55,167 nt of DNA from a bacterium (GTDB lineage: Bacteria > Actinomycetota > Thermoleophilia > Solirubrobacterales > Solirubrobacteraceae): assembly GCA_021323635.1 (NCBI GenBank), contig JAJPKQ010000005.1, positions 1-55,167 on the forward strand, in the 5' to 3' direction. Each line of letters begins with the position of its first letter. The first letter of the stretch is position 1. Shown in pieces: positions 1-55,167 of the stretch. The translations under genes were made by a program, and so were the position numbers. The notes under the pieces were generated by a model that saw only the letters and a list, made by a program, of their open reading frames with translations, was not told the DNA's origin and made no database searches.

Positions 1-800
1 ATCAGCGAGCGGTAGCCGACGGCGTCGAACTCGCCAAATGCCGTCGGCAGGTGCACGCGCACCACCCGCTCGATCAGGCGGTCATGGCGGCGTCGATAGG
101 CGATCAGGTCGGCGATCGTGATCATCTTCAGCGAGTGGCGGGCGCAGTAGCGCTCCAGTTCGGGCACGCGCGCCATCGAGCCGTCGGGGTTCATCACCTC
201 GCAGATCACCCCCGCCGGCGTCAGCCCCGCCAGCCGCGCCAGGTCGACGCTCGCCTCGGTGTGGCCGGTGCGCTCGAGCACGCCGCCCGGCTTGGCCTTG
301 AGCGGGTTCACATGACCCGGCTGAACCAGATCTCCCGGCGTGCTCTGCGGGTCGATCGCCACGCGCATCGTGTGCGCGCGATCGTGTGCGGAGACGCCCG
401 TGCTGACGCCGTGGCGCGCCTCGATCGTGACCGTGAAGGGCGTCTGCAGCGCCGATTCGTTCTTGGCGGTCATCAGCTCGAGCCCCAGCTCCTCGCAGCG
501 CTCCGGGGTCAGCGCCAGGCAGATGAACCCCCGCCCCTCCTTGGTCATGAAGTTGATCGCTTCGGCGCTGACGAACTCGGCAGCCATCACCAGGTCGCCC
601 TCGTTCTCGCGCTTGGCGTCGTCGCAGACGACGACCATGCGCCCGGCGCGGATCTCCTCAAGCGCCTCCTCGATCGTCGCAAAGCACCCGGCGCTCTCCT
701 CTTGGCCACGCGCCGCCTCGCTCTCGTGCTCCTGCGACCCCGGCTGTGGGTGCAGGGCGGACCCCTCGCTGGGTTCGATCGTGTGGCGTGGGTCAGGCAT
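1..800 (-). CDS. ribBA: RibBA: DHBP synthase / GTP cyclohydrolase II (3' end outside window)
   Basis: Reading the minus strand from an ATG at 798-800 gives an Asp/Glu-rich leader of about 40 residues and then a full 3,4-dihydroxy-2-butanone 4-phosphate synthase domain. Landmarks are the CDDAKRENEGDL acidic metal/substrate loop, FICLALT, HGVSTGVSAHDRAHT and GHTEASVDLARLAG. This domain makes the four-carbon unit of riboflavin from ribulose 5-phosphate. The frame continues with RVVRVHLPTAFGEFDAVGY, the usual start of the GTP cyclohydrolase II domain (RibA), and runs off the window edge, so the bifunctional form is inferred from that junction. The ATG lies 8 bp inside the end of ribE, so translation is probably coupled. 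The zinc-binding cysteines of RibA lie outside the window. Confidence 0.93.
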   Translation of the reverse strand, partial: MPDPRHTIEPSEGSALHPQPGSQEHESEAARGQEESAGCFATIEEALEEIRAGRMVVVCDDAKRENEGDLVMAAEFVSAEAINFMTKEGRGFICLALTPERCEELGLELMTAKNESALQTPFTVTIEARHGVSTGVSAHDRAHTMRVAIDPQSTPGDLVQPGHVNPLKAKPGGVLERTGHTEASVDLARLAGLTPAGVICEVMNPDGSMARVPELERYCARHSLKMITIADLIAYRRRHDRLIERVVRVHLPTAFGEFDAVGYRSL

Positions 801-1392
801 GGTGGGGGCGGTCACCAAGCAGCCGCTCGAGGTGCTTGGCGAGGATGTCGACCTCCAGGTTAACCCGATCGCCCGCCGCCAGCTCTCCCAGCGTCGTGCG
901 CTGCAGCGTCTCGGGGATCAGCGATACGGCGAAGCGCTCGGCTGCAAGGTCGCTGACGGTGAGGCTCACCCCGTCGAGCGCGACCGAGCCCTTGCGGACG
1001 ATGTAGCGCATAAGGTCCGCCGGCGCGCTCAGCCACAGCTCGCGGGCAAAGCCGCGCTCGCTCAGCGCCTGGACCTGCGCGATGCCATCGACGTGGCCCT
1101 GCACGATGTGCCCGCCCAGGGGCTCGCCCGCACGCAGCGGCAGCTCGACGTTCACGCGGCTGCCGCGCGAGAGCCCAGCCAGCGTCGTGCGCTGCAGCGT
1201 CTCGCTCATCGCCTCCACGAGCACCTCCTCGGCGACGGGTTCGACGGCGGTCAGGCAGACGCCCGCGACCGCGATCGAGTCGCCGCGCGCAAGCTCGCGC
1301 GCGCAGCGCGTTGCGATCAGCAGGCGCGCGCCCGCCTGGTCGCGCTCGCAGCGGGCGACGACCCCGACGTCCTCGATCAGCCCGGTGAACAG
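793..1392 (-). CDS. ribE: Riboflavin synthase alpha chain, probable CTG start
   Basis: Dismutates two 6,7-dimethyl-8-ribityllumazine to riboflavin. The two lumazine-binding barrels repeat, as in the family: MSETLQRTTL near residue 60 and IPETLQRTTL near residue 160, each with a following RVNxE segment, and GHIVQGHVDG between them. The first methionine in frame is at 1224, which would delete the conserved N-terminal FTGLIEDVG. That peptide is present upstream, but the codon before it is CTG (1390-1392). No ATG, GTG or TTG is in frame between it and the ribD stop. A GAGGAG lies 6 nt upstream of this CTG, so a CTG start giving 199 aa, the normal length, is the best reading. The gene starts 10 nt after the ribD stop and overlaps ribBA by 8 bp. 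Confidence 0.9.
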   Translation of the reverse strand: MFTGLIEDVGVVARCERDQAGARLLIATRCARELARGDSIAVAGVCLTAVEPVAEEVLVEAMSETLQRTTLAGLSRGSRVNVELPLRAGEPLGGHIVQGHVDGIAQVQALSERGFARELWLSAPADLMRYIVRKGSVALDGVSLTVSDLAAERFAVSLIPETLQRTTLGELAAGDRVNLEVDILAKHLERLLGDRPHHA

Positions 1393-1402
1393 GTGTCGCT
1401 CC

Positions 1403-2536
1403 TCACCACTCGCGCAGGCGCGCGGAGATCAAGAGGTCATCGCCGACCGCCTCCCAGGCGAAGGAGAGCGCGCGGGGCGCCTGGGAGATCAGCTCCACGC
1501 CTTCGCCCTCGAGCGGATCGCGCGCCGCGCGCCCGCCTAGCAGCAGCGGCGCCAGGAACAGCCGCACCTCGTCGATCTCGCCGGCGTCCAGAAAGGCCCC
1601 GGCCAGGCGCGGCCCGCCCTCCAGCAGCGCTCCGGTGATGCCCAGAGCGCCCAGCTGATCGAGCGCGGAGGCCACGCGCGCGGGCTCGTTCTCGCCGGTG
1701 GCGAGGATCACGGTTGCGCCCGCCGCCGCGAGCGCCTCGGTGTCCGCGCGCGCGGCCGCCCGCGAGACGACAACCACAAGCGGCACCTCCGGGCAGCTTG
1801 AGACCAGCTGCGAGGAGAGCGGCAGGCGCGCGAGCGAGTCGAAGACCACGCGGTGGGGCTGCTCCTCGGGCGGGATCTGCCCCTGCGCCGGCCGTGCGGT
1901 CAGCAGCGGATCGTCGGCAAGCGCCGTGCCGATGCCGACGATCACCGCGCCCAGCTCCGCGCGCCAGGTGTGCGAGCGCAGGCGGCTCTCCTCGCTGCTG
2001 ATCCACTGCGAGTCGCCCGCGCGCGTGGCGACCTTGCCATCGAGCGTCATCGCCAGCTTGAGCAGCACCCAGGGGCGCCCGACGCGGGCGTGCTTGCGGA
2101 AGGGCTGGTTGAGCAGCCGCGCGGCCTCCGCGAGCGCGCCCTCGGCAAGGATCACCTCCACGCCTTCGTCGCGGAGGACCCCGAGGCCGCGGCCGGATGC
2201 CTTCTCGGAGGGGTCGTTGGAGGCCACCACCACGCGCCTGATCCCCGCGCGTGCGATCGCGTCGGTGCAGGGCGGCGTCTTGCCGTGATGGGCGCAGGGC
2301 TCAAGCGAGACGTAGAGGGTCGCCTCGGAGAGGTCCGCCGTGCCGGCCGCCGCTATCGCGTTGACCTCCGCATGGGGGCCGCCGTAGCGCTCGTGGAAGC
2401 CCTCGCCGAGGACCTCCTGGCCGCGTGCGATCACAGCCCCGACAAGCGGGTTTGCGCCCACCCGCCCGCGGCCGCGCTCGGCAAGCTCAATCGCCCGCGC
2501 CAGGTGCACGGAGTCGATATCTGCTCTGAGCGCCAT
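1403..2536 (-). CDS. ribD: RibD: riboflavin deaminase/reductase
   Basis: Bifunctional second and third steps of riboflavin synthesis, 377 aa. The N-terminal deaminase domain (about 1-150) has the zinc motif HAE at residues 55-57 and PCAHHGKTPPC with cysteines 81 and 90. The C-terminal RibD_C reductase domain (about 155-370) has MTLDGKVA, ADDPLLTARP and EGGPRLAGAFL. The ATG is only 3 nt downstream of the stop of the membrane glycosyltransferase gene, so ribD is probably read from that transcript or from a promoter inside it. No FMN riboswitch can sit in that gap. Followed by ribE and ribBA. Confidence 0.95.
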   Translation of the reverse strand: MALRADIDSVHLARAIELAERGRGRVGANPLVGAVIARGQEVLGEGFHERYGGPHAEVNAIAAAGTADLSEATLYVSLEPCAHHGKTPPCTDAIARAGIRRVVVASNDPSEKASGRGLGVLRDEGVEVILAEGALAEAARLLNQPFRKHARVGRPWVLLKLAMTLDGKVATRAGDSQWISSEESRLRSHTWRAELGAVIVGIGTALADDPLLTARPAQGQIPPEEQPHRVVFDSLARLPLSSQLVSSCPEVPLVVVVSRAAARADTEALAAAGATVILATGENEPARVASALDQLGALGITGALLEGGPRLAGAFLDAGEIDEVRLFLAPLLLGGRAARDPLEGEGVELISQAPRALSFAWEAVGDDLLISARLREW

Positions 2537-2539
2537 CGC

Positions 2540-4456
2540 TTATCTACCTGTCGGCAGGATAGAGGGCTGGCTTCCCCGGCAGCTGCCGCCGCGCAGCGCA
2601 TAGATGCTGATCAGCGGCCCCGGCCGGGTGTAGGCAAGCGGGTAGTAGTCGAAGGAGAAGTCGAAGCTGAAGGGCACCGCGGCGCTGCCGGCGGCGTAGG
2701 GAGAGGCGCGGTAGAGCAGGTGCCCGACCTTCGCAAGCTCCCGGTAGTAGGCGACCGCTTGGGGCACCGCCCGCGGATCGGCGAAGGCGCGTCCGGACTG
2801 GGTGGATCCGCTGACCACATAGCAGTAGCCGGCCTGCTCGTAGTAGTCGATCAGCCCCGGGTAGAGGGTGCGCACGTAGTCTTCTTCGCGCGGGTAGTAG
2901 CGCAGCGGGCGCCAGGCGCTCGGGCGCGCCGGCGCCGAGGCGCGCGGGAGCGCTCCTGCGGCGGCCGCTGCGGGGACGATCAGCCACTTCGAATAGGGGT
3001 AGCTCTGCCAGCGGTTTGGGACCTTTGCGATCGCGCCGGGCGCAGGCGCGCTGCGCAGCCACGCGGCTTCAACGACCCCCGGTTCGACCACGATGCGGGC
3101 GTCCGGGGGCGTGTGCGCCTCAAGCCAGCGCCGCGCCAGCGTCCTCGTGTCGGTGCGCGAGAGCACGATGTCCTCGTGGATGTCGTGCACGAGCGCCTGG
3201 GCACAGAGGCCGGCAAGCAGCGCCGCCAGCAGCAGCTCTCCGGCCGCCGCCCGCCAGGCCCCCGACCTGCCGCCGCCAAGCGCCCCCGCCAGCCGCTGGG
3301 CAAGCCACACCGCCGCAAGCGCCGCATAGATCGTCGCCGCCGGGAGCACCGGGATCAGCCAGCGCCCGAAGGCGCGCCCCTGCAGCCCCATGAAGGCGAG
3401 GTAGGCGATCGCCATCGGCACCAGCAGCGCCAGCGAGCGCTCGCGCCTGACGAGCGCGATCGCCAGCCCGCCGAGCGCGCCCAGCGCCGGAGCCCAGCCG
3501 AGCCCCCAGGTGAACGACCACAGGTAGTAGAGGATCGCGGCCTGGTGCTCCGCACCCAGCTTGCCCGCGCCTTCGCCGGCGATCGCCGACTCATGCGAGA
3601 GTTCGTGCAGAAAGGCGTGGCTGTCGAGCAGGGCGTAGGGATTTACGACCAGGAACGCCGCCAGCGCCGCCAGCGCCGCCAGCGCCCCCCCGTAGAGGCG
3701 CCCGCGGTCAAGCCGCCCGCCGTGCCCGCGCGCGAGCGCGGCGGGGAGCAGCGCCAGGATCGCGATGCCCGCCGTGTACTTGGCGCCGGCAGCAACACCG
3801 AGCGCCACCCCGGCCAGCGCGAAGTCGCGCCCTGCCCCGGTGCGCTGCGCGCGCGCGGCGCCAAGCAGGCAGAGCGTGAGCGCCGCCAGCGCGGCCACGT
3901 CGTTGAGCGCCAGATGCGAGTAGAAGACCTCCAGGAAGGCGACCGCCGAGAGCGCCGCCGCGACAAGGCCGTGGCGGGCGTCGTAGAGCTCGCTGCCGAG
4001 CAGGTAGAGGAGCCAGACCGCCGCCACGCCGAGCGCGGCGACGGTCAGGCGGCCGATCTCATAGACGCCGCCCGGCTGGCGCTCGAACGCCGCCACGGCG
4101 GCGGCGTGACCGCCGTAGTAGAGGGTGTAGATCAGGTGCAGCAGATAGGTCAGCGCGGGCGGGTTTGCGAAGTAGTGGGGGTTGAGCGAGAGCCCGCCCA
4201 TCGCGATCGCCCGCGAGACGAACTGATCGGCCTCGTCGATGTTGTAGGCGTAGGGCAGGCCGTGCGCGATCCCCCAGATGCGCAGCACGCCGGCGAGGAT
4301 GAGCACGCCGCCAAGCAGCGCCCAGACACCAAGCCGCCCGCGCGAGCGCGGCAGCTGCCAGACGCGCAGGGGGCGAGCGCCCACCCGGCGCCGGCGAGCG
4401 ACAGGGGACCCCGAACCCTCGCCGGCGGGCTGGGCGCTGCGCTCAGCAGTTGGCAT
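2540..4456 (-). CDS. GT39-like membrane glycosyltransferase (GT-C fold)
   Basis: Polytopic membrane protein of 638 aa resembling the dolichyl-phosphate-mannose protein mannosyltransferase / ArnT superfamily. A basic N-terminal tail is followed by TM1 (about 42-62) and then YNIDEADQF (residues 71-79), where the acidic pair after TM1 is the usual GT-C catalytic/metal site. About ten further hydrophobic segments follow, then a soluble C-terminal domain rich in Tyr (YYPREEDY, LIDYYEQAGY). It should transfer a sugar from a polyprenyl-phosphate donor outside the membrane; the acceptor is unknown. The ATG at 4454-4456 overlaps the end of the upstream GT-C gene by 14 bp. A longer frame extends further upstream but only as a shadow of that gene. 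ribD follows after 3 nt. Confidence 0.82.
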   Translation of the reverse strand: MPTAERSAQPAGEGSGSPVARRRRVGARPLRVWQLPRSRGRLGVWALLGGVLILAGVLRIWGIAHGLPYAYNIDEADQFVSRAIAMGGLSLNPHYFANPPALTYLLHLIYTLYYGGHAAAVAAFERQPGGVYEIGRLTVAALGVAAVWLLYLLGSELYDARHGLVAAALSAVAFLEVFYSHLALNDVAALAALTLCLLGAARAQRTGAGRDFALAGVALGVAAGAKYTAGIAILALLPAALARGHGGRLDRGRLYGGALAALAALAAFLVVNPYALLDSHAFLHELSHESAIAGEGAGKLGAEHQAAILYYLWSFTWGLGWAPALGALGGLAIALVRRERSLALLVPMAIAYLAFMGLQGRAFGRWLIPVLPAATIYAALAAVWLAQRLAGALGGGRSGAWRAAAGELLLAALLAGLCAQALVHDIHEDIVLSRTDTRTLARRWLEAHTPPDARIVVEPGVVEAAWLRSAPAPGAIAKVPNRWQSYPYSKWLIVPAAAAAGALPRASAPARPSAWRPLRYYPREEDYVRTLYPGLIDYYEQAGYCYVVSGSTQSGRAFADPRAVPQAVAYYRELAKVGHLLYRASPYAAGSAAVPFSFDFSFDYYPLAYTRPGPLISIYALRGGSCRGSQPSILPTGR

Positions 4457-6002
4457 AGACGGCGTAGAACTGGCTTGAGTACAGCAGCCGGAAGCCTTCG
4501 GGGGGAACCTGGTCGAGCGCCCGGTCGCCCGGATCCACGAGCGCCTCGAAGAAGACCGCCGCTCCCAGCGGGTAGACGGCCACAGAGCCGCGTGCGAGCG
4601 CGCGCTCCAGGCCGAAGCTCCCGGCCGCAGCCTGATCGCTTGCCTGGCTGCGCGCGAGGATGCGGGCGTGGCCCGCCCCGAGGATGAAGCGCGCATCGGG
4701 TATCAGCTTGTTGTCGGGCAGCGAGACGAGCGGGCAGCGCGCAAGCGCGCCGCGCACCGGCGCGCTCTGAAGCGCCCGCGCCAGATCGACGTGAAAGTCC
4801 TCGTGGTAGGCCATCGTCCGCGGCAGTTCGGAGATGTGGAAGGTCTCAAGCACGTTGAGCGCCCCATAGGCGAGCAGCGCGGCGGCCGCAGCCATCCAGA
4901 GCGTGCGCCGCAGCGAGCGCTCCAGCAGCGACCAGCCGCCGAGCGCAAACGCGCAGAAGACGACCGCCAGCGCACACGCGGAGAGCAGGTAGCGGTTGAT
5001 GACCGACGCGCCCACGGCCCCCTCGGCGATGAAGACCGCGACCTGCAGCACCAGCGCGGCAAGCGGGATCGCCGCACGCCGGGGCGCGATGTAGATGGCG
5101 GCGCCCGCGCCGAGGAGCGCCCCCAGCACGACGGGCGCCTTGTCGATGCGCACCGCAAAGGGGTACAGCGACGAGAGCACGGCCGAGATGCCGTGGCTGC
5201 GTTCCAGTTCGCCCGCCAGCGCCGTGGTCGCCTTGAAGGAGTGCAGCGGGTCTCCGGTCAGGACCCAGTCGAAGGCGACCCAGATCAGCGCCGCTGAGGC
5301 CGCAAGCAGCGCGTAGCGCGCCACCCGCGCACGTTCGTGGCGTCTGGGCCACGCCCACCACAGCCAGTAGCAGCCCGACAGCACCCAGGCGTCAGGGCGC
5401 AGCAGCCCGGCCGCAAGCAGCGCCAACAAGACGGCCCCTCCGCGGCGCGGGCGCTGCAGCTCAAGCGCAATCGCCCATACGATCAGCGCGATGTAGCTGA
5501 TGTCGAGGTAGCCCTGGATCATCAGGTTGACGTCGTAGAAGCGGCTGAGCATCAACGCGGCGGCGATCCAGGCTACGACCTCCCCGAAGGCGAGGCGCGC
5601 GACGCGGAAGATGCCCGCGATCAGCGCCAGGAAGGAGACGAAGGAGCCGAGGATCATCAGCCGCGGGGCGGCGCTCCCAAAGAGCGAGCACAGAGCGCCG
5701 AAGATGATCGCAAGCGGATGCTCGGTCGGCGCGCGGTAGACGTGCAGATCGGGCAGGTGCCCCGCGATCAGCGCCTTGCCCCAGAGCAGGGCGTAGAAGG
5801 AGTCATAGGTCGGGAAGGTCGGAAAGAGCAGGTAGGCGGCAAGCGCGATCAGCGCTAGCGCACCCAGCGCGAGCGCGCGCAGCAGCCCCGCGGGGAGCGC
5901 CCGCACGCGAGCCGGCAGCTCAAGCCCGGAGGCTGTCTCGGTGATCGTCGCGCTCTGCATCGCTCTCTGTGGCAGCGGGCCGGGCGCGGAGGCCTCTGGC
6001 AC
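4443..6002 (-). CDS. Integral membrane GT-C-like glycosyltransferase
   Basis: 519 aa, about ten to twelve hydrophobic segments. After TM1 the loop has PTYDSFYALLWG (residues 64-75) and APTEHPLAI (91-99), matching the TYDS...PTEHPLA arrangement of actinobacterial GT-C membrane proteins; D67 and E94 are candidate active-site acids. The sugar donor would be polyprenyl-linked. The listed start is GTG at 6002; ATG at 5960 (MQSATITETA) with a nearby GAGAG is an equally good start 14 codons later. It is first in the minus-strand transcript and diverges from the GT2 gene across about 97 bp. It overlaps the next GT-C gene by 14 bp, so the two probably work on the same glycan. Confidence 0.75.
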   Translation of the reverse strand: MPEASAPGPLPQRAMQSATITETASGLELPARVRALPAGLLRALALGALALIALAAYLLFPTFPTYDSFYALLWGKALIAGHLPDLHVYRAPTEHPLAIIFGALCSLFGSAAPRLMILGSFVSFLALIAGIFRVARLAFGEVVAWIAAALMLSRFYDVNLMIQGYLDISYIALIVWAIALELQRPRRGGAVLLALLAAGLLRPDAWVLSGCYWLWWAWPRRHERARVARYALLAASAALIWVAFDWVLTGDPLHSFKATTALAGELERSHGISAVLSSLYPFAVRIDKAPVVLGALLGAGAAIYIAPRRAAIPLAALVLQVAVFIAEGAVGASVINRYLLSACALAVVFCAFALGGWSLLERSLRRTLWMAAAAALLAYGALNVLETFHISELPRTMAYHEDFHVDLARALQSAPVRGALARCPLVSLPDNKLIPDARFILGAGHARILARSQASDQAAAGSFGLERALARGSVAVYPLGAAVFFEALVDPGDRALDQVPPEGFRLLYSSQFYAVYANC

Positions 6003-6099
6003 CCGGCCGCCATACTCTTTGGGGTGCTCGTAGGAGCGCCTGCCAGTCTAAGGCAGCGCACCGCTACCGAACGCACCGCGATCGACCGCTCGCACGACG

Positions 6100-7182
6100 A
6101 TGAAGCTGATCATCCAGATTCCCTGCTTCAACGAGGCCGCCCAGCTGCCCGCCACGCTCGCTGCGCTGCCCCGCTCCCTGCCCGGCTTCGACGAGGTGCA
6201 GTGGCTGGTGATCGACGACGGCTCAAGCGATCAGACCGCCGCGGTCGCGCGCGCCTGCGGCGTGGATCACATCGTCCGCCTGACAAACAACAAAGGCCTG
6301 GCGAGCGCCTTCCAGGCGGGCCTTGACGCCGCGCTGAAGCTGGGGGCAGACGTGGTAGTCAACACCGACGCTGACAACCAGTACTACGGGCCCGACGTGG
6401 CGCGGCTGGTCGCGCCGATCCTCGAGGGCCGCGCGGACATGGTGATCGGCGACCGCGTGGTCCGCGACATCGAGCACTTCTCGCCGCTCAAGCGCCTCCT
6501 GCAGCGCCTTGGATCGTGGGTGGTGCGCCAGGCCTCGCAGACCTCCGTGCCCGACACCACCTCCGGCTTTCGCGCCTACAACCGCGAGGCGGCGCTGCAG
6601 ATGCTTGTCGTCTCGCGCTTCACCTACACGCTGGAGACGATCATCCAGGCGGGCAAGCTGCTGGTTGCGACCGAGCACGTGCCGGTGCGCACCAATCCCC
6701 CCACGCGCCCCTCCCGCCTCTTCCCCTCGATGTGGTCTTATGTGCGCCGCAATGCGATCGCCATCTTCCGCATCTACGCCCAGCATGAGCCGCTGCGCGT
6801 CTTCTGGTCCTTCGCGGCGCTGATGGCGCTGGCGGCGCTGGGCGTCTGGGTGCGCTTCATCGTCGCCTTCGTCGAAGGGGAAGGCAACGGCCACGTGCAG
6901 TCGCTGATCCTGGGCTCCGCGCTCTTTGTCGCAGCGGTCGTGCTCTTTGCGCTGGGCGTGATCGGCGACCTGCTCGCCGCCCAGCGGGTGATGATCCAGC
7001 GCACCTTCGAGCGCGTGCGGCGGATCGAGCTCGAGGTGGGCGTCGCGCCCTCCCACTATGAGCCCGGCGCAGCGGAGCCGGCGGGCGCAGGTGCAGAGCA
7101 GGCCGACCGGGCGCTCGCAGCGCTGCTCTCCGAGCACGCGCGCCAGCCGCCGGCGGGCGGCGCGCAGCGGAGCGGGCAGTGA
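6100..7182 (+). CDS. GT2 polyprenyl-phosphate sugar transferase (DPM1-like)
   Basis: 360 aa. Family 2 GT-A domain in residues 1-220: IPCFNEA at the N terminus, VIDDGSSD (37-44) for nucleotide binding and NTDAD (88-92) as the metal DxD. Two hydrophobic helices (about 228-255 and 265-290) anchor it, then a charged and Ala-rich tail follows. Such enzymes load mannose or glucose from GDP/UDP-sugar onto polyprenyl phosphate, which would be the donor for the two divergent GT-C proteins. This link is inference from family and position. Its stop overlaps the next gene by the 4-bp GTGA arrangement. Confidence 0.85.
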   Translation: MKLIIQIPCFNEAAQLPATLAALPRSLPGFDEVQWLVIDDGSSDQTAAVARACGVDHIVRLTNNKGLASAFQAGLDAALKLGADVVVNTDADNQYYGPDVARLVAPILEGRADMVIGDRVVRDIEHFSPLKRLLQRLGSWVVRQASQTSVPDTTSGFRAYNREAALQMLVVSRFTYTLETIIQAGKLLVATEHVPVRTNPPTRPSRLFPSMWSYVRRNAIAIFRIYAQHEPLRVFWSFAALMALAALGVWVRFIVAFVEGEGNGHVQSLILGSALFVAAVVLFALGVIGDLLAAQRVMIQRTFERVRRIELEVGVAPSHYEPGAAEPAGAGAEQADRALAALLSEHARQPPAGGAQRSGQ

Positions 7183-7814
7183 GCGGCGCCTCCGGTGGGC
7201 TGACGCTCTCGCGCGAGGGCGTGGTCACGGGCAACACCTTCGACAAGTACGGCTCCGGCAACCCGGTCGTGCGTCGCCTGATGAGCGCCTTCCAGCGTGA
7301 GCTGGAGGAGCTGCTGCTCAACGCCGACCCCCAGTCGCTGCTTGACGTCGGCTGCGGCGAGGGCGTGCTCGCCAAGCGCTTTGCAACGCTGCTTGAGGGA
7401 CGGCGTGTGGTCGGCGTGGACCTGGAGGAGCCAAGCCTGCAGCGGGGCTGGGAGCAGAACGCCGCGCCCAACCTCACCTTCGCGATCGCCCGCGCCGAAG
7501 CGCTGCCCTTTGCCGAGGACGAGTTTGACTTAGTCAGCGCGATCGAGGTGCTCGAGCACCTCCCCGACCCGCAGCGCGCGCTCGCGGAGATGGCCCGCTG
7601 CGCCAAGCGTCACCTGCTGGTGTCGGTGCCGCGCGAGCCGCTCTGGCGCGCGCTCAACGTCGCCCGCGGCGCTTACCTGAGCGCGCTCGGCAACACCCCC
7701 GGGCACCTAAACCACTGGTCTGCGCGCTCTTTTGTCAACCTTCTCTCGCGCTATGGCGAGGTTGCCGCCGTGCGCAAGCCGCTGCCTTGGACGCTGGCGC
7801 TGGTGCGTCTGTAA
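7179..7814 (+). CDS. Class I SAM-dependent methyltransferase
   Basis: 211 aa. SAM motif I LLDVGCGEGVLAKRF (residues 54-68), acidic motif II VVGVDLEEPSL, then FDLVSAIEVLEHLPDP as motif IV/V of the Methyltransf_11 type. The GTG start overlaps the stop of the GT2 gene (GTGA), so the two are co-translated. The acceptor is not visible from sequence; within this cluster a sugar, lipid or polyprenyl-linked glycan is likeliest. Family members of this size methylate small molecules or glycans rather than DNA. Confidence 0.85.
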   Translation: MSGASGGLTLSREGVVTGNTFDKYGSGNPVVRRLMSAFQRELEELLLNADPQSLLDVGCGEGVLAKRFATLLEGRRVVGVDLEEPSLQRGWEQNAAPNLTFAIARAEALPFAEDEFDLVSAIEVLEHLPDPQRALAEMARCAKRHLLVSVPREPLWRALNVARGAYLSALGNTPGHLNHWSARSFVNLLSRYGEVAAVRKPLPWTLALVRL

Positions 7815-9175
7815 GCAGCGCGCCGCCGCTGCGCGCGCCGGCGAGCGCCCCGGATTCCGCGGCGGCGGAGAGCGCGCGCTACAAGGCCGGCGCGCGGATC
7901 ATGGCGCTCGGCATCGCCTCCACGGGCGTCCTCACCTTCATCTACTTCTCGCTTGCAAGCCACGTGCTTGGCGCCGGGTCAGCCTCGCGCCTGGACGTGC
8001 TCTGGTCGGTGATGTTCGTAGTGATCTCGATCATCTACCGGCCGATCGAACAGCTGCTCTCGCGCTCGATCGCAGAGCACCGCGCGCTCGAGCGCCGGCC
8101 CGAGGGCCTGCGCCACGCGCTGGCGATCCAGGCGGCCTTCGCGCTTGCCTTCCTGGCGGCGGCGCTTGCCCTCGAGGGCGTGATCCGCGTGCATCTGCTC
8201 GGCGGCTCACAGACGCTCTATCTGATACTCGTGGGCGGGACGCTCGCCTATGCCGCCAGCTACTTCGCGCGCGGCTACCTTGCCGGGCACGAGCGCTACG
8301 CCCTCTACGGCGCGCTGGTCTTCATCGAATCCTTCTCGCGACTGTGCTTCGCGCTGGCGGTAGCCGCGGGGCTCGCGCAGGGCACCGACGCGGTCGCGCT
8401 CGGGATCGCTGCCGCGCCCGCGCTCTCCCTGCTCGTGCTGCCCCCCGCGCTGGCGCGGGCCGAGGGCGCCGCGCGCTCTCCCAAGGGCGCAGCGGCGCCC
8501 CGCCGGCAGGCTCCGGAGAGGGCGCTGACCCTGCGCTCGGGGGCGCGCTTTGCAGGCGCGGTCTCCGTGATCATGGCCTCCGAACAGGCGCTCCTGAACG
8601 GCGCGATCGTGACCGTTGCGATCACCTCGCGCAGCGCCGCGCTGCCGGGGATCGTCTTTAACGTCTTTCTGATCGCGCGCGCGCCGCTGCAGCTCTTTCA
8701 GGCCATCCAGACGACGCTGCTGCCGCACCTGACACGCCTTGCGGTGCGCAGGAGCAGGCGCGCCTTTGCAGGCGCAGTCCTGCTGACCGTGCGCCTGATC
8801 GGATCGCTCAGCGCGCTGCTGGCGCTGCTGCTGGCGCTGCTCGGGCCGGCGCTGCTCGATCACGCCCTCTTTGGCCAGCGCTTCTCTTACAACCGCTACG
8901 GCCTCGCGCTGGTCGCCGTCGGGCTGGGCATGCACCTGATCGCGGGGACCCTCAACCAGGCGGCGTTGGCACGATCTCAGGCGCGCGCGGCGGCCTCGTG
9001 CTGGGCTGTATCGGCAGCGCTCTTCATCGCCTGGATGCTCGCGCCGATCCTGCCCGAAGAGCTGCTGCGCGCAGAGGTCGGCTACACCACAGCGGCGAGC
9101 GCGCTGGTGCTGATGCTCGGGCTCCTCTATCGCCGCGGCGGGGCGCCGGCGCCTGCGAGCGCCTCGACCAGCTGA
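7787..9175 (+). CDS. Wzx/MATE-like polysaccharide flippase
   Basis: 462 aa with about 12 hydrophobic segments, most resembling the MOP superfamily of lipid-linked oligosaccharide flippases. TM1 begins at IMALGIASTGVLTFIYF and the central loop (about 230-245) is positively charged. It presumably moves the glycan made by the neighbouring enzymes to the outer leaflet. The start is uncertain: TTG at 7787 overlaps the methyltransferase by 28 bp, and the next ATG in frame is near 7901, at the start of TM1. The last 49 bp overlap, on the opposite strand, the end of rpe. Confidence 0.75.
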   Translation: MDAGAGASVSSAPPLRAPASAPDSAAAESARYKAGARIMALGIASTGVLTFIYFSLASHVLGAGSASRLDVLWSVMFVVISIIYRPIEQLLSRSIAEHRALERRPEGLRHALAIQAAFALAFLAAALALEGVIRVHLLGGSQTLYLILVGGTLAYAASYFARGYLAGHERYALYGALVFIESFSRLCFALAVAAGLAQGTDAVALGIAAAPALSLLVLPPALARAEGAARSPKGAAAPRRQAPERALTLRSGARFAGAVSVIMASEQALLNGAIVTVAITSRSAALPGIVFNVFLIARAPLQLFQAIQTTLLPHLTRLAVRRSRRAFAGAVLLTVRLIGSLSALLALLLALLGPALLDHALFGQRFSYNRYGLALVAVGLGMHLIAGTLNQAALARSQARAAASCWAVSAALFIAWMLAPILPEELLRAEVGYTTAASALVLMLGLLYRRGGAPAPASASTS

Positions 9176-9840
9176 CGGTATGCGGCCCCTGGGTCGGGCG
9201 CCGCGAAGATCGCCGCCCCGGCGACGAAGACGCTTGCGCCCGCCTGCGCACAGATCGGTGCCGAGCGCACGTCGATGCCGCCGTCGACCTCGAGCGCGAC
9301 GTCGGGGCCGATCAGCGCACGCAGCCGTGCGATCTTCTCGGGCGAGCGGGCGATGAAGGGCTGCCCGCCCCAACCGGGGTTGACGGTCATGCAGAGAGCG
9401 ACATCGACATCGGCGCGCACCTCCTCGATTGCAGCGGCAGGAGTGCCGGGGTTGATCGCCACGCCCACCCCCACCCCCGCCTCGCGCGCGCGGTGGATCG
9501 CAAGCGCAAGCTGGGGCGTGGCCTCGGCGTGCAGCGTCAGCGATTGGGCGCCCGCGGCGACGATCGCCTCGATGTGGCGCTCGGGACGCTCGACCATCAG
9601 GTGCGCCTCAAGCAGCCCGCCGGCGGCGTGCACCTGCGGCGCAAGCGCTTCGATCACCGGCGCCCCGACCGAGATCGGCTCGACGAAGTGCCCGTCCATC
9701 ACATCGACATGGATCAGCCGCGCGCCAGCGTCGATCACAGTCGCCACCTGCTCGCGCAGGGCGCCGAAGTCCGCGGCGAGGATCGAGGGGGCGACCTGGA
9801 TCCCGGGCGGGATCGGCACGGCATGGCTGTGTTCGCTCAC
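9127..9840 (-). CDS. rpe: Ribulose-phosphate 3-epimerase
   Basis: Interconverts ribulose 5-phosphate and xylulose 5-phosphate in the pentose phosphate pathway; ribulose 5-phosphate is also the RibB substrate. 237 aa TIM barrel with all landmarks: APSILAADFG, IHVDVMDGHFV (metal His and Asp), EAHLMV, MTVNPGWGGQPF and LEVDGGID. The N terminus carries about 15 extra residues. Its 3' end overlaps the convergent flippase gene by 49 bp. In many actinobacteria rpe lies directly beside the rib genes; here the glycan cluster separates them. Confidence 0.95.
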   Translation of the reverse strand: MSEHSHAVPIPPGIQVAPSILAADFGALREQVATVIDAGARLIHVDVMDGHFVEPISVGAPVIEALAPQVHAAGGLLEAHLMVERPERHIEAIVAAGAQSLTLHAEATPQLALAIHRAREAGVGVGVAINPGTPAAAIEEVRADVDVALCMTVNPGWGGQPFIARSPEKIARLRALIGPDVALEVDGGIDVRSAPICAQAGASVFVAGAAIFAAPDPGAAYRQLVEALAGAGAPPRR

Positions 9841-9922
9841 CGGCTCATCACATCACATCGGCGTTGCGGGGTCAAACTCGATCATCCGCACGAGGCTCAG
9901 TCGGTCACCTCCGCCGTCGTGG

Positions 9923-10174
9923 CTAGATCGCCATCAGCATCGACCCGCCGCAGGAGTTGCACTTGACCATTGCCGTGCGGGACATCCGCACGATCGTCGA
10001 GTGCTCGCCGCAGTTGGGGCACACGGAGGCAAGCTCGAAGCGATGCAGGCAGTAGACGCAGCGGTAGCGCCCGGGCAGGTTGGTCGGGCGCAGCCACGGC
10101 TCGCCGCAGTGCGGGCACTCCGGCCCCAGCACGCTGCTCAGATCGCGCGGAGCGCCCGCCTCACCGCCGCTCAC
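9923..10174 (-). CDS. Small zinc-ribbon protein
   Basis: 83 aa, with four CxxC knuckles in order: CPHC, CVYC, CPNC and CNSC, about 20 residues apart. These could form two zinc ribbons. The spacing resembles the YfgJ-type double zinc ribbon family, whose function is unknown. It lies between rsmB (15 nt upstream) and rpe (82 nt downstream) on the same strand and is probably co-transcribed with rsmB. A role in nucleic acid or ribosome biology is only suggested by the neighbours. Confidence 0.75.
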   Translation of the reverse strand: MSGGEAGAPRDLSSVLGPECPHCGEPWLRPTNLPGRYRCVYCLHRFELASVCPNCGEHSTIVRMSRTAMVKCNSCGGSMLMAI

Positions 10175-10189
10175 TGGCCCACTCCCCCA

Positions 10190-11659
10190 TCACCCTCTCC
10201 GCTCGTGCCTGCGCAGCGCCGCATAGAAGAAGCCCGCCGTGCGGTCGCGCGAGGGCAGCGTCAGCAGCGCTCGCTGCGCGATCGCAGCCACCACACCTGC
10301 GCGCGGCGGCTGCTTGTAGGCGTGCGCCGCGCGCAGCTGCTCGTAGCCGCAGGCAGCGAGATCGAGCAGCTCCAGATCGGCGCGCTCGGCAAGCGCGCCG
10401 GCAACCACAGCCTCGTTCTCCCCTGGTGAGATCGTGCACGTAGCGTAGAGCAGCAGACCGCCCGGACGGAGCGCATCGGCGCCCGCCAGCAGCAGCGCCC
10501 GCTGCAGGGCCGAGAGCTCCTGGATCCTCCGCGGGCCTGCGCGCAGCAGCAGATCGGGGTGGCGCTGCAGCGTGCCAAGCCCCGAGCAGGGCGGATCGAC
10601 GAGCACGCGGTCAAAGCCCTCAGCGTCGTGCACGCCGGCAAGCGCATCGCAGCAGCGCACCGCGATGGCGCCGGCGCCAAGCCGGGCCACGGTGGCTGAG
10701 AGCGCCGCCGCACGAGCGCTGTTTTGCTCAAGCGCCACCACCTCGCCGCGACCTCCGAGCCTCGCGGCGATGTGCGTCGCCTTGCCGCCCGGCGCCGCGC
10801 AGAGGTCAAGCACGCGCTGGCCGGGCGCAAGGTCAAGCAGGTCGGCGGCCAGCATCGCCGCGCGCGACTGCGCCACCACGAGGCCCGCCCTGAAGGCCGC
10901 TGAGCGCTGCAGATCGCAGGGCTCCTGCAGCACCAGCGCCTCCGCCGGCCAGGGGCCGCTGCGCACCTTGGCGCCGAGCGCAGCGATCGCCTCCGGCCTC
11001 TGCGCGCGCAGCGTGTTCACGCGCAGCGCAACCTCGGCGGGCTCATTGCAGGCGGCAAGCAGCGCTCGCGCGCCCTCGTCGCCAAGCAGCGAGAACCACA
11101 TCCGCGCAAGCCAGCTCGGCACGGAGTGCGCCAGCGCCGCGCCCGCCGCGCTCTGATCATCGAGTCGCTCCAGCAGCGCGCGTCCCTCGCCCGCGGCACG
11201 ACGCAATACGGCGTTCACAAAGCCTGCCGCGGCCGCGCGCCGGCCGCGCACGCCATGCACGCTCGCCGCGGCCAGCGTGACCGCGTCGTTGGTGATCGCC
11301 CGGGCGGGCGCGCCCTCGAGGTACAGAAGCTCGTAGAGGCCCAGGCGCAGCGCCGCGCGCACGCCCGGATCAAGCCGGTCAAGTTCGCGAGTGCAGATCG
11401 CGGCAAGCAGATGGTCGAGCGTGATCAGGTGCTGCAGCGCTCCGTAAGCAAGGCGCATCGCCAGCGCGCGGTCGCGTGCTCCCAGGCGCTCCGCTGCGCT
11501 GTGAAAGGCGCGGTCCGCATAGGCGCCCTGCTCGCAGCAGCGCAGCAGGACGCTGTGTGCGCAGGCGCGGGCGGGGGCAACCGGCGCGCCCTGCCCGGCG
11601 CGGGGGCTCCCCTGGCCGGCTGAGCGCTCAGGGCGCCGGGAGCGCGTGTCCGCGCGCAT
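10190..11659 (-). CDS. rsmB: 16S rRNA m5C967 methyltransferase RsmB
   Basis: 489 aa. N-terminal NusB-like RNA-binding domain (about 25-165) followed by the RsmB/Sun catalytic domain. SAM motif I is LDLCAAPGGKATHIAA; the two family cysteines are in DPPCSGLGTLQRHPD (motif IV) and YATCTISPGENE (motif VI, nucleophile). The ATG at 11659 lies 32 bp inside the end of fmt; no better start is visible before the NusB domain. It follows fmt in the conserved priA-def-fmt-rsmB order. Confidence 0.92.
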   Translation of the reverse strand: MRADTRSRRPERSAGQGSPRAGQGAPVAPARACAHSVLLRCCEQGAYADRAFHSAAERLGARDRALAMRLAYGALQHLITLDHLLAAICTRELDRLDPGVRAALRLGLYELLYLEGAPARAITNDAVTLAAASVHGVRGRRAAAAGFVNAVLRRAAGEGRALLERLDDQSAAGAALAHSVPSWLARMWFSLLGDEGARALLAACNEPAEVALRVNTLRAQRPEAIAALGAKVRSGPWPAEALVLQEPCDLQRSAAFRAGLVVAQSRAAMLAADLLDLAPGQRVLDLCAAPGGKATHIAARLGGRGEVVALEQNSARAAALSATVARLGAGAIAVRCCDALAGVHDAEGFDRVLVDPPCSGLGTLQRHPDLLLRAGPRRIQELSALQRALLLAGADALRPGGLLLYATCTISPGENEAVVAGALAERADLELLDLAACGYEQLRAAHAYKQPPRAGVVAAIAQRALLTLPSRDRTAGFFYAALRRHERRG

Positions 11660-12536
11660 ACTCGGCTCCGCTCATCGAGCGCCCTCCGGGCGGCCTTACC
11701 CTGAGCAGCTCGAGGCTGCCGTCGCGCAGCCCCAGGTACAGCCGCCCCGCCTCGGTGTAGAGGCCGCGGCGCGGTGGGCTGCCGGCACCAAGCGCTGCGG
11801 CCTCCACGCCCAGGAAGGCACCACCGCCAAGGTCGATGCGCGCGCCGATGTGCGGGTGCAGGGCGCGCACCCGCCGCTCGGCAAGCGGGGCGGAGAGCTC
11901 CTCGTCAAGCAGGCGGTCGGCGGGTGCGATCTTCTCCGCATAGGTCGCCGAGCCCTCATCCTGCTCCTCGAACTCAAGACCCTCCCCGGCGGCCAAGCGA
12001 TCGAGCGCCGCGACAAGCAGGCGCCCGCCCGCGGCAGCCAGACGCGCCGCCAGCGAGCCGTAGTCGTCGGAGGGGGCGATCGCCTCGCTCTGGCGCATGC
12101 AGACCGGGCCGCTGTCCAGGCCGGCGGTGAGGCGCATGATGCAGACGCCCGTGCGCTCGTCACCTGCCTCCAGCGCACGCTCGATCGGCGCGGCGCCGCG
12201 CCAGCGCGGCAGCAGCGAGGGATGGACATTGAGGATCTCATGCTCGGAGAGCAGCGGCTCCTTGATCAGGGCGCCAAAGGCGCAGACGACCACGACCTCC
12301 GGCCGCTCGGCGCCGATCTGACCGCGCGCCTCCTGCTCGTTGACGCGCTCCGGCTGCGCGAGCGAGAGCTCGAGCGCGCGAGCGCGCTCGGCGACCGGGG
12401 GGCTCGCCAGGCGCCGGCCACGCCCGCGCGGGCGGTCAGGTCGCGTGATCACGAGCGCCGGTCGATGCGCCGAGGCGGCCAGCGCGTCGAGCACGACCGC
12501 CGCAAACTCGGAGGTCCCGAGGTAGACGGTGCGCAC
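11628..12536 (-). CDS. fmt: Methionyl-tRNA formyltransferase
   Basis: Formylates initiator Met-tRNA using 10-formyl-tetrahydrofolate. 302 aa. N-terminal Rossmann-like domain begins MRTVYLGTSEFA. The catalytic NVHPSLLPRWRGAAPIERA contains the His-x-Ser-Leu-Leu-Pro folate site, and LDSGPV supplies the conserved Asp. The C-terminal OB-like domain (about 205-302) is present, so the length is normal. GTG start at 12534-12536, 7 nt after the def stop. Pairs functionally with def, which later removes the formyl group. Confidence 0.95.
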   Translation of the reverse strand: MRTVYLGTSEFAAVVLDALAASAHRPALVITRPDRPRGRGRRLASPPVAERARALELSLAQPERVNEQEARGQIGAERPEVVVVCAFGALIKEPLLSEHEILNVHPSLLPRWRGAAPIERALEAGDERTGVCIMRLTAGLDSGPVCMRQSEAIAPSDDYGSLAARLAAAGGRLLVAALDRLAAGEGLEFEEQDEGSATYAEKIAPADRLLDEELSAPLAERRVRALHPHIGARIDLGGGAFLGVEAAALGAGSPPRRGLYTEAGRLYLGLRDGSLELLRVRPPGGRSMSGAEYARGHALPAP

Positions 12537-12543
12537 GTCCGGG

Positions 12544-13209
12544 CTAGCGCCTCGCTGCCGCCGCGCGCGCCTCGCGCATCAGGCGCATCGCCTCCCGGCG
12601 TGCCTCCTGTGAGATGCGGTCGAGGATCAGCACGCCATCGAGGTGGTCGAGCTCGTGCTGGATCACGCGCGCCTGCAGCCCCTCCGCCTCAAGCTCCAGC
12701 TCCCGCCCTTTGAGGTCCTGCGCGCGAACGGTGACCTGACGGTGGCGCTCCACGGCGACATGCACATAGGGGATGCTGAGACAGCCCTCTTCGCCTGTCT
12801 CGCGCTCCTCGCTGGCAGCCACGATGAGAGGGTTGACGAGCGCCTGCACCTCCTCATCGGGGTCGACGCGGTAGACGAAGAGGCGGTGCAGGATGCCGAC
12901 CTGCGTCGCCGCCAGCCCCACGCCGAGCGCATCGGCCATGATCTCGCCCATGCGCCTGGCCTCCGCGCGCAGCGCACGATCGAAGCGCTCGACCGGGAGC
13001 GCCCTGGTGCGAAGCACCGGGTCACCGAGCTTGCGGATCTCCGCCAGCGCGCGGTCGCGGCGCGCACGTGCCTCGGGGTCCAGGCCCTCTTCGCGCTCCT
13101 GCTCGCCGGCTGCACGCTCGCGCTCCTCGCCCTCGACCTGCGCGAGCGCCGCCGCAGGGGAGCTGCCGCCCGCCTGGAGTGCGGCGCCGATTGTCGCCTG
13201 CTCGCTCAT
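12544..13209 (-). CDS. def: Peptide deformylase with acidic N-terminal extension
   Basis: Removes the formyl group from nascent chains. All three catalytic motifs are intact: GVGLAATQVG, EGCLSIP (Cys metal ligand) and QHELDHLDGVL (two His ligands and catalytic Glu). The enzyme proper starts at IRKLGDPVLRTRA near residue 57. The preceding part is a Glu/Arg/Ala-rich, probably helical extension not usual in the family. No RBS-supported start was found just before the core, so the long form is kept. Next gene is fmt after 7 nt. Confidence 0.94.
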   Translation of the reverse strand: MSEQATIGAALQAGGSSPAAALAQVEGEERERAAGEQEREEGLDPEARARRDRALAEIRKLGDPVLRTRALPVERFDRALRAEARRMGEIMADALGVGLAATQVGILHRLFVYRVDPDEEVQALVNPLIVAASEERETGEEGCLSIPYVHVAVERHRQVTVRAQDLKGRELELEAEGLQARVIQHELDHLDGVLILDRISQEARREAMRLMREARAAAARR

Positions 13210-13248
13210 CTCACTGCGAGTTTAGATGCCGCCATCCCCGGCGGCGGC

Positions 13249-15300
13249 CTAGCGCGGATCCGTGTCCACCGCGAAGGCGACCGCGCGGTGCTCGCCGGCG
13301 GCGCGCTCCACGGCGGCGCCCAAGGCCCGCACCGCCTCCTCGAGCGCGGTCGTCTTGACGAGCAGCGCGGCGCGCTCTGACCCGCGCAGGCGCATCAGCG
13401 CCGCAGGCCCGAGCAGGCGCGTGCGCTCAGCGACCCCTGCAGCAAGCAGCTCATCCTCGGCATGCGCGCGCACGCACTGCGCCGCCCCGTGCGCTGAGGC
13501 GGCCTCTTGAGCGGCGCAGATCACACGGATCAGCTCCGCATAGGGCGGATAGGCAAGGGCGCGGCGACGGCGCAGCTCCGCGGCGAGAAACCCCTCAGCG
13601 TCGTGCATTGCCGCGTGGCGGATCGCGCGCGCCTGAGGAGCGAGCGTCTGCACGAGCACGCGCCCGCGCACACCGCGCCCGACGCGGCCGGCCAGCTGCG
13701 CGATCAGCGCAAATGCTCGCTCCTCGGCGCGGAAGTCGGGAAAGCGCAGGGTGCCATCCGCATCGAGCACCAGCCCCAGCGAGACGTCCGGGAAGTCGTG
13801 CCCCTTGGCGACCATCTGTGTGCCGATCAGGACGCCGCAGCGGGCCTGCGCGAAGCGGGCGAGCACGCGCTCGGCCACCTCCCCCGCCCGCCCCTCGCGC
13901 GCAAGCACATCGGAGTCCAGGCGGAAGACGGGCAGCTCCGACCCCAGCAGCTCCAGCAGCTCTGACTCCAAGCGCTCGGTGCCAAGCCCGTGGCGCACGA
14001 GCGACGCCGACCCGCAGGCGCAGCGTCTGGGCGCGCGCTCCCGGTGCCCGCAGTGGTGGCAGGAGAGGCTGCCCTCGCGCCGGTGCAGGACCAGTGTCAC
14101 GTCGCACTCGGGGCAGCCCCAGACGTGGCCGCAGTCCGCGCAGGCCAAGAACGCCGAGAAGCCGCGGCGGTTGAGCAGCACGATCGCCTTGCCCCCCGCC
14201 GCGCGCAGCGCCGCAAGCGCCTCGACGCTCGCGGTATGCAGGAGGCTGCGCTGAGCGCGCATGTCGAGGATCTCGACCGCCGGCAGCGGGCTGCCATCGG
14301 CGCGCTCAGGCAGCTGCAGGCGCTGCAGGTGCGCAAAGCTCTCCGCGCGCGGCGTCGCGCTGCCGGCGAGGAGCACCGCGCCGGAGCGCCGGGCGCGCTC
14401 GGCGGCGATTCGCCGGGCGTCATAGCGGGGGTCTGACTCGTGCTTGTAGGAGGGGTCGTGCTCCTCGTCGAGCACGACCAGGCCAAGCTCGCCAAGGGGC
14501 GCAAAGACCGCCGAGCGCGGGCCCACGCAGACACGCGCGCCGCCCTCGCGCAAGCGCCGCCACTGCGCCCGCCGCTCTCCGTCGGGCAGCGCGGAGTGCA
14601 GGACCGCTACGCGATCGCCCAGGCGCGCGCGAAAGCGCGCCGCGATCTGCGGCGTGAGCGCGATCTCCGGCACGAGGATGATCGCCGAGCGCCCTTCCGC
14701 AAGCGCGCGCTCGCAGGCGCGCAGGTAGACCTCGGTCTTGCCCGAGCCGGTCACCCCGTGCAGCAGCAGCGGCGCAAAGCGGCGGGCGCCGAGGCGCTCG
14801 TCGATCTGCGCCAGCGCCGCCGCTTGCGCAGCGGTCAGCTGTGGCCGTTGGAGGGTCACCTCGCTTTGCCGCCCGTTGCCGTCGCTCGCCTGCACGCGCG
14901 CGGGGGCGCGACGGAGGCCGATACCCGCCGCTGCCCCCGGCGGCAGACAGAGCGCGAGCGCGCGCGAGAAGGTCGAGCAGTAGATGCGCGCGATGTAATG
15001 GGCAAGCTCGATCAGCTCGCCGGGAAGCGCGATCGAGAGCAGCGCACGCGGTCTGCGAAGTCGCCCTTCGGCAAGCTCGCTTGAGCCCGCCAGCTCGACC
15101 ACCACCCCTGTCAGCTCGCGCGCCCCGAAGGGGACGCGCAGCAGCGAGCCCACCTGCACCTGGCTGCGCAGCTCCTCCGGCAGCGCGTAGTCGAAGGGGC
15201 CGGCAAGCGCGCGCGTGGCAACAAGCGGCTGGACCCTGGCGACGGCGGCGCTCACGGAGCCAGTTGTATCCGTGCGCGCGGATCCCATGCCGAGCTGCAA
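13249..15300 (-). CDS. priA: Primosomal protein N' (PriA helicase)
   Basis: Replication restart helicase, 683 aa. N-terminal 3'-DNA-binding domain (about 20-125, PFDYALPEEL...VPFGARELTGVVV). Helicase lobe 1 has Walker A GVTGSGKTEVYL and Walker B VLDEEHDPSYKH. The zinc module has paired cysteines (CADC, CPEC, CHHC and CAC). Helicase lobe 2 has IGTQMVAKGHDFPDV and QLAGRVGRG. The helicase motifs look intact, unlike the degenerate PriA of some mycobacteria. The exact start is uncertain among ATG 15300, ATG 15288 and GTG 15255. Confidence 0.93.
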   Translation of the reverse strand: MQLGMGSARTDTTGSVSAAVARVQPLVATRALAGPFDYALPEELRSQVQVGSLLRVPFGARELTGVVVELAGSSELAEGRLRRPRALLSIALPGELIELAHYIARIYCSTFSRALALCLPPGAAAGIGLRRAPARVQASDGNGRQSEVTLQRPQLTAAQAAALAQIDERLGARRFAPLLLHGVTGSGKTEVYLRACERALAEGRSAIILVPEIALTPQIAARFRARLGDRVAVLHSALPDGERRAQWRRLREGGARVCVGPRSAVFAPLGELGLVVLDEEHDPSYKHESDPRYDARRIAAERARRSGAVLLAGSATPRAESFAHLQRLQLPERADGSPLPAVEILDMRAQRSLLHTASVEALAALRAAGGKAIVLLNRRGFSAFLACADCGHVWGCPECDVTLVLHRREGSLSCHHCGHRERAPRRCACGSASLVRHGLGTERLESELLELLGSELPVFRLDSDVLAREGRAGEVAERVLARFAQARCGVLIGTQMVAKGHDFPDVSLGLVLDADGTLRFPDFRAEERAFALIAQLAGRVGRGVRGRVLVQTLAPQARAIRHAAMHDAEGFLAAELRRRRALAYPPYAELIRVICAAQEAASAHGAAQCVRAHAEDELLAAGVAERTRLLGPAALMRLRGSERAALLVKTTALEEAVRALGAAVERAAGEHRAVAFAVDTDPR

Positions 15301-15352
15301 AGCAGGCGCTGGGCCTGCGCTCGGGCTGCGGCCGGACGCCCGCAGGAGGCGC

Positions 15353-16624
15353 TCAGGAGGCGGCGCGGGCGGTGGCGATCGGCTTGACCTCCGCCGGCTG
15401 CTCCTTGAGGCCCGCGGCCTCGCGCAGCGCCGGCGCGTGATCGGTCATCTCCCAGCTGAAGTCGTGGTCTTCGCGCCCGAAGTGGCCGTAGGCGGCGGTC
15501 TTCTGGTAGATCGGCCGGTGCAGGCGCAGCTGCTCGCGGATCGCCCCCGGGCGCAGGTCGAAGTGCTCTTCGACCAGCCCCGCGATCTGCGCACGCGCGA
15601 TCTTCTCGGTGCCGAAGGTCTCAACCATCAGCGAGACCGGGCGCGCGACGCCGATCGCATAGGCGATCTGAACCTCCGCGCGCGCGGCCAGCCCGGCGGC
15701 GACGATGTTCTTGGCGACCCAGCGGGCAGCGTAGGCGCCGGAGCGATCGACCTTCGTCGGGTCCTTGCCCGAGAAGGCGCCGCCGCCGTGGCGCGCCATC
15801 CCGCCATAGGTGTCCACGATGATCTTGCGTCCGGTCAGCCCGCAGTCGCCCATCGGGCCGCCGATCACAAAGCGCCCGGTCGGGTTGACGAGGAAGTCGC
15901 GCTGCAGCTGCTTCTCGTCATAGAGGTAGCTGGGAAGGATCGGGCGCACGACATGCTCGAAGAGGTCGGGCTTGATCATCGTCTCGACATCGATCCCCTC
16001 CGCGTGCTGGGTTGAGATCAGCAGCTTCTCGACCGCGACCGGCCGCCCGTCGCGGTAGCGCACCGTCACCTGCGTCTTGCCGTCCGGTCGCAGGTAGGGA
16101 AGCACGCCCGCCTTGCGCACCTCAGCCAGTCGCTTGGCGAGGCGGTGGGCAAGCGCGATCGGCAGCGGCATCAGCTCGTCGGTCTCGTCGGTCGCATACC
16201 CGAAGACCATCCCCTGGTCGCCCGCGCCGGCCGCGGCGATGCGCTCCTCCGCGGCCGCCGGGTCGTGGCGGGTCTCGTAGGCGAGATCGACGCCCTGGGC
16301 GATGTCCGGGGACTGCTTGTCGATCGCGTTGATGACCGCGCAGGTCTCGCAGTCGAAGCCAAAGTCGGCGTTGTCGTAGCCGATCCGGCGCACGGTCTCG
16401 CGCGCGATCGCGGGGATATCGACATAGGTCTCCGTCGTGATCTCGCCCGAGACCACGATCAGCCCGGTGTTGACGAGCGTCTCGCAGGCGACGCGCCCGT
16501 AGGGGTCGTCGCTCAGCACCGCATCGAGGACGCCGTCGGAGATCTGGTCGGCGATCTTGTCCGGGTGCCCCTCCGTCACCGACTCGGAGGTGAAGAGGTA
16601 TTCGTTGTCCTGCAAGTTGCTCAT
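15353..16624 (-). CDS. metK: S-adenosylmethionine synthetase
   Basis: Makes SAM from methionine and ATP. 423 aa, three-domain family: [20 protein letters not shown] at the N terminus, KTQVTVRY in the middle, and the phosphate loop [23 protein letters not shown]. 20 nt separate it from the upstream der stop, leaving no room for a SAM riboswitch. The product feeds rsmB and the methyltransferases elsewhere in the window. Confidence 0.97.
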
Positions 16625-16643
16625 TGGAGACCTGACCTATCGC

Positions 16644-18065
16644 TCATGCCCGCTGCGGGCGCTTTACGGTTCCCCCTCGAAGTCTACGATCGCGGCCGGT
16701 CGACGTGCTCGGACGCCCCCGCTCGCTGCGGCCACGATAGTCGATTATCAGCGGCACGCCGCGCAGCCCGTAGCGCTCGCGCAGGCGGTTCTCGATGTAG
16801 GCGGCGTACTCGCGGCGCAGGCGCGCGCGCTCGTTGACGTGCAGCATGAAGCGCGGCGGGCGAACGTCGATCTGGGCCCCGTAGAGGATCTTGAGCGCTC
16901 CGCCCCGCTCCCCCGAGCGCGGCGGCGGCAGCTGCGCCTGGAGCTGGTCGAGGTAGCGGTTTAGCTCCGGCGTGCGGATCCGCGTGCGCGTGCGCTCGGC
17001 CAGCGCAAGCGCCTTGCGCAGCGCCGCGTTCACCCCGAGGCCGCTTCGTGCGCTCACCCGCACAAGCTCGGGGCGCTGGCGCAGCCGGTGCTCGACGAAG
17101 GCACGCATGCGCCGCAGCTCGCGCTCCTCCTCGGGCCCGCACAGATCCCACTTGTTGAGCACCATCAACGTCGCGCAGCCGGCCTCCATCGCCAGCGCGG
17201 CGATGCGCAGGTCCTGCGCCGTGATGCCCTCACGGGCGTCGCCCACCACCAGCGCGACATCCGCCCGCTGCGCGGCGCGCTGCGAGCGCAGCGCAGCGTA
17301 GTGCTCGAGCTCGTCGGAGCGCTTGCCCGCACGGCGCAGGCCGGCGGTGTCCACTAGCACCAGCGGCTGACCGGCAAGCTGCGCGCGCGTGTCGATCGCA
17401 TCGCGCGTGGTCCCCGCCTGCGGCGAGACGACCACCCGCTCAGAGCCGAGGATGCGGTTTAGCAGCGATGACTTGCCGACGTTCGGGCGACCGATCAGCG
17501 CAACGCGCGGCAGCAGCGCCTCATCCTGCTGCTGCTCACCGGCGCCCGCGGCGCGGCCGTCCCCGCCGCCGACCTCCCCCCCGGCGCGCTCCAGCACCAG
17601 CTCTTGGAGCTGCGCGCAGCCGAGCCCATGCTCGGCGGAGACCGCCAGCGGCTCGCCCAGCCCGAGCCGGTGGAAGTCCGCCGCAAGGCTCGCGCGAGCG
17701 TCGCTGTCGCACTTGTTTGCCGCCACCAGCACCGGCCTGCCGATGCCCCGCAGCAGAGCCGCCAGCTCTTCGTCGCCCGGACGCACGCCCGCGACCGCGT
17801 CGGTCACGAGCACGATCAGGTCTGCCTCCTCGATCGCGGCGCGCGCCTGCGAGCGCACCTGGGCTGCCAGCTCATCCCCCTCGGCGAGGTCCACGCCGCC
17901 GGTGTCGACGAGCGTCAGCGATCGCCCCTGCCAGCTGCAGGCGCGCTCCTTGCGGTCGCGCGTGACCCCCGCGCGCGGATGCACGACCGCCTCGCGCGCG
18001 CCGACCAAGCGGTTGAAGAGCGTCGACTTGCCGACGTTCGGATAGCCAACCAGGGCAACCTTCAT
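16644..18065 (-). CDS. der: Ribosome-assembly GTPase Der (EngA)
   Basis: Two tandem G domains plus a C-terminal KH-like domain, 473 aa; acts in 50S subunit maturation. Domain 1: [14 protein letters not shown] and NKCD. Domain 2: [14 protein letters not shown] and NKWD. The C-terminal domain ends with [10 protein letters not shown] and a basic Arg/Lys tail. The ATG at 18063-18065 begins directly at [10 protein letters not shown]; the frame extends 16 codons upstream without support. Starts 31 nt after cmk, the usual actinobacterial cmk-der order. Confidence 0.96.
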
Positions 18066-18096
18066 CTGGCCTGCGACGATAGAGCAAGCGGGGCGC

Positions 18097-18738
18097 TCAG
18101 CCCATGCGCGCACGCGCCAGCTGCGCGACCTCCGCCACCAGCTGATCGACGGACCGCTCGCTGCCGTCGATGATCACCGCATCCGCTGAGGGCTCAAGCG
18201 GGCTCGCCGCGCGCCCTTCATCGCGCGCATCGCGCAGCGCCTGCTCTGCGAGCACCTGCTTGGGGTCCGACTGCAGCTCCTCGGCGCGCCGGCGCGCGCG
18301 CACCTGCGCGGAGGCGGTCAGGAAGATCTTCAGCTCCGCCTGCGGGGCGACCGCCTGGCCGATGTCGCGACCCTCCGCGACCCAGTCGCCGCTGTCAAGC
18401 AGCTGCCGCTGGCGCGCGACAAGCGCCTCGCGCACAGGTTGCTTGGCAGCCACGACCGAGGCGAGCTCAGAGACCTCGGGGGCGCGGATCGCGGCGGTCA
18501 CATCCTCACCGTCAAGGAGGATCCGCTCGCCCAGCTCGATCGCCGCGCTGCGCGCAAGCTCGCCGAGGCGCGCGGGGCCCTGCGGCGCCTCGGGGTCGAT
18601 CCCCGCGCGGCGCGCTGCAAGCGCGACGCAGCGGTACATCGCCCCGGTGTCGAGGTAGCGGAAGCCAAGGCGCGCTGCAAGCGCACGCGCCAGCGTCGAC
18701 TTGCCCGCGCCCGCGGGCCCGTCTATTGCGATCACCAA
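18097..18738 (-). CDS. cmk: Cytidylate kinase
   Basis: Phosphorylates CMP/dCMP. 213 aa from the chosen start. P-loop [18 protein letters not shown] at the N terminus, then [13 protein letters not shown], the CMP site region WVAEGRDIG and the lid ARRRAEE. A longer frame exists to 18846 but its first part is unlike the family. TTG at 18736-18738, 7 nt after AAGGTGA, gives the normal N terminus; GTG in the next codon is equally possible. Divergent from the DtxR-type gene. Confidence 0.94.
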
Positions 18739-18849
18739 CTGCTGCTCACCTTGCCCGGCACGATAGGGGCCGCAGCGGCGAACCCCCAGCCCGTGCCGGC
18801 AGCCGCCGGGGTGCCGGCCCGCCGGCCATCCGTCTGCGTCAAACAAATG

Positions 18850-18888
18850 TTGACGGCGCCTTGAAGAAAACGTTTAGTCATGCCAAAA
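18850..18888 (+). promoter_or_regulatory. Promoter and candidate DtxR-family operator
   Basis: TTGACG (18850-18855), a 17-bp spacer and TTTAGT (18873-18878) form a sigma-A-like promoter about 20 bp before the ATG of the DtxR-type regulator. Overlapping the -10 is a 16-bp pseudo-palindrome TTTAGTCATGCCAAAA (18873-18888), matching its own reverse complement at 12 of 16 positions. Its position suggests metal-dependent autorepression of the regulator-NRAMP operon. Confidence 0.55.
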
Positions 18889-18898
18889 TCTCAGACAC

Positions 18899-19582
18899 AT
18901 GCCTGCAGAGATGTTCTCCCCATCGGTTCAGGACTACGCGAAGGCGGTGTTCGCGCTCGAGGACCGCGCGGGCGCTGCGGTCTCGACCAACGACCTTGCC
19001 GAGCGGCTGGGGGTCACCCCCGGCTCTGCCTCGGGCATGGTGCGCAAGCTCGCCGAGCAGGGCCTGCTCGAGCACGTCCCCTACCGCGGCGTGCGCCTGA
19101 CCGCCGAGGGCCGCCGCCTGGCGCTGCAGGTGATCCGCCGCCACCGCCTGATCGAGCTCTTCCTCGCCGAGGCTCTGGAGATGCCCTGGGATCGCGTGCA
19201 CGCCGAGGCGGAGGTGCTCGAGCACGCGCTCTCCGAGGAGCTTGAGCACCTGATCGCCGAGCGCCTCGGCCATCCCGAGGTCGACCCCCACGGCGACCCG
19301 ATCCCAAGCGCCGACTTCCAGCTCAGCGGCCCGGACACGATCAGCCTCGCCGAGCTTGCCGAGAACACACGCGCGCGCTTCGTGCGCGTCTCGGACTCCG
19401 ACCCGGAGAAGCTGCGCTATCTGGCCGCGCAGGAGATCGCGCTGGGCGCGGTCGTCGAGGTGATCGGCCGCGAGCCCTTCGGCGGCCCGCTGCAGGTGAG
19501 CCACGAAGGCAAGCAGCACGCGCTCGGCGAGCAGCTCGCCCGCGCGATGCGGGTCGCGCTGCTCGCGGAGGAGGAGAGTTGA
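18899..19582 (+). CDS. DtxR/MntR-family metal-dependent regulator
   Basis: 227 aa, full three-domain architecture. Winged helix (about 5-65: VQDYAKAVFALE, DLAERLGVTPGSASGMVRKLAEQGLL with the recognition helix), dimerisation/metal-binding domain (about 75-145: RRHRLIELFLAE, HAEAEVLEHALSEE and ERLGHPEVDPHGDPIP, carrying the His/Glu ligands) and a C-terminal SH3-like domain. It should sense Mn or Fe and repress metal uptake. Its stop overlaps the NRAMP start by 4 bp, so it regulates and is translated with that transporter. No Shine-Dalgarno is evident. Confidence 0.92.
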   Translation: MPAEMFSPSVQDYAKAVFALEDRAGAAVSTNDLAERLGVTPGSASGMVRKLAEQGLLEHVPYRGVRLTAEGRRLALQVIRRHRLIELFLAEALEMPWDRVHAEAEVLEHALSEELEHLIAERLGHPEVDPHGDPIPSADFQLSGPDTISLAELAENTRARFVRVSDSDPEKLRYLAAQEIALGAVVEVIGREPFGGPLQVSHEGKQHALGEQLARAMRVALLAEEES

Positions 19583-20982
19583 GCCCACCGCCGCCGCCAC
19601 CGCCGCTGGGCGGGGAGCTCGGCGGCGCGGTCGCGCTGCCGCTGCCGCCCCTGACGCGCGAGGACCGACTGCGCTCGCGCGATCGCGAGCGCGTGCACCG
19701 CGCGCGCAACGGCCACCGGCGCCTGCATCTGCTGTGGCTGCTGATCGGCCCGGGAATCCTGGTGATGCTCGGCGAGAACGACGGCCCGAGCATGCTCTCC
19801 TACGCCACCACCGGTGCCACCTACGGCATCGGCTTCTTCGTGCCCTTCATCCTTCTCACCTTCGCGATGGCCTACGTCTGCCAGGAGATGGCGATGCGCG
19901 TGGGCGCGGTGACCCACCGCGGCTACGGACAGCTCGTGCTCCAGCGCTATGGCCGCAGCTGGGGCTGGCTGGCTGCGATCGACCTGCTCTTCACCAACCT
20001 CGTCACGCTGATCGCCGAGCTGGTCGCGATTCGCGTCGGCGTCGCCTACTTCCTGGGCGGTGGGACGCTCTCGGCGCAGCTGTCGGCGCTGATCGGCGTC
20101 GCGCTGGTCCTGCTTACGCTCAGCCTCGGCCGCTACTGGCGCTGGGAGCGCATGGTGCTTGCGCTGGCGGTGCTCAACTGCCTCTTCGTCCCGGTCGCGA
20201 TCCTCACCCATCCGCACTGGGGCGCCGCTGCGCACGCGCTCGCGACGCTCTCCCCCTTCCCGCACGGCTCGATCAACACGCTGCTGCTGCTGATCGCATC
20301 GACGATCGGCGCAACCGTCACCCCCTGGATGGTCTTCTTCCAGCAGAGCGCCTCGGCGGACAAGGGCCTTACGCCCCACGACGTCCGCCACGGCCGCTAT
20401 GACACGCTCGCGGGGGCGCTGCTGGCGGCGATCTTCGGCATCGCGGCGCTGATCGGCGGCGCCGCGCTGTTCAGCCACGGCGGCGGCTCGATCTCTGGCT
20501 TCCTCGGCGCCGCCTTTCCGCAGGCGATCGGCGCCCGCGCCGGGCAGGTCGCCGGCGCGCTCTTCGCGCTCGGCCTGATCGAGGCGGGCGCGGTCGCGCT
20601 GCTTGCGATCTCCGCCTCCACCGGATATGCCCTCGGCGAGTGCGTCGGCGCAGGCAACTCCTTCAACAGCCACCCCCGCCACGCAGCGCTCTTCTACGGC
20701 GCCAACATCGCGGTAGCGGTGGTGGCGGCAGCGGTGATCATGATCCCGGGCGCGCCGCTGCTCTCGATTGCGCTGAACGCAAACGTGCTGGCGACGGTGC
20801 TGCTGCCGGTGACCTTGATCTTCGTGATCCTGCTCGCCTCCGACCGCGAGCTGATGGGACGCCATGCGAACACGCGCGCGCGCAACCTCACGGCGGGATT
20901 GATCGTCGCGCTCGTGAGCGCCGCGGGCGCCGCCTACGCGATCGACTCCTTCCTGCTCTCAACGCACCTGATCGGAGGCTGA
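19579..20982 (+). CDS. NRAMP-family divalent metal transporter, noncanonical metal site
   Basis: 467 aa, proline-rich N-terminal tail, then about 11 TM segments of the LeuT-like NRAMP fold. TM1 reads GPGILVMLGENDGPSM (binding loop at residues 65-72) instead of the DPGN signature: the metal Asp (D68) is kept but Asn is Ser. TM6 reads TVTPWMVFFQQS instead of the usual MPHN region, so the metal-selecting Met is Thr. These changes recall the Nramp-related Mg transporter branch. The TTG start overlaps the DtxR gene stop (19579-19582). A one-helix protein follows after 1 nt. Substrate (Mn or Mg) cannot be settled from sequence. Confidence 0.87.
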   Translation: MSPPPPPPPLGGELGGAVALPLPPLTREDRLRSRDRERVHRARNGHRRLHLLWLLIGPGILVMLGENDGPSMLSYATTGATYGIGFFVPFILLTFAMAYVCQEMAMRVGAVTHRGYGQLVLQRYGRSWGWLAAIDLLFTNLVTLIAELVAIRVGVAYFLGGGTLSAQLSALIGVALVLLTLSLGRYWRWERMVLALAVLNCLFVPVAILTHPHWGAAAHALATLSPFPHGSINTLLLLIASTIGATVTPWMVFFQQSASADKGLTPHDVRHGRYDTLAGALLAAIFGIAALIGGAALFSHGGGSISGFLGAAFPQAIGARAGQVAGALFALGLIEAGAVALLAISASTGYALGECVGAGNSFNSHPRHAALFYGANIAVAVVAAAVIMIPGAPLLSIALNANVLATVLLPVTLIFVILLASDRELMGRHANTRARNLTAGLIVALVSAAGAAYAIDSFLLSTHLIGG

Positions 20983-20983
20983 G

Positions 20984-21190
20984 ATGGCGACAGGGAGCGC
21001 ACAGAAGAGCGGGGGGCGCGAGCAGCTGATCGCCTACCTGGAGCGCGATCAGCTCGCCGCGGAGCGCTCGGCACCGCTGCCCCGCGCCCGTCTCCGGCGC
21101 TCGACGGCGGCGCTGCTCTGGGCGCTGCGCGTCGCCGTGACCGTGCTCGGCGCGCTGGTCGTCTACACCTTCCTCGTGAGCCTCGGCTGA
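20984..21190 (+). CDS. Small single-helix membrane protein in NRAMP operon
   Basis: 68 aa, not recognised. A charged soluble N-terminal half (EQLIAYLERDQLAAERSA) precedes one C-terminal TM helix, LLWALRVAVTVLGALVVYTF. ATG one nt after the NRAMP stop, with GGAGG 5 nt upstream, so it is clearly translated with the transporter. It could be a small accessory or regulatory subunit. Confidence 0.7.
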   Translation: MATGSAQKSGGREQLIAYLERDQLAAERSAPLPRARLRRSTAALLWALRVAVTVLGALVVYTFLVSLG

Positions 21191-21346
21191 GGCTCATACC
21201 GGCGCGCCCTAACAGCGGGCAGGCGTCAAGAGGCGCCGGGCAGGCTCGCAGATGACCGCGCCCAGCCAGCGCCTCTCTCCAGCCGCCGGCTCGCGCGCGG
21301 CCGCAACCCCGTCACTCGCCGGCTTTGGCTCGGTGCGCATAGAGAA

Positions 21347-21360
21347 GACGCCAGGGCGTC
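21347..21360 (-). terminator. Weak hairpin downstream of marR-type gene
   Basis: GACGCCagGGCGTC forms a 5-6 bp stem just past the MarR gene stop; on the minus strand it is followed by TTCTCT. Short stem and poor U-tract, so only a candidate. The 21191-21369 interval holds nothing else I recognise. Confidence 0.3.
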
Positions 21361-21369
21361 AAAGCATCA

Positions 21370-21933
21370 TCATGGCCCTTGCCGGCGCTGCCGGCGGCCC
21401 GCCTCACGGCCCCGCCGCCCTCCTCCCTGCGCCGGGCCCTTCACCGTCCCCCCGTGGTCGCGCCGCGGCGCCTCAAGGCCGGCGGCAAGCGCGCCCATGC
21501 GGCCGGCCAGCCGCCGCAGCTCCTCGGCGTGCAGGGCGGAGAGCGCGCTGAGCAGCTCCGCACCACGAGCGCTCAGCGCGACGCGCACGACCCGATGATC
21601 CTCCCCTGAGCGCACTCGCTCCACAAGCCCCTCGGCCTCGGCGCGATCGACGAGCCCGACAGCGCTCTGGTGGCGCAGCAGCAGATGGTCGGCAATCTCG
21701 CCGATCGTCGGCCCCGCAGGGTTCTCATGCCCACGCACCGCAAGCAGCAGCTGGTGCTGGGCCGGCGTCAGACCGACCTCGCGCGCGCGCTCCTCGCTCC
21801 AGCGCAGAAAGCGGCGCAGATCGTTTCGCAACGCCAGCAGCCGCGCGTAGTCGCCCTCGCGCAGCCGGCCGGCGGCGGGGGGCGATTGCGCGCCCACGCC
21901 CTGCCGTGCGCCCTCTCTGCTGCCGGCCGTCAT
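21370..21933 (-). CDS. MarR-family transcriptional regulator
   Basis: 187 aa from the ATG at 21931-21933. Winged helix core: LTPAQHQLLLAVRGHENPAGPTIGEIADHLLLRHQSAVGLVDRAEAEGLVERVRSGEDHRVVRVALSA is the typical MarR order of helices and wing, shown here only as a description of the region at about residues 50-120. The C-terminal tail is Gly/Arg-rich and likely disordered. Divergent from the ClC gene, with a palindrome between the two starts. The frame stays open far upstream, but only as antisense of the ClC gene. Confidence 0.88.
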   Translation of the reverse strand: MTAGSREGARQGVGAQSPPAAGRLREGDYARLLALRNDLRRFLRWSEERAREVGLTPAQHQLLLAVRGHENPAGPTIGEIADHLLLRHQSAVGLVDRAEAEGLVERVRSGEDHRVVRVALSARGAELLSALSALHAEELRRLAGRMGALAAGLEAPRRDHGGTVKGPAQGGGRRGREAGRRQRRQGP

Positions 21934-21952
21934 CTCACTGCCCTTGCATTTA

Positions 21953-21967
21953 TATCGTGACACAATA
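21953..21967. promoter_or_regulatory. Candidate MarR operator between marR and clc
   Basis: TATCGTGACACAATA is a 15-bp near-perfect inverted repeat (TATnGTG-n-CACnATA, one mismatched pair). It lies in the only AT-rich stretch of the 39-bp gap between the divergent MarR and ClC starts. A second TATCGTG (21969-21975) follows directly and includes the ClC GTG start. Size and position fit MarR-type control of both genes. Confidence 0.55.
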
Positions 21968-21972
21968 TTATC

Positions 21973-23865
21973 GTGGCTCTGCAGAACAACGGCGAGGAGG
22001 CGCGGGGGCGGCGTCTGCGTGACTTCACGATCACCCCCCAAGCGCTGCGGGTGATCCCGCTTGCGCTGCTCGTCGGGGCGATCGCCGCGGGCGTCGCGCT
22101 CGCGCTGCTGCGGCTGATCGGGCTGTTCACCCACCTCTTCTACTACGCCAGCCTCGGCAGCAGCCTGATCGCCCCCTCGACCAGACGCCTGGGCGCGCTC
22201 TCCATCCTCGTCCCTGTGCTCGGCGGTCTGATCGTCGGGCTGATCGCCCGCTACGGCTCCGAGCGCATCCGCGGCCACGGCATCCCGGAGGCGATGGAGA
22301 CGATCCTGACGGGCGGCTCGAAGGTCGCCCCGCGCCTTGCCCTGCTCAAGCCGCTTGCCTCCGCGATCGCGATCGGCAGCGGCGGTCCATTTGGCGCCGA
22401 GGGGCCGATCATCATGACCGGCGGCGCCTTCGGATCGCTGATCGCCCAGCTCTTCTCGCTCACCGCGAGCGAGCGCCGGACGCTGCTTGTCGCCGGCTCC
22501 TGCGCGGGCATGGCGGCGGTCTTCGGCACGCCGCTCGCAGCGGCCCTCTTCGGCGTCGAGCTGCTCGTCTTCGAGTGGCGCCCACGCTCGATGGTGCCGA
22601 TCGCGCTCGCGGTCCTCCTCGCGCAGGCGATCCGCGAGCTCCTCGCCCATCACGGCCTGATCGGGGCGGCGCCGCTCTTCCCCGTCCCCCACCACAGCGC
22701 TCTGCCGGCGTCAGGCGTCGCCGCCGCTGCGCTCGTCGGGCTGATCGGCGGGCTGCTTGCCTGGCTGCTGACGGTCGCCGTCTACGGCGCCGAGGATGCC
22801 TTTGCCCGTCTGCCGATCCATTGGATGTGGTGGCCTGCGCTCGGCGGCCTTGTGGTCGGCCTGGGCGGCATGGTCGATCAGCGCGCGCTCGGCGTCGGCT
22901 ACCCGACGATCGGCGCCGCGCTGGCCGGGCACCTGGGTGTCAGCACGCTCGTGACCTTGCTTGTTGTCAAGCTAGTGATCTGGTCGCTCTCGCTCGGCTC
23001 GGGCACGAGCGGCGGCATCCTCGCACCGCTGCTGATGATGGGCGGAGCGCTCGGCGGCATCCTCTCGCCGCTGCTCCCTGGCGGTGGTCTCTCAACCTGG
23101 GCGCTGATCGGGATAGCCGCGACGCTTGCGGGCGTCACGCGCTCGCCCTTCACCGCGGTCGTCTTCGCGCTCGAGCTCACCGGCTCGATCGACCTCCTGC
23201 CCGCGCTGCTTGCCGCAAGCGCGATCGCGCACCTGCTCTCGACGCTCCTGCTGGGGCGCTCGATCCTGACCGAGAAGGTGGCCCGCCGCGGCTTCCACGT
23301 TATGCGCGAGTACGCCGTCGACCCGCTCGAGGCGCTGATCGTGAGCGAGGTGATGACCAGCGAGCCGCTCACGACCACGCCCGAGTGCCCGCTTGCGAAG
23401 CTGCGCGAGCAGCTGCTGCGCGGCGTCCAGGCGCCCGGCCAGCGGCTGATCCCCGTGCTCGACCGCCAGCGGCGCCTGCTGGGCATCCTCACCGCCTCGA
23501 GCATCCTGCACAGCGACGGCGAGGTGCAGGCGCCAGACCCTGCGCCGGCGCCGCGCGCCAAGCAGCTGATGCTCCGCTCGCCGCTGACCGCCCGGCCCAC
23601 CGAGAGCCTGCGTGCGGTCGCCGAGCGCATGGCCCAGCACCGCATCGGCGCGCTGCCGGTGGTCAGCGGAGAGCCTGCAGGCGCCGGGCGGCTGCTTGGC
23701 ATTGTCAGCGTCTTCGACCTGCTTGCGGCGCGTGAGCGGATGCTGGCAGAGGAGCGCCACCGCGAGCGCGTCATCGCCCTGCGGTCGCCACTGCCGCGAG
23801 CGCGCAACGGGCGCGGGGCTGCGGCCCGCTGTGCGGGCGGCGCGAAGGCGCCGCCCGCACGCTGA
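21973..23865 (+). CDS. ClC-family chloride channel/antiporter with CBS pair
   Basis: 630 aa. ClC membrane domain (about 20-430): GHGIPEAME where the family has GSGIP, GSGGPFGAEGPIIMTGG keeping the gating Glu position of GxEGP, and GSGTSGGILAPLLMMGG in the second half. The C-terminal cytosolic part has two CBS motifs (SEVMTSEPLTT and MLRSPLTARPTESL...RIGALPVV), which usually bind adenine nucleotides. Ser to His in the first selectivity loop makes the ion preference less certain. GTG start at 21973; divergent from the MarR gene. The last codons sit inside a perfect hairpin. Confidence 0.9.
   Translation: MALQNNGEEARGRRLRDFTITPQALRVIPLALLVGAIAAGVALALLRLIGLFTHLFYYASLGSSLIAPSTRRLGALSILVPVLGGLIVGLIARYGSERIRGHGIPEAMETILTGGSKVAPRLALLKPLASAIAIGSGGPFGAEGPIIMTGGAFGSLIAQLFSLTASERRTLLVAGSCAGMAAVFGTPLAAALFGVELLVFEWRPRSMVPIALAVLLAQAIRELLAHHGLIGAAPLFPVPHHSALPASGVAAAALVGLIGGLLAWLLTVAVYGAEDAFARLPIHWMWWPALGGLVVGLGGMVDQRALGVGYPTIGAALAGHLGVSTLVTLLVVKLVIWSLSLGSGTSGGILAPLLMMGGALGGILSPLLPGGGLSTWALIGIAATLAGVTRSPFTAVVFALELTGSIDLLPALLAASAIAHLLSTLLLGRSILTEKVARRGFHVMREYAVDPLEALIVSEVMTSEPLTTTPECPLAKLREQLLRGVQAPGQRLIPVLDRQRRLLGILTASSILHSDGEVQAPDPAPAPRAKQLMLRSPLTARPTESLRAVAERMAQHRIGALPVVSGEPAGAGRLLGIVSVFDLLAARERMLAEERHRERVIALRSPLPRARNGRGAAARCAGGAKAPPAR
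23831..23860. terminator. Perfect 13-bp hairpin at clc/livJ convergence
   Basis: GTGCGGGCGGCGC, a gaag loop, and its exact complement. It ends 2 nt before the ClC stop codon and 17 nt beyond the end of the convergent substrate-binding protein gene. No U-tract on either side; such GC-only hairpins are often proposed as bidirectional terminators in actinobacteria. Confidence 0.55.
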
Positions 23866-23877
23866 GCGCAGTTGCTG

Positions 23878-25173
23878 CTATTCGCTGGGCACGCCGCCCG
23901 TCGGCGGCGCCGGCTGGCTGCCGGTGTAGGGGGTGATCGGGGTGCCCGCGGTCGGTTCGGTCAGCAGCGGCTTGCCCGAGAGGACGATCTTGCCGCCTTC
24001 GACCCTGCCGATCTCTGCGCCGCCGTAGCCGCCGTGTTGGGTCTTCGTGTAGCGGAAGGGCACGAGCCCCGGCCCGCTCCAGGACTTGCCGCCTTCCTCG
24101 ACCGCCTTGACGATGGCTTCGCGGGTCAGGTTCTTGCCGGCGGCCTTCAGCGCCTGCACGAGCGTGTAAGCGGTCGCCATGCCATAGACGGTGTTGCCGT
24201 CAAAGGGCGTGCCGGGGTCATATTCGCTGTGGATGCGCCGGAAGAGCGCGATCCAGGGGTTGCTCGTTTCCGTGGAGGAGGGCAGGTAGTTGGTGGTGAT
24301 CGCGCCTTCGATCAGCGCCGTGCCCGAGGCCTTGCCCTTGGAGATCGTCTTCAGCAGCGCAGCGACGGTCGTCGGGTCGATGCCGACGCTCGAGACCACC
24401 AGCTGCGGGGTGTAGCCGAGCGTGAAGGCGGTCAGCTGGCCGATCGCGGTGTAGATCGGGACGGTGAAGTCGACCAGCACTTCCGCGCCCGCGGACTTGA
24501 TCGCGGTGATCTGCGCAGCCAGCGTGGTCGTGCCGGGCTCGTAGGGCTGCGTCGCGACGATGTCCTTGCTCGGCACCTCGTCGCGGATGCCCGCAAGCCC
24601 GCCGTTGCCGAAGTCGTCGTTCTGGTAGAGCACGCCGACCTTCTTGCCCGCGAAGTGCTGGGCGATGTACTGGCCGAGGATCTTGCCTTCGATCGTGTAG
24701 TTGGGCTGCCAGCCGAAGGTGTAGGGGTGTTCGGCGCCGTTGTCCCAGCACGGGCAGCCGGAGGCGACAAAGAGGTCAGGCACCTTCTCCGAGTTCAGGA
24801 AGCCGACGACCTTCGTGTGGGTGGGCGTTCCCAGCCCCTCGAAGATCCCAAAGACCTTTTCCTGGAGCACCAGCTGGTGGACGACGTTGACGGTCTGCGT
24901 CGGGTTGTATTCGTCGTTCTTGACGATCAGGTTGATCTTGCGCCCCCAGACGCCGCCGTGAGCGTTCACGTACTTGAAGAACGCGATCGAGGCCGGGGCG
25001 ATTTCGCTGTAGCCGGGCGCTGCCGGGCCCGTCAGCGGCTGATGCGTGCCGAAGGTGACGCTGGTCGGCGTCACCCCCACTGTGGAGCCCGAGGAGCCGC
25101 AGCCCACCACCGCCAGGCCGCCTGCGGCAACCGCAAGCAGCCATGCTCTGCGCTTGGACATCGAGAGACTCAT
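23878..25173 (-). CDS. livJ: Branched-chain amino acid ABC transporter, substrate-binding lipoprotein
   Basis: 431 aa. N-terminal lipoprotein signal (KRRAWLLAVAAGGLAVVGC, lipobox ending in Cys), then a type I periplasmic-binding fold: TFGTHQPLTGPAAPGYSEIAP, KINLIVKNDEYNPTQT and VASGCPCWDNG, with KVGVLYQNDDFGNGG opening lobe 2. The ATG at 25171-25173 has GGAGG 9-10 nt upstream; the longer frame is not needed. Last gene of the liv operon, 22 nt after livM. The ligand could be amino acids or small amides; LivJ-family specificity is not readable here. Confidence 0.88.
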   Translation of the reverse strand: MSLSMSKRRAWLLAVAAGGLAVVGCGSSGSTVGVTPTSVTFGTHQPLTGPAAPGYSEIAPASIAFFKYVNAHGGVWGRKINLIVKNDEYNPTQTVNVVHQLVLQEKVFGIFEGLGTPTHTKVVGFLNSEKVPDLFVASGCPCWDNGAEHPYTFGWQPNYTIEGKILGQYIAQHFAGKKVGVLYQNDDFGNGGLAGIRDEVPSKDIVATQPYEPGTTTLAAQITAIKSAGAEVLVDFTVPIYTAIGQLTAFTLGYTPQLVVSSVGIDPTTVAALLKTISKGKASGTALIEGAITTNYLPSSTETSNPWIALFRRIHSEYDPGTPFDGNTVYGMATAYTLVQALKAAGKNLTREAIVKAVEEGGKSWSGPGLVPFRYTKTQHGGYGGAEIGRVEGGKIVLSGKPLLTEPTAGTPITPYTGSQPAPPTGGVPSE

Positions 25174-25195
25174 TTTATGCTGCCTCCATTTCTGT

Positions 25196-26236
25196 TTACT
25201 TGGCCGGATTTGACTGTGTGACACTGTGGCGTGAGGAATACGCCCGCTTCAAAAGACCCGACAGCTGCCGCAGCCCGGCCTGGATGCCACCAGGCCACAG
25301 GAGCATTGCGACAATCAGCATAACTCCGTAGATCGCAAGCGGCAGGTTTGCCGCGACATTGCCCGACAGCGAGAGCGACTGCGCGATGTCATGGCTCCAG
25401 TTGGGGAGCAGGACGAGCAGCGCCGCCGCCCAGAAGGCGCCCCACAGCGACCCGACCCCGCCGATCACCGCGGCGGCAAAGATGCGCAGCGAGAGTTCCA
25501 GTGGAAACGCTCCCGGCTGGGCGAGCTGCAGGACGACGGTCGCCAGCCCGCCGCCAAGCCCAGCGCACGCTGCGCTGAGCACAAACGCCACCGTCTGGGT
25601 GCGTCCGACGTGGCAGCCGCAGAGCGCCGCGGCAACCTCATCGTCGCGCACCGCCCGCAGCGCGCGGCCGGCGCCCGAGCGTGTCATGTTGTAGATGAAG
25701 AACAGCGCCGCCAGCGCCCCCAGGCCGGCGATCCACGCCAGGTAGCGCTGCGGCGGAAAGCTCGAGCCCAGGAACGAGGGCGGCGCGGGCGGGTCGATCA
25801 CAAGCCCGTTTTCGCCTCCCAGCGTTTCCGGGAAGCGATTGCCGATCTGCGGCAGCGCTACCGCGAGGGTCAGGGTGACGCCGGCGAGATACGGCCCCTG
25901 CAGGCGCGAGGCCGCCGCGCCCAGCACCGCGCCCACCAGCGCACTGACGGCGGTGGCCGCCGCCAGTGCCCCTACCAGCGGCCAGTGCTCGTCGGCGACG
26001 AGCAGCGCGACCGCGTACGCCCCGACCGCCATGAACGCCCCGTGGCCCAGCGAGATCTTGCCGCCGAAGCCGATCAGCACGCTCAGGCCGATCAGGGCTG
26101 CGAAGTAGTAGGCGCCGTCGGCAAGCTGCAGGTCGCGATATTCGCCGACCAATGAGGAGACCGCTCCGAAGGCGAGCGCCGCGAGCAGCACCACGACCGC
26201 CGCGCGCACCGCCCCGACCCGCGCGAGCGCCCTCAT
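25196..26236 (-). CDS. livM: Branched-chain amino acid ABC transporter permease LivM
   Basis: 346 aa, about nine TM segments. Family signature GFGGKISLGHGAFMAVGAYAVAL in the N-terminal half and RAVRDDEVAAALCGCHVGRTQ, the cytoplasmic loop contacting the ATPases, in the second half. ATG overlaps the livH stop (ATGA). The C-terminal residues after the last helix are basic. Confidence 0.92.
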   Translation of the reverse strand: MRALARVGAVRAAVVVLLAALAFGAVSSLVGEYRDLQLADGAYYFAALIGLSVLIGFGGKISLGHGAFMAVGAYAVALLVADEHWPLVGALAAATAVSALVGAVLGAAASRLQGPYLAGVTLTLAVALPQIGNRFPETLGGENGLVIDPPAPPSFLGSSFPPQRYLAWIAGLGALAALFFIYNMTRSGAGRALRAVRDDEVAAALCGCHVGRTQTVAFVLSAACAGLGGGLATVVLQLAQPGAFPLELSLRIFAAAVIGGVGSLWGAFWAAALLVLLPNWSHDIAQSLSLSGNVAANLPLAIYGVMLIVAMLLWPGGIQAGLRQLSGLLKRAYSSRHSVTQSNPAK

Positions 26237-27111
26237 ACGCGCCGCTCCCTGCTGGCCGCGAAGATGCCTGTCGGGCGCAGCATCAGCGTCAGCAGCAGCA
26301 TCGCCAGCGCGGCAAGCGGCGCCAGCGCTTCGCCCTCATACCCGGAGACATAGGAGAGCACGAGGCCGATCAGCACGCCACCGACAATCGCGCCGAGCGG
26401 GCTCTCCAAGCCGCCGAGCACAGCCGCGGTGAAGGCAAAGATCAGGATCGGGTCAAAATTCGACGGGCCGACGAACGTGGAGGGGGCCACAAGCGCCCCG
26501 GCAAGCGCGCCGACGCCCGCGGCAAGCGCCCAGCCGATCGTGAACATCCGTCCCACGCGCACGCCGAGCAGGCGCGCGACCTCCGGGGCGAATGCCGCCG
26601 CGCGCAGCTTCAGGCCAAGGCTCGTGTAGCGGAAGAGCGCCCCCAGCGCGAGCGCGACGAGCGCCACCACGCAGACGATGAAGGTGCTGTTGGGCGAGAA
26701 CAGGATCCGCGTGTGCCCGACCTCATAGCCCTGGATCGAGAAGGCCGCCGGAAAGGCGCGCGGCGTGTCGCTCCAGATCATCCCCGCGAGGGCCTCCAGG
26801 AAGACAAGCAGCCCGAGCGTGACGATCACCGCGTTGATCGGCGGCGCCGACTCCACGCGTCGGATCAGCACAAGCTCGGTCAGCGCGCCAAAGACAAGCC
26901 CCGCCGCCACCGCCACGACCAGCGCCAGCCAATAGGGATTGCCCGCTTCCACGAGCGCCGCGGCGATGTATGTGGTGATCATCAGCATCGCCCCCTGCGC
27001 GAAGTTGACGATCCGCGTCGCCCGCCAGATCAGCACGAGCGCCAGCGCGACCGCCGCGTAGATCGCCCCGTTCGAGATGCCGCTCAATGTCAGATCGATG
27101 AATTGCGTCAT
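26233..27111 (-). CDS. livH: Branched-chain amino acid ABC transporter permease LivH
   Basis: 292 aa, eight or so TM helices. LSGISNGAIYAAVALALVLIWRATRIVNFAQGAMLMI is the LivH N-terminal signature region (about residues 8-45), and VLGGLESPLGAIVGGVLIGL is near the C terminus. Starts 5 nt after livF and overlaps livM by 4 bp. Forms the membrane heterodimer with LivM. Confidence 0.93.
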   Translation of the reverse strand: MTQFIDLTLSGISNGAIYAAVALALVLIWRATRIVNFAQGAMLMITTYIAAALVEAGNPYWLALVVAVAAGLVFGALTELVLIRRVESAPPINAVIVTLGLLVFLEALAGMIWSDTPRAFPAAFSIQGYEVGHTRILFSPNSTFIVCVVALVALALGALFRYTSLGLKLRAAAFAPEVARLLGVRVGRMFTIGWALAAGVGALAGALVAPSTFVGPSNFDPILIFAFTAAVLGGLESPLGAIVGGVLIGLVLSYVSGYEGEALAPLAALAMLLLTLMLRPTGIFAASRERRV

Positions 27112-27116
27112 TGCAG

Positions 27117-27818
27117 CTAGTAGCCGAGGTAGGCGTGGAGAAGCTCGTGCTCCCTGGCAAGCTGCTCAGGCGTCTCGCTGGCGACAACATGGCCTAAGTC
27201 GAGCACGAGCGCATGATCTGCGATCGAGAGCGCGCTGCGCGCGTTCTGCTCCACCAGCAGCACCGCGATGCGCCGCTCCTCGCAGAGCTCGCGCACGAGG
27301 CCCATGATCTGGGCGACGATCAGCGGCGCAAGGCCCAGCGATGGCTCATCCAAGAGCAGCGCCTTCGGCGCCGCCATCAGCGCCCGGCCGATCGAGAGCA
27401 TCTGGCGCTCGCCGCCGGAGAGCGAGGCTGCCGGCTCGCTGCGACGTGCGCGCAGGGGTGGAAAGAGCTCGTAGATCGCCTCGATGCCATCACCGCGCCG
27501 CGCGCCACGCGCCAGCGCGCCCAGGCGCAGGTTCTCCGCAACCGTCAGCTCCGCGATCACCCCCCGGCCCTCGGGCACGTGGAGCAGACCGAGGCGGACG
27601 ATCTCCTCGACGCCTGCCGCGGTGATCTCCCGCCCGTCGAGCGCGACGCGGCCGGCGCGCGGCCGCTTGAGCCCGGAGATCGCGCGCAGGAGGGTCGTCT
27701 TGCCCGCTCCGTTGGCTCCCAGGACCGCCGTCACCGATCCCGCGGCCGCCTGCAGGCTGACGCCGTCAAGCGCGCGGATCGCCCCGTACTCGCAGACCAG
27801 ATCCTGCACCTCAAGCAT
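27117..27818 (-). CDS. livF: Branched-chain amino acid ABC transporter ATPase LivF
   Basis: 233 aa. Walker A GANGAGKTTLL, signature LSGGERQMLSIGRALM and Walker B ALLLDEPSLGLAP, followed by the LivF-type VLLVEQNARSALSIADHALVL. ATG at 27816-27818 (MLEVQDLVCEYG); the frame runs 15 codons further upstream without support. Overlaps livG by 8 bp. Confidence 0.93.
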   Translation of the reverse strand: MLEVQDLVCEYGAIRALDGVSLQAAAGSVTAVLGANGAGKTTLLRAISGLKRPRAGRVALDGREITAAGVEEIVRLGLLHVPEGRGVIAELTVAENLRLGALARGARRGDGIEAIYELFPPLRARRSEPAASLSGGERQMLSIGRALMAAPKALLLDEPSLGLAPLIVAQIMGLVRELCEERRIAVLLVEQNARSALSIADHALVLDLGHVVASETPEQLAREHELLHAYLGY

Positions 27819-28722
27819 CGCCGGGGCCCTCTCCCTCTCTCCGCCGCGCCTGCGCCTGCGCACGAGCGCCCGGCGCAGCCGCCTCCTCGCCCAGATAGGC
27901 GGTTATCACGCGCGGGTCGCGGCGCACCGTCGCGGCATCACCGGCCGCAATCACACGCCCGAAGTCAAGCGCCACGAGCCGTTCGCAGACGTGCGCCACA
28001 AACTCCATGTGGTGATCGACAAGCATCACCGCCACTGCGCCGCGCAGCCCGTGCAGCAGCTCCACGAGCTGCTCGAGCTCGCCCGCATCGAGCCCGCCCG
28101 CGGGCTCATCGAGCAGCAGCAGCTGCGGCTCCCCGACGAGCGCACGCGCAAGCGCGACGCGCTTCTGGCTGGCGTAGGGGAGGCTGCCGGGCATCCGCTC
28201 GGCTAGATCGGCGCAGCCCAGGCGCGCAAGGGCGTCAAGCGCCCGCGCTCGCAGGCTCTCCTCCTCGCGCGCGCTGCGGGGCAGACCCAGCAGCGAGCCC
28301 ACCCAGCCGCTGGAGCGAAAGCGCTCGGCTCCCACCATCACGTTCTCGAGCACGGTGAGCCCGGAGAAGAGCCCGACGCCCTGCAGCGTGCGGGCGATGC
28401 CATGGCGGATCAGCCGGTCGGTGCGCACGCGCCGAAGCGCCTCGCCGCGCCAGATGATGCGCCCCTGCTGGGGACGGACGAACCCGCAGATCGCGTTGAA
28501 GAGCGTCGTCTTGCCGGCACCGTTGGGCCCGATCACGCCAAGCGCCTCGCCGGGCGCGATCGCGATCGACACCTCCTCGAGCGCGACCACGCCGCCGAAG
28601 CGAACGCTCAGGCCCTCGACGGCAAGCAGCGATCCGGCGCCCGCAGGCGCAGGTGCAGACGCGGGCCGATCGCCTGCGCTCACGGAACCCGATGCAGCGG
28701 CCACATCCCGACTGGCCTCCAT
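27811..28722 (-). CDS. livG: Branched-chain amino acid ABC transporter ATPase LivG
   Basis: 303 aa. An Ala/Pro-rich leader of about 30 residues precedes LLAVEGLSVRFGG. Walker A is GPNGAGKTTLF, the signature helix is degenerate (LPYASQKRVALARAL, as common in LivG) and Walker B is LLLLDEPAGGLD; then VDHHMEF. First gene of the operon, so energising subunits are made first and the binding protein last. The 124 bp upstream contain TAGGAT 7 nt before the ATG, a weak -10 compatible with a leaderless mRNA. Confidence 0.92.
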   Translation of the reverse strand: MEASRDVAAASGSVSAGDRPASAPAPAGAGSLLAVEGLSVRFGGVVALEEVSIAIAPGEALGVIGPNGAGKTTLFNAICGFVRPQQGRIIWRGEALRRVRTDRLIRHGIARTLQGVGLFSGLTVLENVMVGAERFRSSGWVGSLLGLPRSAREEESLRARALDALARLGCADLAERMPGSLPYASQKRVALARALVGEPQLLLLDEPAGGLDAGELEQLVELLHGLRGAVAVMLVDHHMEFVAHVCERLVALDFGRVIAAGDAATVRRDPRVITAYLGEEAAAPGARAQAQARRREGEGPGDA

Positions 28723-28846
28723 TCCAACAATCCTACCCGGCGCGCGGACGCTCCATTTTGGCGCATCACCGAGCGTCAGGACCTCAGAATGTCAGGCGAG
28801 CCCCTCTGCACCGCGCGCCTCAACGAGCGCCGATGGCTCAGGCGCC

Positions 28847-29926
28847 TCAGCGCACGCGGGAGCGCCGGCGCCGCTCGCCTCGCCGGCCCGCCTCTGCAGA
28901 GGCGCGCAGGCGCCCAGCGCGCAGGTCCCCTAGGCGCAGGGGTCGCAGCCGCGGCGCCCTGATAGAGCGCGGCGCGCGCAGCGCGGCGCCGCGCAGTGAG
29001 CGCCGCAACGCACCCAGCGAGGGTGCGGCGGGCACCCAGTCGCCGGGGTGCGAGGCGCGCCTGACGCGGCGCCGCAGGACGGCGAAATGACCGACAACCG
29101 GGTGCAATGCGCCGACGATCGGCGGGATCGCCTCGGCGCGCCTGCGCGCCTGCGCCACCATCCCCGCCGGCAGCGCCGCGATGCGCTCGGAGGCGCCCCG
29201 CCGCCGCTCTGAGTCAAGCTCGGCCCAGAGCGCCCGGACACGCTCGAGCACGTCATCTGCAACCTCCTGCCAGCGCTCGCGCCCGCCATCGAGCTCCTGG
29301 GTGTCACCCGCGTAGGTGACCGGCGCGCCGTAGCGCACCGTGATCCGCGGCAGCTGCCCGCGTCGCCAGTTGCGCGCCCACTGCGATCCGTGGATCGCGA
29401 CCGGGATCACGGGCGCGCCGCTCTCAAGCGCCAACCGCCCCACGCCCGGCTTTGCGCGCTCAGAGAGCGACTCGGTGCGCGAGCGGCCGCCCTCGGGGTA
29501 GATCACCACCACCCCGCCCCTGGCAAGAACCGAGAGGGCGGCCTGCATCGCCTCCTCGTCCCCCCGGCCACGCCGCACCGGGAAGGCGCCGACGCGCTTC
29601 AGAACCAGGGCGAGCGGACCCTTGAAGAGCTGTGACTTCGCCATGAAGCGCACCCGCCTGCGCAGGTACATCGCAACGAAGAAGTGATCGAGCGTGGAGA
29701 AGTGGTTGGGCGCGATGATCGCAGCGCCGCTTGCGGGGACGTTGACGCACTCCCTGGCCCGAACGCGGTAGAGGAGCATGCACAGCGGCACGAGAATCAG
29801 GCGCGCCACCTCGAGCAGCCAGCCGACCTCGCGCTCGCGCGCGAAGGCGTAGTAGGGGGTGAAGTACTCCCCCGGCCGGGGGTCGACGTAGACCTGAGGC
29901 TTGAGCGCGGGCCTGCTTCTTGACAT
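28847..29926 (-). CDS. 1-acylglycerol-3-phosphate acyltransferase (PlsC family)
   Basis: 359 aa from ATG at 29924-29926. One TM-like helix (VARLILVPLCMLLYRV) precedes motif I NHFSTLDHF (catalytic His and Asp). Motif III is YPEGGRSR (family EGTRS) and motif IV is APVIPVAIHG. It should acylate lysophosphatidate or a related alcohol in phospholipid synthesis. The last 110 residues are an unusual Arg-rich, low-complexity tail absent from ordinary PlsC; it is open to the stop and may be genuine or partly a frame effect of high GC. Confidence 0.85.
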   Translation of the reverse strand: MSRSRPALKPQVYVDPRPGEYFTPYYAFAREREVGWLLEVARLILVPLCMLLYRVRARECVNVPASGAAIIAPNHFSTLDHFFVAMYLRRRVRFMAKSQLFKGPLALVLKRVGAFPVRRGRGDEEAMQAALSVLARGGVVVIYPEGGRSRTESLSERAKPGVGRLALESGAPVIPVAIHGSQWARNWRRGQLPRITVRYGAPVTYAGDTQELDGGRERWQEVADDVLERVRALWAELDSERRRGASERIAALPAGMVAQARRRAEAIPPIVGALHPVVGHFAVLRRRVRRASHPGDWVPAAPSLGALRRSLRGAALRAPRSIRAPRLRPLRLGDLRAGRLRASAEAGRRGERRRRSRVR

Positions 29927-30013
29927 CGCAAGCAATCTACCCCTCCGCGAGCCCGTCGTTACGCCGCCGGCGCCTCCCGGCCGGCGTCTGTAAGCGGTGC
30001 GAGAGCAAGTGGA

Positions 30014-30829
30014 TCAGTGGGCAGGCGAGCGCGCAGGAGCGCTGCGCGCCACAGCGCGGGCAGAGCGCATGCGCCAAGCGTCATGCAGTGCAAGCGCCCC
30101 GGCAACGGGAACGGTCGCGGGCAGCTCATGGACGACAAAGAAGAGCAGGTCGAAGAGCAGGGCGAGCACCGCCACCGCGATCGCCCCCCGCAGCTGCGCT
30201 GCGCCTCCGAAGTGCAGCACCAGCAGACCCCCGAGCACGCCTGCGACAAGGAGGTCTCCGTAGCCCATCACCGCGCTGCCGAAGGCCTCTGCCTGAAGCC
30301 GCGGCAGCTGCGCGGGCGGACGGACCGCGTTAAGGACGCTGTTTGGCCGCTGCAGCTCTTCGACGATAATCAGCGTCGTATCGACTGCAGCCATCGCATA
30401 GATTCCGAGCGCCAGCGCGCGCCGCGGCGCAAGCAGCGCCAGCAGGCCGCCGAGCGCTGCGCAGCTGAGCGCATCGAGAGCGCCGCCGGCAAGCTGAGCC
30501 GCCGGGGATCCCCTGCCCACCCAGGCCAGCGCAAAGAGCGCGCACGCAAGCAGGGCCGCCAGCCGCCGGCCGCCAAGCATCACGATCGCCACGCCGGCCA
30601 GGAGCGGAACGGCAATCAGGGCAAGATAGGTGAGCGCCTCGGCGCTCTGGGCGAAGGCGCGCACCGCAACCACGAAGAGGAGCACCGAGAGCGCCGGAAT
30701 CGCTGCAAACGCCGCGCGCGGACGCCCGATGCGCGCGTGCAGCGCCTGCGGTATGCGCACCAACGCGACCGTCGCGCCCTGCAGCAGCGAGAGCACGCCG
30801 ATCGACAGCCAGAAGGGAAGCACGTCCAC
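30014..30829 (-). CDS. Presenilin/SPP-like (A22, GxGD) intramembrane aspartyl protease homologue
   Basis: 271 aa with nine predictable hydrophobic segments (about 5-25, 40-60, 65-86, 90-104, 115-134, 139-158, 186-207, 213-233, 236-252). Three landmarks of the GxGD intramembrane aspartyl proteases fall where they should. An Asp is in TM6 (AAVD150TTLIIV), MGYGD192LLVAG is in TM7, and LPATVP (236-241) at TM9 is where the family has the PAL motif. The TM6 motif lacks the usual Tyr before Asp and PAL is PAT, so activity is unproven. Such proteins are mostly archaeal or eukaryotic and cleave TM segments. Stands alone, divergent from the deacetylase gene. Confidence 0.62.
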   Translation of the reverse strand: MDVLPFWLSIGVLSLLQGATVALVRIPQALHARIGRPRAAFAAIPALSVLLFVVAVRAFAQSAEALTYLALIAVPLLAGVAIVMLGGRRLAALLACALFALAWVGRGSPAAQLAGGALDALSCAALGGLLALLAPRRALALGIYAMAAVDTTLIIVEELQRPNSVLNAVRPPAQLPRLQAEAFGSAVMGYGDLLVAGVLGGLLVLHFGGAAQLRGAIAVAVLALLFDLLFFVVHELPATVPVAGALALHDAWRMRSARAVARSAPARSPAH

Positions 30830-30909
30830 CTGCGCATTCTCGCCGCTGCGCCGCGCACGCGCGGCGGGCGGCCAAGCCGTTACGCTGAGCCCGCACAGCT
30901 GCTGCCCAC

Positions 30910-31836
30910 ATGCACACTCCGCTCAGCAACAAGTCAAAGGAGACAACCCGCTCCCGCCCGGGGGGCGCAACCAGCGCCAGGGTCCGCGCTCGTCGCCGGC
31001 TGGCGGGCGCAACGGCGCTGTTGATCCTTGCGCTGCCGATCGGCGCCGTGGTTGCGCTGGGCCAGCGCAGCCCCCATGCGCGCCCGCCTGCGCGCCACAG
31101 TCGCGCGAGCGCAGAGCGCCAGCGGCGCTCGGCGCCGCTCTCCTCGCGCGCTGAAGAAGAAGCTGCGATCAACCACGTTCTCTCCTACACCCCGGCGGTG
31201 GTCGAAGGCGGTCATCGCGGCAATGAGGTCGCGCTGACCTTCGACGACGGGCCCGGCCCTTACACCAACGAACTGGTCGCGACCCTCGACCGCCTGCACG
31301 TGCACGCGACCTTCTTTGCGATCGGCATGATGGAGCGCTGGTTCTCAAGCGGGACGCGCGCAGAGGTCGCAGCGGGCGATGCGGTCGGCGATCACACGGA
31401 GACGCACCCGATGATGGCGACCCTCTCCGCCTCCGCCCAGCGCGAAGAGCTCACCGAACAGATGGCGCGCGTGGAAGTCGCGGGCGCTCCCCGCCCGCGC
31501 CTCTTCCGCCCGCCCTACGGCTCATTTGACGCCACCACCTTCAAGGTCCTGCGCTCGCTGCACCTGCTGATGGTTCTGTGGTCGACGGACACCGCCGACT
31601 ACACCCTGCCCGGCACGCAGGCGATCGTGCAGCGCGCGCTCGCAGGCGCCCACCCGGGGGCGATCATCCTGATGCACGACGGCGGCGGCAACCGCGCCCA
31701 GACGATCGCCGCGCTGCCGGCGATCGTCGCGGGGCTGCGCAGGCGCGGCCTCGTGCCCGTGACGGTGCCGCAGCTGCTGCGCGACGATCCACCGCCGCCG
31801 GGCCGGCCGATCCCGACCAGCCTCGCGGGCGACTAG
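30910..31836 (+). CDS. Membrane-anchored polysaccharide deacetylase (NodB/CE4)
   Basis: 308 aa. N-terminal basic stretch then a TM anchor (LAGATALLILALPIGAVVAL), so the enzyme faces outside. The NodB domain covers about 100-290: TFDDGPG (Asp113 metal ligand), DHTETHP (His162 and His166), RPPYGSFD, WSTDTADY and MHDGGGNR. It removes acetyl groups from peptidoglycan or an exopolysaccharide. The 3' end overlaps the convergent NRAMP gene by 4 bp. Confidence 0.92.
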   Translation: MHTPLSNKSKETTRSRPGGATSARVRARRRLAGATALLILALPIGAVVALGQRSPHARPPARHSRASAERQRRSAPLSSRAEEEAAINHVLSYTPAVVEGGHRGNEVALTFDDGPGPYTNELVATLDRLHVHATFFAIGMMERWFSSGTRAEVAAGDAVGDHTETHPMMATLSASAQREELTEQMARVEVAGAPRPRLFRPPYGSFDATTFKVLRSLHLLMVLWSTDTADYTLPGTQAIVQRALAGAHPGAIILMHDGGGNRAQTIAALPAIVAGLRRRGLVPVTVPQLLRDDPPPPGRPIPTSLAGD

Positions 31837-33521
31837 CGACCGATCTGGGTTGCCTTCACCACCATCAGAGCGATCGCGATCACGAGGTAGAGCCTGAGCA
31901 CCATCATCGCCGCGCGGCGAGCGGGTGACCAGCGCACGGGCTCAAGCAGCGCCAGCGGCGGCATCGTCCAGCTGCGGCGCTCCGCGGCGGTGTACTCCTC
32001 GGCGATCTGAACACGCGGTCGGCGCAGGTAAGAGACCAGCCCGACCAGCGCCAGCCCGACCAGCGCCAGCGCCGAGATCGCACCGACGAGGGTCGTCACG
32101 TTCACGCTTGGGAAGACCGTCGCGACGACAAGCACCAGCGAGAGGCCGACGAGGACCGTCACGATCAGGCTTGCGATCGCGTTCAGCCAGGGAGGGTTCA
32201 CCCACGGCCCGAGCACCTCGCGGTCGTTGCAGAGCAGCAGCAGGAAGACGGTGGCGCTCGGCAGCAGCACGCCGGCGAGCGCCTGCACCGCCTCGGTGAT
32301 GACCCCCAGCGGAGCCGATGGGATCAGCACGATGCCCATCGCAGCCAGCACCAGCGCCCCGAAGCTCGAGTAGAAGAAGCGCGCTTCGCGGAAGCTGCGA
32401 TGCAGCGAGTGGTGCAGCCCGAAGACGTCGCCGAAGGCGTAGGAGGTTGAGAGCGTCACCGCCGCAGCGCCGATCAGCGAGGCATTCAGGAGCACGATCG
32501 CAAGCAGCGCGCCGGCTGCCGAGCCGAGGTTGTGTGCCAGTGCATGCGCGGTCACCGCCGCGTTGATGAAATGGCCGATGCCGCGCGCGCCGCCGAGGCC
32601 GAACGCGGCGATGCTCATCAGCGCACCCGCGCCGATCACCACCACGAAGGCGCCGATCACCGTGTCCGCGCGCTCGTAGTTGATCCAGCGCGTGGTGATG
32701 CGCTTGTCGATCACGTTGGACTGCTGGAAGAAGAGCTGCCAGGGAGCGACGGTCGTGCCCACGATCGCGATGATCAGCAGCACCGCGCTCGAGGTGACGC
32801 CGCCGGCGATGCCGGGAGCAAAGGAATGCGTCGCGATCGCGCCCGCCTGCGGGTGGGCGAGGAAGAAGAGCGGGATCACCAGCAGCGATCCGGCGATGAA
32901 GACAAGCATCGTTCGCTCCCAGCTGCGGAAGCCGCCGCCGGCGGTGATCGCAAAGAGGGCGCAGGCGGCGACCGGCGCGGCGATGTAGCGGGAGATCCCG
33001 AAGTACTCGAACACCAAGCTCACGCCGATGAACTCGGTGACGATCGTCAGGAAGTTGAGGATGAAGAGGTCGCCGATCGAGAAGAACGACCAGAAGCGCC
33101 CGAAGCGCTCCTTGATCAGGCGCCCGTGACCGACCCCCGTCACCGCACCAAGCCTCACAACCATCTCCTGGTTGACGATCAGGACCGGTATCAGCAGGAT
33201 CAACGTCCAGAGCAGCGTCGGGCCATATTCCTGCCCCGCCTGCAGGTAGGTCGAGACGCCGCCAGCGTCATTGTCGCCGACCATCACGATCAGCCCAGGG
33301 CCGATGATCGCCAGCAGCGCCAGCAGCCTGCCCCGGAAGCTGCGCCGCTCGCCGCTGTCACGCTGGCTGAGCGTTCCGAGCGCGCCGCGGATGTCGCCGA
33401 CGTGCGCCTCGTCGAGCACCGGCGGCACGCCCGGCGGCGGTGGGGAGATGTGCGCGCGGGCGTGCGCCTCTGCGACTGTACGGGTGTCGTCCTTCATCGT
33501 CCTCTGCTCGCTCAAATCCAT
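31833..33521 (-). CDS. Second NRAMP-family transporter, Mg-transporter-like metal site
   Basis: 562 aa from ATG 33521 (ATG 33497, MKDDTRTVAE, is a possible alternative). N-terminal cytosolic tail of about 70 residues, 11-12 TM segments and a C-terminal extension with more helices. TM1 is GPGLIVMVGDNDAGGVST: Asp85 is retained and Asn of DPGN is Gly88. TM6 is TTVAPWQLFFQQS, so Met of the MPHN region is Ala. In canonical NRAMPs that Met discriminates against Mg and Ca, so this branch may carry Mg. Upstream on the same strand lies a PRC/MgtE_N/CBS protein, which supports Mg. Related to the NRAMP at 19.6-21.0 kb. Confidence 0.88.
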   Translation of the reverse strand: MDLSEQRTMKDDTRTVAEAHARAHISPPPPGVPPVLDEAHVGDIRGALGTLSQRDSGERRSFRGRLLALLAIIGPGLIVMVGDNDAGGVSTYLQAGQEYGPTLLWTLILLIPVLIVNQEMVVRLGAVTGVGHGRLIKERFGRFWSFFSIGDLFILNFLTIVTEFIGVSLVFEYFGISRYIAAPVAACALFAITAGGGFRSWERTMLVFIAGSLLVIPLFFLAHPQAGAIATHSFAPGIAGGVTSSAVLLIIAIVGTTVAPWQLFFQQSNVIDKRITTRWINYERADTVIGAFVVVIGAGALMSIAAFGLGGARGIGHFINAAVTAHALAHNLGSAAGALLAIVLLNASLIGAAAVTLSTSYAFGDVFGLHHSLHRSFREARFFYSSFGALVLAAMGIVLIPSAPLGVITEAVQALAGVLLPSATVFLLLLCNDREVLGPWVNPPWLNAIASLIVTVLVGLSLVLVVATVFPSVNVTTLVGAISALALVGLALVGLVSYLRRPRVQIAEEYTAAERRSWTMPPLALLEPVRWSPARRAAMMVLRLYLVIAIALMVVKATQIGR

Positions 33522-33669
33522 CTGGCCGAAGATGCCCTCCGCGTGAAGGAGATGTGAACAGGGCCCCTGCGCCTGCGCGGCGGCGCCCACAGCGCCGGCG
33601 TGCGCAGCCCTCGCCGGGGCGCCCGAAGAGCCTCAGGCCGCAGACTTGATCCGGCGATCGCCTGCTGCG

Positions 33670-33750
33670 CTAGCTGCGCGCGAGCATGAGGAAGTGCGCG
33701 GCCGGCCCCGTACTTCGCGGAAGATCTTCGTGTTCCATGCGGGTCTCCAT
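33670..33750 (-). CDS. Possible 26-codon leader ORF upstream of NRAMP
   Basis: ATG at 33748-33750 with AAGAGGA 9 nt upstream opens a 26-residue frame (METRMEHEDLPR...) ending in TAG inside the 318-bp gap between the MgtE_N/CBS gene and the NRAMP gene. No homologue recognised. It may be a leader peptide or chance. Confidence 0.25.
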   Translation of the reverse strand: METRMEHEDLPRSTGPAAHFLMLARS

Positions 33751-33800
33751 CGCTTGCATTCCTCTTGCGTGCGCCCGTCTGACGGCCGCACGGCTACTCT

Positions 33801-33826
33801 AACAAAGCGCTGCCACGGCGGCAGCG
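33801..33826 (-). terminator. Candidate terminator after MgtE_N/CBS gene
   Basis: On the minus strand CGCTGCC-gccgt-GGCAGCG (7-bp stem) is followed by CTTTGTT, 14 nt after the stop of the PRC/MgtE_N/CBS gene. It would separate that transcript from the NRAMP gene. The rest of the 33522-33839 gap shows no known riboswitch core. Confidence 0.45.
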
Positions 33827-33839
33827 GCGCTATCGCTGC

Positions 33840-35099
33840 TCAGTCGCGCGCGACGCCAAAGCGCCGACGCCAGCCTGCGGGCAGCGTCAGCTCGAGGACG
33901 TCATCGACGCTGACCACCCCGACCGCGCGGCCCTCCTCGTCGACCACCGGCAGCAGGATCAGGTCATAGTCGGTCATCGTCCGTGCGACCTGCGTGACGT
34001 CCGCATCGGTGCCGACGGACACCGGCTCGCGGCTGACCAGCTCGGCCAGCGCAACGCCCTGCGGGGCGCGCAGGACCCGCACCAGATCGATCGAGCCCGA
34101 CAGGCGTCCGTGCTCATCGTGCAGCAGCACCACCACCGATGACTCCGGCGAGGTCTCGCTCTTGCGCACTCGCTCCAGTGCCTCGCCCGCGCTGATGCGC
34201 TCGTCTAGCAGCACCAGCTCTGGGCTCATCAGCCCACCGGCGGTCGAGGGGTTGTAGCCGAGCAGCGCCTTCAGGCGCCGCTGCTTGGTCGCCGGCAGCA
34301 GCGCCAGCACGCGCACGCGACGCTCCTGGTCCATCTCCTCGATCAGATCGACCGCGTCGTCGGGGGCCATCCGCGCGAGCATGCCAGCCACCTCCTCATC
34401 CGAGCGCTCGCGGATCAGCTCCAGCTGATGGGCGACGTCGAGCTCCTCGAAGACGTCTGCCTCAAGCTCGCGGTCACGCCCGAGCGCCTCGATGATCTCC
34501 TCGCCCTCCTCATGCGAGGCGGCTTCCACGAGGTCGGCGATCTCCGCCGGATGGAGATTCGCAAGCTTGCGGTGGTAGAAGCGCAGGCGCATCGTCGGCA
34601 CATGGCCGACAAAGGGGTCCATGTCGCTCCAGTCAAGAAACGGTCGCGTGCCGAGAAGGTGGCGAACGCGCCGCGGCAAGGCGCGCCGCAGTCGCGCACG
34701 AAAGCTCTCATCGACACCGACCAGGCGCCACCAGCCGTCGATGCAGGCAAGCTCGATCTCCCGCGCACGCACCAGGCGCGGAGGCTCGGAGCCGATGTTC
34801 ACGAGCGATCTATCGAGCACGTCCTGAGCCAGCAGCACCTCGCCCTCGCGCCTTTCAAAGCGCCGCACGCTCAGCTTCTCCTCAGAGAGTCGCACAGCTC
34901 CTGCAGAGAGCTCGGCGATGCGATCGATGGCGACGAACAGCTCGCGGCCGCCGATGCGCGCCTTCAGTCCCGTGACCGGCGGATAGCTCTCATCCGCGAG
35001 CCGCACGATCAGGTCCTCCACGCGCCCCAGCCGCTCGCCCTTCGGGTCGAGGAGGGGTCCACGCAGGATCGAGGTCAGGTGCAGAACCGTTGGTGGCAC
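33840..35099 (-). CDS. PRC-barrel / MgtE_N / CBS cytosolic protein
   Basis: 419 aa without TM segments. Two PRC-barrel-like modules (about 5-80 and 90-165), then an MgtE N-terminal superhelical domain (about 170-290: LHPAEIADLVEAA, EEVAGMLARMAPDDAVDLIEEM, LLGYNPSTAGGLMSPE) and a CBS pair (about 290-410: SREPVSVGTDADVTQVA, LLPVVDEEGRAVGVVSVDDVLE). It is the Mg-sensing cytosolic half of an MgtE channel without the channel. Lying directly upstream of the NRAMP gene, it may gate or regulate that transporter in trans (inference). GTG start at 35097-35099. Confidence 0.85.
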   Translation of the reverse strand: MPPTVLHLTSILRGPLLDPKGERLGRVEDLIVRLADESYPPVTGLKARIGGRELFVAIDRIAELSAGAVRLSEEKLSVRRFERREGEVLLAQDVLDRSLVNIGSEPPRLVRAREIELACIDGWWRLVGVDESFRARLRRALPRRVRHLLGTRPFLDWSDMDPFVGHVPTMRLRFYHRKLANLHPAEIADLVEAASHEEGEEIIEALGRDRELEADVFEELDVAHQLELIRERSDEEVAGMLARMAPDDAVDLIEEMDQERRVRVLALLPATKQRRLKALLGYNPSTAGGLMSPELVLLDERISAGEALERVRKSETSPESSVVVLLHDEHGRLSGSIDLVRVLRAPQGVALAELVSREPVSVGTDADVTQVARTMTDYDLILLPVVDEEGRAVGVVSVDDVLELTLPAGWRRRFGVARD

Positions 35100-35215
35100 C
35101 GCGCTCTAAAGATAGTCGAGAAGCCGGCAGGGCACGATCAATCTGCGCCTCGGATCGCAAAGCCTGGCTAACGTGTTCCGGTGCGCTTGGATGACGCAGC
35201 TACATCTGACGGCCG

Positions 35216-35839
35216 ATGAGCTGGGATCTCGACAGGCTGAAGCCGCTCGCAGCCGCCCTCGCCCTTGCGCTTGGCGCAGCGGTCGCGCTTGCCGCCTGCG
35301 GCGGCTCCTCCGCGGCGCGGGCGGCCCGCACGACGGTTGCGGCCACCGACGCGCTCGGCGGCTCAGGCCAACTCGGCGCACGCTCGGGTCGCTACGCTGC
35401 GCTGCGCGAATGCATGGCCAAGAACGGGATCAGCCTGCCCGCGAGTCCGCACGCAAACGGCACCAGGCCGGGCGCCTCCGGCCTGTTCGGCCAAAGTCAC
35501 CTGCATCAGCACGCTCTGCAGCCTCCCGCCGGAGTCTCGCAGTCGGTGTTTGAAGCCGCGCTCAGGCGCTGCCGCGCCGATGCTCCTGGCCGGAGCGCGG
35601 CCAGAGCCGATGCGCTTGCGCTGCTCAAGAGCGCCGCTTTCAAGAAGCGCCTTGACGAATTTGCCACCTGCATGCGCTCGCACGGAATCGCGCTGGGCGC
35701 GCCCAACACCTCCGGCAAGGGCTCGATCTTCGCAACGCGGGGCCTCGATACCGCAAGCGCCGCCTTCAGGAGCGCGGTTACGAGCTGTCGCGCGGACCTC
35801 GGCAGCGAGCTCGGCGCCGAGCGCTCCTCCGGCGGTTGA
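35216..35839 (+). CDS. Secreted lipoprotein with two CMxxxGI motifs
   Basis: 207 aa of unknown function. Lipoprotein signal ALALGAAVALAAC with a lipobox Cys near residue 28. The mature part repeats a motif: ECMAKNGISLPAS and TCMRSHGIALGAPNTSGKG, each followed about 25-50 residues later by a Cys in an FxxAxxxCR segment. Related to the next gene; both belong to a Cys-Met-(x)n-Gly lipoprotein type common in Thermoleophilia-like genomes. Paired cysteines may form disulfides or bind metal. Confidence 0.7.
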   Translation: MSWDLDRLKPLAAALALALGAAVALAACGGSSAARAARTTVAATDALGGSGQLGARSGRYAALRECMAKNGISLPASPHANGTRPGASGLFGQSHLHQHALQPPAGVSQSVFEAALRRCRADAPGRSAARADALALLKSAAFKKRLDEFATCMRSHGIALGAPNTSGKGSIFATRGLDTASAAFRSAVTSCRADLGSELGAERSSGG

Positions 35840-35926
35840 GCTATGGGAATATCCGCTACCCTCAGCAAAGCTCGCGCAGATCGCAGCAGGCCGCGAGCGC
35901 GCCGAGCAACCCAGGAGGAGAAGACA

Positions 35927-36493
35927 TTGATCCACATGCAGAACAACGCCCGACGAGCTGCGGTCGCGCTGTGTGCGGCAACGATCCCGCTGCTTGCTGC
36001 CGCCTGCGGAGGATCGTCCAAGAGCGCAAGCACCAGCCACCGCCAGGCCGCGCTTTCAACGATCAGCGCCGCTACCAGCCACAGCGCCCCGGCAGCGCGG
36101 TCGGGCGCCGCGGGCGCCGCGAGCAAGACGAGCCAAAGCGGCAGCTCCAACGCTGCGAGGAGCTCCGCGGCCGCGCCAGGCAGCAACGGCGCACCGAGCA
36201 CTGAAAAGACATCCCCCAAGAGCCACCGCTCAAGCGCGCCCAAGCACGAAAGCAAGCCCGCTCAAGGCTACAGCCCGGCGCTGAAGAGCGCGATCAACAC
36301 CTTTGTCGCGTGTATGGACGGCCACGGGATCAAGCTGCCCGCCCCGAACTTCTCCGGTGGGCCGAACGAAATCCTCTCCGACAAGGGCACAAACAGCAAC
36401 AGCCCGCAGTTCCAGTCGGCGATGAACGCCTGCGGATCGGATCTGATCGCGATCCTACGCGCCGGCGGGGCCTCCATAGCGACCGGCGGCTGA
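35927..36493 (+). CDS. Secreted lipoprotein, one CMxxHGI motif
   Basis: 188 aa. Lipoprotein signal AAVALCAATIPLLAAAC; a long Ser/Ala/Lys-rich linker follows, then ACMDGHGIKLPAPNFSGG and FQSAMNACGSDL, the same module as in the preceding lipoprotein. Start is TTG at 35927-35929: AGGAGGAG lies 6 nt upstream, whereas the ATG three codons later is 15 nt away. The frame is open further upstream without support. Function unknown; probably a duplicate of the neighbour with a different linker. Confidence 0.72.
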   Translation: MIHMQNNARRAAVALCAATIPLLAAACGGSSKSASTSHRQAALSTISAATSHSAPAARSGAAGAASKTSQSGSSNAARSSAAAPGSNGAPSTEKTSPKSHRSSAPKHESKPAQGYSPALKSAINTFVACMDGHGIKLPAPNFSGGPNEILSDKGTNSNSPQFQSAMNACGSDLIAILRAGGASIATGG

Positions 36494-36516
36494 GGGCGAC
36501 CGGCGCGAGGGTGCGC

Positions 36517-38244
36517 TCAGGCTTCCGGCTGCTGGGAAGCCGCTCGCGCCGATGAGGCCAGCACCGGTCTGCCCTCGCCCGTGTGCTTTGACTCATACAT
36601 CGCGCGGTCGGCCATCGCCACCAGGCTGTCGACATCGACATTTCGACCGGTCGACCATGCCACGCCGATGCTCACGCGCGGCTTGATCTCGCCCGCACCG
36701 ATGTCGTGCGCGGGCTCCGCGATCGCATCGGCGACCCGCCCGGCGAGCTTCATAGCTGCCTCCGGCCCACCGATCCTGGGGCACACGACAAGGAACTCAT
36801 CGCCGCCGATCCTGCCCACCAGATCGCTCTCACGCACCGCCTCGAGCAGCCGAGCGCCGATGCTGCGCAGCAGCGCATCCCCGGCAGCGTGCCCGTGGCG
36901 ATCGTTCACCCCCTTGAAGTCGTCGACGTCGAGGAACATGACGGCGCGTTCAGCCTTGCCGCGAGCGCTTGCGACGAGCTCCTCGAGCGCAGCGACGATC
37001 GAAGCGCGGTTGTGGCAGCCGGTGAGCTCGTCGAAGGTGGCACGACGCTTGAGCTCGTCCTGCATCCGCGCCCGATCGGTCACATCGTCGATGCAGGCGA
37101 TCGCGCCGCTCACGCTGCCGTCCTCGTGGCTGAGCGCGCGCAGGCTGACCGTGCAACGCCGCAGCTCCTCGGTCTCAGGGATCAGGATACGCAGCTCGAT
37201 GTCGGCGTTGGCGCCCTCCTGCAGAACCGATCTCAGCGCTTCCTCCAGCAGCGGCAGGTCGGCGGCAGCGACGGTCGCCAGCTGGGCCTCGACCGTCTCG
37301 GCAACGCTCACGCCGAGGATGGCGTGCAGGCGCTCGTTGGTGAAGAGCACCCTGCGATCGGTGTCGAACTGGAGCACGCCGACGGGAAGCGCTGCGGTGA
37401 GGCGGTCGAGCAGCTGCTCGCGCGCCATCTCCTCGGAGATGTCAACCATCTCTGCGACGACGCACTGGTAGTCGGGATCGTCCAGAAGGTTGTGGTTGCT
37501 GACCTCAAACCAGACCCACGTGCCGTCCTTCCTGCGCAGCCGCTGGCGCAGGCGCCGGGCCGGGCCGGGCCGGGAGATCATCTCGATCCAGTTCTCCACG
37601 GCAAGATCGCGGTCATCGGGGTGGATCAGCTCGAGCGAGCGCTTGCCCACGACCTCCTCGGGCTCCCAGCCAAGGATCGCCGTGAAGCTCTCATCGATGC
37701 TGATGAGCTCGGCCAGGTTGTTCTTGCGCAGCGAGGTGATGCGGGGAGTTGGCGTCTCCAGACGGTGCGGCATGCTCCTGAACTGCGGCGCCTCGGTCGG
37801 GTCGGCCGCCTCAAAGAGGCCGAAGATGACGTCGTGGCGCTCGCGCACGTCGAGCCAGTAGCAGAGGACCTCGGGCGCGTCTGGAAGCTTCAGCCGGAAG
37901 AGGCCGATGCCCCGCTCGAGCATCAGCTGCCATGCTGCGATCAGAGCGTTGCGGCTCTCGGCGTCCCTGGCGCCATCGATGCCCGAGCGCCCCTCGATCA
38001 CCGGGTGCTCGCCAATCAAGATCGAGGTGGGCATCTCGGTGAAGGTGCCATCGGCGGCGAAGGCCGCTATAGCCGCCTCGGGAATCTCGGCAAGCAGGCG
38101 TGCGAGGAGCCGCTCGCGGTCCTCGGCGTCGATGCGCTCGGACCCAGGCGAGCGGAAGATCTCGGTCAAGGGCGCACGCTCGAGCGACCCCTTGGCGGCA
38201 GACGAGTTGGGCTGTGTGTTCGGCAGTGACAAGGCAGCGGCCAT
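36517..38244 (-). CDS. PAS-sensor diguanylate cyclase (GGDEF)
   Basis: 575 aa, soluble. N-terminal unassigned region (1-160), a PAS/PAC domain (about 165-275: FTAILGWEPEEVVGKRSLELIHPDD, DGTWVWFEVSNH), a second PAS (about 280-395) and a GGDEF domain (400-565). The active site GGDEF (480-484) is intact, with LDVDDFKGVNDRHGHAAGD upstream. RESD at 471-474 is the I-site, five residues before GGDEF, so c-di-GMP feedback inhibition is expected. No EAL domain. The ligand of the PAS domains is unknown. Confidence 0.92.
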   Translation of the reverse strand: MAAALSLPNTQPNSSAAKGSLERAPLTEIFRSPGSERIDAEDRERLLARLLAEIPEAAIAAFAADGTFTEMPTSILIGEHPVIEGRSGIDGARDAESRNALIAAWQLMLERGIGLFRLKLPDAPEVLCYWLDVRERHDVIFGLFEAADPTEAPQFRSMPHRLETPTPRITSLRKNNLAELISIDESFTAILGWEPEEVVGKRSLELIHPDDRDLAVENWIEMISRPGPARRLRQRLRRKDGTWVWFEVSNHNLLDDPDYQCVVAEMVDISEEMAREQLLDRLTAALPVGVLQFDTDRRVLFTNERLHAILGVSVAETVEAQLATVAAADLPLLEEALRSVLQEGANADIELRILIPETEELRRCTVSLRALSHEDGSVSGAIACIDDVTDRARMQDELKRRATFDELTGCHNRASIVAALEELVASARGKAERAVMFLDVDDFKGVNDRHGHAAGDALLRSIGARLLEAVRESDLVGRIGGDEFLVVCPRIGGPEAAMKLAGRVADAIAEPAHDIGAGEIKPRVSIGVAWSTGRNVDVDSLVAMADRAMYESKHTGEGRPVLASSARAASQQPEA

Positions 38245-38638
38245 CCGTGGCGCCGAGCCGCCCGTTGCCGGAGGAGCCGGCGGTCTGCGTCACCTTCGGT
38301 GAGTCAACAATCAGGACACCGATCTGATCGGCGCAGGCACCGGCAGCCATGAGCGACCGAGCGCCGTCTGGACGATGAACTATTGCTTGCAGGCGCGCGG
38401 AGCCTGCGCAGTCGATCCTGCTCGAGGGCACCTCGGCGGTGCAGCGGACCGCGGCGCGCGCCGGAGAGCTCTGTGAGCGAATGTCCACCGGCGCGAGGAG
38501 CCCGACGGGCCATGCACACCGCTCGAACGCCCCGCTCTGCGCGCACCGCCACGCTTCAGGTGTCAGGACCACACCCTCATTGGAGCGCTCTTCGCCGCCG
38601 ATTCGGCGGGGGCGATCACGTACACTGCCGGCTAGGCG
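38245..38638. other. Intergenic region with short hairpin, otherwise unassigned
   Basis: 394 bp between the divergent diguanylate cyclase and XRE/ImmA genes. I see no convincing gene, tRNA or c-di-GMP riboswitch core. CCGCCGattCGGCGG (38596-38610) is a perfect 6-bp hairpin, and TACACT (38621-38626) is a plausible -10 thirteen bases before the ATG at 38639. No clear -35 accompanies it. Confidence 0.4.
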
Positions 38639-39823
38639 ATGGCACGCACTCCGGAGGCCCTGGTCAAGCCCGACCTGCTTGTGTGGGCGCGCGACACGCT
38701 CGGCCTGAGCATCGAGGAAGCGGCCGGGAAGACCGGGGTGGCCGCAGAGCGGATCTCCGCCTGGGAGTCTGGGGCCGAGCGGCCGACCATCGCGCAGCTT
38801 CGCAAGCTTGCGGCGGTCTACAAGCGCCCGCTGGCGGTTTTCTATCTCCCGCAGCCGCCAAAGGACTTTCGCGCCCTGAGCGACTTCCGCCGACTGCCGG
38901 ACGCGCGCGCCGCCAAGTGGTCGCCGGCGCTGCGCCTGGCCATCCGCCGCGCGCACTTCCAGCGCGAGGTCGCGCTGGAGCTGATGCGTCTTCTCGGCGA
39001 ACCAGAGCCCCAGCCCCCAAGGGTCGGGAGCGCCCCAGACGACATCGATCGCTTCGCGGCTGACGCCCGAGCGCTGCTCGGGGTGAGCATCGAGGACCAG
39101 GTGGGCTGGCGTGATCAGTACCAGGCGCTGAACGGCTGGGTGCGAGCGATCGAGGGCGCCGGCGTGCTCGTGCTACACGCCCAGCGAGTCGCGCTCGAGG
39201 AGATGCGCGGCTTCTCGATCTCGGGCCCGACGCTGCCCGTCATTGTTCTCAATGGAGGTGACTTCCCGCGGGGCCGCCTCTTCACCGCGCTTCATGAGTT
39301 CGCTCACATCCTTCTCAACAGCGCCGGCGTCTGCGACCTGCACGACGCGCCAGCGCGCCAGGCAGCCGACGACATCGAGATCACGTGCAACGCGATCGCC
39401 GCGGCGATCCTGTTGCCGCGCGATCGATTTGCCGACGAGCGCCGCCTCCGCAAGCTGCCGCGAGGCGGACGCTGGGACGAAGCGGACCTTGCGAAGCTTG
39501 CTGATCGCTACTCGGTCAGCCGCGAGGTGGTCCTGCGAAGGCTGCTCGAGCTGGAGCTCACGACCTGGGACTTCGTCGACGAGAAGCAACGCGAGTACCG
39601 CAAGGCCTACGCCGAAGCCCGTGCCGCAAAGAGCCAGGGCAGGCCGTCCTACTACCGCGTCAAGCTCCGCGACCTCGGACACACATACGTCGGCCTCGCC
39701 TTGGAGGCTTATAACCGCAACGAGATCAACGGCTCAGACATCGCGCAGTACCTCGAGATCAAGGTAAACAAGCTCCCGCAGCTCGAAGATGAGTACCGGC
39801 GCAGCTCGGCGGTCGAGGTGTAG
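38639..39823 (+). CDS. XRE HTH plus ImmA/IrrE-type zinc metallopeptidase
   Basis: 394 aa. N-terminal XRE helix-turn-helix (about 12-65: LSIEEAAGKTGVAAERISAWESG). The COG2856/ImmA domain covers about 150-340, with the gluzincin motif HEFAH at residues 219-223 (two metal His, catalytic Glu) and a downstream acidic ITCNAIAAAILLPRDRF helix. ImmA proteins cleave repressors of mobile elements or antitoxins. A DUF4411 gene begins 3 nt after its stop, the usual partner, so this is probably the antitoxin/regulator of a two-gene module. Confidence 0.88.
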   Translation: MARTPEALVKPDLLVWARDTLGLSIEEAAGKTGVAAERISAWESGAERPTIAQLRKLAAVYKRPLAVFYLPQPPKDFRALSDFRRLPDARAAKWSPALRLAIRRAHFQREVALELMRLLGEPEPQPPRVGSAPDDIDRFAADARALLGVSIEDQVGWRDQYQALNGWVRAIEGAGVLVLHAQRVALEEMRGFSISGPTLPVIVLNGGDFPRGRLFTALHEFAHILLNSAGVCDLHDAPARQAADDIEITCNAIAAAILLPRDRFADERRLRKLPRGGRWDEADLAKLADRYSVSREVVLRRLLELELTTWDFVDEKQREYRKAYAEARAAKSQGRPSYYRVKLRDLGHTYVGLALEAYNRNEINGSDIAQYLEIKVNKLPQLEDEYRRSSAVEV

Positions 39824-39826
39824 GGA

Positions 39827-40287
39827 GTGGCTTACTGCTTCGACACGAGCGCATTAATCAAGTGCTGGACTGAATACTACCGGTCGATGTCTTCCCCGCC
39901 CTTTGGGACCGCCTGGCGGCAACGATCGCTAGTGCGGAGATCCGCTCTCCCGATGAGGTCGGACGCGAGATCGAAAGGAAGGACGCCGGGCTCAACCGCT
40001 GGGTCAAGGCGCGACCGCAGCTCCTGATCCCGCTTGACGAAGACACGCAGCGGGCGACAAGGGAAGTGCTGAGCGCATATCCGGAGCTCGTCAAGGAGCT
40101 GAGCGGCCGCAACCAGGCCGACCCCTTCGTGGTCGCTCTCGCGCGGGTGCGCCGATTGACTGTGGTGACCGAGGAGAAGGTCGGCGTGCATAAACGTCCG
40201 CGGATTCCGATGGCGTGCGAGCACTTCAACGTCCCCTGCATGAATGTCGTCTCCTTCATCCGCGACTGCGGCTGGAGGTTCTCTTAG
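39827..40287 (+). pseudogene. DUF4411 PIN-like protein, frameshifted
   Basis: DUF4411 family (PIN-like fold, putative RNase toxin). The N terminus MAYCFDTSALI keeps the first PIN Asp, and ADPFVVALA, VVTEEK and CEHFNVPCMNVVSFIRDCGWRF in the last 70 residues match the family C terminus. They lie in different frames. Reading TACCGGTC near 39880 as TACCCGGTC (one more C) restores YYPVDVFPALWDRLAATI and an uninterrupted product of about 153 aa. So one base is missing, either a real inactivation or an assembly error. GTG start 3 nt after the ImmA gene. An inactive toxin beside an intact antitoxin would be biologically reasonable. Confidence 0.75.
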
Positions 40288-40550
40288 CTCGCCTGCTCTG
40301 AGCCCTGCGCCTGCGCGGCCCCCTGTGCCGAGGGCTGCTCCAGGCTTGAGGCCGCGAGCGTGCCTGGCGCCCGCGAGCTGTCCCCCTCGCTCGCCTCCAC
40401 GGCGCATCGCCGCACGACGAAGGGCTCCGCCGTGGCGGAAGCCCTGCCAGCCTCCCCATCGCACCATGCGCGGTGCCAGTCGCATGCGCCGTAGGGAAGC
40501 AGCAGGCAGAGCGCGCAGTCAGGGTCACGTCCGGCTTCGACTTGAGCCAT
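40284..40550 (-). CDS. Small cysteine-rich ORF downstream of helicase
   Basis: 88 aa. The first 35 residues contain CALC, GACDWH and WC, a cluster of Cys and His that could bind zinc; the rest is Ala/Ser-rich and low complexity. ATG at 40550, AAAGGG 6 nt upstream, 105 nt after the helicase stop on the same strand. Convergent with the DUF4411 gene by 4 bp. No family recognised; it might be part of the methylase-helicase operon or a chance frame. The rest of 40288-40655 holds nothing else I can assign. Confidence 0.4.
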   Translation of the reverse strand: MAQVEAGRDPDCALCLLLPYGACDWHRAWCDGEAGRASATAEPFVVRRCAVEASEGDSSRAPGTLAASSLEQPSAQGAAQAQGSEQAS

Positions 40551-40655
40551 CTTGAGCCCTTTTCCGTCCCGCGCGCACTCTGCGTGACCGATTCACGGCG
40601 TGCCGACGCACGCGCGGGCGCTCGGCCTGCGCCGTCAGGGCCCTCGGGCAGGTGC

Positions 40656-43600
40656 TCAGTCGAAGAGCGAAGCGTCGGTAAGCGCGCGAGGCTCCGGCAC
40701 CGTGCCGGGCGCCTCCACAAGGTCCTCGTAGGCGACCAGACGGATGTCCTCCGGCCCGACCTCGACGGGCCCGATGTCGGTCGCGCCCTCTTGAACCGGA
40801 GCGCCGAGCAGCTCCAGCCCTTGCTCGACCACCCTCACAGCCGCCTCTCGACGCTCGCCGAGCGACTCTGCTCGACGCAGGCTCCGACGCGCCTCATCGA
40901 AGGACCGCCAGCCGCTTCTTCCGTCGAAGTCCTCTACCCGCACCTGCAGCAGCCGCTCGAGCAGCTCGTCGGCCCCTTCGATCGCGAGGCCTTCGAGCCC
41001 GGCGCGCAGCTCGGAGCGCATTCTGCGCGAGCGCTCGGAGGCTCCGGCGGCGATCTGCGCGGTTGAGCGCTCGCGCGTGAGCGCTTCTGCCAGCTCGCGC
41101 GCCGCGCGCTGCAGAAGCGCCCAGTCGATCACCGTCGGCCCCGCGGAGCTCCACTGCGGCTCGGCCCGCGGCTCGCCTTCGCGGGCCGTGATCGCCCGGA
41201 ATATCTCAACCTCGTCGGTGACGGCCGCGCCCCAGCGGCCGCCGGGGGTCCGTGGATAGAAGCGCCAGTGGGTCTCTCGCATCCCTTCGGGGCCGCGCGG
41301 AGCCGCAAGCGCGATGAACGCGCCCGCCCCGTGGCGCCACCCGTGCGGAAGCCGCTTGACCGACGAGACGCCAAGCGGAATCGAGTGCACCTTCTCGGCG
41401 CCGGCACGCGCGAGGAATGCCTCAAGCGGATGGCGCATGTAGTCGGTCGAGCCAAGCGTCCAGGTGCGCTCCAGCTCGTCGAGCACCGAGGCCTCGTCGG
41501 CGTAGAGGCGACGGATCTGCTCGAGCGTCTGCGCCTGGCGGTCGGCGGCAAGCGGCATCACCTGCTCGTCGCCGAGGCCCAGACCGTGGATGCGCCTGAA
41601 GCGCTCATCCAAGCGCGCGAGGAGGCCGATGTGGCGCTCGAGCGGCTCGGGCGGCAGGAAGCTGATCAGGTGGACGACCCTGTGCGGGCTTTCAAGTCGA
41701 TCGACTCGCCCCGCGCGCTGCACCGCCCGCTGCGGATTGAAGTGCAGGTCGTAGTTGATGACTGCCTCCGCCAGCTGCAGGTTGTGGCCCTCCGCCAGGA
41801 CGTCCGTTGAGATGAGCAGCAGCGGCTCCTCCTCGCCCCGCGCTCGCGCGGCCATCGCATACGCGTCGTGGCGATCGGGGTCAAACCAAGCCACAAGCTC
41901 GGCGCGGCGCTCGGGAGCGACGCTGCCCTCGACAAGCAGGTTGGGATGCCCGGCCGCAGCAAGCCGCCCGCTCAGATATCGGGCGGTGTCGCGAAACTGG
42001 GTGAAGATGAGCGCCTTGCGCCCCGCCAGGCCGGGAGCGCCCTTGCGCGAGTCCCGCGGGTCGCGCGCCAGCGCCTCGATCAGCGCGGCAACCTTGCCGT
42101 CCTCCTCCTCGGAGGGAAGAGACGCAAGCAGCTCCGCGACGATGCGGCGATCCTGCTTTAGCGCAGCGCGGATCTGCGTCAGGTCGTGCCCCTCTGCGTC
42201 GGCGAGCGCAGGCATGCGCGCAAGCGCCTCCTCCCACGCCTCATCGAGCGGGTCTCCTGCCTCGGGCTCCTCACCCTCGTCGCGGTCTGGCAGCTGCGAC
42301 TCACGCTCGAGCAGCCTGCGCACCTCGGGGCTGCCCTGCAGATCGAGCAGCCGCGGCGGATCAAGCGCCAGCGCCTCGCCAAAGCGGCTCATCACGGCAT
42401 CCAAACGGCGCAGGCTGCGCCGGATCGCCGCAAGCGAGGACTGAAAGCGAACCAAGAGCCCGACCGCGCAGAGCGCCGCCAGCGAGCCGGGTCGGATCGC
42501 GATGTCGCGGTCCTCCTGATCGATCACCTCGCCGTTTGAGTCGCGCAGCTGCAGCTGTCCGTGCGGCTCGCGTTCGTCCTTCCGGAAGCGCTCGAGGTCG
42601 TAGGGCACAAGCACGAGCGAGCGCAGCGCATGCGCAAAGGTCTCGAAGAGATCATCGCGTCCGCCGTAATCGTGATCGACGTGGGCAAGCCGGCGCTCGG
42701 GCAGACGCACCTCCTGGACCTGCTGCCCGGCCGCGCGCGCCTCCTCCAGAGCGCGGAGAATGTCCGAGCGGCTGCGGCGCACGAGCGAGCGGTCAAGCAC
42801 CGGGAAGGGATCAGCCTCACCGCGCTCGACGCGCTTTAGGTAGCGCTCGAAGTCGGCGATCTCCGGCGCCCAAACCGCTCGCTGGTTCTTCGTCAGCACC
42901 CGCAGCAGGTTCACCAGATCTGCGATTCCGGTGTTGACCGGGGTCGCGGTGAGCAGCAGCACCCGCTTGTCCTCCGGCCGCTCGCCCGCGCGGACGAGAT
43001 CGATCGCCTTGCGAAACCACGTGCCGCCGCCGCGCAGCCGGTGCGCCTCGTCGATCACGACGAGATCGGCCCCTGCGTGCGCTGCGGCATCGAAGTCGCT
43101 GCGCAGCCGTTGCATCGTCACGATCTCGCACGCCCACAGCAGGCCCTTCTCCTCCAGCTCTCGCCGCCACATCTCCTCAAGCGATCGCGGCACCACGAGC
43201 AGCACCGGCCTGCCGCGGCCACGACGCGCCTCCGCATGCGTATAGAGGTAGTGGTTGATCACCGCCATCGCGACGTATGTCTTGCCAAGGCCGACCGCGT
43301 CGGCCAGCAGCGCCCCGCGCCCGCGGCGGTTGAGCAGCTGGATCACGCGAAAGGCGGCGTCCTCCTGGAACCACTTCAACGTGAACGCCGCCTGATCGAG
43401 CGAGGGCGGGCGCTCGATCCCATAGCGCTCAGCGAGCGCCTTGATCAGCACGTCGTAGGGCGTGTACTGATCGGAGACGAGCGGCGTCGCGCGCAGCGCC
43501 GCGATCAGCTCGGCGGTGTAGTCGCGCGCCAGCTCGTGCTGCCAGTAGCCCTCAAACCACTCGGCAACCTCGGCTACGGGCTGGCGATCCTGGCGCCAGC

Positions 43601-44123
43601 CCACCAGCTCGCGGTTGCGCGTCAGCCCGCCGCCGGTGAAGTTGGCGCTGCCGATGCCGACCGAGCCGCGGAGGATGTAGGCCTTGGCGTGCAGGAAGCC
43701 CGCGCCCTCCCACAGCTTGACGACCGGCGCACCGCGCTGCGCGTGGCGCTCGAGGAAGGCGACAAGCGCCGCGACGTGCTCTGCCTCATCGCGCCTGCGA
43801 AGCTGCGGGCGCCGTGCCTCCCCGGACCCCTCCTCACCGGCCTCGGTCTCGTGCCTGATCGCCTGCAGCACGAGGTCGGCGATCCGCGACTCCTCGTGGC
43901 CGCGCTCGAGATTCGCCAGCTCGAAGTCCTTGCCGAGCAGAAGCCGGAACTCCTGCACCTGCTCCAGCGCCGGCCCCACCGCCCGCCAGAGCGAGGGGGC
44001 GAAATAGCCGGAGGCAACCCACAGGCGCGAGGGATCGCTTTCGATCTCCGCGGCGAGGCGATCGCCCACCGTCAGCCGCGTGTTGTCGGAGTAGGAGAGC
44101 GCGAGCCTGTCGTTCTCGGCCAT
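40656..44123 (-). CDS. PLD-nuclease-like / SNF2 helicase fusion
   Basis: 1155 aa. Residues 10-200 are a phospholipase-D-like domain with HAK (145-147) and GSANFTGGG (158-166), one HKD half-site whose final Asp is not obvious. A SNF2/DEAD-like helicase follows: Walker A DAVGLGKT (275-282), DEAH (358-361), LLTATP (390-395), then lobe 2 with IFTQFRDTARYL (about 706), TDVLAEGHNLQ and the arginine finger motif QRAGRVDRL (802-810). The C-terminal 340 residues are unassigned. ATG overlaps the methyltransferase stop (ATGA), so the pair is one operon. Resembles SNF2 helicases of DISARM (DrmD) and other restriction-like systems, here with a nuclease-like domain fused. Confidence 0.88.
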   Translation of the reverse strand: MAENDRLALSYSDNTRLTVGDRLAAEIESDPSRLWVASGYFAPSLWRAVGPALEQVQEFRLLLGKDFELANLERGHEESRIADLVLQAIRHETEAGEEGSGEARRPQLRRRDEAEHVAALVAFLERHAQRGAPVVKLWEGAGFLHAKAYILRGSVGIGSANFTGGGLTRNRELVGWRQDRQPVAEVAEWFEGYWQHELARDYTAELIAALRATPLVSDQYTPYDVLIKALAERYGIERPPSLDQAAFTLKWFQEDAAFRVIQLLNRRGRGALLADAVGLGKTYVAMAVINHYLYTHAEARRGRGRPVLLVVPRSLEEMWRRELEEKGLLWACEIVTMQRLRSDFDAAAHAGADLVVIDEAHRLRGGGTWFRKAIDLVRAGERPEDKRVLLLTATPVNTGIADLVNLLRVLTKNQRAVWAPEIADFERYLKRVERGEADPFPVLDRSLVRRSRSDILRALEEARAAGQQVQEVRLPERRLAHVDHDYGGRDDLFETFAHALRSLVLVPYDLERFRKDEREPHGQLQLRDSNGEVIDQEDRDIAIRPGSLAALCAVGLLVRFQSSLAAIRRSLRRLDAVMSRFGEALALDPPRLLDLQGSPEVRRLLERESQLPDRDEGEEPEAGDPLDEAWEEALARMPALADAEGHDLTQIRAALKQDRRIVAELLASLPSEEEDGKVAALIEALARDPRDSRKGAPGLAGRKALIFTQFRDTARYLSGRLAAAGHPNLLVEGSVAPERRAELVAWFDPDRHDAYAMAARARGEEEPLLLISTDVLAEGHNLQLAEAVINYDLHFNPQRAVQRAGRVDRLESPHRVVHLISFLPPEPLERHIGLLARLDERFRRIHGLGLGDEQVMPLAADRQAQTLEQIRRLYADEASVLDELERTWTLGSTDYMRHPLEAFLARAGAEKVHSIPLGVSSVKRLPHGWRHGAGAFIALAAPRGPEGMRETHWRFYPRTPGGRWGAAVTDEVEIFRAITAREGEPRAEPQWSSAGPTVIDWALLQRAARELAEALTRERSTAQIAAGASERSRRMRSELRAGLEGLAIEGADELLERLLQVRVEDFDGRSGWRSFDEARRSLRRAESLGERREAAVRVVEQGLELLGAPVQEGATDIGPVEVGPEDIRLVAYEDLVEAPGTVPEPRALTDASLFD

Positions 44124-47100
44124 CAGCGAACCACCCAGAGCTCAGCCTCGGCAGCGATGCCGTAGAGGGCGCGCACGACGCGGTCAAGCTCGCGCTCGAT
44201 CTCCTCCAGCTCTGCGCCGCCCTCGCCGCGGTCGGCTGCCTCCTTGGCCAGGAGCGCGCGTCGGCCCAGGTCGCTGAGCCGCTCGGCCTGGCGGTCGGAG
44301 AGGACTGGCACCGGCAGTCGGCGCACATCCCCTACCTCCACCATCATCAGCGACCCGAGAAAGGTCCGCAGCGTGAAGTCAAGCGTGGGAGCGTTCAGCA
44401 ACGCAAGCAGCGCCTCGGTGCTGAGCCAGTCGACCGTCGGCCTGATGGTCGGTGCCTTGTGTCCAAAGATGCCCGCGTTCGGGACGATGCGAACGCGCAG
44501 ATAGCGGGCGATGCTGTTCCAAGTCACACCACCCTGGCCCCAGAGCTCCTCATTGCGGAAGTAGGGCTTCCGGTAGGATCGCTCTTGCCGGGCCCGTCTG
44601 CGCAGCAGCGCCACCGCCTCGCGCGACCAGTCGATCACGATCGGGTTCTCGCGCCGCCAACGCGCGCCGCCCTGCTCATCGGAGCGGTCGCCCTTCTCAA
44701 ACGGCACCCAGCACGCCTCCCCCTCGATGCCCTGCTCGACCTCCTCCCGCGACAGCCGCCGACGAGCGACCTGCGCTGCCGGCGCGGTGCGAATCAGCCC
44801 CTGCCGCGGCCAGCCCAGCTCAGCATCGCTGAACTGCAGCGCCACGTCGAGCAGCGCCTGCTCGATCGCCCGCCCCGCATCCAGGCGCTCACGGTAGAGC
44901 CGCGCCGGCGCCGCGCGCGCGAGCACCAGCTCGGCAAGCCGCTCGCGTCGCGCCTGGGCATCGCGCGCCTCCGCGGTCCCCTCGATCGCCGCCAGGAAGC
45001 GTCTGTCATCAGCTGTTGCAAGACCCTGGCCGCCGGCGACGATCAGCCCCAGCAGCACGAAGCGCTCGCGCTTGCGCAGGCGATCGTAGAAGCCCGCCTT
45101 TCGCTGCGTGCGCTTCCACTCCTCCAGACGCGAGGTCTCCGAGAGCATCGGCCAGTTGCCGCCCACCTGGGCCTGCCAGCGCGAGAGCTCCCCCCACGCC
45201 GCGCAGGCCTCAAAGACCTCAAGCAGCCCGCGCGCCTCCGGGCTTGGTCGGTAGAGCGGCCGGTGCGGAAGCCGCCGGTACTCCGCGCGCGGCACCACCC
45301 ACAGCTCGGAGCTGCCAACTGCGTGGTGGCGGCTTGAGGGCTCCTGAGGAGCGGAGGCGCCGGCCAGGTCGCTCGGCGGGCGCCCGTGGTTCTCGACCCA
45401 GCGCAGCGCCTGATCTGCGTCTCCGGCGCGGGTGGCGACGACGACGCCGCCGTTGACGGCCTTGCCCTCAAAGCAGCGCGTGCGCGCGAGGGCAAGCACC
45501 TCGATCGCGCCCTCGGGATCGAACAGCTGGCGGCGCAGATCATCGGCGTCACTGCTGGTGAAGATCGAGTCGTTGAAGATCATCGCCACCGTGCCGTGCC
45601 TGCGGTTGGCAAGCTCGAAGGCGCGCTTTGCAAAGTGGATCATCAGGTCGTAGGTGCGCCCGTAGTGGCGCTCAAGATCCGCCAGGTAGCCGGCGTCAAA
45701 GCGCCTTCGCATCTCCTTGCGGCCGACGTAGGGGGGGTTCATGATCACGATGTCCCACCCTCCGGCCGCCATCACATCGGGAGCGCTGAAGGCCGGCAGG
45801 AAGGCCGGAAAGACGCGGTCGCGCGAGCCAAACCTTGCTCGCAGCAAGTCCAGCTGGCCCAACGTCGCCGCCGCCGCTTGCTGCGCCCGGCGGCCGCTGC
45901 GCTGCTCGCGGGCGCTCTCGTGCGCGCGCTCGAAGATGCGCTCGACGACGCGGTCCTCAGCCTGCTCGAGCTCGCCCCTCAGGCGCGCCTTCTCGGCGGG
46001 GTCGGCGGCAGCAAAGTAGCGCTCGCGCAGCGCAAGCAGCGCGCCGGGGTCCTCGAGGTCAAGACCGAGCGTCCATTCGCCTGAGCGTGTCTGCTGCACC
46101 TCTACGCCGCCTACAAAGTCCCGCAGCGAGTCGGCGCCGATCGTCCTGTACTCGAGATTCGGCAGCGGATGGGGCTGCGCGCCGCTCTCATCGACGATCA
46201 GCGATAGCCAGAGGCGCAGCCGGCAGAGCTCGATCGCCGTCGGGTTGACGTCCACCCCGAAGAGCGTCCGCTCGATCATCTCAAGCCGCCATGAGCGCAC
46301 GACCTCCTCCTCGGGCTCACGTCCCTCTGTGCAGCGGTGAGCGACCCGACGCAGACGGATCGCCTCGCTCATCAGCCCAAGCAGGAACGCGCCCGAGCCG
46401 ACCGCCGGGTCCAGCGCCTTCAGCTCGCGCATCGCCTGATCGACCCCTCTGGCGAGCTCCAGCGCCGCCCCGCCGCCCTGCTGCTTGGAAACCTCTACAA
46501 GCATCTCGTCGGAGACGAGCAGCTCGCGCGCCTGGCTCTCGCTCAGTCCCGCCTTGTGCGTGAGGTAGGGAACGAGCGCCTCGCGGCACATGAACTGCAC
46601 CACCGGGCGGGGCGTGTAGACGGTGCCCTCGCGGCGCATCTCCTCTTCTGAGATCAGGTTCTCGAACACGCGCCCGAGCATCTCCGGATCGACCGCAACC
46701 TCGCTCTCGTCCGCGGCCTCCTCGGCAACCGTGAACGTCCACCCGTCGAGGAAGCCAAGCAGTCCCTCCTCCGTCGAGAAGAGCTCATCGTCGAGCGGCA
46801 GCGACACTTCGCCGTAGTGGCGCTCGAAGAGCCCGCCGTTCAGGAAGGGAATGCCCTCTCGCCGCCACTCGCTCGCCCGCTCGGCCACGGGCTTCGCGAG
46901 CGCCTCATAGAACAGCGGCTCAAGCACGCGCTGGTAGTAGCGGCCCTGAGCAAGGTTGCGCTTGAATGCCAGCGAGAGCCAGTCGCGCGCGCCCTCGAGC
47001 AGGCGCTTGCGCTGCAGGAAGTAGCAGAAGAGGATCTGCGTCACGATCCGCAGCGCGACGCGCTCGGCCCCGCCCGCGCGCTCCAGCCCTGCCAACACCG

Positions 47101-47677
47101 CCGGATCAGCATCGCCCGCTCTGCGGACGGCCTCCAGGAGCCGCTCATGGTGAGCGCGCAGCCCAAGGAAGAAGCGCTTGGTCACGCGCTCGACGTCAAG
47201 CGCATCATCCACCCGATCCTGCGATCCGTCAGGGTCTCCCGGATCCCATTCAAGCCCACGGACGACCTCCACGTCATGGGCGGTGGGACGCCCCACGTCG
47301 ATCGTGAGCTTTCGCACCGCGACCGCGCCGCCACCCCCGGCGATCAGCCGCGGGCGCACGATCAGCAGCTCGCTCCACTCCGCCCCGCCATTGCGAATGC
47401 CGATCAGTGCCAGCGGCCTGTCGTGGAAATCATCCACCAGACGGCGAGCAAGCGTGCGCAAGGAGCGCGGCGGGCGCTCGAGCTCGGCCACCAGCACGCC
47501 ATAGCCGCGCGCGCGCGAGCGATCGCTGTGCAGCCGCAGCGCGCTCGTGCCATCGAGGCCGAGGGCGCCGGCGTCGTAAGGAAGTGGCTTGGCGTCGTAG
47601 GAGAGCAGCCTCAGCAGCTCGACAGCCTGGTCGCATGACCTGACCGTCCGCAACCTCATCGAGCTTACCGCCGTCAT
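44123..47677 (-). CDS. Eco57I/PglX-like N6-adenine DNA methyltransferase
   Basis: 1184 aa from ATG 47677 (ATG 47659 and 47698 are alternatives; a longer frame to 47887 lacks support). The N-terminal 200 residues are unassigned (VLVAELERPPRSLRTLARRL...LALIGIRNG), followed by an alpha-helical region. The methylase core has FENLISEEEMRREGTVYTPRPVV, motif I DPAVGSGAFLLG (about 423-434), GVDVNPTAIELCRLRLWLS and motif IV MNPPYVGR (646-653). The C-terminal 400 residues probably recognise the target (WNSIARYLRVRIVPN, LRTFLGSLMMVEVGDVRRLPVP). It probably marks self DNA, while the overlapping PLD-helicase provides the anti-phage activity. No separate endonuclease gene is present. Confidence 0.88.
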   Translation of the reverse strand: MTAVSSMRLRTVRSCDQAVELLRLLSYDAKPLPYDAGALGLDGTSALRLHSDRSRARGYGVLVAELERPPRSLRTLARRLVDDFHDRPLALIGIRNGGAEWSELLIVRPRLIAGGGGAVAVRKLTIDVGRPTAHDVEVVRGLEWDPGDPDGSQDRVDDALDVERVTKRFFLGLRAHHERLLEAVRRAGDADPAVLAGLERAGGAERVALRIVTQILFCYFLQRKRLLEGARDWLSLAFKRNLAQGRYYQRVLEPLFYEALAKPVAERASEWRREGIPFLNGGLFERHYGEVSLPLDDELFSTEEGLLGFLDGWTFTVAEEAADESEVAVDPEMLGRVFENLISEEEMRREGTVYTPRPVVQFMCREALVPYLTHKAGLSESQARELLVSDEMLVEVSKQQGGGAALELARGVDQAMRELKALDPAVGSGAFLLGLMSEAIRLRRVAHRCTEGREPEEEVVRSWRLEMIERTLFGVDVNPTAIELCRLRLWLSLIVDESGAQPHPLPNLEYRTIGADSLRDFVGGVEVQQTRSGEWTLGLDLEDPGALLALRERYFAAADPAEKARLRGELEQAEDRVVERIFERAHESAREQRSGRRAQQAAAATLGQLDLLRARFGSRDRVFPAFLPAFSAPDVMAAGGWDIVIMNPPYVGRKEMRRRFDAGYLADLERHYGRTYDLMIHFAKRAFELANRRHGTVAMIFNDSIFTSSDADDLRRQLFDPEGAIEVLALARTRCFEGKAVNGGVVVATRAGDADQALRWVENHGRPPSDLAGASAPQEPSSRHHAVGSSELWVVPRAEYRRLPHRPLYRPSPEARGLLEVFEACAAWGELSRWQAQVGGNWPMLSETSRLEEWKRTQRKAGFYDRLRKRERFVLLGLIVAGGQGLATADDRRFLAAIEGTAEARDAQARRERLAELVLARAAPARLYRERLDAGRAIEQALLDVALQFSDAELGWPRQGLIRTAPAAQVARRRLSREEVEQGIEGEACWVPFEKGDRSDEQGGARWRRENPIVIDWSREAVALLRRRARQERSYRKPYFRNEELWGQGGVTWNSIARYLRVRIVPNAGIFGHKAPTIRPTVDWLSTEALLALLNAPTLDFTLRTFLGSLMMVEVGDVRRLPVPVLSDRQAERLSDLGRRALLAKEAADRGEGGAELEEIERELDRVVRALYGIAAEAELWVVR

Positions 47678-47833
47678 TGCAGCGGAAAACTTACCCATTC
47701 GACCAAGTGACGCAGTCGCGAGCGGCTTGCGCCAATCAGCGGCTGCGCCGCGCAGGGGGGACTTGGCACCAAGCCGGTGGATCGCCAGTCCGCCTATTTC
47801 GCATTGCCCTTCAGCAGCAGGGCTGACGGCTGA

Positions 47834-47904
47834 TGAGGAGTTCACGTTTGGAAAATCCCCTTTGGCGGCGGTGGATCTCGACTCCACCGCAGGGCACCAG
47901 CACG
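47834..47904. repeat. 71-bp direct repeat, copy 1 (IS1380 3' end)
   Basis: Contains GTTTGGAAAATCCCCTTTGG and GGATCTCGACTCC; 65 of 71 positions agree with 55060-55130 in the same orientation. It lies just past the 3' end of the IS1380-like transposase remnant, so it is probably the element's terminal region. The rest of 47678-47962 shows nothing else. Confidence 0.75.
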
Positions 47905-47962
47905 CCCGCCCATCCGCACATGCCGGGCATCAGCGCCTGCGGCGGCGCCTCGCTTCCGACGG

Positions 47963-49054
47963 TTAGGCCGACTCCCTGCAGAGCGACCTGGCCAGGCGGC
48001 CAAGCGAACTGCTGCGGTGTGGTCGGAGAGCGGCTGCAGGCCCAGTCAGGGCCGGGAGCGCCCGGATGCGGCAGAGCGCCTTGACGAAGCACTCCCGCCA
48101 GGGCCAGCGAGCCGGCAGATGCAGCGTGAAGTGCCGCGCCGAGCTGGTCGATCTGCCCGGGAGAGAGAACTGCCGACGCCGCCGCGTCCGGCGGTGCATG
48201 GCGAGCTCGAGCCAAGGCCGATCATCTCGGCCCAGCGGCCGAGGTTGTGCGCCAGACAGGCGATCACCGTCCAAGCCATGTTGGCGGCGAAGGAGCCCGA
48301 GGGATGGTAGGCAAGTGCCTGGACCTTCAAGTCACGGATCGCAAGCTCGACGACGGCGTGCTTGCGGTGCTCGACCTCGGCGAGGCCGAGCGCCTCGGTG
48401 CGGTTGGTCAGGAAGGCCAACTGCTGCCCAGTGGCGATGTGCGGCCCCTGCTCGGAGAGCGTGCGCACGCGACGCAAGATGGGCCGCCGCTTGCCAAGTT
48501 TTGTCCCGGCGATCTGCGCCTCGCCGGACTCGGCGTAGTCGCAGAGCGCCTGCCAGCGCCCCTCGGGAATCTCCTCGATCGCCGCCGCGATGTGCCTGTG
48601 CTGCTTGATGCCGATCGAGAGCATGCTGCACTGGCGATCGAGCTTCTCGTAGAGCGCCTTGTTCTCGAAGCCGCTGTCGTCGCGGATTAGGATCTCGCCT
48701 GAGGCGCCCGCGCGGCGCACGTGTGCCAAGAGCTCATCGACCAAGCGCAGGTTGCCGCGCAGGATGTCGGCCGTACCGTGTCTCAAGCGGCTGTGCATGA
48801 TGTCGTCGGTGTCCGCGCGTGTGGCTGCCGGCGGTTGGCAGCCGAGCTGGCGCGCGCGGCCGAAGGCGAAGGCGCGCAGGAACGTCCCCAGCGTCGAGGA
48901 GCCATCACGCTGTAGCCGGGCACCAAGCCGGTCGCGCCCGAGCGCAGGCGGTCCATGTCGTCGATGCCGTCGGCACCGGCGCGCATGCCGTGCACAGACG
49001 TCGTGAGGCGGATCATCGAGCAGGACCGCGAGCTGCTCGAGCGCCTAGTCCAAT
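47963..49054 (-). pseudogene. IS1380-family transposase, degenerate
   Basis: Homology is spread over several minus-strand frames. ADGIDDMDRLRSGATGL and GYSVMAP (about 48900-48980) shift, near 48897, into STLGTFLRAFAFGRARQL. This joins directly to ATRADTDDIMHSRLRHG, skipping the roughly 60-residue block that carries the first catalytic Asp. The middle, IRDDSGFENKALYEKL to NMAWTVIACLAHNLGRW, is continuous. Near 48190 it shifts again to the C terminus SSARHFTLHLPARWPW. At least two frameshifts and an internal deletion make it inactive. Confidence 0.82.
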
Positions 49055-49055
49055 G

Positions 49056-49316
49056 AGCGTCGAACAGCGCGACACCAACCACGAATGTGCCCTTGCGCCC
49101 GTCGCGATCGGCAAGTCGTCCGCCCGGTACCAGCCCTGCGGCGAAGGCGATCGAGTAGCCGTTGAGCACCCATGAGAGCGCCCGGATGCTGCCGTGCAGC
49201 CCGCGCCGGATCGACGCGGGGGCGACGCTGGCGATGAGCAGATCGAGCCTCGCCAGCACCTCCCCGGCGCTGGCGACCGCGAACACCGCCCGGCGTCGCG
49301 CAAGCTCCGCGTCCAC
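49056..49316 (-). pseudogene. MFS transporter N-terminal fragment truncated by IS
   Basis: About 87 residues from a GTG at 49314-49316. LDLLIASVAPASIRRGLHGS, then SWVLNGYSIAFAAGLVPGGRLADRDGRK (TM1 to the loop 2-3 motif A) and GVALFDA match the start of DHA2-type drug exporters. Homology ends at about 49056 where IS1380 sequence begins, so roughly 80% of the transporter is lost. Lies 32 nt downstream of the acyl-CoA dehydrogenase remnant and was probably in its operon. Confidence 0.7.
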
Positions 49317-49348
49317 CGAATCGCCAGTCGAACTCGTCGTCGTCGGGC

Positions 49349-50590
49349 TCAGCGGTGGCTTGGCAGGCCGAGCACGTGCTGGGCTATGAAGTTGAGCGCA
49401 AGCTCCTGGGAGATCGGTGCCGAGCGTGCCGCACGCGCGTCGAGGTAGAGGTCGATCATCCCCTCGCGCTCGTCCCACGCCTGCGCGCAGAGCGTCTGCA
49501 TCGCGTGGTCGGCGGCGTCGAAGAGCAAATCAGCGGTCAGCACTTTAGCCATGGTCGCCTGCGCGGCGACCTCGCCGGTGTCGGCGCCTTCGTCGAAGCG
49601 CGCCGCGGCACGATAGACCAGCAGCTGTGTCGCGGCGATCCGCGCGTGCAGGTGCGCGATCGGGTGCCCGATCGCTTGCTCGGCACCGATCGGCTGCTTG
49701 CCGAAGATCGTGCGCTGTGTGGCGCGGTCGAGTGCGCGATTTACGCAGTAGCGCGCGTTACCGAGGCACAGCGCCGCGCTCATCAGCCGCTCAACTTGCG
49801 TGAACGACCACAGCGCGAGCAGACCCTGGCCCTCCGCACCTACGAGTCCGTCCAGCGGCACCTCGACATCGTTGAACGTTAGCTGGAACTGGCGAGCGCC
49901 CTCGCGCCAGCGCATCGGCAGCTCCTCCCGCTCGATCCCAGGTGCGTCCGGGTCGACGAGCACGGTCGTGAAATGCCGCCCCGCGCCGCCTTTGCCCTCG
50001 CCAGGCGTGCGGCCAAATACGAGCACCCGCTCGGCGAGGTCGATCCCCGAGGTGACGGCCTTCAGGCCGCTGACTAGGAACCGCTCGCCGTCTTTGCGCA
50101 CGGTCGTCTGGGTGCGGAGCATGTTGTGCCCGCGCTCTGGCTCTGTCACCGCGAGCGCCAGGAACGTCTCGCCGCAGGCGATCCTCGGCAGCCAGCGCTC
50201 GCGCTGGTGGTCAGGGCCGACCTCTGCGATCGCATGGCCAATCGCCGCGCTCAGCACCGGCATCCACAGGATCAGGTTCTGCGCCGCGAGCTCCTCCATG
50301 ACGAGCAGGCAGGCGAGTAGGCCGCCCTAACTGCCGCCGTGCGCCGCGGGAACGAGCAGTCCCGGCCACCCGCGCTCGATGATCTCCCGCCACAGCTCGG
50401 GGTGAAGCTCGCCGTGCTCGAACGGGTGCAGGCGGACCTCCCGGTGGCGCTCGGCGAAGCGCGCCGCAAGCTCCTTCGCCTGCGCTCGGACATCGGCCGG
50501 GGCGGGCGGCAGCGTGAACGGTGCCAGGTCGGCTGACACGATGCTCGTCTGGGTTCCTTCCTCGTCGTTTGACTCGACTGCTAGAGTCAC
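49349..50590 (-). pseudogene. Acyl-CoA dehydrogenase interrupted by one in-frame TAG
   Basis: Full-length acyl-CoA dehydrogenase (about 413 codons) in one frame except for TAG at 50327-50329. The stop falls in the conserved turn AAHGGS-stop-GGLLACLLVMEEL, where relatives read YGGSGGG. Upstream is the N-terminal helical domain (LHPELWREIIERGWPGLLVPA). Downstream are ALAVTEPERGHN (FAD-binding strand), the beta domain and the C-terminal helices (ERLMSAALCLGNARYCVNRALDRA, TIFGKQPIGAEQAIGHPIAHLHARI). The rest is intact, so the lesion looks recent; an internal ATG at 50297-50299 could give a truncated product. The GTG start lies within the palindrome shared with the TetR gene. Confidence 0.8.
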
Positions 50591-50597
50591 ACTCTAG
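50581..50597. promoter_or_regulatory. Perfect TetR-type operator palindrome
   Basis: CTAGAGT-cac-ACTCTAG is a perfect 7-3-7 inverted repeat ending one base before the TetR ATG and covering the acyl-CoA dehydrogenase GTG. A third half-site ACTCTAG occurs at 50604-50610. The shared location implies that the TetR protein represses both directions. Confidence 0.75.
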
Positions 50598-51323
50598 ATG
50601 ATAACTCTAGCGCAGTCCCAAAGCCCGCGGGCGCGCATCCTCAAGTGCGCATTGACCTGCTTCCTCGAGGCCGGCTACGAGCACACGACGGTGGCACGGA
50701 TCTGCGAACGGGCGGAAGTCTCAAACGGCACCCTCTTTCACTACTTCCAGACCAAGGAGGCGATCGCCGACGCGCTCTACCTCGAGGCGATCGCCGATTT
50801 TCAGCACGGGCTCTGGCGGCTGCTGGCCGAGCGGCCGCGGTCACTGCGCCGGGCGGTGCGGGGTGTGATCGCGCACCAGATCGAGTGGATTGAGGCTAAC
50901 GTCGAGCGCGCCCGGTTCGTCTACACGCGCGGAACTCTCGACGGCGACTCTCCCGGCGGCGTCCAGCTCGCCGAGATGAATCGCAGGCTCGCGGCGTCCT
51001 TTCAGGAGTGGCTGGCGCCATTCCTCGAGCGAGGGCAGGTCCGGCCGATGTCGATGCTGGCGCTGAACGCGATCGTGACTGGGCCCACGCACGCGATCGC
51101 GCGCCGCTGGCTCGCACGCCAGATCACCTCACCGCTACACGCCTACTTGGACGAGCTGGCCGATGCCGCAGCCGCCGCGCTCGCGGGGAAGCCCGCCACG
51201 ACTCGGCGCCCAGCTCCGGCCGCTCATGAAGGACGCGTCCGGCTCGAGTTGGTCTCCGATCAAGGCGTCATCGTCGGGCGCGGCGAAGCGACCGCGCAGA
51301 TCCTCGCCGTCACGGCCCAATGA
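50598..51323 (+). CDS. TetR-family transcriptional regulator
   Basis: 241 aa. N-terminal TetR helix-turn-helix (about 10-57: RILKCALTCFLEAGYEHTTVARICERAEVSNGTLFHYFQTKEAIADALY) described here by its span; all helices are standard. The C-terminal ligand domain is not assignable, and the last 45 residues (VRLELVSDQGVIVGRGEATAQIL) are an unusual extra strand-rich tail. Divergent from the acyl-CoA dehydrogenase, with a palindromic operator between, and overlapping the NTF2-like gene by 4 bp. It probably senses an acyl-CoA or the pathway substrate. Confidence 0.9.
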   Translation: MITLAQSQSPRARILKCALTCFLEAGYEHTTVARICERAEVSNGTLFHYFQTKEAIADALYLEAIADFQHGLWRLLAERPRSLRRAVRGVIAHQIEWIEANVERARFVYTRGTLDGDSPGGVQLAEMNRRLAASFQEWLAPFLERGQVRPMSMLALNAIVTGPTHAIARRWLARQITSPLHAYLDELADAAAAALAGKPATTRRPAPAAHEGRVRLELVSDQGVIVGRGEATAQILAVTAQ

Positions 51324-51823
51324 GCACGCCGAGCAAAGCGCCAACCCGAGCCGACTCCGCACCGGAGATCGGCAGGCCGCACCTTTTCCTGGACTACGGC
51401 TCCGAGCAGGTCGCGCTGTTTGCCGCTGAGTGGCTGGCGGCGTGGAGCGGCAACGACCAGCACCGGCTCGCCTCCTTCTACGCGCGCGACAATTCTTTTA
51501 GCAACCCGTACGTCCCGGAGGGCATCCGCGGACGCGAGGCACTGACGGCCTACCTCGAGCGCCTGCTTGCACGGTATCCCGACTGGGTGTGGACGCAGAC
51601 CGCGAGCGCCACCATGCGTGATGGGTTCGTCAACTTCTGGCAAGCGCTCGTTCCGATCGGACGTGCGGAGCTGATCCTCTCGGGCGTGTGTCTGGTGGAG
51701 CTCGGCGACGGCCTGATCGCGCGCAACCAGGTGTTCTTCGATCGCTCGCCGTTGCTGGATGCAATCGACGCGCGCGGCAGCGTCGGGCGTACCGCCGCAG
51801 ATATGAAGGAAGATTCCCGGTAG
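51320..51823 (+). CDS. NTF2/SnoaL-like protein
   Basis: 167 aa. A cone-shaped NTF2-like fold is suggested by VALFAAEWLAAWSGNDQHRLASFYARDNSFSNPYVP (helices then strand, about 30-65), GREALTAYLERLLARYPDW and a C-terminal sheet ELILSGVCLVELGDGLIARNQVFFDRSPLL. Such proteins are small-molecule isomerases, hydrolases or binding proteins. The ATG overlaps the TetR stop (ATGA); the nitronate monooxygenase follows after 2 nt, so it likely handles an intermediate of the same catabolic route. Confidence 0.75.
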   Translation: MSTPSKAPTRADSAPEIGRPHLFLDYGSEQVALFAAEWLAAWSGNDQHRLASFYARDNSFSNPYVPEGIRGREALTAYLERLLARYPDWVWTQTASATMRDGFVNFWQALVPIGRAELILSGVCLVELGDGLIARNQVFFDRSPLLDAIDARGSVGRTAADMKEDSR

Positions 51824-51825
51824 AC

Positions 51826-52881
51826 ATGGACCTCACTAAGCTCGCCGTGCCGATCGTGCAGGCGCCGCTCGCTGGCGGGGCCTCGACGCCTGAGCTGGCC
51901 GCAGCGGTCAACGCCGCCGGGGGCCTTGGCTTCCTGGCCGCCGGCTACAAGACGACAGGCGCGGTGCGTGAAGACATCCGCAAGCTGCGCTCGCTGAGCG
52001 AGGCTCCGTTCGGGGTCAACATCTTCGCTCCACCAGCGCCTGTCCGCGATGCGGCGGCGATCGCAGCCTACGCCGACTCCCTGCGCCGCGATGCCGAGCG
52101 CCACGGCACAACGCTCGGCGATCCCCGCCACGACGATGACTACTTCGATGCAAAGGTCGAGCTCGCCTGCAATGAGCATGTGCCGGTCGTCTCGTTCACG
52201 TTCGGCTGCCCCGAGCCAGCTGTCGTCAGGCGACTCCACGAGGCCGGCTGCGACGCGTGGGTCACAGTCACCAACCCCGATGAGGCGCTGTTGGCGCAGT
52301 CGGTCGGCGCGGACGCACTCGTCGTGCAGGGCTTTGAGGCGGGCGGGCACCGCGCCTATTTCACAGATTCTCCCGACACTGAAGAGCTCGGACTGCTCGC
52401 GGCTCTGCAGCTAGTCCGCAACCGCGTAGGGCTTCCGCTGGTCGCCGCGGGCGCCATCGCCGACGGCACAGCCGTCGCCGCGGTACTCTGCGCTGGCGCC
52501 GCCGCGGCGCAGATCGGCAGCGCTCTGATGCTGGCCCCGGAGGCCGGCACCTCTGAGCCGCACCGCGCGGCGCTCGCCGAGGAGGGCAGCACACGGCTCA
52601 CCCGCGCGTTCAGCGGTCGCCAGGCACGGGGCATCGTCAACCGCTTCATGCGCGAGCACGATGCGGACGCGCCGGCCGCCTACCCGGATGTCCACTATCT
52701 CACGACCCCCATTCGCAATGCAGCACGGCAAGCCGGTGATCCCGAGCGCCTCAACCTATGGGCCGGCCAGGCACACGCGCTTGCGGTGCCTGCTCCTGCG
52801 GCCGAGATCGTGCGCGGTCTCGGCGCCGAAGCGCGCGACGCCGCCAAGTCCCTCGCGCTCCGACTGGAGCGAGCGGGTTGA
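51826..52881 (+). CDS. Nitronate monooxygenase (FMN, NPD family)
   Basis: 351 aa TIM barrel. VPIVQAPLAGGASTPELAAAVNAAGGLGFLAAGY (about 8-40) is the FMN-binding start; GVNIFAP, VVSFTFG, VVQGFEAGGHRA (catalytic His region) and LVAAGAIADGTAVAAVLCAGAAAAQIGSAL (phosphate site) follow. Oxidises alkyl nitronates to carbonyl plus nitrite. ATG at 51826; a frame 46 codons longer is only a shadow of the preceding gene. Intact, unlike its neighbours on both sides. Confidence 0.9.
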   Translation: MDLTKLAVPIVQAPLAGGASTPELAAAVNAAGGLGFLAAGYKTTGAVREDIRKLRSLSEAPFGVNIFAPPAPVRDAAAIAAYADSLRRDAERHGTTLGDPRHDDDYFDAKVELACNEHVPVVSFTFGCPEPAVVRRLHEAGCDAWVTVTNPDEALLAQSVGADALVVQGFEAGGHRAYFTDSPDTEELGLLAALQLVRNRVGLPLVAAGAIADGTAVAAVLCAGAAAAQIGSALMLAPEAGTSEPHRAALAEEGSTRLTRAFSGRQARGIVNRFMREHDADAPAAYPDVHYLTTPIRNAARQAGDPERLNLWAGQAHALAVPAPAAEIVRGLGAEARDAAKSLALRLERAG

Positions 52882-52957
52882 GCACGGGCACCTGTAGGAG
52901 ACACCCTGTATCGGGCATCGGCCGAAGCGGGCGCGCGATCTCGCGGTTGGCCGCGTA

Positions 52958-53976
52958 ATGCAAGCGCTCACGTATCTCGGCCCACGAGAGCTGGAGTGGC
53001 GCGAGGCGCCGGACCGCGGCTGCCCACGGACCGCGCCGCGCTCGTGCGCCCCAAGGCGATCGCCACCTGCGATCTCGACGCGTTGATCGTCTCAGGAGAA
53101 GCGCCCTCTCCGCCGCCGTTCCCGCTCGGCCACGAATGCGTCGCCGAGGTCGTCGAGCTCGGCGACGCAGTCTCCTCACTTGTGCCCGGACAGCTCGTGA
53201 GCGTCCCCTTCCAGATCTCCTGTGGCGAGTGCGCCGCGTGCCGCCGCGGGCATACGGGCAACTGCTCGAGCGTCCCGTTCATGTCGACGTACGGGTTCGG
53301 GCCGGCAGTCGAGCGCTGGGGCGGATTCCTATCGGACCTGGTGTGCGTGCCTTACGCAGATCACATGCTCGTGCCCGTCCCTGACGGTCACCAACCGGCC
53401 GCCGTCGCGAGCGCCTCGGACAACATAAGCGACGCTTGGCGGGCCGTCGCCCCTGCGCTGGCTGAGGACCCGGGCGCGGCGGTGCTGGTGCTCGGCGGCG
53501 CCGGTCCCGGGTCGATCGGCCTATTCGCGGCCGCTGTCGCCATCGCGCTGGGCGCCGAGTCGGTCCTGTATCTCGACGCCGATCACGCGCGCCGTCAGAC
53601 AGCTGCTGCGCTCGGCGCCAGGACGCTCGCCGAGGTGCCCGAGCGCATCGGACCGTTCCCGATCACCGTCGACGCCAGCGGCGACCCCAATGGGCTACAG
53701 CTCGCGCTCAACGCAACCGCTCCAGACGGGATCTGCACCAGCACCGCGATCTATTTCGCCGAGCAGCCCGTGCTCCCGCTGCTGCGCATGTACGCCCAGT
53801 GCGTCACGTTCAAGACCGGCCGCGCCCACGCGTGGCCCGCCATCCCCCAAGTCCTCGCGCTCGTAGTCGCCGGAGCGTTGCATCCCGAGGCGGCAACGAC
53901 GCGCACGGTGCCATTCGATCAAGCCGCACAGGCGCTGCTCGAGCCCGGCTGGACCAAGCTGGTGTTCGAGCGGTAG
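52958..53976 (+). pseudogene. Zinc-type MDR alcohol dehydrogenase, frameshifted near the start
   Basis: Medium-chain dehydrogenase. ATG 52958 gives MQALTYLGPRELEWREAPD, then the frame is lost; from about 53015 the other frame continues PRLPTDRAALVRPKAIATCDLDALI. Adding one C to GGACCGCGG at 53011-53019 joins them. The remaining 320 residues are intact: GHECVAEV, structural-zinc CGECAACRRGHTGNC, and the Rossmann GGAGPGSIG. Without repair, initiation would have to occur at GTG 52996, losing the first strand. Either a recent mutation or a one-base assembly error. Confidence 0.72.
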
Positions 53977-54289
53977 CGCACCCAGATGGGCGCCCAATGC
54001 GCGATCGCCGTTACACGGATCCCGACTTCGCCATGGTCTCGCTGATCACGATCAGCCTGCAACGGGACGTGCTCGACCGCGGTCCGCTGGAGACTACGCG
54101 CAACTTGGATGCGCTCCGTGCCCTCCTGCTGGCGGAGCCAGGCGGCCCAGATGGGCAATCTGGAATCCCCGTCTGCCTCCGCCCAGGTGGTGTACGACCC
54201 GACCCTCGCTGAGCGGCCCGGCACGGAGCGCGGCCATCGCGGGATCTTTCGCAGAGCAAGTCAAACCGGACGACGGAGCAGACCGCTCT
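53977..54289. other. Unassigned remnant DNA
   Basis: Between the alcohol dehydrogenase stop and the first IS256 homology I find only frames without recognisable motifs; it may be the decayed 5' end of the IS256 element. Confidence 0.3.
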
Positions 54290-54710
54290 TGGCCGGCACC
54301 CCACAGCATGAGCCTTTCCGAACTCGTGAGCGCCCCTGGGAGGCCAGGGCCGGGAGCATCGAGCTGCGCCTGCCAAAGCTCCGCCAGGGCAGCTGCCTCC
54401 CCGATCGGCTCCTGGGGCGCCGCAGGCGCTCTTGAGCAAACTCTAATCAGCGTGATTGCCAAACGCTGCCTGCCGGGCTTCTGGAGCAGGCTGCTCGAGC
54501 GCCTGAGCTGTGGCCTGATCGATCAAGGTCGATGAGATCCGTGGGCGCACCGATGTCGTGGGCACCTTCCCCGACCGCTCCTCGGCGAGCGCTCTGATCG
54601 GCGCGGTGCTCGCCGAGCAGCACTAGCAGTGGGTGCAGCAGCGCCGTTACATCGGTCAGGAGCTTCTCTTCAGAGTCGCCGCTGCCAACGTCGGCCAGGA
54701 TGAGATTTGA
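54290..54710 (+). pseudogene. IS256/Mutator transposase remnant
   Basis: Three pieces of an IS256-family transposase in order. ERPWEARAGSIELRLPKLRQG (about 54329-54393) matches the N-terminal WDTRVGTIDLxIPKLR region. After a frameshift, LEQTLISVIAKRCLPG (about 54430-54477) matches the EQALISVI segment. Then, after loss of some 200 residues including the catalytic core, EIRGRTDVVGTFPDRSSASAL (54534-54596) matches the C terminus. A TAG at 54624-54626 and a final TGA at 54708-54710 interrupt it further. Inactive. Confidence 0.7.
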
Positions 54711-55022
54711 GGGGTGATGGCACCGATGGCCGCGGTGGCGTAGGACTCAGTGCGGATCCTGCGGTGGCGGCGCATACTCCACGTGAGGAGAAGTGACCGT
54801 CTCACGGTGGCCGTCATGACCGACGATGAGCCCTCGGCCGGTTCGCTCAACAGGACCTGGACCTGCGGGCGAGCCCGCGAGCGACCGTGCGACTATCAGA
54901 TCGGCCTCTGCCCAGCGCCAGCCGACGATGACCGGATCGACATTGTCCATTTGCAACCGCGTCGTCGGCGGGAAAATAGTACATAAACAGTACATGGCCG
55001 ACCTGACGGCCTAAGGTCCCCC
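54711..55022. other. Unassigned region with short direct repeats
   Basis: No recognisable gene. A minus-strand frame at 54747-54995 (82 aa) lacks family features. AGTACAT occurs twice four bases apart (54978-54984 and 54989-54995). Confidence 0.3.
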
Positions 55023-55032
55023 AAAACAAAAA

Positions 55033-55055
55033 CCCCGCCATAGCAGGGCTTTTGT
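55033..55055. terminator. Bidirectional rho-independent terminator
   Basis: CCCCGC-cata-GCAGGG is flanked by aaaacaaaaa on the left and CTTTTGT on the right, so it has a stem (one G-T pair) and a U-tract on both strands. The minus-strand U-run TTTTTGTTTT is the stronger. It would terminate a transposase transcript arriving from the right. Confidence 0.7.
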
Positions 55056-55059
55056 CTCA

Positions 55060-55130
55060 TGAGGCGTTCACGTTTGGAAAATCCCCTTTGGCGGCGGGGG
55101 ATCTCGACTCCGCCGCACGGCGCGAGCACA
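55060..55130. repeat. 71-bp direct repeat, copy 2 (IS1380 3' end)
   Basis: Same orientation as 47834-47904, about six differences. By analogy with copy 1 the attached transposase would lie on the minus strand beyond 55167. The last 37 bases of the window are GC-rich and unassigned. Confidence 0.72.
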
Positions 55131-55167
55131 CCTTAGGCGCCATCCGAGCACACCCGCGCCTGCGCCC

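What the first reader, a model, noticed from the sequence alone, without database searches (positions are those of the whole stretch)
30014..30829. Bacterial presenilin/signal-peptide-peptidase-like protein
Nine hydrophobic segments, an Asp in TM6, GYGD in TM7 and an LPA(T) turn at TM9 together reproduce the layout of GxGD intramembrane aspartyl proteases. These are well known in eukaryotes and archaea but little described in bacteria. The TM6 motif (VD rather than YD) and PAT rather than PAL are divergent.
Basis: partly seen in the sequence, partly recalled or inferred. Interest (0 to 1): 0.7.

Follow-up and report, generated by a model that had tools for sequence, protein, structure and literature searches.

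The report
Bacterial presenilin/signal-peptide-peptidase-fold protease family
A soil bacterium and many of its relatives carry an unnamed membrane protein predicted to be built like the enzyme that makes Alzheimer's amyloid (presenilin) and its sister, signal peptide peptidase; such enzymes are documented in eukaryotes and archaea, and here a whole bacterial family keeps the catalytic residues unchanged.

Summary
The ORF is on the minus strand (30829→30014, 271 aa). It belongs to a coherent family: 119 of 399 Thermoleophilia genomes carry it, and no convincing member was found elsewhere. Both candidate catalytic aspartates, D150 (TM6) and D192 (GYGD, TM7), are invariant in 106 of 106 non-redundant homologues; so is T239 of the PAT turn at TM9. 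AlphaFold models of the window protein (pLDDT 90.3) and of a homologue about a third identical (pLDDT 91.2, separate alignment) both match presenilin/SPP structures and nothing else (best Z 17.3 and 17.4 to human SPPL2a; unrelated folds at most 4.6). They include TM6a and the β-hairpin that leads into GxGD. Loop charges give an N-out/C-in topology in 104 of 104 members, the SPP orientation rather than presenilin's. Sequence methods see nothing: no Pfam, NCBIfam or PDB match for any member. It is best called a new, divergent bacterial family of presenilin/SPP-fold GxGD proteases, not a member of the existing Pfam A22 families. Proteolysis itself and the substrates are untested; I infer SPP-like cutting of type II membrane segments near the outer face. 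The Asp–Asp distance could not be measured.

The parts
30014..30829 (-). Gene for the presenilin/SPP-fold protein, 271 aa, nine TM helices
30380..30382 (-). D150 in TM6, proposed first catalytic aspartate (motif Phi-D-x-x-x-V)
   Evidence: 106/106 invariant, GAC/GAT codons; position +4 is V in 93/106, matching the YDxxxV logo of SPP
30254..30265 (-). G189-Y-G-D192 at the start of TM7, proposed second catalytic aspartate
   Evidence: D192 106/106, G189 100/106, G191 87/106; hhalign places it on SPP GLGD
30107..30124 (-). L236-P-A-T-V-P241 turn at the N-terminus of TM9, counterpart of PAL
   Evidence: T239 106/106, P241 104/106, A238 102/106, P237 98/106
30326..30352 (-). Short helix 160-168 after TM6, counterpart of TM6a
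   Evidence: DSSP on the model; same element in the second model
30293..30307 (-). L175-P-x-L-Q179 conserved loop motif between TM6a and the beta-hairpin
   Evidence: P176 105/106, L178 102/106, Q179 99/106
30263..30292 (-). Beta-hairpin 180-189 leading directly into GYGD, counterpart of the strand that pairs with substrate in PSH (A213-G217) and gamma-secretase
   Evidence: E180-183 and E186-189; E181-184 and E187-190; PSH strand from PMC9282858
30779..30781 (-). Q17 in TM1, near-invariant polar residue
   Evidence: 105/106

Best explanation
The gene encodes a nine-helix intramembrane di-aspartyl protease of the presenilin/SPP fold. D150 in TM6 and D192 in the GYGD of TM7 activate a water molecule at the extracytoplasmic side of the membrane. 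A substrate TM helix enters laterally, is unwound, and pairs as a beta-strand with the hairpin before GYGD, held by the PAT turn of TM9. The orientation (N-out/C-in, active-site loops outside) is that of SPP, so it should cut type II segments (N-in/C-out) such as signal peptides left after signal peptidase, or membrane-anchor helices. It probably works alone, because no partner gene travels with it. Shown here: the family, invariant residues, predicted fold and charge-based topology. Inferred: proteolysis, substrate orientation and the signal-peptide role.
For: Invariance of D150, D192 and T239 in 106/106. Two AlphaFold models from separate alignments both match only presenilin/SPP chains: Z 17.3 over 243 residues and Z 17.4 over 236 residues to SPPL2a, with unrelated rows at or below 4.6; Foldseek's top hits agree. 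TM6a and a beta-hairpin before GxGD are present in both models, as in substrate-bound gamma-secretase and the PSH models. Loop charge: more K+R on the L1/L3/L5/L7 side than on the other in 104/104 members. TM6 motif Phi-D-xxx-V matches the YDxxxV logo of SPP. No conserved neighbour beyond the genus.
Against: No sequence family match for any of 104 members and only marginal hhalign similarity (E 0.034, probability 1.5%). YD is AD/VD/LD/ID, although Y218A in human SPP costs activity strongly. PAL is PAT; L319A is severe in human SPP. The second Gly of GxGD is Leu in 14 of 106 members. No activity data exist. The Asp-Asp distance was not measured. The gene is patchy (71 of 215 good Thermoleophilia genomes), so it is not essential across the class. 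The near-absence of SppA in the class is the same with and without the gene (1/28 versus 3/27), so it does not specifically support a signal-peptide role.
Confidence: 0.75

Rival explanations
1. Same fold and catalysis, but presenilin-like regulated intramembrane proteolysis of specific signalling proteins (for example anti-sigma factors) rather than general signal-peptide or membrane-protein clearance.
For: Patchy distribution and paralogue clades within some genomes fit a specialised role. The genome already has M50 and rhomboid proteases for other intramembrane work.
Against: No regulator or anti-sigma gene is consistently adjacent; neighbours are MgtE_N/Nramp/deacetylase/acyltransferase in the genus and PEPCK or molybdenum-cofactor genes in another clade. 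Topology is SPP-like, not presenilin-like.
Confidence: 0.3
2. A presenilin-fold protein that has lost proteolysis and acts as a membrane scaffold, chaperone or channel.
For: The Tyr of YD and the Leu of PAL are replaced; the second Gly of GxGD is Leu in a subclade.
Against: Both aspartates are strictly invariant across sequences down to 28-35% identity, which is not expected if catalysis were lost.
Confidence: 0.1
3. A prepilin-peptidase-type (A24) GxGD protease.
For: A24 enzymes also use GxGD and occur in bacteria; the host has one ordinary A24 gene elsewhere.
Against: No A24 Pfam match in any of 104 members. The models match presenilin/SPP over the whole chain, and the first Asp lies in TM6 with a PAT turn at TM9.
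Confidence: 0.02
4. A multi-pass transporter or other membrane protein with chance motif matches.
For: Alanine/leucine-rich sequence; some nucleotide-sugar transporters appear low in the Foldseek list.
Against: TM-scores of about 0.2 for those against 0.54-0.61 for SPPL2a/PSEN1/PSH; invariance of all three motifs.
Confidence: 0.02

Closest known systems
Eukaryotic signal peptide peptidase / SPPL (MEROPS A22B; human SPP, SPPL2a)
   Same: Predicted fold (Z 17.3 to SPPL2a 9k93); Asp in TM6 and GxGD in TM7; Phi-D-xxx-V motif; PA turn at TM9; Asp-Asp spacing 42 versus 46; N-out/C-in topology by charge
   Different: No detectable sequence match; AD/VD instead of YD; PAT instead of PAL; shorter (271 aa), no N-terminal luminal domain
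Archaeal presenilin/SPP homologue PSH / MCMJR1 (Pfam PF06550 SPP)
   Same: Nine-helix fold (Z 12.3 to 4hyg); D..GxGD; TM6a and strand before GxGD; single-gene prokaryotic enzyme
   Different: PF06550 finds nothing in 246 Actinomycetota or 61 Thermoleophilia genomes while ringing in the archaeal controls; PSH has PPL rather than PAL, here PAT; spacing 58 versus 42
Presenilin (MEROPS A22A, gamma-secretase catalytic subunit)
   Same: Fold (Z 15.5-17.0 to most PSEN1 chains), D/GxGD/PA arrangement, TM6a
   Different: No partner subunits found, no long TM6-TM7 loop (spacing 42 versus 128), opposite predicted topology
Prepilin peptidases (A24; FlaK, PilD)
   Same: GxGD di-aspartyl chemistry
   Different: No A24 profile match in the family; the host's A24 enzyme is a separate gene

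Membership tests
Presenilin/SPP-fold GxGD intramembrane aspartyl proteases (broad sense) | Nine-TM presenilin/SPP fold | tested here: met
   Two predicted models, Z 17.3 and 17.4 to SPPL2a, all 20 and 24 top rows presenilin/SPP/PSH, next row 4.6 and 4.5. Predicted, not solved.
Presenilin/SPP-fold GxGD intramembrane aspartyl proteases (broad sense) | Two catalytic Asp, one in TM6 and one in GxGD of TM7 | tested here: met
   D150 and D192 106/106; the window has a perfect GxGD, relatives 87/106 at the second Gly
Presenilin/SPP-fold GxGD intramembrane aspartyl proteases (broad sense) | The two Asp face each other at catalytic distance | not testable with these tools
   Model coordinates are not exposed; only whole-chain superposition on SPPL2a/PSEN1/PSH supports it
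Presenilin/SPP-fold GxGD intramembrane aspartyl proteases (broad sense) | Intramembrane proteolytic activity abolished by either Asp mutation | not testable with these tools
   Needs bench work
Peptidase A22 / Pfam PF06550, PF04258, PF01080 | Match to the family's sequence profile | tested here: not met
   No A22 model at E<=1 for any of 104 members; PF06550 silent in the class
Peptidase A22 / Pfam PF06550, PF04258, PF01080 | (Y/F)D motif in TM6 | tested here: not met
   Position 149 is A/V/L/I/T/S in nearly all members; only the Asp and the +4 Val are kept
Peptidase A22 / Pfam PF06550, PF04258, PF01080 | PAL motif at TM9 | tested here: not met
   PAT in the family, T239 106/106; PSH also lacks a strict PAL
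Signal peptide peptidase (SPP subtype) | N-out/C-in topology | tested here: met
   Positive-inside count in 104/104 members; charge-based, not experimental
Prepilin peptidase A24 | Match to the Pfam A24 profile | tested here: not met
   No PF01478 match in any member

The most novel reading that the evidence does not exclude
A bacterial branch of presenilin/SPP-type intramembrane proteases, confined as far as seen to Thermoleophilia and deep enough to be invisible to sequence profiles, performs signal-peptide or type II membrane-segment clearance in a class in which the usual bacterial enzyme SppA is nearly absent. That would make GxGD presenilin-fold proteolysis a three-domain trait with a PAT-type active site.
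Probability: 0.4. Interest if true: 0.85.

Novelty: new variant of a known kind. Interest (0 to 1): 0.72.

Why it matters
Presenilin/SPP enzymes are documented in eukaryotes and archaea; in the papers I could search, none describes a bacterial one. A 271-residue, single-gene, possibly E. coli-expressible bacterial relative with a divergent active site (VD, PAT) would show which parts of the active site are truly required, provide a simple model for gamma-secretase and SPP, and bear on the origin of the family. It also gives a function to a protein family that has no name in Pfam or NCBIfam.

Tried and rejected
Gene neighbourhood as a clue to substrate: MgtE_N-Nramp-(deacetylase)-PSH-acyltransferase synteny is limited to the window's genus; elsewhere the neighbours are PEPCK, MoaA/MobA-like or DsbD-like genes, so there is no conserved partner. 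Complementarity with SppA: S49 is nearly absent from the class with or without the gene (1/28 versus 3/27), so the correlation is uninformative. A weak hit outside the class (G149, E 0.0038) has a sequence I recognise as a TauE/SafE-like permease without the motifs, so it is a false positive (the permease label is from my own reading, not a search). Viral contigs and plasmids hold no relative. An archaeal PSH profile for hhalign could not be obtained, because the genome search centres only on genome handles. The typed SPP was checked only by its strong match to SPPL2a (E 5e-19). No A24 chain appears among the listed structural matches; that absence is not counted as evidence. The one paper with the phrase 'bacterial presenilin' appears to be a loose description of another homologue, and the key study of archaeal roots (Raut 2021) is not held.

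Full report
OBSERVATION. The ORF lies on the minus strand, 30829 to 30014, GTG start, 271 aa. It is a real gene: 106 non-redundant homologues keep the frame, 23 of 24 genomes of the window's genus have it, and the third codon position changes fastest (0.34/0.34/0.54). The long plus-strand ORF over the same bases is a high-GC shadow.

FAMILY. In 399 Thermoleophilia genomes 119 have a match (71 of 215 good-quality ones). In evenly drawn samples of 396 Actinomycetota genomes every convincing hit lies in the same class. A pattern scan of about 85,000 bacterial and archaeal species genomes confirmed 58 loci, nearly all labelled Solirubrobacterales/Thermoleophilia or unplaced actinobacterial MAGs; two labels differ and are probably misnamed bins (L043 'Chlamydiae', L079 'Marmoricola'). 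That scan used a single peptide pattern, so more distant bacterial members could have been missed. The tree has the window clade, a second clade of paralogues found as second copies in some genomes, and a third, more distant clade with GW(L/G)D.

CONSERVATION. D150 106/106, D192 106/106, T239 106/106, Q17 105, P176 105, P241 104, A238 102, L178 102, G189 100, Q179 99, P237 98, G191 87. The TM6 motif is Phi-D-x-x-x-V (V 93/106 at position 154). Human SPP has YDxxxV (PMC13252537).

FOLD. AlphaFold2 on the window protein with 22 homologues: pLDDT 90.3, pTM 0.89. On a homologue from another family (L095; the deep members are 28-35% identical to the window protein) with a separate alignment: pLDDT 91.2, pTM 0.89. 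Foldseek: SPPL2a, PSEN1 and PSH first, E 9e-4 and 4e-4 at best. VIA-align: Z 17.3 (3.9 A, 243 residues) and 17.4 (3.8 A, 236 residues) to SPPL2a; the 20 and 24 top rows are all presenilin/SPP/PSH, and the next rows are at 4.6 and 4.5. Element order matches known anatomy: TM6 with D150, TM6a 160-168, beta-hairpin 180-183/186-189 running into GYGD, TM7, TM8, PAT turn, TM9. In modelled substrate-bound PSH the same elements are TM6a (171-177) and the strand 213-217 that ends in the first Gly of GLGD (PMC9282858). Spacing Asp to Asp is 42 residues; 46 in human SPP (D219/D265), 58 in PSH (D162/D220), 128 in PSEN1 (D257/D385).

TOPOLOGY. Net charge alternates: L1 +2.8, L3 +1.7, L5 +0.5, L7 +2.0, C-terminus +0.5, against L2 0.0, L4 -0.6, L6 -0.9, L8 -0.9. 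In 104/104 members the loops L1/L3/L5/L7 hold more K+R than L2/L4/L6/L8. By the positive-inside rule this is N-out/C-in with the catalytic loops outside, the SPP orientation, opposite to presenilin (PMC7768045, PMC13252537). It predicts type II substrates.

WHAT SEQUENCE SEARCHES SAY. No Pfam or NCBIfam model for the window protein or any of 104 members beyond chance scores; no PDB sequence match to a presenilin or SPP. PF06550, the archaeal SPP family, is silent in 61 class and 246 phylum genomes while ringing in Haloferax and Methanosarcina controls. hhalign against an SPP pair aligns only the GxGD segment, E 0.034, probability 1.5%. Homology therefore rests on fold plus invariant motifs, not on sequence statistics, and convergence cannot be excluded formally.

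FUNCTION. Shown: family, invariance, predicted fold, charge-based topology. Inferred: intramembrane aspartyl proteolysis (about 0.85), SPP-like orientation toward type II substrates (about 0.65), clearance of signal-peptide remnants (about 0.35). There is no conserved partner gene, so it probably acts alone as SPP does. The host has M50 and rhomboid proteases and one A24 prepilin peptidase. SppA (S49) is nearly absent in the class, with or without this gene, which leaves room for a signal-peptide role but does not prove it.

NOVELTY. The searchable literature describes GxGD presenilin/SPP proteases in eukaryotes and archaea (PMC2947513, PMC9282858, PMC9263693). I found no description of a bacterial one, but the library lacks most subscription papers, including the main phylogenetic study. 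I class it as a new variant of a known kind: it works like SPP, but it is not a member of the existing A22 sequence families, having failed the profile, YD and PAL tests.

Noticed in passing
window 30017-31024 (+): 335-aa plus-strand ORF antisense to the gene, a high-GC shadow ORF; similar shadows recur in relatives
   Followed up: partly
window 23878-28722 (-): Branched-chain amino-acid-type ABC transporter cassette (apparent substrate-binding protein, two BPD_transp_2 permeases, two ABC ATPases) just downstream; only the permeases were checked against Pfam
   Followed up: partly
window 30910-35099: Polysaccharide deacetylase (+), Nramp transporter (-) and MgtE_N/CBS protein (-) whose synteny with this gene holds only within the genus
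   Followed up: yes
L126-L136, L148-L150 (distant clade): In many of these the second Gly of GxGD is Leu (GWLD), yet the Asp is invariant; a natural variant of the catalytic motif
   Followed up: partly
L043: Contig titled 'Chlamydiae bacterium' carries a Solirubrobacterales-type locus with genus-level synteny; probably a misnamed MAG
   Followed up: no
G516, G588, G612, G614, G713, G736 and others: Several genomes have two copies from different clades of the family tree, suggesting old paralogues with separate substrates
   Followed up: partly
class Thermoleophilia: Signal peptide peptidase SppA (S49) found in only 4 of 55 good genomes
   Followed up: partly
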